Source: Candidatus Omnitrophota bacterium
Lineage (GTDB): Bacteria > Omnitrophota > Gorgyraeia > Zapsychrales > Zapsychraceae
Direction of reading: 5' to 3'
Assembly (NCBI GenBank): GCA_023247445.1
Contig: JAHFGL010000025.1
Coordinates: forward strand, 1-33,500
DNA length: 33,500 nucleotides
Shown here: positions 1 through 33,500 of the stretch, piece by piece
Position numbering within the stretch: the stretch's first letter is position 1
Layout of the letters: every line of letters begins with the position of its first letter
The notes under the pieces: generated by a model
Databases searched by the model: none
What the model saw: only the letters and a program-made list of their open reading frames with translations
What the model was told of the DNA's origin: nothing
Program-made: the position numbers and the translations under genes

Positions 1-967
1 TGACGACGTCATAAACGCCCTTCTTAAACGCCTCGACATACTGGTTATAAATTTTTTCTTTAATCTCTAAGTCGCCGCTTTCGATTCCCTCAATTTTATT
101 CTGATCAACATACGCCTGCCCAAGCAAACTTTCTTTTAAATTCCGTTTATACCACGTGGCCAAAATAAGAGAGTTAAAGATCTGCCGTAAGTTGGCAAAG
201 TTACGTCCTTGATTCACCTCTTTCTCAATCTCTGGGATTAAAATTTCCCGAACAATCGCTGAGGTCACATTATCAGTTGCTTCAACGTTATTTTCTTTAA
301 GCGCCAAATAATCTTGATCGAGCATCACCTTAAGATGACTTTCAGCGACAAACACACTATTGGCATTTTCATAGACAACTACGTTGTCCGGCAAGATCCA
401 AACCTTATTAAAGGTGTTCATCGGAATATCGGTTGTGCCATATTTCTCCTCTGCCTGCGCATAAACCCGGCGCCAAAATTCAGCACCTAATTCATCATTG
501 GGATTCATCAGGGATGCGGTTAACTGCTTCAAAATATAATCAAGCGCCAGCATATCGCGCCCCATCTCAGTTTTTCCAAAACCATCAGGAATAATACGAT
601 CTTTTTCATAAGGAGAAAGATTCACCCACATCTGATCTTCGGGAACAGTTAAGGACGCCATAAAATATTTGATCAGCTTATTGGCTTCTTCTTTTAATTC
701 TTCTCCAGCTAGATTGTCATCGCCAGGATCAATAATAAAATCGAATTTCAGTGGATCATTAGGGTCAATGGTAATGCCACGAATAAGAGGAGGACTAAAT
801 TCTGGACTAAGGGCAACGATCGCCCCTGGCGTAGGCAAATTAAGAACGCCCTGGGCATAGACATAAGAATACGGATAAATAAGGTTAAATAAAAAGGAAA
901 CGATGACAACAAGAAATGTCACGCGAGAAAATAGCGGCTTCTTTTTTGAACGAAGAATAGTCAGCAT
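1..967 (-). CDS. Large secreted Omnitrophota-type protein, N-terminal part (C-terminus outside window)
   Basis: The frame is open from an ATG at 967 to the left window edge, giving 322 codons with no stop, so the gene is 3'-partial. Residues 1-35 form a signal peptide: a basic start (MLTILRSKKK), a hydrophobic core and a YVYAQG cleavage region. The mature part includes MGRDMLALDYILKQLTASL, an FWRRVYAQAEEKYGTT block and NSLILATWYKRNLKESLL. From memory this order is characteristic of large secreted or periplasmic proteins found repeatedly in Omnitrophota genomes. I know of no assigned function and claim none. No clear Shine-Dalgarno site precedes the ATG. The start is chosen because the signal peptide begins there. 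It is separated from the upstream protease gene by 101 bp, so it may have its own promoter. Confidence 0.8.
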   Translation of the reverse strand, partial: MLTILRSKKKPLFSRVTFLVVIVSFLFNLIYPYSYVYAQGVLNLPTPGAIVALSPEFSPPLIRGITIDPNDPLKFDFIIDPGDDNLAGEELKEEANKLIKYFMASLTVPEDQMWVNLSPYEKDRIIPDGFGKTEMGRDMLALDYILKQLTASLMNPNDELGAEFWRRVYAQAEEKYGTTDIPMNTFNKVWILPDNVVVYENANSVFVAESHLKVMLDQDYLALKENNVEATDNVTSAIVREILIPEIEKEVNQGRNFANLRQIFNSLILATWYKRNLKESLLGQAYVDQNKIEGIESGDLEIKEKIYNQYVEAFKKGVYDVV

Positions 968-1068
968 TTTTTGAAAAATAGCTATTATTAATAAACGTTA
1001 TCCTTACAGGTTAAGTATAAAATATATTTTTGGTCAAAAGGGCCGCTGAAAGGTGTTTTACGAAAGCG

Positions 1069-1995
1069 TTATCTTGAGGAAAGAGTTCGGGGAATTCTTA
1101 TTTTCTGCCCGGGAAAGATTGTTGGGGCAAGTAAACCATTAGCCTGGCGAATGTCTTCAACCGTTGTGTGATATTCCTGGGCTAGCCGATATAACGTATC
1201 GTTTTTCTGGACAGTATACGTAATAAACTGATCTTCTTTGGGAAGGCTTAATGGAACTTGGGACTTCCTTATTTCCTGATATTTCTGATTAACTAATTTT
1301 TCCTTACGTTTCTTCTTAATCTTCTTCGCAAAAGAATATTTTTCAAGTAACGGCCGCAGTTGATTAATAGGAATCGCAAAATTAAGGCTTTGTCCTTTAA
1401 TAAGCGAGGCCGTTGTGATGCCGATCACCTCTCCCTTTAAATTAAACAGCGGGCCGCCGCTACTGCCTTCTGACAAAGGAACGCTGATTTGCAGCAGTTC
1501 ACTTCCTTTCTCTAAATGACGCACCGAACTAACAAGCCCATCGGTGACGGTGCTTTCCAAACCCAGAGGATTCCCAATCGCCACAACCTTCTCTCCTGGC
1601 ACAACCCTTTCGCTGTTGCCCAAGGTCACAGGTTTTAATTTATTACCTTCAATCTTAATTAAAGCGATGTCCTTTTTCTGATCAAAGGCGATGATTGTCA
1701 CCTGGCTATAGGTTTTCTCATTTCTTAATTTAACAGCGATTTTTTTGGCTTTCTTGATCACATGATAATTAGTAACGATCAGTCCATTGGGACTAACAAT
1801 AAATCCCGTTCCTAAACTTCCCTTACGATTATTAACCTTAGCCATAATAAGAACAATCGAATCTGCCTGCTGGGCAAAAAGATTAGCAATTGATGGCTCC
1901 TGCTGCGCTGCCGCCAAAGGAGTCAGGTTCTGGGTTAATAGACTAATTATGATCATCCCGACGAAAATAGGGGTCCAACACAATTTTAGGCTCAT
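1069..1995 (-). CDS. DegP/HtrA-like trypsin-family serine protease with C-terminal LysM domain
   Basis: Predicted 308-residue envelope protease. Residues 1-30 are a signal peptide (hydrophobic core, then AAAQQ). Residues about 35-225 are a trypsin-like domain with the catalytic triad visible: His78 in TNYHVI, Asp109 in KKDIALIKI and Ser179 in EGSSGGP. A lysine-rich linker (FAKKIKKKRKEK) leads to a LysM domain at about 262-305 (YTVQKNDTLYRLA ... PGQKIRIP), which binds peptidoglycan glycans in known families. There is no PDZ domain, unlike DegP or DegS, so LysM occupies the usual PDZ place. The ATG overlaps the recO stop by four bases (ATGA), indicating translational coupling. Likely role: protease tethered to the cell wall in the periplasm; substrate unknown. 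Confidence 0.88.
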   Translation of the reverse strand: MSLKLCWTPIFVGMIIISLLTQNLTPLAAAQQEPSIANLFAQQADSIVLIMAKVNNRKGSLGTGFIVSPNGLIVTNYHVIKKAKKIAVKLRNEKTYSQVTIIAFDQKKDIALIKIEGNKLKPVTLGNSERVVPGEKVVAIGNPLGLESTVTDGLVSSVRHLEKGSELLQISVPLSEGSSGGPLFNLKGEVIGITTASLIKGQSLNFAIPINQLRPLLEKYSFAKKIKKKRKEKLVNQKYQEIRKSQVPLSLPKEDQFITYTVQKNDTLYRLAQEYHTTVEDIRQANGLLAPTIFPGQKIRIPRTLSSR

Positions 1996-2723
1996 AAATA
2001 TTTAGCTGTTTTGATCTTTCTTTCCAAATGATACGTTAAAAAATTATTTAAGGTATATTTTAATTCTTTCTTAACCGTCAGCGTTAGGCCAAGACTCACG
2101 CTGTTGGCCCAATTATTTCGCTCGATGTGCAAAATCGACGCCACCGTTCCCTTAGAAATAAGTGAAAACGACGTTTCTGTTGATGGGCAGTTCGGGCAAA
2201 CAAGTCCACCCGAAGACAAGATGAATCGGGCCTGCCCTAAAATCTTTTTATTACATTTTACGCATGAATCCAGATGCGGGCTAAATCCAGAGAGCAACAA
2301 AATTTTAATTTGAAAAACATGGACTAATTTATCAATATCACGGATTGTTTCAAGGCTGGTTAGGTAATCGAGTATCAGCTGATAAATCTCAAGGTTCGCT
2401 TGTTCGACTGGCATAATGGCATCGACGAGTTCCAGCGCATAATTAGCGGCCAGGCTTCTCTTATAATCCTGCCTAATCGGGAAAAAAAATTGCTTTAAAT
2501 CGCAGTGGCTAACTAAATGCAGTTCAGAGCGGCTGGAATGATAATAAATAATTTCATTAACGGTGAATCGATCGATATGGCTGCCGAATTTTTTATGATC
2601 TTTGCGGATGCCTTTTAAGATCCCTTTGACTTTGCCATGATCTTTCGTAAAGAATGTCGCAATGCGGCTGGTCTCTCTAAAGTCGAATGATTTAAGGACA
2701 ATGCCTTCTGTTTTAATTATCAT
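1992..2723 (-). CDS. recO: DNA repair protein RecO
   Basis: RecO helps RecR load RecA onto SSB-coated single-stranded DNA in the RecF pathway. The N-terminal OB fold starts with the typical MIIKTEGIVLKSFDFRE. A four-cysteine zinc site follows at roughly residues 150-180 (CVKCNK ... CPNC). The length of 243 residues is normal. I chose the ATG at 2723. A GTG at 2750 would add nine residues (VRTTKYQTK), but these are translated from an intergenic palindromic repeat and family homology begins at MIIKTEG. Neither start has a clear Shine-Dalgarno site. The gene lies downstream of ybeY with a 68 bp gap and overlaps the following protease gene by four bases. Confidence 0.9.
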   Translation of the reverse strand: MIIKTEGIVLKSFDFRETSRIATFFTKDHGKVKGILKGIRKDHKKFGSHIDRFTVNEIIYYHSSRSELHLVSHCDLKQFFFPIRQDYKRSLAANYALELVDAIMPVEQANLEIYQLILDYLTSLETIRDIDKLVHVFQIKILLLSGFSPHLDSCVKCNKKILGQARFILSSGGLVCPNCPSTETSFSLISKGTVASILHIERNNWANSVSLGLTLTVKKELKYTLNNFLTYHLERKIKTAKYL

Positions 2724-2732
2724 TTTGGTTTG

Positions 2733-2800
2733 GTACTTCGTCGTTCGCACATCGCACCTCGTACAATCGTCGAAGTACGATGTACGAAGTACTAAGTACG
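2733..2800. repeat. Intergenic palindromic repeat (GTACTTCG/CGAAGTAC words)
   Basis: The word GTACTTCG at 2733-2740 is the reverse complement of CGAAGTAC at 2771-2778, and CGAAGTAC recurs at 2786-2793, separated by GATGTA-type spacers. The element fills the ybeY-recO gap and supplies the last codons of ybeY. It is a low-complexity palindromic intergenic repeat, possibly a spreading element; no coding role is seen. Confidence 0.6.
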
Positions 2801-3220
2801 TTTTAGCAAACTAAGAAGTTTTTCTTCTTTTCGTCTCATTCGAGCGATATCTTTTGGCAAATGATCATCGTAACCTAATAAATGTAAAATTCCATGAATA
2901 ACATACAACGTCAATTCTTTAGGCACTGTTGTTTTATAGATTTTTGCATTCTTAATAACCGCGTCTGTTGAAATAATAATATCGCCAACCAATTTCCTAT
3001 CCTTCTTCTCTTGCCGCAAATCAAATGATAAAACATCCGTCGCGTAGGAACGCTTTAAGAATTGCTTATTAAGGGCTTGTATTTTTTGGCGAGTGACAAA
3101 GACAACCGAAAGGGAATAATCTTTAACTGCTTCATGCCGAAGGATGGTGGTAACGAGCGTTTTAATCTGGGGGCGATTGAGTGCTACTTTTTTCTGAAGG
3201 TTTTCGACTACTATGTCCAT
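2792..3220 (-). CDS. ybeY: Endoribonuclease YbeY (16S rRNA maturation / ribosome quality control)
   Basis: 142-residue metal-dependent RNase of the UPF0054 family, which acts in 16S rRNA 3'-end processing and 70S ribosome quality control. The zinc-binding signature is visible as HGILHLLGYDDH at residues 109-120. His109 and His113 are in place, but there is one extra Asp before the third His compared with the E. coli spacing GYDH. The SFDLR block at about 65-69 also fits the family. GGAAAAG lies just upstream of the ATG at 3220. The start overlaps the end of the upstream HD-domain gene by 59 bp. The last codons run into the palindromic repeat at 2733-2800. Confidence 0.92.
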   Translation of the reverse strand: MDIVVENLQKKVALNRPQIKTLVTTILRHEAVKDYSLSVVFVTRQKIQALNKQFLKRSYATDVLSFDLRQEKKDRKLVGDIIISTDAVIKNAKIYKTTVPKELTLYVIHGILHLLGYDDHLPKDIARMRRKEEKLLSLLKRT

Positions 3221-4574
3221 TTTTCTTTTCCGGATATTTCACACGGCCATGATAGATTGCACTCAAAATCCGTGTAAAGGTTGAACAAATTTTCTCAATC
3301 TCTTTAAGTGTTAAATTACATTCATCCAACTGCCCATCAATAAATTTATTATTCGTGACTTTTCTAACCGTTTCTTCAATACGTGTGGGAACGGGATCTT
3401 CCAAAACACGTGTCGCCCCTTCAACCGAATCCGCTAAAAGCGTAATGGCTGTTTCCTTACTTTGTGGCTTGGGTCCCGGATAACGAAAATCATTTTCATT
3501 AACCTCTTCATCTTCTTTAGATTCCTCTAGCGCCCGTTGATAAAAATAATGCATCAGACTCGTCCCATGATGCTGCGGAATAAAATCAATAATGAGTGGA
3601 TTAATTTTATGTTTCTTCGCGAGTTCCACGCCTTCTTTAACGTGATTAAGAATAATCAGTCGACTCATCGATGGCTCAATAGCATCATGCTTGTTATCGC
3701 CCAAGGATTGATTCTCAGTAAAATAATCTGGTTTCTCTAATTTCCCAATGTCGTGATAATACGCCCCCGCGCGCGCTAAAAGGGCATTGGCCCCAATGGC
3801 CTCCGCGGCACTCTCTGTTAGTTGCCCGACGATCAAACTATGCTGCCAGGTTCCAGGCGCCTCAAGAGCCATCCGTTTTAAAAGTGGTTGATTACGATCA
3901 GTTAATTCAACCAAACTAAAATTTGTTAAAACCCTAAAAGCAGATTCGAAAATCTTCAGCGTCGCAACCACAATAAAAGATGAAATAAGACCATTGGCCA
4001 TGAGTGGATACAAATAATGCACAAGTAATCTTTTAGTGACGACCAAATCCTGTTGAGGATTTAATAAAACTAAACAAACGATATTGATCAAACTAACAAA
4101 AAATCCAGAAATAATCAGTTTGCCGCGCATCTGAGCATCCCGAACAATATAGGCGCCGGTTAAACTCCCTAAAAAGAAAATCAGCATCATCCCAAAATCA
4201 CCGCCAAGGATAAGACTGACAAGTGTGCTGGCAATAAACGACATAATAAAGGCTAACTGCAGATCATTAAAAAGCAGCATCGTTAGCATCGCAATAGCCG
4301 CCACAGGAATATAAAAAGGCGGCAGATCTGAATATTGCTTAACCATCTCCGTTACAAAAATGATCAGGGTAAGAAGAAAGCCAAGATTAATAAAGTTGCG
4401 CGCGGTAGCTTTCTTAAAATGATTAAGATAAATTCCAAGAAATAAAATATAGAGCGGAATGATCAGTGGATAATGGACGAGATAACAAAATAGCGTGAAG
4501 ATGACAAAAAATAAAACGACTAAAAAAATATCTAAAGCTTGGTCAGACGAGCTTGTTTTAGGTCTTGGATCCAT
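3162..4574 (-). CDS. pgpH: Membrane HD-domain phosphodiesterase, PgpH/YqfF-like, without the extracytoplasmic domain
   Basis: 470 residues. About eight hydrophobic segments lie in residues 10-225. They are followed by an HD phosphohydrolase domain with GTWQHSLIVGQL, YYHDIGKLEKP, a conserved ENQ and IPQHHGTSL, matching the 7TMR-HD family that degrades cyclic di-AMP (PgpH in Listeria, YqfF in Bacillus). Those relatives have about 700 residues with a large extracellular 7TMR-HDED domain after the first membrane span; here the spans follow directly, so that sensor part is missing. An ATG at 4574 has GAGG nine bases upstream; an earlier frame extension to 4625 lies entirely inside phoH and is rejected. 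The start overlaps phoH by 17 bp and the end overlaps ybeY by 59 bp, matching the conserved phoH-yqfF-ybeY order. Activity on c-di-AMP is inferred. Confidence 0.82.
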   Translation of the reverse strand: MDPRPKTSSSDQALDIFLVVLFFVIFTLFCYLVHYPLIIPLYILFLGIYLNHFKKATARNFINLGFLLTLIIFVTEMVKQYSDLPPFYIPVAAIAMLTMLLFNDLQLAFIMSFIASTLVSLILGGDFGMMLIFFLGSLTGAYIVRDAQMRGKLIISGFFVSLINIVCLVLLNPQQDLVVTKRLLVHYLYPLMANGLISSFIVVATLKIFESAFRVLTNFSLVELTDRNQPLLKRMALEAPGTWQHSLIVGQLTESAAEAIGANALLARAGAYYHDIGKLEKPDYFTENQSLGDNKHDAIEPSMSRLIILNHVKEGVELAKKHKINPLIIDFIPQHHGTSLMHYFYQRALEESKEDEEVNENDFRYPGPKPQSKETAITLLADSVEGATRVLEDPVPTRIEETVRKVTNNKFIDGQLDECNLTLKEIEKICSTFTRILSAIYHGRVKYPEKKNGHSSRKPSEKSSTQSPPD

Positions 4575-5523
4575 GTTCATAGGCCTCAATAATTCGCTGC
4601 ACAAGTTCGTGACGGACAACATCATTACCCGTTAAATAAACAAATTTTATTCCGGGGATATCTTTAATAACCTTGGCAGCATCCGACAAACCATTGGGAG
4701 CGCCTTTTGGAAGATCGCTTTGCGTTATATCACCGGTAATTACCGTCTTTGAATCAAAACCAAGACGAGTTAAAAACATTTTCATTTGAAACGGCGTGCT
4801 ATTTTGAGCTTCATCAAGAACAACAAAGGCATCGTTAAGTGTACGTCCGCGCATAAAGGCCAAGGGGGCCACTTCAATAATCCCTTGCTCGGTAAATTCT
4901 TCCACCTTTTTTGCTTCAATCATGTCATAGAGCGCATCATAAAGTGGACGTAAATATGGCAAAACCTTTTCCACCATATCTCCAGGAAGAAAGCCAAGAT
5001 TCTCACCAGCTTCAATGGCCGGTCGAGTTAAAATGATTCGACGCACAAGTCCTTTTTTAAGTGCATTAACCGCCATGGCCATCGCTAAATAAGTTTTTCC
5101 CGTTCCCGCTGGACCCACGCCAAAAACAATATCGTTATGCTTAATCGCATCAATGTATTCAATCTGCCCTTTTGTTTTAGGGGTGACGAGCGTTCCTGGA
5201 ATCGAGACCTCAATTTTTTCTTTCGCTAAAAGTTTAAAATCAACGCCTTCATCCGGCTTAGCCAGACGTAAGGCATAAGTAATATCGCGCGTTTTAACGT
5301 CGGATCCGCTGGCAGCAATTCCTTTTAAATAATCAAACAGCTCACAGGTTTTATCGACTTGTTCCCTAGGACCCGTGACCTTAAGTCCCGCGGGATCGCG
5401 TAAAACCTTGACGCCTAATTCTTTTTCAATAAGTTTTAGATTTTGGTCAAATTTACCAAAAAGAATTTGGATGTCTTTGTTATTTTCAATGTGGATGGTT
5501 CGTTCGATTGTTTTTCCGATCAT
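4558..5523 (-). CDS. phoH: PhoH-family ATPase (PhoH-like, YbeZ/PhoL type)
   Basis: 321-residue cytoplasmic P-loop ATPase. A short N-terminal KH-like region (residues 1-70) precedes the PhoH domain. Walker A is GPAGTGKT at 137-144 and Walker B is VVLDEAQN. The motifs LTRPAIEAGENLGFLPGD and ITGDITQSDLP are typical of the family. PhoH/YbeZ proteins are RNA-associated ATPases that work with YbeY in ribosome or RNA quality control, which suits the neighbouring ybeY. The ATG at 5523 is two bases after the stop of the LysM lipoprotein and has no good Shine-Dalgarno site, so coupled translation is likely. Confidence 0.93.
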   Translation of the reverse strand: MIGKTIERTIHIENNKDIQILFGKFDQNLKLIEKELGVKVLRDPAGLKVTGPREQVDKTCELFDYLKGIAASGSDVKTRDITYALRLAKPDEGVDFKLLAKEKIEVSIPGTLVTPKTKGQIEYIDAIKHNDIVFGVGPAGTGKTYLAMAMAVNALKKGLVRRIILTRPAIEAGENLGFLPGDMVEKVLPYLRPLYDALYDMIEAKKVEEFTEQGIIEVAPLAFMRGRTLNDAFVVLDEAQNSTPFQMKMFLTRLGFDSKTVITGDITQSDLPKGAPNGLSDAAKVIKDIPGIKFVYLTGNDVVRHELVQRIIEAYEHGSKT

Positions 5524-5525
5524 AA

Positions 5526-6065
5526 TTATTGGGGAATCTTGATGACGAGACCTGGTTTGACATGATTGGGATCTTTGAGGATCGTTTTATTGGCTTCATA
5601 AATTTTTGGCCATTTATTGTAGGAACCATAAAACTTCTTAGCAATTTTCTGAAGCGTATCATCTTTTTCAATGGTGTACGTTGTTTCTCCAGTTAAAGAA
5701 ACCGTTTTGGTATCATCAAAAGATGGGATAGAAACCTTTGGTGTTGTTCGCGCTGCTTCTTTGGTGATACGAATGGGCTCATCCAAAGAACTAGCTGATG
5801 GCGACTCTTCAATAGTAATATTCTTAGTCGTTGACTCATCTGCTTCTTTTGAAAGTTCGACAACATAAATCTTTCGAGTTTTTGCCGCTACTTTATCTTC
5901 CGTTTTGGGTGTTCCCGCAATAAAACCAGAATTGCCATCGGGACCTTGATCAACCCGCGGACGATCCTCTATATAACCGCGAACTTGCATCTTAGGCGCA
6001 GCGCATCCATAGGCAATGACCATAAGGACGACAAGCATGAATCCTCTTAAACATTGTTTAAACAT
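5526..6065 (-). CDS. LysM-domain lipoprotein
   Basis: 179 residues. The N-terminus is a lipoprotein signal: hydrophobic stretch then IAYGC, with Cys21 as the likely lipidated residue. Residues 25-125 are low-complexity, Thr/Lys/Glu-rich and probably disordered. Residues about 128-178 form a LysM domain (YTIEKDDTLQKIAKKFYGS ... GLVIKIP) predicted to bind peptidoglycan. AAAGGAG lies five to six bases before the ATG at 6065. It is the first gene of the phoH-pgpH-ybeY-recO-protease run, so an envelope protein leads an RNA/DNA housekeeping operon. The cellular function is not known; tethering the outer membrane to the wall is a guess. Confidence 0.82.
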   Translation of the reverse strand: MFKQCLRGFMLVVLMVIAYGCAAPKMQVRGYIEDRPRVDQGPDGNSGFIAGTPKTEDKVAAKTRKIYVVELSKEADESTTKNITIEESPSASSLDEPIRITKEAARTTPKVSIPSFDDTKTVSLTGETTYTIEKDDTLQKIAKKFYGSYNKWPKIYEANKTILKDPNHVKPGLVIKIPQ

Positions 6066-6097
6066 TTTTAGCTCCTTTAAATTCTAAATCCCAAGCA

Positions 6098-6216
6098 CCA
6101 AATACCAAACAAAATCCAATTAACAAACTACAAAACTAAATGTGAATTTTGATCATTGGGATTTGTGCATTGCTTGATAATTGGAATTTGTAATTTGCAT
6201 ATTGTTTGGTATTTGG
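6098..6216. repeat. Long inverted repeat of ATTTGGTATTTGG-type words between aspS and the LysM gene
   Basis: CCAAATACCAAACAA at 6098-6112 is exactly the reverse complement of TTGTTTGGTATTTGG at 6202-6216, 15 of 15 bases, separated by 89 bases. The space between is filled with further near-copies of GGAATTTG and GGGATTTGTG words. The element occupies most of the 168 bp gap between the aspS stop and the LysM lipoprotein gene. It looks like a non-coding palindromic interspersed repeat; any promoter for the downstream operon would have to lie within it. Confidence 0.65.
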
Positions 6217-6233
6217 TATTTGTTTATTGGAAT

Positions 6234-7634
6234 TTATCTTAATTGCTGTTCCTTATTCAAAGTCATTATGCTCAATTCTTTCAATTGTTTTGCATCAACA
6301 ACTGACGGAGCATCGGTTAAAAGACAACTTCCCTTTTGTGTCTTTGGGAACGCAATTGTATCACGGATAGAATCAAGTCCCAATAAAATAGAAACCAAGC
6401 GATCAATCCCATAAGCGACCCCCGCGTGCGGCGGCGCGCCATATTCAAAGGCTTTCAAAAGAAAGCCAAAACGCTTCTGGGCCTCCTCTTCGGAGAAACC
6501 TATTATATCAAAGATTTTCTTTTGCATATCCTTTTTATGGATACGAATTGAACCGCTGCCGAGCTCACTGCCGTTAAGAACCAAGTCATAAGAGCGGGCT
6601 CTGGCCTTTTCATATTCACCTTTTTCAAGAAAATGCATATCTTCATCACGTACGGACGTAAATGGGTGATGTTCGCTCTCCCAACGCTTTTCTTCTTTAT
6701 TAAATTTAAACATCGGGAAATCAACAACCCACAAAAATGCATATTCATCTGGATTTTGGCGGATATCTGGTTTGTCGCTCTTATATTTTGACATCGCTTC
6801 AGCATGCGTCATGCGTGGGAACGGAATTGGAATGTCGATTCCCTTGACCTGCTTAAAAATTTCTTTAAACAATTTTTCCGTCAGAGAAAAGATATCTTCT
6901 TCGGTCACAAAAGACATTTCCATATCAAGCTGGGTAAATTCCGGCTGGCGATCCGCACGCAAATCTTCATCACGGAAACATTTGACGATCTGATAATATC
7001 GATCGATACCGGAAACCATTAGAAGTTGTTTAAATAATTGCGGCGATTGAGGAAGAGCAAAAAATTTACCAGGATTAAGTCGTGAAGGAACTAAAAAGTC
7101 ACGCGCGCCTTCGGGGGTTGATTTTGTCAGAATCGGCGTTTCAACACATAAAAATCCTTCGCTATTAAGCAATTGATGAATCAAAGAACAAAGTTGATGA
7201 CGAACCTTGATTGATTGCAGCATCTTGGCCCGGCGTAAATCAAGATAACGATAGGTTAATCGCGACTCTTCGGCCACTTCCACTTTATCATCAATTTCAA
7301 AGACAGGAACTTGGCTGGGGTTAAGGATTTCTAACTTCTCAGCGGTTAATTCAATTTCTCCGGTTGAAAGTTCCGCGTTAACCATCTTCGGCGGTCGGAC
7401 ATTGACTTTGCCTGTTATTTTAACCACAAATTCTGGACCGAGCTTTTGCGCCACATCATGCGCGTCTTTACTAACCGATGGAACAAAGACCACTTGAGTT
7501 AAACCATATCGGTCGCGCACATCAATAAAAATTAATTTGCCATGATCACGACGGGAGGCAACCCAACCACACAACGTAACTTCTTGATTCGCATTTTCTT
7601 TTTTTAATTCTCCGCAAGTATGAGTTCGTAGCAT
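6234..7634 (-). CDS. aspS: Aspartyl-tRNA synthetase lacking the GAD insertion domain
   Basis: Class II synthetase that charges tRNA-Asp. Residues 1-105 form the anticodon-binding OB fold (LRTHTCGEL ... VTLCGWVASRRDHG). Motif 2 is FRDEDLRADRQPEFTQLD and motif 3 is GVAYGIDRLVSILLG. Bacterial AspRS is usually about 580-600 residues because a GAD domain is inserted between motifs 2 and 3. Here the chain runs from SDKPDIRQ directly into NPDEYAFLWVVDFPMF, so about 120 residues are absent and the total is 466. All three class II motifs remain, so the enzyme should be active. The start lies three bases after the hisS stop, giving a hisS-aspS operon. Only a weak ribosome-binding site is present. Confidence 0.95.
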   Translation of the reverse strand: MLRTHTCGELKKENANQEVTLCGWVASRRDHGKLIFIDVRDRYGLTQVVFVPSVSKDAHDVAQKLGPEFVVKITGKVNVRPPKMVNAELSTGEIELTAEKLEILNPSQVPVFEIDDKVEVAEESRLTYRYLDLRRAKMLQSIKVRHQLCSLIHQLLNSEGFLCVETPILTKSTPEGARDFLVPSRLNPGKFFALPQSPQLFKQLLMVSGIDRYYQIVKCFRDEDLRADRQPEFTQLDMEMSFVTEEDIFSLTEKLFKEIFKQVKGIDIPIPFPRMTHAEAMSKYKSDKPDIRQNPDEYAFLWVVDFPMFKFNKEEKRWESEHHPFTSVRDEDMHFLEKGEYEKARARSYDLVLNGSELGSGSIRIHKKDMQKKIFDIIGFSEEEAQKRFGFLLKAFEYGAPPHAGVAYGIDRLVSILLGLDSIRDTIAFPKTQKGSCLLTDAPSVVDAKQLKELSIMTLNKEQQLR

Positions 7635-7637
7635 ATC

Positions 7638-8945
7638 TTAACTGTGCCTTTCTAATAATAATTTTGACAACTGATTATAATCCTTATTGTTAATGGAAAC
7701 TTCTTCTTGATTGCCGGTTTGCATATTCTTAAGCGTCACGCACTCACGGCTTAATTCATTTTCTCCTAAAATTATCACCGATTGAGCGCCAAGTTTGTCA
7801 GCCAGGCGCATCTGACTTTTCATCGAGGATAATTTAAAACTCATATCACTGGAAACTCCCGCCAATCGAATAAAATTAAGTATTTGAAAAGCCTCTTTAA
7901 GCGATTTCTCATCTAACGCCACAATGAAAGCATCTAACTTTCTTGGTGCTGGCATTGGATCCTTAGACTTGGCGAGCAAAATCCGTTCAATCCCAAGCGC
8001 AAAACCAATGGCGTCAACTTCTGGCCCATCTAATTGAGTGACTAAATTATTATATCGACCGCCAGCGCCCAGCGCATCTTGACTGCCCAACGATGAATCG
8101 GAAATTTCAAACACCGTGTGCGTATAATAATCCAATCCGCGAACCAAATGTGGCGATTCAATAAACTCGATGTTCAAATTTTTGAGCGCTTCTTTAACCA
8201 AAACATAATATTCTTTACTTTCTGCCGATAAATAATCATCACTAATATTTACTTTACGAATAATATTTTTGCACGACTCGTTCTTACAATCCAAGATGCG
8301 AAAGACGTTACGTTCAAACCTTTGTCGACAATCTTCACAAAGCGCCGTGACTTGAGGCTTAATCGCGTCTCTTAGTTTCTTAGAAAAACTTTCTTTATCT
8401 TGCGCGCTTCCTAACGTATTAATCTTCAGCTTAAAATTATTTAAACCGAATGATTTAAGAATGTTGACGCACAGCGAAATAATTTCCGCATCCAGATAGG
8501 GAGAAGCACTTCCCGGGCCGATCGCCTCGGCCCCAATTTGGTGAAATTGACGTAAACGCCCTTTTTGCGGCCGTTCGCCGCGAAACATGGGGCCCAAATA
8601 AAACAATTTCGACAAATTTTCCTTTTTATCAAAACTATTTTCAATATAAGATCTTACAATCGATGCCGTTCCTTCCGGCCGCAAAGATAGTCCACCAGCA
8701 TCTAAATCTTGCTCATCACTTTTCTTTTGCGATTGCAGACTTAACATCTGTTTTTGGACGACATCGCTCGTTTGCCCCATGGAACGGGCAAAAAGTTCGG
8801 TTTCTTCAAATATAGGTGTGCGGATTTCCTTATAACCGTAAGTGTGTAAGATCTGGCGAGCCTTAGTTTCAATGTCTTGCCATACCATTACATTTTCTGG
8901 AAGGATGTCGCAGGTGCCTCTGGGGACTGAAAAGCGTTTAACCAT
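7638..8945 (-). CDS. hisS: Histidyl-tRNA synthetase
   Basis: 435-residue class II synthetase that charges tRNA-His. It starts with the typical SVPRGTCDILPENV. Visible motifs are SLRPEGTASIVRSYIE, FRGERPQKGRLRQFHQIGAE (motif 2), the histidine-specific GLDYYTHTVFEI, and GAGGRYNNL. The C-terminal anticodon-binding domain covers about 335-430. An internal CEDCRQ ... CKNESC cysteine set at about 200-225 is present in many bacterial HisRS. The length is normal. The gene is followed three bases later by aspS. A stem-loop at 8966-8991 lies about 20 bases upstream of the start. Confidence 0.96.
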   Translation of the reverse strand: MVKRFSVPRGTCDILPENVMVWQDIETKARQILHTYGYKEIRTPIFEETELFARSMGQTSDVVQKQMLSLQSQKKSDEQDLDAGGLSLRPEGTASIVRSYIENSFDKKENLSKLFYLGPMFRGERPQKGRLRQFHQIGAEAIGPGSASPYLDAEIISLCVNILKSFGLNNFKLKINTLGSAQDKESFSKKLRDAIKPQVTALCEDCRQRFERNVFRILDCKNESCKNIIRKVNISDDYLSAESKEYYVLVKEALKNLNIEFIESPHLVRGLDYYTHTVFEISDSSLGSQDALGAGGRYNNLVTQLDGPEVDAIGFALGIERILLAKSKDPMPAPRKLDAFIVALDEKSLKEAFQILNFIRLAGVSSDMSFKLSSMKSQMRLADKLGAQSVIILGENELSRECVTLKNMQTGNQEEVSINNKDYNQLSKLLLERHS

Positions 8946-8965
8946 AACTTATAACTTAAATCGCA

Positions 8966-8991
8966 AAGGCGGAGCAAAATGTCTCCGCCTT
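8966..8991. terminator. Perfect 9-bp stem-loop between the HU gene and hisS
   Basis: AAGGCGGAG at 8966-8974 pairs with CTCCGCCTT at 8983-8991 around an eight-base loop. On the minus strand only a short T run follows, so it is a poor intrinsic terminator. It lies in the 5' region of hisS and might be an mRNA-stabilising or attenuating hairpin; its role is not established. Confidence 0.45.
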
Positions 8992-9044
8992 CTCTATATT
9001 ATGCTTTTAATTGTTTGATTTCTTAGATTTACTATGATTATGTG

Positions 9045-9078
9045 AAAAAGAGCATGACTTGAGATGTCATACTCTTTT
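9045..9078 (-). terminator. Intrinsic terminator of the HU gene
   Basis: A 12-bp stem (9047-9058 with 9066-9077, one non-Watson-Crick position) closes a seven-base loop just downstream of the HU stop. On the minus strand it is followed by a T run (read as A45-A49 on the plus strand), as expected for Rho-independent termination. Confidence 0.75.
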
Positions 9079-9093
9079 AAACTGCTTACAAAT

Positions 9094-9366
9094 TTATTTA
9101 ATCTTTTGCTTCATCTCCAAACCAGGCTTAAAGACAACCACTTTACGTGGAGGAACAGGAACGGTGTCTCCGGTTCTAGGATTTCTGCCAAAGCGGGCTC
9201 GTCTTTCCTTAATCTTAAATACGCCAAAGTTACGTAACTCAACCTTTTCGTTACGCATTAAACTTTCGATAATAACATCAAATGTTTTTTGGACAATTTT
9301 TTTGACATCAACCTGTTTGATCCCGGTTGAATCTGTGATCTTTAAAACAATATCTTTTTTCGTCAT
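9094..9366 (-). CDS. HU/IHF-family DNA-binding protein
   Basis: 90-residue histone-like nucleoid protein that binds and bends DNA as a dimer. The start MTKKDIVLKITDSTGIKQ and the family core VELRNFGVFKIKERRARFGRNP are present. The RNPRTGD segment of the DNA-binding arm is followed by VPVPPRKVVVFKPG. The beta-arm carries two prolines (VPVPP), and the length is canonical. A strong AGGAGG lies eight bases upstream of the ATG at 9366, and a consensus promoter lies at 9401-9429, so high expression is expected. A terminator follows at 9045-9078, making this a single-gene unit. Sequence alone does not separate HU from IHF here. Confidence 0.95.
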   Translation of the reverse strand: MTKKDIVLKITDSTGIKQVDVKKIVQKTFDVIIESLMRNEKVELRNFGVFKIKERRARFGRNPRTGDTVPVPPRKVVVFKPGLEMKQKIK

Positions 9367-9400
9367 TAATTTTTCCTCCTAAAGTCTAATTAATGTAACG

Positions 9401-9429
9401 ATAGTAACAACAATGTGTTACAGTGTCAA
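9401..9429 (-). promoter_or_regulatory. Sigma70 promoter of the HU gene with embedded inverted repeat
   Basis: On the minus strand TTGACA (9424-9429) and TACTAT (9401-9406) are 17 bases apart, a near-consensus sigma70 promoter. The spacer contains GTAACA...TGTTAC, a six-base inverted repeat that could be an operator for autoregulation; the operator is conjecture. Confidence 0.75.
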
Positions 9430-9659
9430 GAAATAATTCCCATCAAAGCAATTCTTATCAATCTTGTCAGAAAAATCACCCATTTAGTTGTAAAATCTGG
9501 CAAAAAAACTTCAGAAAAAAACCGCTTTCACAAAAAGCCCTTCCACCCCCTTGTAAACTGTTATATAGATGATATGTTTTTAATAGGATTAACCACTTTC
9601 AAATAAATATTACGTAATTATAAAATACCTACCATAAACCATAAAAAGGAGACCGTTCA

Positions 9660-10838
9660 ATGCAAACAAAAAAAATGATTTTTGCTTTTGCCGTATCATT
9701 GTGCATCATTTTTCAAAGTAATTTCTGTGAATCAAGTTCTTTTGAAGACCTCAATAATAATGGAACCATCGGCCCCTCTGATTTCGAATTGCTTCTGCAG
9801 GTTAAAAGTGGATTAAGCCAATGTCCTGCGGGAAAAATTTGTGATTGGAATGGTGATGGAACCATATCAAACTCAGAAGTTAATAATTTTCGTGACCTCG
9901 TAAATAAGATAATGGCCATTTATGATATGAATAGCGATGGTTTCATTGGTATCGCTGACGTGCAACATATAACCGATGTTGCTGGGACTGTTAAAACATG
10001 CCCTGTAGGAAAGGAATGTGATATAAACCTAGATGGAAGCGTAAACGTTCAAGATGCTGTCGTTTTCACAGGACTTAGACAAGAATGGAAGAAATATTAT
10101 GATCTCTCCGGTGATGAACGGGTAGATATTGTAGACATGCGAGCGCTCAGCGCTATAGTATTAAATAAAGCCAGCTGCCCTAACATCAAATGGTGCGATG
10201 TAAATAATGATGGAGATGTTACAGTTGCAGATATTGTTACACTTGCTAATTATGTTGCTAAGGAATCCACTCCTCGAACTACACAAGGACTCCTTATTTA
10301 TGATCTCGATAACAATGGAACTGTCGGATTAAATGATGCCGCTATCGAAGCAGATATAGGTTCAGGAAAAAAGATCTGCCCTCCAGGAAAACACTGTGAT
10401 TGGAATGGTGATGGATGCGTGTCCCCCGCAGAAGTATCTGCTTTTAAAGATCTTGTGAATCGATTTAAGAGCATTTATGACATTGATAGTAATGGATTCG
10501 TTGGAACTTCAGATGTGCACTATTTAATTAAAGTTAATGTAAACAAAGAATCCTGCCCTAGTGGGAAATTATGTGATGTGAATCTTAACTCTGATTTAAA
10601 TGTTCCAGATGTCGCAGATTTAATTACCTTAGTTAACCTTATAGCATCTAACAAGAACTTTTATGATCTAAATAATAGCCCAACAAATGTTGTTGGCGAT
10701 ATTATGATTCTAATGAAAGTCATTATGGGAACTACCGCTTGCCCTCCAAATAAAGTGTGTGATATTAATGGAGATAACCAAGTTAATGTTGCAGATGCCA
10801 TTGCGTTTGATCGCTACATTAATCAGCCGAAATTATAA
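9660..10838 (+). CDS. Secreted dockerin/EF-hand-like calcium-binding repeat protein with six Cys-pair modules
   Basis: 392 residues with an N-terminal signal peptide (MQTKKMIFAFAVSLCIIF). The rest is built of six modules. Each has a degenerate first loop such as YDMNSDGFIGIAD and a second loop CPxGKxCDxNxDGxVxxxD. Each module carries a Cys-X5-Cys pair: CPAGKIC, CPVGKEC, CPNIKWC, CPPGKHC, CPSGKLC and CPPNKVC. The D-x-N-x-D-G loops match dockerin type I/EF-hand calcium loops, and the Cys pair would form a disulfide outside the cytoplasm. Modules 1 and 4 resemble each other most (CDWNGDG plus FxDLVNxxxxIYD), and 2/5 and 3/6 also pair, so a three-module block was duplicated. There is no catalytic domain. 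AAGGAG lies eight bases before the ATG. Possible roles are cell-surface scaffold or adhesion; a cohesin partner is not shown. Confidence 0.85.
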   Translation: MQTKKMIFAFAVSLCIIFQSNFCESSSFEDLNNNGTIGPSDFELLLQVKSGLSQCPAGKICDWNGDGTISNSEVNNFRDLVNKIMAIYDMNSDGFIGIADVQHITDVAGTVKTCPVGKECDINLDGSVNVQDAVVFTGLRQEWKKYYDLSGDERVDIVDMRALSAIVLNKASCPNIKWCDVNNDGDVTVADIVTLANYVAKESTPRTTQGLLIYDLDNNGTVGLNDAAIEADIGSGKKICPPGKHCDWNGDGCVSPAEVSAFKDLVNRFKSIYDIDSNGFVGTSDVHYLIKVNVNKESCPSGKLCDVNLNSDLNVPDVADLITLVNLIASNKNFYDLNNSPTNVVGDIMILMKVIMGTTACPPNKVCDINGDNQVNVADAIAFDRYINQPKL

Positions 10839-10854
10839 CGTAACTGGTTTCATC

Positions 10855-10890
10855 AAAGGGGTGGTACAAATTGTACCACCCCTTTCCTTT
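10855..10890. terminator. Strong bidirectional terminator between the repeat protein gene and dnaE
   Basis: AAAGGGGTGGTACAA at 10855-10869 is fully complementary to 10871-10885, giving a stem of at least 13 bp. A short T run follows on the plus strand and the A run before the stem serves the minus strand. It sits 17 bases after the plus-strand stop and about 90 bases before the dnaE stop, so it can end both converging transcripts. Confidence 0.85.
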
Positions 10891-10976
10891 GGTGATAAAC
10901 TTTACAACCTCTGTATTTCTCTTCTGTTAAGAACTTAAAAGAGATTCCCGGTTTCTACTGCAATTAATACATTAGA

Positions 10977-13900
10977 TCATAAAGAAACCGAAAATTTCTC
11001 TTTACCAACAAGTTCTTTTAAATCATTCATTAAAGATTCTGTTGGGGACACAAACATATCTTCACCAACAAGGATTTGAACACTTTTATGAGAGCCGGTA
11101 TTTAAACGCAGATAAACAGGGACTTTGCCGGGAGAACTAAGCAGTTTACTTTTTAGATCATCTAAAACTTTATCGCCATGAGTTGATAAATCAACGTTAA
11201 TGGCTTTAATCGCGTTATATAAATCAGCCATAAAGGTAATATCATTGACGATGATTTTTGGTTCTTGATCACGGAATCCAACTTTTCCCTTGATAAGCGC
11301 GACCTCTCCTTCTTTTAAAATATTCGCGAGCTTCGTATAGGCCTGTGGAAAAACGACCGCTTCAATAACACCTTCCATATCTTCCACCTTCAAAATCGCC
11401 ATGCGTTCATTGGTCTTACGCGTGCTGGTCAACTTTATTTCGGCCAAGAGACCAACCAAGCGAACATCTTCTCCATCGGTGGAATTTCGTAAACTACTTG
11501 TTGAAAGACTGGTGAATTCTTTAATCTCTGTTTCATAATGCGCCAAAGGATGGCCACTTAAATAAAAACCCATAATCTCTTTTTCAAAAGCTAAAATTTG
11601 TGTTTGATTCCATTCCTTAATATCAGGAAGTGACTCGTCTCTTTTATCAAAACCATGATCGCTACCTCCTAAATCAAAGAAAGAAAACTGACCAGCTGCT
11701 TTTTCTTTTTGTTCTTTGGCGCCAAAGAGAAGGGCCCGCTCTAGGACTTCCATCTGCTGCGAACGCCGTGCGCCAAAACTATCCAATCCGCCACACTTAA
11801 TTAAACTTTCCAAAACTTTTCGGTTCACTAGACGTAAATCAACACGTTTGCACAAATCAAACAACGACACAAAATTTCCTTGAGCTCTTTCTTGGACAAT
11901 GGAATCAATGGCTGTTGATCCCACATTTTTTACCGCCAAAAGTCCATAACGAATCGTTTGCGGATCAACAACGCTAAATTCGCGAACACTATGATTAATC
12001 TCCGGTGGCAAAACCTTCATCCCCATCGCCTCGCATTCCTTCACATATTCCACAACCTTATCCGTGTTATCTTTTTCTGAGGTCAAAAGCGCGCACATAA
12101 ATTCAACCGGATAATTGGCTTTTAAATAAGCCGTCTGATAGGAAATAAGCGCATACGCCGCGGAGTGACTGCGGTTAAATCCATATCCTGAAAAATAATC
12201 AATCAAATCAAAAAGTTTGTTGGCTTTTAAGTCGTCAATCTTACTGACATTAAAACATCCCGTAACGAAATCCTTACGCATCTGTTCCATGATCTCTGGA
12301 ATCTTCTTACTCATCGCCCGACGCAAATTATCCGCCTGAGTCATGGTAAAGCCAGCCAAAGTTACCGGAATACGCATAACTTGCTCTTGATATAAAATAA
12401 TTCCGTAGGTTTCTTTCAAAATGGATTCGAGTTTGGGGTGATCATATTTGATGGCCACATCCCCGCGCTTTCGTTTAATAAAATCATCCAACATCCCGCT
12501 TCCCATCGGCCCAGGTCGATAGAGCGCCAAAATCGAAATAATATCTTCAAAATCCGATGGTTTAATCTTCTTTAAAAGATCTCGCATCCCTGAACTTTCC
12601 AGTTGGAAGATACCAAAACTATTAGCGCTGCTTAAAAGCGCATACGTTTTTTTATCATCCAGAGGAACACGGGTGATATCAATTTTTAGCTGATGCCGTT
12701 TTTCAATGAGCTTAATGGCCTCGCTAATAACGGTGAGCGTGCGAAGTCCCAAGAAATCCATTTTGAGTAGTCCGATCTTGGAAACCCCATCCATCGTATA
12801 ACCGGTCGTGATCTGGCCATCGCTGGTTTTAAAAAGCGGAAGATATTCATTAAGCGGCTGATCTGAAATAACAACACCGGCCGCATGAGTTGAGGCATGA
12901 CGATTAAGGCCTTCTAAAACTTGGGCGGTTTTTAGAATGTCGGCGGCAACTTGATCTTCTTCAATCAATTTACTTAACTGCGGTTCTTTTTGAATCGCTT
13001 CTTCGATTGTGATTCCAATTTCGGTAGGAACGAGCTTCGCAATTTTATCAACGTCCGCGTAAGCCGCGCCCATGACACGACCCACGTCCCGAATGGCGGC
13101 CTTTGCCTGCATGGTTCCAAAGGTAATAATCTGGGCGACGTTGGCGCTGCCATATTTTCTGGTAACATATTCAATCACTTCACCACGGCGCTCATAACAA
13201 AAATCAATATCGATGTCAGGCATTCCCGCGCGATCAGGATTTAAAAACCGTTCAAAGAGAAGATTATACTTAAGCGGATCTAAATCTGTAATTCCCAATA
13301 AATAACTAACCAAACTTCCCGCGGCTGATCCTCGTCCAGGACCAACCGGAATTCCCTTACTCTTAGCGTAATTAATAAAATCCCAAACAATCAAGAAATA
13401 TCCAACAAATCCCATCTTCTCAATGACTTTTAGTTCATGCTCGAGCCGATCAGTGATTTCCTTTGTCTTTTGCGGATAGCGTTTAGGCAAGGCTTCTTTA
13501 CAGAGTTCACGGAAATATTCTTCTTTCGTTTTGCCACCCGGTGGGTCAAATTTGGGAAGATGAACTTTATCGAAATCTATTTTTAAATTACATTTCTCAG
13601 CGATCGCGAGCGTATTACTCACCGCGCCCGGCAGCCATTCAAATTCTTTTCGCATTAAAGACGGATCTTTAAAATAAAACTGATCTGTCTTCATGCGCAT
13701 ACGATTTGGATCGTTTAAAAGCGTTTGGGTTTGGATACATAAAAGCGCCTCATGGGCCGTTGACTGCGACTGCTCAAGATAATGAACATCGTTGGTGACA
13801 ACTAGTGGCAGATTTAAATCTCGGGCAATCTTGACAATGCCTTCATTGGCTTTTTTCTGCTCGGACAAACCATGATCCATAATCTCTAAATAAAAATTTT

Positions 13901-14414
13901 CTTTGCCAAAAATTTGCTGCAGGTCATCGGCAGCTTTAAGTGCGGCGTTATAATTGCCCTCGAGTAAATGATAAGCGACCTCTCCTTTTAAACAAGCGGA
14001 GGTGCATAGTAAACCTTCAGAATATTTCGCCAGGATTTCTTTATCCATCCGCGGATAATAATAAAATCCTTCCAGATATCCACAAGAAACAAGTTTCAAA
14101 AGATTTTTGTAACCAATTTCATTCTTGGCAAAAAGAACCAAATGCGAAACGGATCCTTTTTGTCGAGGAGTTTTCTCTAATCGACTGCCGGTTGAAGCGA
14201 CATACGCTTCGCAGCCAATGATGGGTTTAATATTGTATTTTTTAGCGGTTTGATAAAAATCGATGGCCCCAAACATATTGCCATGATCGGTCATGCCTAG
14301 AGCAGGCATGTTGTATTCGGCAGCTTTCTTGATTAGATTTTGTATGCGGCAGGCGCCATCAAGAAGACTAAACTGGGTGTGAACATGAAGATGAACAAAT
14401 TCGGCTTGATTCAT
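10977..14414 (-). CDS. dnaE: DNA polymerase III subunit alpha (DnaE)
   Basis: 1145-residue replicative polymerase of the C-family, DnaE1 type. The N-terminal PHP domain starts at once (FVHLHVHTQFSLLDGA, then MTDHGNMFG). The polymerase palm has GPGRGSAAGSLVSYLLGITD and the catalytic aspartates in PDIDIDFCYERRGEVI at about residue 400. The fingers show YGIILYQEQVMRI and SGYGFNRSHSAAYALISYQT. A C-terminal OB fold (VRLVGLLAEIK) and a tail domain finish the chain. I place the start at the ATG at 14414, where the PHP domain begins. A TTG at 14459 would add 15 residues (MIAINVSDKSPPSVK) that lie next to the palindromic repeat; neither start has a clear Shine-Dalgarno site. Confidence 0.96.
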   Translation of the reverse strand: MNQAEFVHLHVHTQFSLLDGACRIQNLIKKAAEYNMPALGMTDHGNMFGAIDFYQTAKKYNIKPIIGCEAYVASTGSRLEKTPRQKGSVSHLVLFAKNEIGYKNLLKLVSCGYLEGFYYYPRMDKEILAKYSEGLLCTSACLKGEVAYHLLEGNYNAALKAADDLQQIFGKENFYLEIMDHGLSEQKKANEGIVKIARDLNLPLVVTNDVHYLEQSQSTAHEALLCIQTQTLLNDPNRMRMKTDQFYFKDPSLMRKEFEWLPGAVSNTLAIAEKCNLKIDFDKVHLPKFDPPGGKTKEEYFRELCKEALPKRYPQKTKEITDRLEHELKVIEKMGFVGYFLIVWDFINYAKSKGIPVGPGRGSAAGSLVSYLLGITDLDPLKYNLLFERFLNPDRAGMPDIDIDFCYERRGEVIEYVTRKYGSANVAQIITFGTMQAKAAIRDVGRVMGAAYADVDKIAKLVPTEIGITIEEAIQKEPQLSKLIEEDQVAADILKTAQVLEGLNRHASTHAAGVVISDQPLNEYLPLFKTSDGQITTGYTMDGVSKIGLLKMDFLGLRTLTVISEAIKLIEKRHQLKIDITRVPLDDKKTYALLSSANSFGIFQLESSGMRDLLKKIKPSDFEDIISILALYRPGPMGSGMLDDFIKRKRGDVAIKYDHPKLESILKETYGIILYQEQVMRIPVTLAGFTMTQADNLRRAMSKKIPEIMEQMRKDFVTGCFNVSKIDDLKANKLFDLIDYFSGYGFNRSHSAAYALISYQTAYLKANYPVEFMCALLTSEKDNTDKVVEYVKECEAMGMKVLPPEINHSVREFSVVDPQTIRYGLLAVKNVGSTAIDSIVQERAQGNFVSLFDLCKRVDLRLVNRKVLESLIKCGGLDSFGARRSQQMEVLERALLFGAKEQKEKAAGQFSFFDLGGSDHGFDKRDESLPDIKEWNQTQILAFEKEIMGFYLSGHPLAHYETEIKEFTSLSTSSLRNSTDGEDVRLVGLLAEIKLTSTRKTNERMAILKVEDMEGVIEAVVFPQAYTKLANILKEGEVALIKGKVGFRDQEPKIIVNDITFMADLYNAIKAINVDLSTHGDKVLDDLKSKLLSSPGKVPVYLRLNTGSHKSVQILVGEDMFVSPTESLMNDLKELVGKEKFSVSL

Positions 14415-14480
14415 TTTGACACTAGGTGGTGACTTGTCGCTTACGTTAATAGCGATCAACTAGTCACAGATTTTACAGCT

Positions 14481-14552
14481 GTCAGTTATCAGCTTTCAGT
14501 CATCAGCAGCTGTCAGTTACTGATAGCTGATAGCAGAAAGCTGATGGCTGAC
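14481..14552. repeat. Imperfect 27-bp inverted repeat made of CAGCTGATAG-type words
   Basis: Bases 14481-14507 and 14526-14552 are inverted repeats with 22 of 27 positions complementary; the space between also consists of CAGCTGTCAG words. The element fills most of the gap between guaA and dnaE and could form a long hairpin in RNA. It has the heptamer-like, self-similar look of degenerate interspersed palindromes. No T run follows, so it is not a classical terminator. Confidence 0.7.
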
Positions 14553-14556
14553 AAAA

Positions 14557-16278
14557 CTATTCCCACTCAATCGTTGCAGGCGGCTTCGAACTAATATCAT
14601 ACACAACGCGATTAACACCAGGAACTTCATTGATAATACGATTAGCGATTTTGCCTAAAAGTTCATAAGGCAGTTGAACCCAGTCAGCCGTCATTCCATC
14701 GGATGAACTGACACAACGCACCGCAACAACATTTTCATAGGTGCGTTGATCGCCCATAACCCCGACGGTCTTAACCGGCAATAAAACCGCAAAAGATTGC
14801 CAAACGTCATGATAAAGTCCAGCCTTCTTAACTTCATCAACGACGCGATCATCAGCTTCTTTTAAAACCTCAAGACGTTCTTTAGTTACTTCTTCTATAA
14901 TACGGATCGCAAGTCCCGGCCCAGGAAATGGCTGCCGTTTTAAAATACTATCGGGAACGCCTAAATGCTTACCGATCGCGCGGACTTCATCTTTAAATAA
15001 CTCGCGAAACGGTTCAATTAATTCAAACTTTAAATTCTTCGGTAACCCACCCACATTATGATGTGTTTTGATAACGACTGATGGCCCGCCGGTTGGTGAA
15101 TGAGATTCAATCACATCCGGATAAAGTGTTCCTTGCGCTAAAAACGAAACGTTTTTAATTTTCTTCGCCGCGTCAGTAAACACCTTCGCAAACTCATCAC
15201 CAATTACTTTGCGCTTTTGTTCTGGATCCGTCACGCCTTTTAATCGCGCCAAGAATCTCTTCTCAGCATCAATAAGCGTCATATTAATTTTAAAATTTGA
15301 TTTAAAGGTTCGCTCAACGGAAGCAGCTTCATTTTTACGAAGAAGTCCATTGTCGACAAAGATACAATGCAATTTATTGCCAATGGCCCGATGAAGTAGC
15401 ACAGCAGCCACAGAGGAATCAACTCCGCCACTTAACCCTAAAATGACTTTTTTATTGCCGACGCGTTCTTGAAGTTGCTTGATCGTTGAATCGATAAACT
15501 TATCCATTGTCCAACGTGGCAAGCATCCGCAAATTTGAAAAAGGAAATTGTTTAAAATTTGGCTGCCTCGCTGCGTATGAACAACCTCAGGATGAAACTG
15601 AACGCCATAAATCTTCTTGGCTCGATTGGCCATCGCGGCAATCGGAGCATTTAACGTATGCGCAATATTGACAAATCCCGCTGGCAATGTTTTGATCTCA
15701 TCGCCATGGCTCATCCAACAAGTTATATTCGCCGGGATGTTGGCAAATAAATCTTTATTGCTATCGATAAATAATTCCGCGCGGCCAAACTCGCGGCCTT
15801 CACTAGGTTTAACTTTTCCGCCCAATAAGTGCGTGATCACCTGCATGCCGTAACAGACACCCAAAATCGGAAGTCCTAATTTAAAAATTTCCATCCGTGG
15901 AGATGCTGCATTTTTGTCGTAAACGCTCATCGGTCCACCAGAGAAAACAATTCCCTTTGGTCGCAACTCTTTAATTTCTTCAATACTAATATTACAAGGA
16001 ACAATCTTACTATAAACTTTATTTTCACGAATTCGTCGGGCAATCAGCTGTGTATATTGAGAACCGAAATCAAGAACCAAAATCACATCTTTGTTGCGGA
16101 CTTTATGGACTTCAACCGCGGTCGTTTTATGCGACTTTAACTTTCGAAGACTTGGAATTTTTGCGGTATATTTCTTAAAAGGTTTTCTTAACTTTAATTC
16201 TTTAATTTTTCGTACTTTGAATTTCTTAACCGTTTTAACTGTTTTCACTTTTTTCACTTTCTTGACTTTTTTAGCCAT
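14557..16278 (-). CDS. guaA: GMP synthase (glutamine-hydrolysing) with a lysine-rich N-terminal extension
   Basis: Converts XMP to GMP using ATP and glutamine. The class I amidotransferase domain begins at about residue 64 ([21 protein letters not shown]). Its nucleophile lies in GVCYGMQ and its His-Glu in GVQFHPE. The ATP pyrophosphatase domain has [11 protein letters not shown], and the C-terminal dimerisation domain ends with the canonical PPATIEWE. The length of 573 exceeds the usual 510-525 because of residues 1-63. The first 50 of these hold 20 lysines and 3 arginines in KVKKVKT-like repeats, resembling a histone H1 tail. The extension is probably translated: AAGAGGA lies two bases before its ATG, and no other ATG precedes the conserved domain. 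The gene lies 20 bp downstream of guaB3. Confidence 0.95.
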
Positions 16279-16298
16279 ATCCTCTTACCTTTTTTAGA

Positions 16299-17459
16299 TT
16301 ACTTTCCCATGCCAACTCGTTGACCAACCTGGAACACCTTTCCTTCTGTCTGAATAGAAGGGGCAATAATAATTTCCACATCATGCATTTCTTTAAGGTT
16401 AGACGCGCCCAAAGATCCCATAGACGTCTTAAGCGCTCCAACTAAATTCTGTGAACCATCATCGACTTTCGCTGGACCAAAAAGAATCTCTTTTAAACTT
16501 CCTGTAGTTCCCACCTGAACTCTTGTCCCGCGAGGAAGATTTGCATGCGATGTCGCCATTCCCCAATGATATCCACCACCGGGTGCCTCTTTAGCTTTAG
16601 CAAATGCTGATCCAACCATAACCGCATCAGCCCCAGCAGCAAAAGCTTTGCAAATTTCTCCGCCAATACGCATCCCACCATCGGTAATGATAGGAACATA
16701 TTTTCCTTTACGTTGAAAGAAATGGTCGCGGGCAGCGGCCGTGTCAACGGTTGTTGTTACTTGCGGAACGCCAATGCCTAAAACACCACGTGTCGTGCAA
16801 GCAGCCCCTGGACCAATCCCGACTAATAAACCAGAAACACCAATCTCCATTAAATCAAGCGCCACGTCATAGGTGACACAATTTCCCATGATAATTGGAA
16901 TCTTAGCTGACGCAACGACCTTTCCTATATCAATGATTTTATATTCTTTAGCAATATGTGTGACCGTTGCCACCGTTGATTGAATGATAAAAAGATCACA
17001 GCCTGATCTTTGAGCAATGGCTAAAAACCGTTGTGCATTTTGGGGAATACAGCTAACAATGGCAGGAACCTTGTGGCTTTTTATTTCTTTGATACGCTTG
17101 GCGATAAGCTCTTCTTTGACAGGCTTTAAATAAATATTCTGGACAAGCTTGGTAGCTTCTTGTGGAGTGGCACCAGCGATTTGTTTTAAGACATCGCCTG
17201 GATTATCATAACGCGTTTGAATCCCATCTAAATTAAGAACCGCGATGCCGCCTAACTTTCCCATTTCAACCGCAAAATTAACATCAACCACGCCATCCAT
17301 CGCTGCTGCTAAAATTGGAATCTTAAATGACTTTCCATCAATCTTCCAACTAATATCAACTTCATTTGGATTGACCGTTACCCGGCCAGGAACTAAAGCT
17401 ACTTCATCAAATCCATAACATCGTCTCGCTCGACGATCTTTACCAATCCATTCGGCCAT
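16299..17459 (-). CDS. guaB3: GuaB3-type IMP dehydrogenase family protein
   Basis: 386-residue TIM-barrel enzyme of the IMPDH/GMP reductase family. It starts with RRCYGFDEVALVPG; GuaB3 proteins of actinobacteria and cyanobacteria have the same length and no CBS pair, while classical GuaB is about 490 residues with CBS domains. The active-site loop is GIGPGAACTTRGVLGIGVPQ with the catalytic Cys in AACTTR, and the phosphate-binding part is ITDGGMRIGGEICKAFAAGADAVMVGSAFA. The flap region holds the motif GTTGSLKEILFGPAK. The reaction is probably NAD-dependent oxidation of IMP to XMP, feeding the adjacent guaA. GGAGAG precedes the ATG, and a consensus promoter lies at 17590-17617, giving a 5' leader of about 125 bases. 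Confidence 0.85.
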   Translation of the reverse strand: MAEWIGKDRRARRCYGFDEVALVPGRVTVNPNEVDISWKIDGKSFKIPILAAAMDGVVDVNFAVEMGKLGGIAVLNLDGIQTRYDNPGDVLKQIAGATPQEATKLVQNIYLKPVKEELIAKRIKEIKSHKVPAIVSCIPQNAQRFLAIAQRSGCDLFIIQSTVATVTHIAKEYKIIDIGKVVASAKIPIIMGNCVTYDVALDLMEIGVSGLLVGIGPGAACTTRGVLGIGVPQVTTTVDTAAARDHFFQRKGKYVPIITDGGMRIGGEICKAFAAGADAVMVGSAFAKAKEAPGGGYHWGMATSHANLPRGTRVQVGTTGSLKEILFGPAKVDDGSQNLVGALKTSMGSLGASNLKEMHDVEIIIAPSIQTEGKVFQVGQRVGMGK

Positions 17460-17589
17460 AAATCACTCTCTCCATTTTAAAATGTCCAAAAAAATTAAAA
17501 ACCAAGAGTATCATTCTTACACAACGCTATGTGCCAGAACCAGTTGCTTGCTTGATAAAAATGTATTTTGGGGTTTTAAGTATGAGATT

Positions 17590-17617
17590 AATATAATGAT
17601 TTTTCTTTAAATGTCAA
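17590..17617 (-). promoter_or_regulatory. Sigma70 promoter of guaB3-guaA
   Basis: TTGACA (17612-17617) and TATATT (17590-17595) on the minus strand with a 16-base spacer. The likely start site near 17583 gives a leader of about 125 bases before guaB3. I see no guanine/adenine riboswitch core or other recognisable regulatory fold in that leader. Confidence 0.7.
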
Positions 17618-17634
17618 CAACAAATACGGACAGC

Positions 17635-17678
17635 CTCTGGGAAATAGGAACAGTGCTCTATTTTCTAAGCCCCCAGAG
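17635..17678. terminator. Bulged hairpin downstream of the porin gene (possible terminator of the nitrate operon)
   Basis: CTCTGGG (17635-17641) pairs with CCCAGAG (17672-17678), and the inner AAATAG (17642-17647) pairs with CTATTT (17658-17663), leaving an eight-base bulge on one side. It lies 44 bases after the porin stop and just upstream of the guaB3 promoter. There is no T run, so intrinsic termination is doubtful; it may still mark the end of the nitrate transcript. Confidence 0.4.
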
Positions 17679-17721
17679 CGCTATCCAAATTTTTAATGAA
17701 TTTTCTTAAGATTATGTTTTC

Positions 17722-19113
17722 TTACAAGGAAAATGTCGTCTGCAAATAAAAAAAGTCAGTGTCATCGTTAGCGCCAGTTTCTTGAAGATATTTACCGGCA
17801 AAGAAATGGCCATATCCTGCCTGCACAGCCACATTATTATTTAATTTGTAATCTAACAATAGATCAATTTCGTCTCCGACATGTGGGCTAACACCAGCGA
17901 TACTCGTTGCTGCTGTTCTTGTGACTGTACGGCCTACGGAATAAAAGGAATCCTTGGGCGTATCAAGAAAAATTAAATGCATATCGGCCTGCAATCTCAA
18001 TTTTTTACTTGGTTTGGCGCTTACTTGGAAACGATAATCATTTAAGTTCTGTAAACTGATCAAATCCATATACCCATAAAAAAGATGGTTGGTTGGATAA
18101 AGGTTATCAAAAGTCGTCATCTTGCCATCGGTGGGATCAGAATCGCCTGAACCATAATCAAATTCAAAAGCGATCCGCGGCTGCCATGGCTTTTGAAAGG
18201 TATATCCCAAAATACCAACGGCCATCATCGCTCGCACATCCTGATCTTTAAAATTTCCCCACTGGCCAGCTACTTCTAATTCATAATCAATGCCACTGGA
18301 GAATGCTTTTTTAAGTCGTCCGCCAAAAGTATAATTATCTATTTCACTAGAGCCATTTGGACCGAAGGAAATATTTTTGTACGTAGCTCGCCTAATAAGG
18401 TAATTTTCAACCAGTGTTTCGTGAAAAACCTTCATCGTCGCGTAATAGGCCCACATCCGGTCTTTATTTGATCCATCGAAAAGATCATCCGCTTGACGTG
18501 GACTTTTAATGGGACTTTTTTCTCCCGCAAAAATATCCAATTGAGTATGAAACGTTGAGAAATGCATGCCAAGCTTACCGCCATCAAAAGTCTGGGCTAC
18601 GTTTGACCAGTTAAATGCCCCGAGCAAGCGTTGTGCCCCATACGAAAATTCTTGCCGACCAGCACGTAGCGATAATTTATTTAAAGTAAGTGCTTCAACT
18701 ATAACCGTATCTTCGTAATCAACATAAAGTTGCCGAAGGTCCATGAAATTTTCAAAGGCTGTTTTATTGACAAACTTATCATTGGCGATCCGCGAATCCT
18801 GCCATTGGGTAAATAACTTCAGCGGCTTAATCGGAATCCACTGTAAAGTTAAACGACTACGAAAAAGATCAAAAGTATCTTCATCACCTAACGAATCATC
18901 AAAATCATAATTATTTCGATACTCAAGTCGATGCCGAAATTCCATATCCGCGTTAAGGTAAGGCGGAAGATGCTTATTAAGAATTTCCCCCGCCTGGACA
19001 TACACAATTTTCCCCATCGCTAAAGTAAGACCCAACAACAATATCGTTAAAGATCGTTGTCCAATAAAATTCTTATGCTGATTAGTTTTTAAATTCTTCC
19101 CAAGATGTCGCAT
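17722..19113 (-). CDS. Alginate-export-type outer-membrane porin
   Basis: 463-residue predicted beta-barrel. Residues 1-42 form a signal peptide (GQRSLTILLLGLTLAMG, ending near VQAGE). The mature chain has alternating amphipathic strands and the alginate_exp-family landmarks: an N-terminal ADMEFRHRLEYRNNYDF block, SRLTLQWIPIKPLKLFTQWQDSR and LSLRAGRQEFSYGAQRLLGAFNWSNVAQTFDG. It ends in FFYLQTTFSL, with the terminal aromatic-x-Leu pattern of outer-membrane proteins. The start is set at 19113: AAGGAGG lies five bases upstream, whereas the ATG at 19137, which abuts the nrtD stop, has no site. Last gene of the nitrate cluster, so it is inferred to admit nitrate/nitrite rather than alginate; the substrate is unproven. 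Confidence 0.8.
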   Translation of the reverse strand: MRHLGKNLKTNQHKNFIGQRSLTILLLGLTLAMGKIVYVQAGEILNKHLPPYLNADMEFRHRLEYRNNYDFDDSLGDEDTFDLFRSRLTLQWIPIKPLKLFTQWQDSRIANDKFVNKTAFENFMDLRQLYVDYEDTVIVEALTLNKLSLRAGRQEFSYGAQRLLGAFNWSNVAQTFDGGKLGMHFSTFHTQLDIFAGEKSPIKSPRQADDLFDGSNKDRMWAYYATMKVFHETLVENYLIRRATYKNISFGPNGSSEIDNYTFGGRLKKAFSSGIDYELEVAGQWGNFKDQDVRAMMAVGILGYTFQKPWQPRIAFEFDYGSGDSDPTDGKMTTFDNLYPTNHLFYGYMDLISLQNLNDYRFQVSAKPSKKLRLQADMHLIFLDTPKDSFYSVGRTVTRTAATSIAGVSPHVGDEIDLLLDYKLNNNVAVQAGYGHFFAGKYLQETGANDDTDFFYLQTTFSL

Positions 19114-19137
19114 TAGAGCCTCCTTAAATTTTTTCAT

Positions 19138-20004
19138 TTAAACTGAAATTGGAATCTTTACAGCGGTCGCCGAAGTTGTTTCTGTTTTAGTTTCACTACT
19201 TTTAACTTTCATTGATGGAGTTGACTCCTGATGCATTCGTCCTTCCAAAAAATCAATCAGATGTCCACGATTTTTATAATAGTCTGGATGATCAATGATT
19301 TCTTTTCGATGTCGCGGCCGGCCAAAATTAATCGAAAGAATATCTCCCACTTTCGCCCGCGGACCGTTGGTCATCATGACCACGCGATCGGATAAGAAAA
19401 TAGCTTCATCGACATCGTGTGTAACCATAATGGCGGTAATTTTCTCGCGCGACCAAACCTCTAAAAGAACTTCCTGTAAATCGGCACGCGTTAAAGAATC
19501 CAGCATACCAAAAGGCTCATCCAAAAGTAATAACTTTGGTTTAAGGGCAAAGGCGCGCGCGATTCCAACCCGTTGTTTCATGCCGTTTGATAACTCCGCT
19601 GCCTTTTTATAAAATGAGTTGCCTAAACCAACTCGATTCAAATAATATTTACAGATATCTTCTCGCTGTTTTTTTGTTCCATGAGGAAATACTTGATTGA
19701 CACCTAACATAACATTTTCAAGCGAGGTCATCCAGGGAAATAAACTCGGAGATTGAAACACAATACCGCGATCTGGACCCGGACGATCAATTTGTTGAGT
19801 CGCTAAGAAAATATAACCCGATGTGATGTCGTTTAGTCCAGCGGCCATCATAAGCGCGGTTGATTTTCCACAACCAGAATGACCGATGATCGAAACAAAT
19901 TCTCCCTTGGCAACCTTTAAATCAAAACCCTCCAAGACGACAAATGGTCCTTTGGGTGTCGGATATATTTTTGATACATTGCTAAATTCAAGGTAATTGT
20001 CCAT
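19138..20004 (-). CDS. Nitrate/sulfonate-type ABC transporter ATPase (NrtD-like)
   Basis: 288 residues. ABC ATPase with Walker A GHSGCGKST at about 42-50, a Q-loop region with VFQSPSLFPWMT, signature LSNGMKQRVGIARA, Walker B LLLLDEPFGMLD and the H-switch VTHDVDEA. The start MDNYLEFSNVSKIYPTPKGPF and the REKITAIMV segment match the NrtD/SsuB/TauB group for nitrate, sulfonate or taurine import; location in a nitrate cluster points to nitrate. The ATG at 20004 has GGAGG four bases upstream and is preferred over the adjacent TTG at 20007. No permease or binding-protein gene is present in the window, and the gene just upstream is a wreck of a second ATPase, so this protein may have lost its partner. 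Confidence 0.85.
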   Translation of the reverse strand: MDNYLEFSNVSKIYPTPKGPFVVLEGFDLKVAKGEFVSIIGHSGCGKSTALMMAAGLNDITSGYIFLATQQIDRPGPDRGIVFQSPSLFPWMTSLENVMLGVNQVFPHGTKKQREDICKYYLNRVGLGNSFYKKAAELSNGMKQRVGIARAFALKPKLLLLDEPFGMLDSLTRADLQEVLLEVWSREKITAIMVTHDVDEAIFLSDRVVMMTNGPRAKVGDILSINFGRPRHRKEIIDHPDYYKNRGHLIDFLEGRMHQESTPSMKVKSSETKTETTSATAVKIPISV

Positions 20005-20021
20005 CAATCCTCCATTTTGCT

Positions 20022-20193
20022 TTACCGTAAAACTTTTGGCTCTAAATCCGGCAGGATAAATTTCTCAAGCTGTGATTCACTTTTATTTTTCATGCCGACA
20101 TCAATTTTGAAGTTAATATTTTTTAAAACTTCAGTACGGTTTTTTTCCTTCGCCGTATCCTTTACTTACATTTTTGAATTCTAAAAAGGCCAT
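20022..20193 (-). pseudogene. Remnant of a nitrate ABC transporter ATPase (frameshifted and internally deleted)
   Basis: From ATG 20193 the minus strand encodes MAFLEFKNVSKGYGEGKK and then hits a stop. A run of seven A lies at the break. Removing one A restores GYGEGKNRTEVLKNINFKID, the typical start of an NrtC/NrtD-like ATPase just before Walker A. The restored frame then passes straight into about 24 unrelated residues (MKNKSESQLEKF ... LEPKVLR) and a stop at 20022, with no Walker A, signature or Walker B. So there is a one-base insertion plus a large deletion joining the ATPase start to the tail of another reading frame, possibly of the lost transporter genes. The intact NrtD-like gene begins 17 bp later. 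Confidence 0.75.
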
Positions 20194-20207
20194 AAAATTA
20201 TCCTCGA

Positions 20208-20266
20208 GATTCGTCATCCTAAGGAACGCCTGAGATTCTCGCTTAAAGCATGCGGGAATGACAATC
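20208..20266. repeat. Short interspersed element with GTCAT inverted ends
   Basis: The element begins GATTCGTCATCC and ends GGGAATGACAATC, inverted copies with a few mismatches; the centre has CTGAGATTCTCGC and GCATGCGGG words. It resembles the GTCATTCCCGC family of small non-coding palindromes seen in many bacteria. It lies between the PAS-LuxR gene and the ATPase remnant, next to the presumed deletion. Confidence 0.5.
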
Positions 20267-20293
20267 TTTTATCATTCTTAGGATATGTTCTAG

Positions 20294-21202
20294 TTATTGC
20301 TTTGATGAGGGCAAGCGAATTGTTGCAGGATTGTCCATAAGCGACTGCAGATATGTGGCGAGATTGATATTCTTTTGGGATATATCCAATTTCTTCCTAA
20401 TACGATTTCGCTGATTCTCGATGGTTCGGCACGAAGTTCTCAGAAGCTCCGCCATTTCCTTTGTGCTCTGACCATTCTTGATCATGTCACAAATTTCAAT
20501 TTCTCGAGCGGTCAACCCCCATTGTCGCTGGCTAATGGCGCGTCCGAACCCGGCCGTTAATTGTTTCAGATTTTCTTCTAGCAATAAAATATTTTTACGA
20601 TCAAGCGTGCTCCCTTTTCTTCGCAACTTATCTAGAGTAGGCAAAATAACTTTTTCGACATTAGCCATGACATCATCTTTGATTTGATTTTTTTCGATCT
20701 CAATTTGTGCCAATATTTCACGTAAGGCCGAATTTTTTTGTTCCAAAGCCTGTTTTTGTTCTTGAAGTTCTCTGGCGGAGAGTTTTAAAGCCTCCTCAAT
20801 TTTTTCTTTTTGAGTAATATCCATCACGCTTCCACGAGTATTGATAAGATTTCCAGCTTGATCAAACTTAGCCGTCGCATTTAAAACCACTCGAAGGCGA
20901 TGTCCATCCTTATGAATCAAGGTGTAATACAAATTAAGAACCTTCCCGTGCTTATTTAAATCATGCCAATGTTTTTGAAAAAGAAATTGTTCTTCCGGGA
21001 CAATTAAATCCGCCCAGGTCTTTTTGCCAACGACCTCTTCATAGGTATAGCCAATCATATCTAGCTCCGCCTGATTAATATCAATAAACATTCGATCCGG
21101 ACCAAAGATATGAAAACCAATGGGCGCATTATCAAAAAAATCGCGGAGATATTTGACTTCACTAACCAAAGAATCAGTTGTCGCTTCAAAATCAATAGCC
21201 AT
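20294..21202 (-). CDS. PAS-domain LuxR-type transcription regulator
   Basis: 302 residues. A PAS domain covers about 15-135 (FFDNAPIGFHIFGPDRMFIDIN ... GSVMDITQ, with the PAC tail). A coiled-coil linker follows at about 136-190 (EEALKLSARELQEQKQALEQ). A conserved helical segment at about 190-228 (VILPTLDKLRRKGSTLDRKN) leads to a LuxR/GerE helix-turn-helix at about 232-290 (LTAREIEICDMIKNGQSTK ... RTIENQRNRIRKKL). There is no signal peptide or membrane span, so it is a cytosolic sensor-regulator. It is embedded in the nitrate cluster 39 bp after nasA and probably controls it. Its last 110 residues are paralogous to the short regulator at 30233-30595. The ligand of the PAS domain is not evident. 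Confidence 0.88.
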   Translation of the reverse strand: MAIDFEATTDSLVSEVKYLRDFFDNAPIGFHIFGPDRMFIDINQAELDMIGYTYEEVVGKKTWADLIVPEEQFLFQKHWHDLNKHGKVLNLYYTLIHKDGHRLRVVLNATAKFDQAGNLINTRGSVMDITQKEKIEEALKLSARELQEQKQALEQKNSALREILAQIEIEKNQIKDDVMANVEKVILPTLDKLRRKGSTLDRKNILLLEENLKQLTAGFGRAISQRQWGLTAREIEICDMIKNGQSTKEMAELLRTSCRTIENQRNRIRKKLDISQKNINLATYLQSLMDNPATIRLPSSKQ

Positions 21203-21241
21203 TAGTTTCTTCTTTCTAAAGTTGATAAATATTTAATTTCA

Positions 21242-23446
21242 TCATGGTTCATAAGGGCTTTTTGAAACATTCGCGGCACAAATTTTATACGATGGCTGAC
21301 GCGAATAGGGATCAAAGATGGCCAAGGTTAATTGATTAGTTTCCGGATAATGCATGGGAATAAAAATTTGTCCGGGCTTAACGGTCGTGACAAGACTCGC
21401 CTGGGCTTTGATTCTTCCTCGGAGAGTTGCCACAAAAACCAATTGCCCTTGCTCGATACCGCGACGCTTGGCATCATCGGCATTAATCTCCACGTAAACT
21501 TGCGATGGATATAGCTTGCGCAAAATCGCTGACTTCGCTGTCCGCGTCTGCGTATGCCACTGCGAAGACGTACCCCGACCAGTCAAAAGAAGAAATGGAT
21601 ACTGTTCATCGGCAATCTCCGGTAGTGGCCGCTCGTCTTCAAATAAAAATTTAGCTTTATGATCGTGATGAAAAAACTGACCATCCTCAAAAAGACGACG
21701 CTCATGCGACGCATGAGCACTCCCCTCGGGGAAAGGCCATTGAATCCCACCCAAACGATCAATCATCGCATAATCATCAATCCCTGTAATGTCGCAGGGT
21801 TGGCCGCGGGAAATATTCTTTAAAATTTGAAACGTCTCTTCTGGCGAACTCCACTTGGCAAACATCCGTTCACAGCCCCAATAACGCGCGACCAATTTAA
21901 AGATATCAAAGTCCGGCATCGCCCGACCAGGCGCCTTAGTCACTTTCTTAATCACACCAACTCTTCGCTCAGAATTTATAAAAGTTCCTTCTTTCTCCCC
22001 CCAACCGGCCGCCGGCAAAACAAGATGCGCTGTTTGCGCGGTTTCGGTTGTGTGATACATATCTTGAACAACCAAAAATTCTAAATTTTTTAAATAATCT
22101 TTTAACTGATTTTGATTAATCCATGAATGAACAGGATTGGTGGCAATAATCCAAAGCCCTTTAATTTTTTTACTAATCACGCCTTCAATAATCTGATCAT
22201 ACGCCCAGCTGTTTTGTTGTGGAATGACCGCGGGATCAAGTTCTAAAATATCGGCAATCTTTTGCCGATGAACTGGATTTAAAAAATCATGGCCGCCTAA
22301 AAGATTTGTGGTGTTACTAAAAAGCCTTGAACCCATGGCATTGCATTGGCCGGTGATTGAATTCGCTCCCGTGCCTGGCCGACCGATATTTCCCGTCATA
22401 AGCGCCAAATTTATAATCGCCTGCGCGGTGCGTACACCTTCATAACTTTGGTTAACACCCATCGTCCACCAAAAGGAAACGCGTTTACCCAAATAAATGG
22501 CTGAGGCAAATTCATAAAGTTGCCGTTTATGAAGACCTGAAATCTCCGCTACAAACTCCGGAGAATATTTTTTTACATGCTCTTTAAAGGCATCAAAATG
22601 ATTCGTATGTTTCTTGATAAAATTTTCACGGATCCATCCTTCTTCAATCAAGATATGCGCGAGGCCATATAATAAAACCAAATCGGATTTAGGATTAATC
22701 GCGTAATGCTTGGTCGCGGCCATCGCTGTTTCGGTCTTGCGCGGATCAACAACAATAATTTCCGGATCATGTGGATTCATCTTGACCCTTTCCCACATAA
22801 TTGGATGCGCAATGCAAGGATTCGCCCCAATAAAAACAATCACATCGGATTCTTCAAAATCTTTGTAAGTATACGGTGGAGCGTCAAAACCAAAGGATTG
22901 TTTATAAGCGACCGCTGAGGTCGCCATACATTGACGAGTATTACTATCAAAATGCGAAACACCCATACCAAATTTTACCAGCGCACCCAACATCGCCATC
23001 TCTTCCATTGGAATTTGTCCCGTGCTTAAAACGGCGACGCTATCTTTCCCAAAGGTTTGTTGAATTCGAACAAAATTATTAACAAACTCAAGCATTGCCG
23101 TGTGCCAATCGACACTCTCAAACTTACCATCTTTATTTCGTAGCAGTGGATGACTCGCGCGGTCCAGTGCTTTAAGTGGTGATAAAACTTCCCATCCTTT
23201 GGGACACGCAAATCCAAGATTGACCGGATAATTGGCGGTGGGAGTGACATTAATCGCTTGACCCTCTTTAATATGCACATCAAGGCTACAGCCCGTCGAG
23301 CAATAACCGCAAATCATACTGACGGTTTGATCAGGTAAAAGACGCTGTGGCAGCTGACCTAATCCAAAAGCACTTGGTGTCAGGATCAACTCTTCTGTTA
23401 ATGGTCCCGTGTCTTGATAAATTAATTTTTTAAGATTTCGAATCAT
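21242..23446 (-). CDS. nasA: Assimilatory nitrate reductase catalytic subunit, molybdopterin type
   Basis: 734-residue Mo-bisMGD oxidoreductase reducing nitrate to nitrite. An N-terminal [4Fe-4S] site is formed by Cys46, Cys49, Cys53 and Cys81 (ICGYCSTGC ... FACPKGW). The likely Mo ligand is Cys172 in [17 protein letters not shown] and [14 protein letters not shown] are family markers. The C-terminal molydop-binding domain at about 620-730 has [21 protein letters not shown]. There is no twin-arginine signal, so the enzyme is cytoplasmic, as expected for assimilation. It lacks the extra C-terminal [2Fe-2S] domain of some NasA proteins. Three bases separate its ATG from the stop of the iron-sulfur/anchor gene, its presumed electron donor. 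A formate dehydrogenase is the main alternative, but nirBD and narK make nitrate reductase the better call. Confidence 0.88.
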
Positions 23447-23449
23447 TGT

Positions 23450-25120
23450 CTAACCTGTTTTTGTAAGATGAAAAGGCACAACCGCTCGAAAAAACAAATA
23501 TCGTTCAAGAAATTCCCCAGCCATAAGAAAAACAAACGCAGCCCAAATCGAAATAACAATTTTTATTCCCGCGTAGGGAGAATAATAATCGATCGAGAGA
23601 ATAAATAGCGGCAATAAAATTCCGCCGATTGTTCCCAAAGCAAAACGCCATAATGTAATATTTTTCAGCGGCCTAACCATGAGAACAGCTGTCTTTTTAA
23701 AAAAATGCTGATCGTCACTTTTCAAGAAACAAAAAATCGTTGATTCGATTGTCATCTTTATAAAACTTAAAACTAATATAATCGAACAAAACATTTTTCC
23801 AAAACGGGCCATGACCGAAGGAATTAGAAATGGCGCCTGGATCATGGTGCAAGCTAGAGAAATCGCAAGACTCATGACAAATCCCAAAATCGTCATGGTC
23901 ATCAAAAATTTAATCGTCGTCAAATTCGTATCCCAAAACGGTCGTTTGGTATCACGATAAACCATGACCGAACATAACACCCCAATCAAACCACTTAAAA
24001 AAACCAAATGACTCATCACATCTAAAATGGCCGCCCCTCCTAAAAATGGTTTTAATGTTTGCGCGATGGTTTCACTGCGTGCACATAAAACATACATGAC
24101 GGCCAATTGCGCAAAAATCCCAAAGGCAAGAATTTCTCGCGAGAGCCATGAGGTCATGAGTCCTAGAACCGCACGAAAAGCTAAATGCGGTCGACCCAGA
24201 TGAAAAATACTCGCCGCCAGAGCCACGAGTCCTGTACTTAAGGCAACCCACACATGAACCGAAGAAAGAACGGCGCTTAACCCACTACCAATAAGTTTTC
24301 GTAAAATTATTTCGGCCAAAAATGTTCCAACGGAGAGCTGCGTTAAAACGAGCATAAAAACCAGCGGCAAATGAGAATGTTCTGGCTTTAAATTAAGATA
24401 ATCAGCCGAGGCCATGTTCGTTGGCAAAGGATGTTTACTTTTATAGCGCGTCGTAGGATAAGTATAATTAGAAGCCGGGGCATCCGGAACATTGACAAAG
24501 TCTTGATAATTCTTTTTTACATCGCTGGTATTAACTATCGTGATTCGAATCGCTCCCGTCGGACAAGCCTTGGCACAAGCCGGCGGTTCATTGGCCTTTA
24601 AACGCCCAATGCACATATCGCATTTATGAACAATCCCGCGTTTCTTATTATATTTGGGAACATCGTACGGACATTTCAAAATGCAGTATTGGCAACCAAA
24701 ACACTGATCATCCAAATGTTTGACGATCCCCGTGGCCTCTTCTTTAATATAGGCTTTCGTTGGACAGCCAGTCATACAAGCAGGTTCAGCGCAATGATGG
24801 CAAGCGGAGGTGACATGTTGAATGACCGGATTTTCCGTCGTGCCGCCCTGGATTAATCCAACCGATCGCCATGTTTCATCTTCGTCTAATCCATTTTCAT
24901 TGTGACACGCAGTTACACAAGCCTTACAGCCCGTGCATTTATCCAAATCGACTTCAAAGGCATATTGCTGCCCAGCACCGGGCACCTTCGATGGAATCAA
25001 TTCTCGATAACGTTTTTGTGTGGGATCAAACTGACGCATGTCATGCAGCTCGGTAAATTTTTCAACGGCTGAGATCAGCGCAGCTTTATCTATCGATTCA
25101 TCGATCATATTGTCTTTCAT
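23450..25120 (-). CDS. Fused DmsB-DmsC-like iron-sulfur and membrane-anchor subunit
   Basis: 556 residues that join two DMSO-reductase-type subunits. Residues about 55-210 hold four ferredoxin-like Cys clusters: CTGCKACVTACH, CHHCAEPACMTGCP, CFGCQYCILKCP, and CDMC with CAKACP. Residues about 250-550 contain about eight membrane spans of the DmsC anchor family, with SVHVWVALSTGLVALAASIFHLGRP containing the HLGRP motif. There is no Tat signal, so the iron-sulfur part should face the cytoplasm. Inferred role: take electrons from menaquinol and pass them through the clusters to NasA, encoded three bases downstream. This replaces the NADH-dependent NasB/NasC or ferredoxin of better-known systems. 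The start at 25120 has no good Shine-Dalgarno site and follows the transporter stop by 12 bp; the second ATG at 25108 is possible. Confidence 0.87.
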   Translation of the reverse strand: MKDNMIDESIDKAALISAVEKFTELHDMRQFDPTQKRYRELIPSKVPGAGQQYAFEVDLDKCTGCKACVTACHNENGLDEDETWRSVGLIQGGTTENPVIQHVTSACHHCAEPACMTGCPTKAYIKEEATGIVKHLDDQCFGCQYCILKCPYDVPKYNKKRGIVHKCDMCIGRLKANEPPACAKACPTGAIRITIVNTSDVKKNYQDFVNVPDAPASNYTYPTTRYKSKHPLPTNMASADYLNLKPEHSHLPLVFMLVLTQLSVGTFLAEIILRKLIGSGLSAVLSSVHVWVALSTGLVALAASIFHLGRPHLAFRAVLGLMTSWLSREILAFGIFAQLAVMYVLCARSETIAQTLKPFLGGAAILDVMSHLVFLSGLIGVLCSVMVYRDTKRPFWDTNLTTIKFLMTMTILGFVMSLAISLACTMIQAPFLIPSVMARFGKMFCSIILVLSFIKMTIESTIFCFLKSDDQHFFKKTAVLMVRPLKNITLWRFALGTIGGILLPLFILSIDYYSPYAGIKIVISIWAAFVFLMAGEFLERYLFFRAVVPFHLTKTG

Positions 25121-25132
25121 GTCAAATCACAT

Positions 25133-26464
25133 TTAAACCGCTTGTGGTTCAAGTTGCTTGGCCCGGGCGGCATCGAATTCACTCTTGACTTCTTTTTCCA
25201 CTTCCGGAGAAAATCGAACAGCCAACGTAAATGCTGAACAAAAAATAACAATAAATCCTAAATAGAATAGCGCAGTAGAATAGCTTAATCCTTCCGCCCG
25301 AAATAGGAATCCAAAACAAACCGCCCCCATATTACCGCCCGCACCAACAATTCCAGCGACGGCGCCTAAGGCTTTCCTGTGAACAAAAGGAACCACTGAG
25401 TAAGTTGCCCCACTAGCCATTTGAAAACATATGCCAGTTAATATCATGGCAACAATGGCTATGGGTAAAATATTTATTCTTGAAAATATCACTAATCCAA
25501 TGCCCCCGCAAAAAAGAAGAACACCCAATAAGCGAACACGCATCCTTAATCCCCCCACTTTAGCTTGATGATCTGAAACAATACCACCTAAAGATCGAGT
25601 AAATATATTCATCAAGCCATAAAGACCAGCGATAAATCCTGCTTGAGCAATAGCTAAGTGAAACTGATCCGTAAAATAGAGTGCAGCGATATTATGAATG
25701 GTCAACTCCACACCAAAACATGCACCGTAAGTTAAAAACAGCGCCCAAACACGATAATCTTTAATCGCTGCCAAAAAATTTTCCTGGGTCTTAATTTTGG
25801 CTGGAACCAACCCTTGAGCCTTTAATTCACTTAAATTCCCACTGGGATAATCTTTCGTTAATCGATAATATAAAATGCCCATAATAAATAATGCGACCCC
25901 AGGAACAATCATCGCAAAGCGCCATCCCAACGATTCACTGACGCCAAAACTTAAAATTGCCGCTAAAATAAGTGGCATGACCATTTGTGTTATGCCTCCA
26001 CCTAAATTGCCCCATCCGGCGGCCGTGGCATTGGCGGTTCCAACACAATTTGGAGCAAACATCACCGACGTATGATATTGCGTAATGACAAATGAAGCGC
26101 CAATGGCGCCAATGGCTAAACGAAATAAGAAAAATGTTTGATAATCATGCGCCAAACCAATTGTCATGACGGGAATCGATCCTAAAATGAGTAGCGCGGT
26201 GTAGGCCCGGCGTGGACCAATCTTGTCACAGAGCCATCCCATAATAAGACGGACAATGACTGTTATCGCAACGGACGCAATAATCGTATTTCCAATCTGA
26301 ACCTTAGTTAGACCTAAATCTGCGCGTACTAGCGGCATCAAAGGAGCAATGCCAAACCATCCAAAGAAACACAAAAAGAAAGTAAACCATGTGGTATGAA
26401 AAGCGCGCATAGGAATTGTTTTAAAATCGAATAAGTTAACGCGGGTCGCTTTCATCGAGCTCAT
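25133..26464 (-). CDS. Nitrate/nitrite transporter, MFS NarK/NasA type
   Basis: 443 residues with 12 predicted membrane spans. Family markers are FHTTWFTFFLCFFGWFGIAPLMP at the first span, GWLCDKIGPRRAYT in the first cytoplasmic loop and the nitrate signature GWGNLGGGITQ in span 5, with a second, degenerate signature GIVGAGGNMGAVCFG in span 11. It belongs to the nitrate-nitrite porter family and is the single-domain 12-span form. The ATG overlaps the nirD stop by four bases and has a GAGG site, so the two are co-translated. It imports nitrate for the NasA/NirBD pathway; which coupling ion it uses cannot be read from the sequence. Confidence 0.92.
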   Translation of the reverse strand: MSSMKATRVNLFDFKTIPMRAFHTTWFTFFLCFFGWFGIAPLMPLVRADLGLTKVQIGNTIIASVAITVIVRLIMGWLCDKIGPRRAYTALLILGSIPVMTIGLAHDYQTFFLFRLAIGAIGASFVITQYHTSVMFAPNCVGTANATAAGWGNLGGGITQMVMPLILAAILSFGVSESLGWRFAMIVPGVALFIMGILYYRLTKDYPSGNLSELKAQGLVPAKIKTQENFLAAIKDYRVWALFLTYGACFGVELTIHNIAALYFTDQFHLAIAQAGFIAGLYGLMNIFTRSLGGIVSDHQAKVGGLRMRVRLLGVLLFCGGIGLVIFSRINILPIAIVAMILTGICFQMASGATYSVVPFVHRKALGAVAGIVGAGGNMGAVCFGFLFRAEGLSYSTALFYLGFIVIFCSAFTLAVRFSPEVEKEVKSEFDAARAKQLEPQAV

Positions 26465-26868
26465 TTCCTCTCCTCTCGATAATAAATTTTTGAATTTGCG
26501 CTTAAGACAATTTCGGCATAATGATCTTCACATTTCTTCTCAACATTAATGGCAATAGGGTACTCCAGAAGAATCTGTCCATTTTCTTGCCAGACTTTAA
26601 ATGTTCGAACACACTCCATCCCTTCGCTGCCTTTTCCAGTTGCTAAATCAAATTTGTGGCCATGCAGCGGACAAACAACCTTGTCATTGCCCATGATCCC
26701 TTCCGCCAACAATCCTCGACGATGTGGACATCGATTTTCAATGGCAAATATCGCTTGCGATCGTGAACGAAAAACAGCGATCTCATCATTCTGAACAATA
26801 AAACATCGCCCCTGCCCTAAAGGAATATCTTCTATCGCGCCTAAATTAATAATTGTTTGCTTTGTCAT
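26461..26868 (-). CDS. nirD: Nitrite reductase small subunit, Rieske-type NirD
   Basis: 135-residue Rieske [2Fe-2S] protein. The ligands are visible as Cys47 and His49 in CPHRRG, and Cys66 and His69 in CPLHGH. NirD proteins assist the NADH-dependent nitrite reductase NirB. AAAGGAG precedes the ATG at 26868. The gene is separated from nirB by a 414 bp stretch with an inserted repeat, unlike the usual tight nirB-nirD junction, and overlaps the transporter gene downstream by four bases. The C-terminal tail of about 25 residues after the Rieske fold has no motif I recognise. Confidence 0.9.
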   Translation of the reverse strand: MTKQTIINLGAIEDIPLGQGRCFIVQNDEIAVFRSRSQAIFAIENRCPHRRGLLAEGIMGNDKVVCPLHGHKFDLATGKGSEGMECVRTFKVWQENGQILLEYPIAINVEKKCEDHYAEIVLSANSKIYYREERK

Positions 26869-26888
26869 ATTTCTCCTTTAATTAGTTA

Positions 26889-27150
26889 GATTCTACTAAG
26901 AGGCGGGTCCTGCCGCTGCGGTATCCCGCCGTGCTCATTTCTTGCGCGCGGCGGGAGCCCTCCTCCGCGTCACCCGCCTGCTTAAGTTTAAAGATACTGA
27001 ATTGTTTCTGGAGGGACGTCTGTCCAACGAGCGGGCATGGTTCCCGAGTCCAATCAAAAAATTGGACGAGGGAGAGCGAGGAAGGACAGTCGAGTGAAGT
27101 TTTGCCACGCTGGGGCAAAACGAACGTTCCCGAAAGAAATAATTTAGTAT
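26889..27150. repeat. GC-rich palindromic insertion between nirB and nirD
   Basis: About 260 bp that is visibly richer in GC than its surroundings and contains many inverted motifs. GTCCAAT and ATTGGAC close a six-base loop at about 27050-27069, flanked by imperfectly matching arms containing GTCTGTCC and GGACAG words. At the left end GGCGGG and CCCGCC pair at about 26901-26929. A 96-residue frame runs through it on the minus strand (26882-27172), but its composition is what repeat DNA gives and I do not call it a gene. Best read as a MITE-like or stem-loop interspersed element inserted in the operon. No transposase or clear target duplication is seen. Confidence 0.5.
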
Positions 27151-27179
27151 CTATTTTCATAAAATTTCTCACAATACCG

Positions 27180-27257
27180 TTAGTTAAGAATAAACGTAAA
27201 TTGTCCGGGAAGAAAAATAAAAACTCGATAATAAAGACTTGGATGTCGTTTACGCAT
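27180..27257 (-). CDS. Possible 25-residue peptide directly after nirB
   Basis: An ATG at 27257 with a very good AAGGAGGGG site opens a 25-codon frame starting MRKRHPSLYYRVFIF and ending with TAA at 27180. It lies 25 bp after the nirB stop. The peptide has no family I recognise. It may be a vestige of a gene start cut by the adjacent repeat insertion, or a small translated reading frame. Low confidence; the ribosome-binding site is the only positive evidence. Confidence 0.25.
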   Translation of the reverse strand: MRKRHPSLYYRVFIFLPGQFTFILN

Positions 27258-27282
27258 AATTTTTCCCCTCCTTGTTTGCCCG

Positions 27283-29778
27283 TTAACCATTATTATTAAC
27301 CTCGTGAATAACTTGAATTAATTGTGGGCCGCTAAATTGATGATCATAGGCGGGGATATCCGCTTCTTGCCATGGATCTTTGTAGGCCTCAACAGCCCGT
27401 TGAATAGCCGCATCTAATTGGGCACAAATCCCCAATGAGTCTTCGATTAAAATTCCTTTTAACAAATCAATGCCAATGCGCTCAACGAATCCGTAAGTGC
27501 GTTCTAAATACTTAGCGTGCTCACGGTAATATTGAATAAATCGTCCGATGTGCTTTAAAACATCTTCGTGGCTGTCAACGGTGCAAAGTAAATCTCCCTT
27601 ACGAACCGTAGCCCCAGCCGCACCGCCGACGTAAATTTCCCATTTACCGCCTTCGATAGCAACCGCACCGATATCTTTAACGTAGGCCTCTGAACAATTG
27701 CGCGGACATCCGGCGGTGGCAAGCTTCATTTTGTGCGGAGACTCGATTCCTTGAAAACGATATTCAATTTGCTGCGCCAAACCTATCGAATCGCCAACAC
27801 CATAACGACAAAAATCTGTTCCAACGCAACTTTTGCAAGTTCGAAACGCTTTGGTGTAGGCATGACCGCTAGGCATTCCCAGATCTTTCCAAATTTTAGG
27901 AAGATCTTCTTTTTTGACACCGAGTAAGTCAATACGTTGCCCACCGGTAATTTTGACCATTTTGACTTGATACTTAACCGCGGCCTGCGCAATGCGCATC
28001 AGCTCATCGGGCGTTGTCACACCCGCATAAATGCGTGGCACGACGGAAAATGTACCGTCTTTTTGGATATTGGCATGCACACGATCATTAATAAAACGGG
28101 CATCGCGTTCATCTTCGTACGCATCAGGCCAAACCGTTTTTAACAAAGAGGCTAATCCGGCTTTACTGTCTGCATCTTCTTTTCCATCAGCTAATTCTTT
28201 GAAAACAGCACTGACGGATTTTAATTGTTTGTCTTGAATCTCACGAACGAGTTGAGATTTTTCCAGCGCAATTCCAGGGACATAAAAATGTTCACTGGCA
28301 TCATAAGAAACCTTGCCAACGGTCGCTTCAATAATTTGGGCAATAAGTCCTCGGCAGGAACCACAGCCCTTGCCAGCCTTAGTTTTACTTCCCACCGCTG
28401 AGACACTAATACAATTTTGGTCTTTAATGGCGGAAACAATTTCTTTCTTACAAACGCCGTTGCAATTACAAATCTGCGCATTTTCAGGTAAGGTTGAAAC
28501 ATCCACTAAAGAAGTTCCCGAGACGGCTCCAAAAAGAATCTCCGTTCGATTTTCAGGGACATCAAGATCACTCATAAAATACTGCATTAAACTATCCGAG
28601 GATTCTATATCTCCAAGAAGAATCCCTCCATGGATTTTATTGTGACGGACAATTAGTTTTTTATAAATACTACGGTGGGGATCGCGATAGACAATAATTT
28701 CATCATTTAAGTCATTAGAATTCTTTTCTCCCATCGAAACCAATTCAACGCCCATGACTTTTAATTTTGTCCCGGTCCTTGATCCTTCGTAAGTCGATTT
28801 TGGGTTAACCTCTGTTATGACATCCGCGAGGACTCGCGCCTGCTGCCAAATGGGTTCAACTAAACCGTAAATAACGCCGCGATGTTCCACACATTCGCCA
28901 ACCGAAAAAATATTTAGGTCGGTCGTTTTCATTTGATCATCACAAATAATCCCTTTGTTAACATTAAGTCCACACTTAAAAGCTAATTCCGTAATCGGCC
29001 GGATGCCTGCACTGATGACCACCATATCCGCCTCGAGAGTGCTTCCATCTTTAAATAATAAGGACGTGACTTGGCCATTCTCTCCAACAAGTTTTGACGT
29101 GACAACTCCGGTAAAAACACGCAAACCCATCGCCTCCATACTCCGCTTCAAAATTTGAGCCGCTTCTAAATCCAATTGAGCAGGCATAAGTTGCGGCGCG
29201 GCTTCAATCACACAGACTTCCACATTATGGGTCATCAATCCTCGAGCTGCTTCCAACCCCAAAAGCCCACCACCAATTACAACAGCCTTTTGACAATGCT
29301 TCGCGTATGCGGCAATTTGATGGCAATCATCGATTGTGCGAAATAAAAAGACACCCTTTAACTCCGTGCCTTCAATAGGTGGAACAAAAGGGCGAGAACC
29401 CGTTGCAATAATCAAATCATCGTAGGATTCTTTTACAACATCTTCTTCTGAAAGTGGCACTTGATCTTTGTAGGCAACATCCGCTTTAGATAATTTTAAG
29501 CCTTCAACTTTTTTTCTTTCTCGATCGATGTCAATAACCTTCACTCCCGCATGAAGGGTAATATCATTTTCTTGATACCAACTGAGCGGATTAATAAAGA
29601 TTTCCTGCGGTTCTTGGGTTTGATTTAAAACATTGCTTAAAAGAATCCGGTTATAATTGCCATAGGGCTCGGCGCCAAACATCGTAATTTTGAACTTATT
29701 TGGGTCACGTTTTAAAATTTCCTCAACAACTCGCGCCCCTGCCATCCCGTTACCTATGACTACAAGCTTTCTTTTCAT
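27283..29778 (-). CDS. nirB: NAD(P)H-dependent assimilatory nitrite reductase large subunit
   Basis: 831 residues, reducing nitrite to ammonium with NAD(P)H in the cytoplasm. The first 400 residues are the FAD/NAD-binding module: VVIGNGMAGARVVEEI at the start, ATGSRPFVPPI, and a second GxGxxG in VVIGGGLLGLEAARGL. A BFD-like [2Fe-2S] domain at about 430-485 has CNCNGVC and GKGCGSCRG. The sulfite/nitrite reductase half follows, with siroheme-[4Fe-4S] ligands in CKSCVGTDFC and GCPRNCSEAYVKDIG. The length is normal. GGAGG lies upstream of the ATG at 29778. First structural gene of the operon, preceded by about 380 bases of 5' leader with two terminators and a REP-like hairpin. Confidence 0.95.
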   Translation of the reverse strand: MKRKLVVIGNGMAGARVVEEILKRDPNKFKITMFGAEPYGNYNRILLSNVLNQTQEPQEIFINPLSWYQENDITLHAGVKVIDIDRERKKVEGLKLSKADVAYKDQVPLSEEDVVKESYDDLIIATGSRPFVPPIEGTELKGVFLFRTIDDCHQIAAYAKHCQKAVVIGGGLLGLEAARGLMTHNVEVCVIEAAPQLMPAQLDLEAAQILKRSMEAMGLRVFTGVVTSKLVGENGQVTSLLFKDGSTLEADMVVISAGIRPITELAFKCGLNVNKGIICDDQMKTTDLNIFSVGECVEHRGVIYGLVEPIWQQARVLADVITEVNPKSTYEGSRTGTKLKVMGVELVSMGEKNSNDLNDEIIVYRDPHRSIYKKLIVRHNKIHGGILLGDIESSDSLMQYFMSDLDVPENRTEILFGAVSGTSLVDVSTLPENAQICNCNGVCKKEIVSAIKDQNCISVSAVGSKTKAGKGCGSCRGLIAQIIEATVGKVSYDASEHFYVPGIALEKSQLVREIQDKQLKSVSAVFKELADGKEDADSKAGLASLLKTVWPDAYEDERDARFINDRVHANIQKDGTFSVVPRIYAGVTTPDELMRIAQAAVKYQVKMVKITGGQRIDLLGVKKEDLPKIWKDLGMPSGHAYTKAFRTCKSCVGTDFCRYGVGDSIGLAQQIEYRFQGIESPHKMKLATAGCPRNCSEAYVKDIGAVAIEGGKWEIYVGGAAGATVRKGDLLCTVDSHEDVLKHIGRFIQYYREHAKYLERTYGFVERIGIDLLKGILIEDSLGICAQLDAAIQRAVEAYKDPWQEADIPAYDHQFSGPQLIQVIHEVNNNG

Positions 29779-29804
29779 ACCTCTTTTTCTCCTCCCTAAA
29801 ATGG

Positions 29805-29985
29805 AGCCCCACGGGCAAAGCCCGTGATACCCGTTAAATACCCGCCTTCGCTCAAGTGCTTTCGCCTTGAGCTTCGCCGGGTTATCCGCCTAGTAATGCC
29901 TTTTGGCTTTGCCCCCTCAGCGAACATCCGCCGAAGCAAAAAACTTTTTTGCATTCATGCACTTACAAAGCTCGGGACCTTCTGC
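29805..29985. repeat. REP-like palindromes in the nirB leader
   Basis: CACGGGC and GCCCGTG close a small hairpin near 29811-29828. CCCGCCTTCGCTCAAG and CTTGAGCTTCGCCGGG form an imperfect inverted pair around TGCTTTCGC at about 29840-29881, followed by GGATGTTCGC and GGCGGAT words. The block is GC-rich and lies between the second leader terminator and the nirB ribosome-binding site, so it is transcribed as untranslated RNA. It looks like an inserted interspersed repeat rather than a conserved regulator. Confidence 0.5.
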
Positions 29986-29995
29986 GAAGGCGGAT

Positions 29996-30026
29996 AAAAA
30001 AGCCCTGAACCGTTATGGCTCAAGGC
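29996..30026 (-). terminator. Second terminator in the nirB leader, overlapped by a six-base-loop hairpin
   Basis: On the minus strand GCCTTGAGCC and GGTTCAGGGC form a 10-bp stem (two G-U pairs) with a five-base loop, followed by six T. Just before it, bases 30036-30023 fold as GGGC-ACTGAC-GCCT, a six-base loop with A1 and G4 whose 3' arm shares four bases with the terminator stem. The two structures exclude each other. Confidence 0.75.
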
Positions 30027-30042
30027 GTCAGTGCCCACAAAT

Positions 30043-30152
30043 AAAAAACCCAAATCTCCATTAATTTTTCGTCGCGGAAATTTGGGACTTCTCTGTCCTA
30101 TTGTCTCTTCAGTGAAATTTCTCTTAAACAACAACTTTGCTATTTAAGAAAA
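30043..30152 (-). promoter_or_regulatory. ANTAR-target-like antitermination leader of nirB (leader B)
   Basis: Read 5' to 3' on the minus strand. (1) A hairpin at 30152-30119 with stem CTTAAA/TTTAAG and AGTTGTT in its loop. (2) TTTC-ACTGAA-GAGA at 30117-30104, a four-pair stem with a six-base loop having A1 and G4. (3) GGAC-AGAGAA-GTCC at 30098-30085, a perfect four-pair stem with another A1/G4 six-base loop. (4) A terminator at 30086-30043: CCCAAATTTCC with GGAGATTTGGG, then six T, whose 5' arm overlaps hairpin 3. Known ANTAR proteins bind exactly such paired hexaloops and block the overlapping terminator. Binding here is inferred. Confidence 0.65.
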
Positions 30153-30171
30153 GGTTTTAAACTACGTGTTA

Positions 30172-30199
30172 AATATAATTCATTCTCGGAAATGGTCAA
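30172..30199 (-). promoter_or_regulatory. Sigma70 promoter of the nirB operon
   Basis: TTGACC (30194-30199) and TATATT (30172-30177) on the minus strand, 16 bases apart. The start site would be near 30165, so the transcript begins at leader B. The promoter lies just downstream of the short LuxR gene, separating the two transcription units. Confidence 0.65.
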
Positions 30200-30232
30200 T
30201 ACCCAAATTTATAGGTAGACGCGTAAGTGGCA

Positions 30233-30595
30233 TTAAAACGATCCAAGATAAACAGCCAGGTCAACTTTCTTATCAGACACACCTAACTTTTTTCTTATAT
30301 GATTACGATGATGCTCAATGGTTCTTACCGAAGTATTTAACAAATCCGCGATATCTTTCGTCGGTAGGCCTCGCTTAATCATATGACAAATTTCAATTTC
30401 TCTTTGTGAGAGTCTCCATTTCTTACTTAAAACTTTACTGCCAAAGCCCTTGGTGATCTCTTTTAAGCTTTTCTCAAGCAAATCAATATTGCGTCGATCA
30501 AGATTTGTTCCTTTTCTTTTTAACTTTTCCAGAATTGGACAGATGAGTTGTTCAATATTATTGATAACGTTATATTCCAGGATCTCTTTTTTCAT
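30233..30595 (-). CDS. Short PAS-less LuxR-type regulator, paralogue of the PAS-LuxR protein
   Basis: 120 residues. A helical segment (VINNIEQLICPILEKLKRKG) leads to a LuxR/GerE helix-turn-helix at about 65-118 (LSQREIEICHMIKRGLPTKD ... RTIEHHRNHIRKKLG). The whole protein aligns with residues about 185-292 of the PAS-LuxR regulator at 20294-21202, with shared blocks LDRRNIDLLE/LDRKNILLLE and REIEIC, but it lacks the PAS sensor and coiled coil. The ATG at 30595 follows a GAGACCGG stretch; upstream is the leader with terminator at 30621-30720, so no upstream coding part was missed. It could act with, or compete with, the longer regulator. Control of nirB is inferred from position. Confidence 0.82.
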   Translation of the reverse strand: MKKEILEYNVINNIEQLICPILEKLKRKGTNLDRRNIDLLEKSLKEITKGFGSKVLSKKWRLSQREIEICHMIKRGLPTKDIADLLNTSVRTIEHHRNHIRKKLGVSDKKVDLAVYLGSF

Positions 30596-30620
30596 ACCGG
30601 TCTCTGTTTATATATTCAAC

Positions 30621-30712
30621 AAAAAACCCCGCACCAATTAAGGTACAGGGCTTCAACGTCCAAATCTTCTTCAATGAAATAATTTAAGTTTAACAACTAC
30701 GCCAAACTTAAA
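30621..30712 (-). promoter_or_regulatory. ANTAR-target-like antitermination leader of the short LuxR gene (leader A)
   Basis: Same plan as the nirB leader. (1) A perfect 9-bp hairpin TTTAAGTTT/AAACTTAAA at 30712-30683 with AGTTGTT in its loop. (2) TTTC-ATTGAA-GAAG at 30679-30666, with a six-base loop having A1 and G4. (3) GGAC-GTTGAA-GCCC at 30661-30648; the loop has G4 but G at position 1, and one A-C mismatch in the stem. (4) Terminator CCCTGTACC/GGTGCGGGG at 30650-30627, followed by six T at 30626-30621. Its 5' arm shares three bases with hairpin 3. It ends 25 bases before the regulator ATG. Confidence 0.6.
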
Positions 30713-30729
30713 TGTCCAACTATAAATGA

Positions 30730-30758
30730 AGTGTAAACGCCAAAAACTTCTTTGTCAA
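30730..30758 (-). promoter_or_regulatory. Sigma70 promoter of the short LuxR regulator
   Basis: A perfect TTGACA (30753-30758) and TACACT (30730-30735) on the minus strand, exactly 17 bases apart. The predicted start near 30723 lies immediately before leader A, so the strong promoter followed by a terminator suggests that control acts on transcript elongation. Confidence 0.75.
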
Positions 30759-30818
30759 TACTGTTTTTAAAATCAACGATGTCACTTCATCCTCTTCCAA
30801 TGATCCATTTTCAATTTT

Positions 30819-33500
30819 CTATTTCATCGATACCTTTTCTAATTTTCTCAATCGGCGTTCAAATTCTTCGTCCTTAGCCCTGGTTTCTGCTTCTAACTTC
30901 TCAATCTTCTCCTGTTGTTTCTGAATAATTTCGCTGACGACTTTATTGCCTTCGGCCTCGCCACCCCACCAATGCACGTCAATAAAATGCATGATCTGAT
31001 TAGGTTCATTTTTCGTTAGATCAGGAATAGATTCTTTATTCTTCCCATCATAATTTTCTAGCGCAATTCCAATCACCTTTCCTGCCTTCGTCGCCCTCAT
31101 CGCCACACCGGGCGTTGATGAACTTGTTAAATACTCACCAATTTTTATCGGCCCATTTTCTAAACACACCTTAACCGGCACCACCCCGCTTAAAGCAATG
31201 GGCACGGGGTTATCTCGAAAATCTCCGCTTCCCATGATGATCGTTGGTTTGGTTGAAACAACACCCAGGATCCGATCGTCATAAGGTTTCTGTGAATATC
31301 CAACGGTTTTATATTTTGAATTATCCAAAATGACGATATCGCCTTTGTCAACTTTCGCTGCCCCGTCAAACTCTTCCGCCACGTCGGCATCGCAGCTTGC
31401 CGCCCCTGTACAAGCCCCATCAACTTCTAAGGTATCTTGTACATAAAGATCTCCCGACCCAGTTGCTTGACCGATCGTACCTCCACTTCCTACTCTTACG
31501 CGACCATTAAATATCGAATCATTGGCATCCATCGTAAAGTTTGCAATATTACCTAAAGCTACACCTGCGATGATTAAATCACGACTGGCAGTTTCATTTT
31601 CATCCAAGGAAATAATGTAATTGGCTGTAGAGTTCGGTTCAATATAAATGGTGCCCTCAGAAGCATTTTGAACAATCAATTGAGCTGTCCCAGTATTTGA
31701 AATACGTGCTTGGCCAGCGACATCTAATTTATAACCCGGCGCAGTTATCGCAATCCCGACATTACCATTTGCCTTGATGACCATACGCGGGCTGGCCTGG
31801 CCATCCGTGGCCCCATCGTCTTCGGTATAAAATTCTAGTCGAGTTGGAGCATCATCAATATCAGCCGTGTCTCCCCAGGTCCCGTCTCCTACAACTTTTA
31901 TATTTGCAGCCGAATATTGAAAAGCCCCATCATCAACCCCGTTAATAGCAACTGCCCAAATTGCATCTCCTGCCACTATAGATGAGTCAGAAGATGTAAT
32001 GGTGTTTGAAATTCCAATTGTTAGATATGTTGAATTATCCGCCATAGTGGCATAGAGAAAACCAAAACCATCTCCGTCTTCATCGAAATCAATAGATGTT
32101 GAGTCATTAAGGAGATCATCCTGACTTATCGAAATTCTACTAGAACTGCTGCTTCCTATATTTAATTCATCGTTGCCATAAATGGTGAGACCAGCTGTTG
32201 GCGCCGTTGTCCCGATCCCGACGTTACCGGATTCTACTGTTAAAGCTGGAGCAGATGAGACTTGCTTAATATTGATCGCGGCTGCACCAACGGCAGCAGA
32301 GTTATCTTGAGTAATTTGTACTAAATTTCGGGTAGCTGTGCTTGCTGAATTTGATACAAAATTTGCAATCTTACCAGTGGTCAATGTCGTATCATTGGAT
32401 ATATCTAAAGCAGTCGCCGTTGTCATTGCATCTGTGATGATGTTGACAACCTTTCCGGTTGCTGTAGAACTTTCTATATAGACAGAAGCATCTGTTTTGG
32501 CGGCACCGTTATCATCGATATATAACGCCCTTGCATTGGCCTCTTGCGTAAGGGCTAAATTCGTTGCGCCTACCGCTGCTGTGGAACTATTCGCTATAGC
32601 TACTAAATACCTCGATGCTGTGCTTGCACTATTCGATACAAAACTCGCAATTCTACCGGTCGTCAGCGCATTCGCATCGCCAATGTCAAGCGCATTTCCA
32701 GTTGTCAACACCGTCGGCTGAATGTCGACAACATTTGCGGTCGTTTGCTCACCATCTATATCTAACGCAACACCCGTCGGTCCGTTATGGTCTATAAATA
32801 ATGATGTGTTGATAGAATCTTGTTGAATGGCCAATACTTTTGTCGTTGCAGCCCCAGTGCTATCATTGGTCATTTGAACCAATGTTCTGGCCGTTGTATC
32901 CGCACTATTCGAAACAAAGTTCGCAATCTTACCTGAGGTCAGTGCGTCAGCATCACCGATGTCGAGTGCAATTCCTGTTGTCAAAACAGTTGGCTGAATG
33001 TCTACAACATTCGCTGTCGTTTGCTCACCATCTATATCTAACGCAACACCCGTCGGTCCGTTATGGTCTATAAATAATGATGTGTTGATAGAATCTTGTT
33101 GGATGGCCAATACTTTTGTCGTTGCAGCCCCGGTGCTATCATTGGTCATTTGAACCAATGTTCTTGCTGTGGTTGTTGCTGAATTCGAAACGAAGTTAGC
33201 AATTTTACCACTCGTCAATGCATCCGCATCACCAATGTCCAAAGCCGTGGCTGTGGTTAACGGCGCGGCCGAAATATTAATAATATCAGCGTCTGTATTT
33301 TCTGCGTCGATATCAAGGGCAATCATCCCGGCTGTATCATTTTGGTCAATCTGCATCGCAAATCCGGAATCGTTGGTGCCGTTATCATTTTGAATGACGA
33401 ATGCGTCGTCCGCTGAAGTTAACGAAATGATCGTATTGCTTCCATCACCATCATTGCCATAAGTTGCTTGCAATGTTGATCCTGTTCCACTATCTCCCTG
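30819..33500 (-). CDS. Large repetitive surface or fibre-like protein, C-terminal part (N-terminus outside window)
   Basis: The frame is open to the right edge: upstream of the internal TTG at 33473 it continues as QGDSGTGST, so the gene is 5'-partial and at least 893 residues are visible. The first half has at least four copies of a beta-strand module of about 92 residues built around ALDIGDADALTSGKIANFVSN and LFIDHNGPTGVALDIDGE. Then come NVGIGTTAP and GNVGIAITAPGYKLDVAG motifs, as in tail-fibre-like surface proteins. Near the C-terminus is a conserved domain (ADVAEEFDG ... DRILGVVSTKP ... GPIKIGEYLTSSSTPGVAMRA), and a coiled coil ends the chain (EIIQKQQEKIEKLEAETRAK). It is likely a trimeric extracellular fibre or adhesin. 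There is no terminator right after the stop. Confidence 0.8.
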   Translation of the reverse strand, partial: QGDSGTGSTLQATYGNDGDGSNTIISLTSADDAFVIQNDNGTNDSGFAMQIDQNDTAGMIALDIDAENTDADIINISAAPLTTATALDIGDADALTSGKIANFVSNSATTTARTLVQMTNDSTGAATTKVLAIQQDSINTSLFIDHNGPTGVALDIDGEQTTANVVDIQPTVLTTGIALDIGDADALTSGKIANFVSNSADTTARTLVQMTNDSTGAATTKVLAIQQDSINTSLFIDHNGPTGVALDIDGEQTTANVVDIQPTVLTTGNALDIGDANALTTGRIASFVSNSASTASRYLVAIANSSTAAVGATNLALTQEANARALYIDDNGAAKTDASVYIESSTATGKVVNIITDAMTTATALDISNDTTLTTGKIANFVSNSASTATRNLVQITQDNSAAVGAAAINIKQVSSAPALTVESGNVGIGTTAPTAGLTIYGNDELNIGSSSSSRISISQDDLLNDSTSIDFDEDGDGFGFLYATMADNSTYLTIGISNTITSSDSSIVAGDAIWAVAINGVDDGAFQYSAANIKVVGDGTWGDTADIDDAPTRLEFYTEDDGATDGQASPRMVIKANGNVGIAITAPGYKLDVAGQARISNTGTAQLIVQNASEGTIYIEPNSTANYIISLDENETASRDLIIAGVALGNIANFTMDANDSIFNGRVRVGSGGTIGQATGSGDLYVQDTLEVDGACTGAASCDADVAEEFDGAAKVDKGDIVILDNSKYKTVGYSQKPYDDRILGVVSTKPTIIMGSGDFRDNPVPIALSGVVPVKVCLENGPIKIGEYLTSSSTPGVAMRATKAGKVIGIALENYDGKNKESIPDLTKNEPNQIMHFIDVHWWGGEAEGNKVVSEIIQKQQEKIEKLEAETRAKDEEFERRLRKLEKVSMK
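32740..33164 (-). repeat. Near-identical 276-nt-period tandem repeat inside the surface protein gene
   Basis: Bases 32740-32888 and 33016-33164 are the same 149-nt block with two mismatches, offset by exactly 276 nt (92 codons). Flanking parts of the module have diverged. The pattern suggests recent duplication or gene conversion of a surface-protein module. Confidence 0.85.

Follow-up and report, generated by a model that had tools for sequence, protein, structure and literature searches.

The window, a stretch of 33,500 nt from an Omnitrophota MAG (genome completeness 95.6%), carries on its minus strand a nirB gene whose leader is the locus of two transcription gates (Table 1). The closest named relatives with a matching nirB are, by protein similarity, Omnitrophota MAGs. 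The leader probably starts at about 30165 and runs for about 390 nt before nirB. A search for a promoter between the two terminators, T1 and T2, found none, nor was a second minus-strand promoter found in the nirB leader. Just upstream of nirB lies a small luxR-type HTH gene (30233-30595), which stands behind an ANTAR-type leader of its own, and an open frame of 884 aa with a TTG start (30819-33473, minus strand) has no Pfam match. Rfam searches of the window at the gathering score and of six related loci returned no family, and at that score Rfam found in the leader no described ligand-binding aptamer of the kind that defines tandem riboswitches.

Table 1. Features of the nirB leader and its neighbourhood (positions in the window)
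Feature	Position	Strand	Basis or remark
nirB-type nitrite reductase large subunit, downstream of both gates	27283..29778	-	Pfam NIR_SIR, Pyr_redox_2, Fer2_BFD
T2 U-run, TTTTTT	29996..30001	-	sequence
T2, second intrinsic terminator stem, 10 bp, 4-nt overlap with P3	30002..30026	-	-16.1 kcal/mol
P3, hexaloop hairpin GGGC-ACTGAC-GCCT (A1, G4), putative antiterminator of gate 2	30023..30036	-	folding, alignment A1
T1 U-run	30043..30048	-	sequence
T1, intrinsic terminator stem, 12 bp, 2-nt overlap with P2	30049..30086	-	sequence, folding
P2, hexaloop hairpin GGAC-AGAGAA-GTCC, putative antiterminator of gate 1	30085..30098	-	folding, alignment A2
P1, hexaloop hairpin TTTC-ACTGAA-GAGA (A1, G4)	30104..30117	-	+0.1 kcal/mol alone; counterparts in homologous leaders
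P0, long-stem hairpin, 14 bp, hexaloop AAAGTT (A1, G4)	30119..30152	-	sequence, folding
Promoter, sigma-70-like, TTGACC-16-TATATT	30172..30199	-	only one found between the upstream luxR-type gene and nirB on the minus strand
Second ANTAR-type leader, single gate GGAC-GTTGAA-GCCC overlapping the terminator; P0, P1 and P2 present	30621..30720	-	

An earlier note on this DNA had described a tandem gate, in which the polymerase must pass two serial terminators that are each overlapped by a hexaloop hairpin. This arrangement is borne out, with hairpins of the ANTAR type, and the sequence, coordinates and four-base P3/T2 overlap given there are exact. P3 consists of GGGC (30036-30033), the loop ACTGAC (30032-30027) and GCCT (30026-30023); the GCCT is common to its 3' arm and to T2, whose stem reads GCCTTGAGCC-ATAAC-GGTTCAGGGC. 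The leader as a whole has the features by which ANTAR leaders are recognised: two nearby hexaloop hairpins with A1 and G4 (P1, ACTGAA, and P2, AGAGAA, joined by a linker of 5 nt), a 2-nt overlap of P2 with T1 whose predicted folds are mutually exclusive, and an ANTAR protein encoded in the genome. Gate 2 taken alone has an A1/G4 hexaloop hairpin overlapping its terminator by 4 nt, and is not a complete module, having no partner hexaloop of its own either upstream or at the terminator tip. Counterparts of P0 were seen in the luxR-type leader (30621-30720) and in several nirB leaders besides this one.

In predicted folds, an RNA ending at P2 forms P0, P1 and P2, and inclusion of the 3' arm of T1 lets T1 displace P2; likewise, T2 displaces P3 once its own 3' arm is included. 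For a 144-nt RNA ending at P3, the MFE structure holds P0, P1, P2, a shortened T1 and P3, whereas the centroid retains the full T1 instead of P2, so that the picture of all hairpins standing together is that of the MFE structure only. P0 is drawn in these folds with a four-base loop inside its hexaloop. Given that P3 alone reaches -4.4 kcal/mol as against -16.1 kcal/mol for T2, T2 would prevail unless something holds P3.

Between T2 and nirB, about 190 nt (29800-29985, minus strand) contain many inverted repeats (ATCCGCC...GGCGGATAACCC). We considered that this stretch might be a dispersed repeat and rejected the idea, as it occurs at 2 places in the genome, one of them with 3 mismatches. Stretches of GGCGAATAACCC that resemble these repeats lie behind T1 in three homologous leaders (L003, L004, L007). 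The same three share behind T1 a large conserved hairpin, found by eye (CCCCAG...TGATTCATCCCG...CGGGATGAATCA...GCTGGGG), about 100-200 nt upstream of the nirB start (roughly locus positions 2780-2985); it has no Rfam match, and its stem apparently varies on both sides.

Conservation and spread of the second gate

Dinucleotide shuffling of the 40 nt upstream of the T2 arm, with the arm itself kept, gave an overlapping RNNGNN hexaloop hairpin closed by C-G in 86 of 20,000 shuffles. Homologous nirB leaders were then chosen by protein similarity only, free of the pattern, and 20 were examined once duplicates, loci lacking the start of the gene and three distantly related, partial homologues (L030-L032) had been removed. 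The first terminator is gated by a hairpin in 15 of the 20 (L020, L026, L027, L006 and L008 are the exceptions), and 13 leaders have two or more terminators. At the second terminator an RNNGNN hexaloop hairpin is found in 12 of these 13, the exception, L014, having a loop of 7 nt; L007 was counted under a looser filter and fails the stricter one, which brings the strict count to 11/13. Other terminators in the same pattern-free loci carry such a hairpin in 7 of 126 cases (Fisher, 9e-12 against 12/13 and 4e-10 against the strict 11/13). Behind the seven gated others lie luxR-type genes (five) and glnA (one), L002:1620 being the remaining one, and those before luxR-type genes and glnA are probably ANTAR targets too.

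The P3 loop reads RNNGA(N) in the 12 nirB leaders, with A at position 1 in nine and G in three; G4, A5 and the closing C-G pair never vary (alignment A1), even though the T2 sequences differ between leaders that retain P3. Covariation of the P3 pairs does not rise above shuffles (107/500), a comparison that is uninformative because the stem is nearly invariant. Judged by these sequences, the second gate is real and conserved; conservation of the second hairpin was the check that the earlier note had set for itself. All counts include related species, which are non-independent samples, and gates were called by our own thresholds.

Two further features were seen in these leaders. Counted from the loop, the second pair is an A.C mismatch (GGAC...GCCC) in 8 of 13 distinct P2 hairpins versus 0 of 12 P3 hairpins (alignment A2); the mismatch may weaken P2, leaving T1 as the default. 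In the nirB leader L013 (G040) there are three gates, of which the third lies far downstream of the second and follows a distant P1-like hairpin, GTTTC-GCTGAA-GAAAC.

The tandem layout is not unique to the nirB leader of the window, as double and triple gates are found across the order. A strict pattern of hexaloop hairpin, T-run and hexaloop hairpin matches 30 of 384 phylum genomes, mostly incomplete MAGs, versus 2 genomes for the reversed pattern; the 30 is a count of pattern matches, a few of which are visibly without a terminator (e.g. one in G024). By group, the matches fall in 27 of 61 genomes of the family and order to which the genome of the window belongs and in 3 of 323 elsewhere in the phylum. 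Clusters of one, two and three gates number 49, 26 and 9 in loci partly chosen by the pattern, and triple gates stand before amtB in five cases.

The partner hairpin at first and second gates

We surveyed partner hairpins at 118 unique gates, in loci that were partly chosen by the pattern and not by the partner. Of the first or isolated gates, 39/74 have an upstream RNNGNN partner, versus 1/74 for control loops. Compact second gates, which lie at most 25 nt behind the previous terminator stem, have none (0/28), and where a gap of 20-60 nt leaves enough room for a partner, 2/15 second gates have one (Fisher 0.009). The 0/28 is in part simply a lack of room in short gaps. With hexaloops at the terminator tip included, 56/74 first gates have a partner versus 8/28 compact second gates (Fisher 2e-5), which leaves 18/74 and 20/28, respectively, without any that was detected. 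Of ten other second gates, whose gaps measure 26-60 nt, 7 have a partner, as does 1 of six whose gaps measure 61-150 nt. Gate 2 of the window, with a gap of 12 nt, no upstream partner and ATAAC as the tip loop of T2, has no partner at all. Thus, where the earlier note had spoken of a repeated antiterminator element, what recurs is the hairpin that overlaps the terminator; the P1 partner is absent, here as in most compact second gates.

Tip hexaloops are found at 17 of 35 first gates that lack an upstream partner, versus 4 of 39 that have one (p = 3e-4), and at 21/74 first gates versus 10/148 ungated terminators (p = 5e-5), so that they look like substitutes for the upstream partner. A C-G-closed RNNGNN hexaloop forms the apical loop of terminators in L014, L034, L068, L097, L099, L129, L136, L139 and L140; it is possible that such a loop is an ANTAR site inside the terminator, mainly where the upstream partner is absent. 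P0 was considered as the partner of P3 and dropped, given that no P0 was seen in this genome's amtB leader, which does have P1, P2 and P3, and that P0 occurs without a second gate in the single-gate leaders L004 and L018 and in the luxR-type leader.

The ANTAR regulator and its candidate targets

The genome holds one ANTAR gene (Pfam search, PF03861, E 6e-21), whose product is a GAF-GAF-ANTAR protein, with two matches to GAF and with ANTAR as its C-terminal domain. This ANTAR domain can be aligned with those of EutV (6wsh), Rv1626 and NasR. EutV contacts RNA through Tyr164 and Met172 (PMC8934654); given a shift of two in the chain numbering, these residues appear to match a Tyr and a Met of the query, and K143 and K147 a Lys and an Arg.

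The gate pattern occurs at five places in the genome, versus one for the reversed control: T1 of nirB, the luxR-type leader of the window, the leaders of amtB-glnK and of a type III glnA, and C47, the last without an evident terminator. The amtB-glnK leader lies directly behind the ANTAR gene and is tandem too. The luxR-type leader suggests that the regulon may include a DNA-binding regulator adjoining nirB. Elsewhere a GAF-GAF-ANTAR gene often stands directly upstream of a gated amtB, glnA or nirB leader (L001/L040 (G000:C38), L012, L010, L099, L116, L129), and the GAF-GAF-ANTAR proteins probably control these adjoining leaders. At 28 of 30 loci (the motif yielded no reading frame at the remaining 2), 46 terminators were located from just before the ANTAR gene to 650 nt behind it; RNNGNN hexaloops gate 25 of these, and hexaloops of another kind gate 2. 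Of 73 genomes in the order, 62 showed an ANTAR gene; 11 are without a detected one, yet G002, G012, G056 and G059 among them bear gate-like leaders. Most of the ANTAR-negative genomes are incomplete assemblies, and G002 is 95% complete. The tandem pattern occurs in 26/54 genomes with ANTAR versus 1/7 without (tallied by hand), a difference that is not significant (p = 0.12).

Proposed mechanism, alternatives and meaning

The components of this leader are those of known ANTAR antitermination, already tied to nitrogen genes. As in the dual-hairpin leaders of E. faecalis eutP, eutG, eutS and eutA (with EutV), K. oxytoca nasF (with NasR) and P. aeruginosa amiE (with AmiR), the hexaloops carry A1 and G4 and are closed by C-G, the last hairpin shares bases with an intrinsic terminator, and the genes are nitrogen-related (PMC3369931, PMC7496416). 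Unlike in those leaders, there are two terminators here and up to three in relatives, each with an overlapping hexaloop, the later gates are mostly without P1, and the long-stem P0 is additional; the regulator is GAF-GAF-ANTAR, whereas theirs are REC-, NIT- or pseudo-receiver-ANTAR. Ramesh et al. (PMC3369931) describe 13 ANTAR attenuation systems in six transcription units of Desulfotomaculum acetoxidans, likewise a nitrogen regulon with more than one ANTAR attenuator per unit. Their passages on these units do not state tandem placement within one leader, and the case stands as a possible precedent. Tandem riboswitches with two expression platforms also set two serial terminators under the same signal, with a steeper, more digital response predicted (PMC9481103); unlike in these, a protein would act here as the sensor, and the second unit copies the first incompletely. 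In the successive-binding model for EutV one dimer visits a recruitment hairpin and then an antitermination hairpin (PMC8934654), and to its two hairpins and one terminator the leaders described here add a third hairpin and a second terminator. In the open-licence literature, Omnitrophota together with ANTAR included, we found no paper titled as describing tandem ANTAR gates in one leader.

From the sequence comparisons and predicted folds we consider it likely that the leader is a tandem ANTAR-controlled attenuator, with gate 2 a half-module that depends on gate 1 because a partner hairpin of its own is missing. In the default state T1 would form, followed by T2, and nirB would be off. When active, the regulator (the most likely candidate is the one GAF-GAF-ANTAR protein, whose gene precedes amtB) would bind the hexaloops of P0/P1 and then P2, P2 would capture the foot of T1 and RNA polymerase would pass gate 1. 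The emerging P3 would capture four bases of the 5' arm of T2, and ANTAR already on the leader would hold P3, letting the polymerase pass T2 and transcribe nirB. A dimer on P2 would already be placed for P3, the shortened T1 hairpin cutting the distance, which would explain second gates without a recruiter; three working hexaloops (P1, P2, P3) would thereby serve two terminators, and the expected effect would be a multiplied OFF block at little ON cost. The steps that we infer are the signal, the binding of ANTAR, its transfer from P2 to P3, and read-through.

The missing partner at second gates fits an ANTAR dimer that is recruited at gate 1 and passed to gate 2, and the successive-binding model, a published revision (PMC8934654), would allow such a hand-over. 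The spacing counts against it, since P2 and P3 are 48 nt apart in sequence, a distance that a shortened T1, itself only predicted, must bridge, whereas lengthening the P1-P2 linker of EutV by 20 nt abolished antitermination in vitro (PMC8934654). P1 alone, moreover, is barely stable (+0.1 kcal/mol), and sharing of a partner is not universal, as 8 of the 28 compact second gates have a hexaloop at their own terminator tip. A more detailed form of the hand-over, which we offer tentatively and would not yet call probable, is a walking antiterminator: an ANTAR dimer recruited once at P0/P1 would step along P2, P3 and, in relatives, a third hairpin as each emerges, with the shortened preceding terminator as spacer, and related gates would use a terminator-tip hexaloop in place of the upstream recruiter.

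The main rival, which we regard as rather unlikely, is that a separate ANTAR dimer binds P3 alone, so that two independent gates multiply without interacting and yield a pseudo-cooperative, steeper response. Tandem riboswitches with two expression platforms act in this way (PMC9481103), and EutV binds isolated hexaloops with similar affinity, in a study that redefines the minimal target as one hexaloop (PMC8934654). NasR, however, binds a single hairpin about 12-fold more weakly than the pair (about 12 uM versus ~1 uM; PMC7496416), antitermination by EutV in vivo requires both hexaloops and is sensitive to linker length (PMC3369931), and most first gates have a partner, so that a lone hexaloop seems insufficient from scratch. 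Sharper control is plausible; independent gates would steepen the response, whereas the main effect of handing over bound ANTAR would be a smaller leak.

It is very improbable that T2 is a plain fail-safe terminator beside which P3 is decayed or accidental. P3 has just 4 bp, and T2 is far more stable than it; yet P3 is kept in 12 of 13 leaders with differing T2 sequences, P3-like hairpins are rare among the shuffles (86/20,000), and nirB would be silent behind a T2 that always stayed closed, because no second minus-strand promoter was found in the leader. The idea that a leader peptide brings about ribosome-mediated attenuation, the hairpins being the RNA states of that process, is scarcely credible and was set aside: short frames do cross the leader, but the 13-codon frame from 30061 starts inside T1 with no evident ribosome-binding site upstream, and the conserved hexaloop motif and matching ANTAR gene need no peptide.

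An ANTAR dimer may engage its two hairpins simultaneously or in succession, and leaders whose two or three serial terminators would share a single recruiting hairpin separate these two views. The second gates supply natural single-hexaloop gates, a bioinformatic search for which is called for by the paper on the EutV structure (PMC8934654). For the Omnitrophota, a phylum without isolates (PMC10066038), the leaders point to a nitrogen regulon, comprising nirB, amtB-glnK and glnA, that would be under one RNA-binding regulator.

Follow-up and report, generated by a model that had tools for sequence, protein, structure and literature searches.

A leader RNA with ANTAR-type hexaloop hairpins and two terminators precedes nirB in an Omnitrophota bacterium and very probably belongs to a nitrogen-assimilation regulon

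The noncoding region in front of nirB in the window (the whole 33.5 kb stretch of DNA analysed, which comes from an uncultured bacterium of groundwater) very probably houses a transcription attenuator that is controlled by an ANTAR protein and forms part of a nitrogen-assimilation regulon. Judged by its sequence, this leader clearly belongs to the ANTAR-target RNAs, with architectural variants of its own. The same module and a single matching ANTAR protein appear to control the genes for ammonium uptake, glutamine synthesis and nitrite in much of the phylum. A literature search found no paper linking ANTAR domains with Omnitrophota or Omnitrophica, so the earlier remark, made from the letters of the DNA, that no such leader was described for this type of organism still stands; ANTAR-target RNAs were apparently undescribed in Omnitrophota before.

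The elements of the nirB leader follow one another on the minus strand in the order promoter, P0, P1, P2, T1, P3, T2 and then nirB at 29778. The promoter, already noticed from the sequence, is TTGACC-16-TATATT (30172-30199; 10/12 matches). P0 (30119-30150) is a long-stem hairpin with the hexaloop AAAGTT and the core TCTTAAATAGC-AAAGTT-GTTGTTTAAGA, in which an alternative inner A-U closure giving a tetraloop is also possible. P1 (TTTC-ACTGAA-GAGA, 30104-30117; four pairs, one of them G.U) is separated by a linker of 5 nt from the antiterminator hexaloop hairpin P2 (GGAC-AGAGAA-GTCC, 30085-30098; four Watson-Crick pairs). The intrinsic terminator T1 (30043-30086, about -14 kcal/mol) consists of the arms CCCAAATTTCC (30086-30076) and GGAGATTTGGG (30059-30049) and of T6 at 30048-30043. 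Since the CC at 30086-30085 is common to the 3′ arm of P2 and the 5′ arm of T1, the two folds are mutually exclusive. A second module follows, in which the hexaloop hairpin P3 (GGGC-ACTGAC-GCCT, 30023-30036) shares GCCT, its 3′ arm, with the start of the 5′ arm of the intrinsic terminator T2 (GCCTTGAGCC-ATAAC-GGTTCAGGGC plus T6, 29996-30026; about -16 kcal/mol). The sequence-only reading had described two hairpins with loops ACTGAA and AGAGAA, both with A1 and G4, the second sharing its CC with a terminator. This description of P1, P2 and T1 was correct; P0, P3/T2 and the leader of the upstream luxR gene had been overlooked. The 217 nt between T2 and nirB (29995-29779) contain further palindromes, GCAAAAAAGTTTTTTGC and CGGGCTTTGCCCG, and the nirB leaders of two relatives (G019 and G003) carry a different structured stretch at this place.

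When folded by itself, the 110-nt stretch 30152-30043 gave P0 and T1 as its minimum-energy structure, P1 and P2 being absent, and it folded better than 200/200 shuffles (z -4.6). Since the RNA alone adopts P0 and T1, expression is suggested to be off by default and on only in the presence of a binder. Such a binder would be needed because the folding energies of P2 and P3 are about -4 kcal/mol, against -14 to -16 kcal/mol for the terminators. P1 alone is weak (about 0 kcal/mol for the forced hexaloop fold), and only its conservation in relatives makes it credible.

A homologous leader (P0-P1-P2-terminator, 30712-30621) precedes the LuxR-type gene located upstream, also on the minus strand. Its promoter is TTGACA-17-TACACT (30730-30758), followed by P0′ (TTTAAGTTTGGC-GTAGTT-GTTAAACTTAAA, 30683-30712), P1′ (TTTC-ATTGAA-GAAG, 30666-30679), P2′ (GGAC-GTTGAA-GCCC, 30648-30661; one A.C mismatch, loop with G1 and G4) and a terminator (CCCTGTACC-TTAATT-GGTGCGGGG plus T6, 30621-30650). 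The gene behind it (30233-30595) encodes a LuxR/GerE-type regulator of 120 amino acids without an ANTAR domain. The stem of P0′ is quite unlike that of P0 in sequence, yet 12 bases pair, and no other single observation speaks as strongly for P0 as a hairpin under selection. On the other side of the nirB leader, nirB itself (27283-29778; nitrite reductase large subunit, TIGR02374, 847 bits) is the first gene, and behind it lies a nitrate-assimilation gene run (17722-26868) that comprises nirD (26461-26868) and genes for a NarK-like MFS protein (25133-26464), an FeS/DmsC fusion (23450-25120), a NasA-like molybdoenzyme (21242-23446), a PAS-LuxR protein (20294-21202), an ABC ATPase (19138-20007) and a porin-like protein (17722-19137). 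All are on the minus strand, which suggests that nirB and the genes behind it are co-transcribed. The product of 23450-25120, a DmsB-like iron-sulfur subunit fused to a DmsC-like membrane anchor and encoded beside the NasA-like molybdoenzyme, is an unusual partner for assimilatory nitrate reduction.

Modules of the same kind are present elsewhere in the source genome (2.29 Mb, 95.6% complete). The amtB leader contains P1 (CATCAAGCC-AACGAA-GGTTTGATG), P2 with a terminator (GGGC-ACAGAA-GTCC) and P3 with a second terminator (GGGC-AATGAG-GTCC), while the glnA leader contains GGGGC-ATTGAT-GTCCC, also with a terminator. The pattern GGRCANNGNNGYCC retrieved 15 sites genome-wide, and overlap with a terminator was found at nirB, amtB (two sites) and glnA alone; the remaining 11/15, which lack an overlapping terminator, were set aside. 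The genome was also searched with R1, a covariance model whose training sequences were picked for A1/G4 and terminator overlap, so that its loop and pair statistics are biased that way. Its four best sites were again nirB, amtB (two) and glnA. A match at C56 (E 0.001) was rejected, since it lacks both a credible terminator and a nitrogen gene. Within the window, R1 matched the nirB leader at 30041-30102 (P2/T1) and 29994-30040 (P3/T2) and, as a third site, the luxR leader at 30618-30665 (minus strand).

Exactly one ANTAR domain (75.7 bits) was found above cut-off in the source genome. According to Pfam, the protein that carries it consists of two GAF stretches and one ANTAR domain and has no REC domain, so it is not of the two-component EutV-like kind; its gene lies directly upstream of amtB-glnB-glnA. 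RNA-contact residues were mapped through alignment to EutV (PDB 6wsh). The hexaloop contacts R142, K143, K149, E160 and M172 are invariant in 42/42 distinct ANTAR domains of the group, and Y164 is kept in 36/42; the positions of the backbone contacts R168, N173, R175 and R177 are mostly occupied by H, D, C and S. Among solved structures, the first GAF domain is nearest to that of PtsP/EINtr (2.4e-25), a domain reported to bind glutamine in Sinorhizobium and to respond to it in Caulobacter (PMC4848567); this likeness makes a glutamine or nitrogen-status signal plausible. In several relatives the neighbourhood of ANTAR, amtB or glnA genes contains a ptsP-like gene or an open reading frame of similar appearance (L069 1626-3923, with GAF and PEP-utilising domains; also L070 18485-20000, L072 1-1367 and L077 4693-6999).

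The sequence-only reading had favoured NasR-type control, in which, as in Klebsiella, an ANTAR protein senses nitrate or nitrite and switches nitrate genes only. The position of nirB in a nitrate-assimilation gene run agrees with this view, as does the location of the ANTAR gene directly upstream of nirB in some relatives (for example, G049). However, no match to the NIT domain was found anywhere in the source genome, whose sole ANTAR protein is GAF-GAF-ANTAR, and the same modules stand before amtB-glnB and glnA, genes that need no nitrate. Nitrate-specific control of this type is therefore improbable here, and a general nitrogen-status signal is more likely, given the absence of NIT, the location of the GAF-GAF-ANTAR gene beside amtB-glnB-glnA and the modules before amtB and glnA.

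Homologues of nirB come from Candidatus Omnitrophota MAGs, several of them from groundwater. Modules were found in the nirB leaders of G003, G012, G016, G019, G027, G029, G035, G040, G043 and G049; most relatives' nirB leaders have a P1 of the type TTC-RNNG(A/G)A-GA(A/G) and then GGAC-RNNGAN-GYCC. No module was found in front of nirB of G053, and the distant Tengunoibacter nirB (57% identical) has no such leader. R2, a covariance model trained on seven P0-P1-P2 leaders, recovered nirB leaders outside its training set (9.7e-14 in G003 and 1.8e-8 in G035); its match in the luxR leader (30648-30713, E 3.2e-15) is that of a training member. P0, P1 and P2 are conserved in nirB-type leaders. Covariation is located in P0, where compensatory changes occur, while P2 varies too little for covariation; an A.C mismatch is present in 6/7 nirB-type P2 stems. 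In 99/99 loops, position 4 of the hexaloop is G, and position 1 is A in 83, G in 15 and T in 1, figures that partly reflect the A1/G4 training choice, except for the G at position 1, which does not. Hexaloops conserved in related nirB leaders, covariance scores far above background and one ANTAR protein with the main contact residues strongly support the initial proposal of an ANTAR-style antitermination leader; neither of the outcomes named beforehand as refuting it, unconserved hexaloops or a covariance score at background, was observed.

The distribution of modules was compared with that of the regulator. An ANTAR protein is encoded in 88/111 related genomes, almost always as a single copy, and R1 matches were obtained in 87/111. 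Within the order, all ANTAR-positive genomes have an R1 match (67/67) and all R1-negative genomes are without ANTAR (5/5; hypergeometric 8e-5); among other members of the class, 0/9 ANTAR-less genomes have a match. Nine order-level genomes yielded an R1 match and no ANTAR match; most are incomplete, and two (G002 and G003) are 93-95% complete. In the latter two, the gene may have been lost or missed in assembly, or the modules may have another reader.

Attenuation by some other factor or by a metabolite-binding riboswitch, with the hexaloops being incidental, would agree with the weakness of P1 and P2 and with the fact that alternative terminators are used by other leader families too. It is nonetheless very improbable, since module presence tracks the ANTAR gene, the invariant part is an R-N-N-G hexaloop on a short stem and not a ligand pocket, and a search of the window and of eight related loci against Rfam returned no family at gathering score. 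The weak Rfam matches in the leader (bglG-cis-reg and L10 leader; E about 3-4.5) were taken as chance.

As to chance, we scanned for hairpins that have an A-N-N-G hexaloop and a 3′ arm overlapping with an intrinsic terminator. Two modules were observed in the nirB leader (454 nt), against a mean of 0.004 in 1000 dinucleotide shuffles, and two in the amtB leader (432 nt), against 0.001; the entire window, scanned on both strands, yielded four, two of which are those of the nirB leader. That T1 and T2 are plain terminators of luxR accompanied by chance hairpins is hardly credible, for although both lie behind that gene and might also terminate its transcript, there is a promoter between luxR and T1, shuffles almost never yield a module, and the same module stands before amtB, glnA and relatives' nirB with other upstream genes.

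Among 67 modules examined, 64 lead to one of the following: amtB (often with glnB), glnA, nirB, the ANTAR gene, porin-amtB, a glnB-like gene, nifH, or a gene of the LuxR or PAS-LuxR type that precedes nirB. Since many of these loci were fetched for their nearness to ANTAR or nirB genes, the fairer figure is that for loci picked by R1 alone, 22/23 of which lead to amtB, glnA, nirB, nifH or PAS-LuxR. Several individual targets deserve mention. Modules precede the ANTAR gene in G007 (L072 5518-5575) and G001 (L070 14302-14358), which suggests autoregulation. In G069 a module lies directly before a nifH-like gene (L107 1501-1558), and nitrogen fixation may join the regulon there. In relatives whose PAS-LuxR gene adjoins nirB and has a module of its own (L068 817-864, L123 and L104), a regulator acting on RNA seems to govern one that acts on DNA.

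Some modules of the relatives begin no more than about 20 nt from the -10 box, which leaves no room for an upstream hexaloop. In these promoter-proximal modules an R-N-N-G hexaloop occupies the apex of the terminator hairpin in 15/22 cases, and an apical hexaloop of another class in 1; the remaining modules have an apical R-N-N-G hexaloop in 18/84 cases and one of another class in 20 (Fisher 6e-5 for the enrichment, calculated on related sequences that are not independent events). Examples include L030 1293-1347, L071 4397-4454, and 1501-1558 of each of L097, L101 and L103. We read this form as a dual-hexaloop site rebuilt so that one hexaloop would lie inside the terminator. The leaders of the window itself have the upstream-hairpin form.

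From these elements we infer binding, the direction of the switch, the order of events and the signal as follows. RNA polymerase would start at the nirB promoter and, by default, stop at T1 and T2, leaving nirB off. The active GAF-GAF-ANTAR protein would bind R-N-N-G hexaloops as they emerge, with P0 and P1 acting as recruitment hairpins and P2 and then P3 being bound after them. P2 and P3, when held, would keep their 3′ arms from T1 and T2, resulting in read-through into nirB and the nitrate-assimilation genes. The same protein would act on the leaders of luxR, amtB-glnB (P1, P2/T1 and P3/T2) and glnA. The signal would most likely be nitrogen limitation, which the GAF domains would sense, possibly as glutamine. 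More broadly, it is a tentative reading, just short of an even prospect, that Omnitrophota possess a one-component GAF-GAF-ANTAR general nitrogen regulator, perhaps responding to glutamine via its PtsP-like GAF domain, with rearranged RNA targets: in nirB, three hexaloops before one terminator and a second attenuator with a single hexaloop; in relatives, the promoter-proximal terminator-apex form, in which a single hairpin would act as the terminator and at the same time contribute to the site bound by the antiterminator.

The nirB leader shares with the dual-hairpin ANTAR-target RNAs (EutV, AmiR and NasR; Ramesh et al. 2012, PMC3369931) two small hairpins with A1/G4 hexaloops, a second hairpin that overlaps an intrinsic terminator, several modules per regulon, and downstream nitrogen genes that include ammonium transporters, P-II, nitrite reductase and glutamine synthetase. 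Stems of at least three pairs and a variable linker characterise such RNAs, and P1 and P2 have four pairs each. What sets the present system apart is an additional hexaloop hairpin with a long stem, P0, which precedes the pair in nirB-type leaders, together with a second terminator that has a single hexaloop of its own, the acceptance of G at position 1 and, in relatives, a hexaloop at the terminator apex. General nitrogen-assimilation ANTAR regulons were predicted in that work for other bacteria, and its main text does not mention the phylum Omnitrophota. The regulon predicted there for Desulfotomaculum acetoxidans, with at least 13 modules spread over six transcription units for general nitrogen metabolism, is similar in content; it belongs to another phylum. 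With Klebsiella NasR and its nasF leader (PMC7496416; PDB 4AKK) the present system shares a one-component ANTAR antiterminator and the leader of a nitrate/nitrite assimilation operon, but NasR senses nitrate through a NIT domain, whereas here there are two GAF domains, no NIT domain and a broader regulon.

The analysis places a complete predicted antitermination regulon for nitrogen assimilation, regulator and targets included, in an uncultured phylum. No GAF-ANTAR protein had been characterised in 2012 (PMC3369931), and a paper on NasR in 2020 listed just two one-component ANTAR proteins as characterised, NasR itself and PAL, which responds to light (PMC7496416); a GAF-ANTAR protein now comes with a defined set of predicted targets. 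Compared with the EutV-RNA structure and its single-hexaloop model (PMC8934654), R142, K143, K149, E160, Y164 and M172 are largely kept, whereas R168, N173, R175 and R177 are mostly changed, and GAF domains take the place of REC. That 2022 study did not settle why a pair of hexaloops is required or whether a single one can function in nature. With roughly a hundred natural modules that have one to three hexaloops at known spacing, the Omnitrophota leaders, above all those of the terminator-apex form, make this question directly testable.
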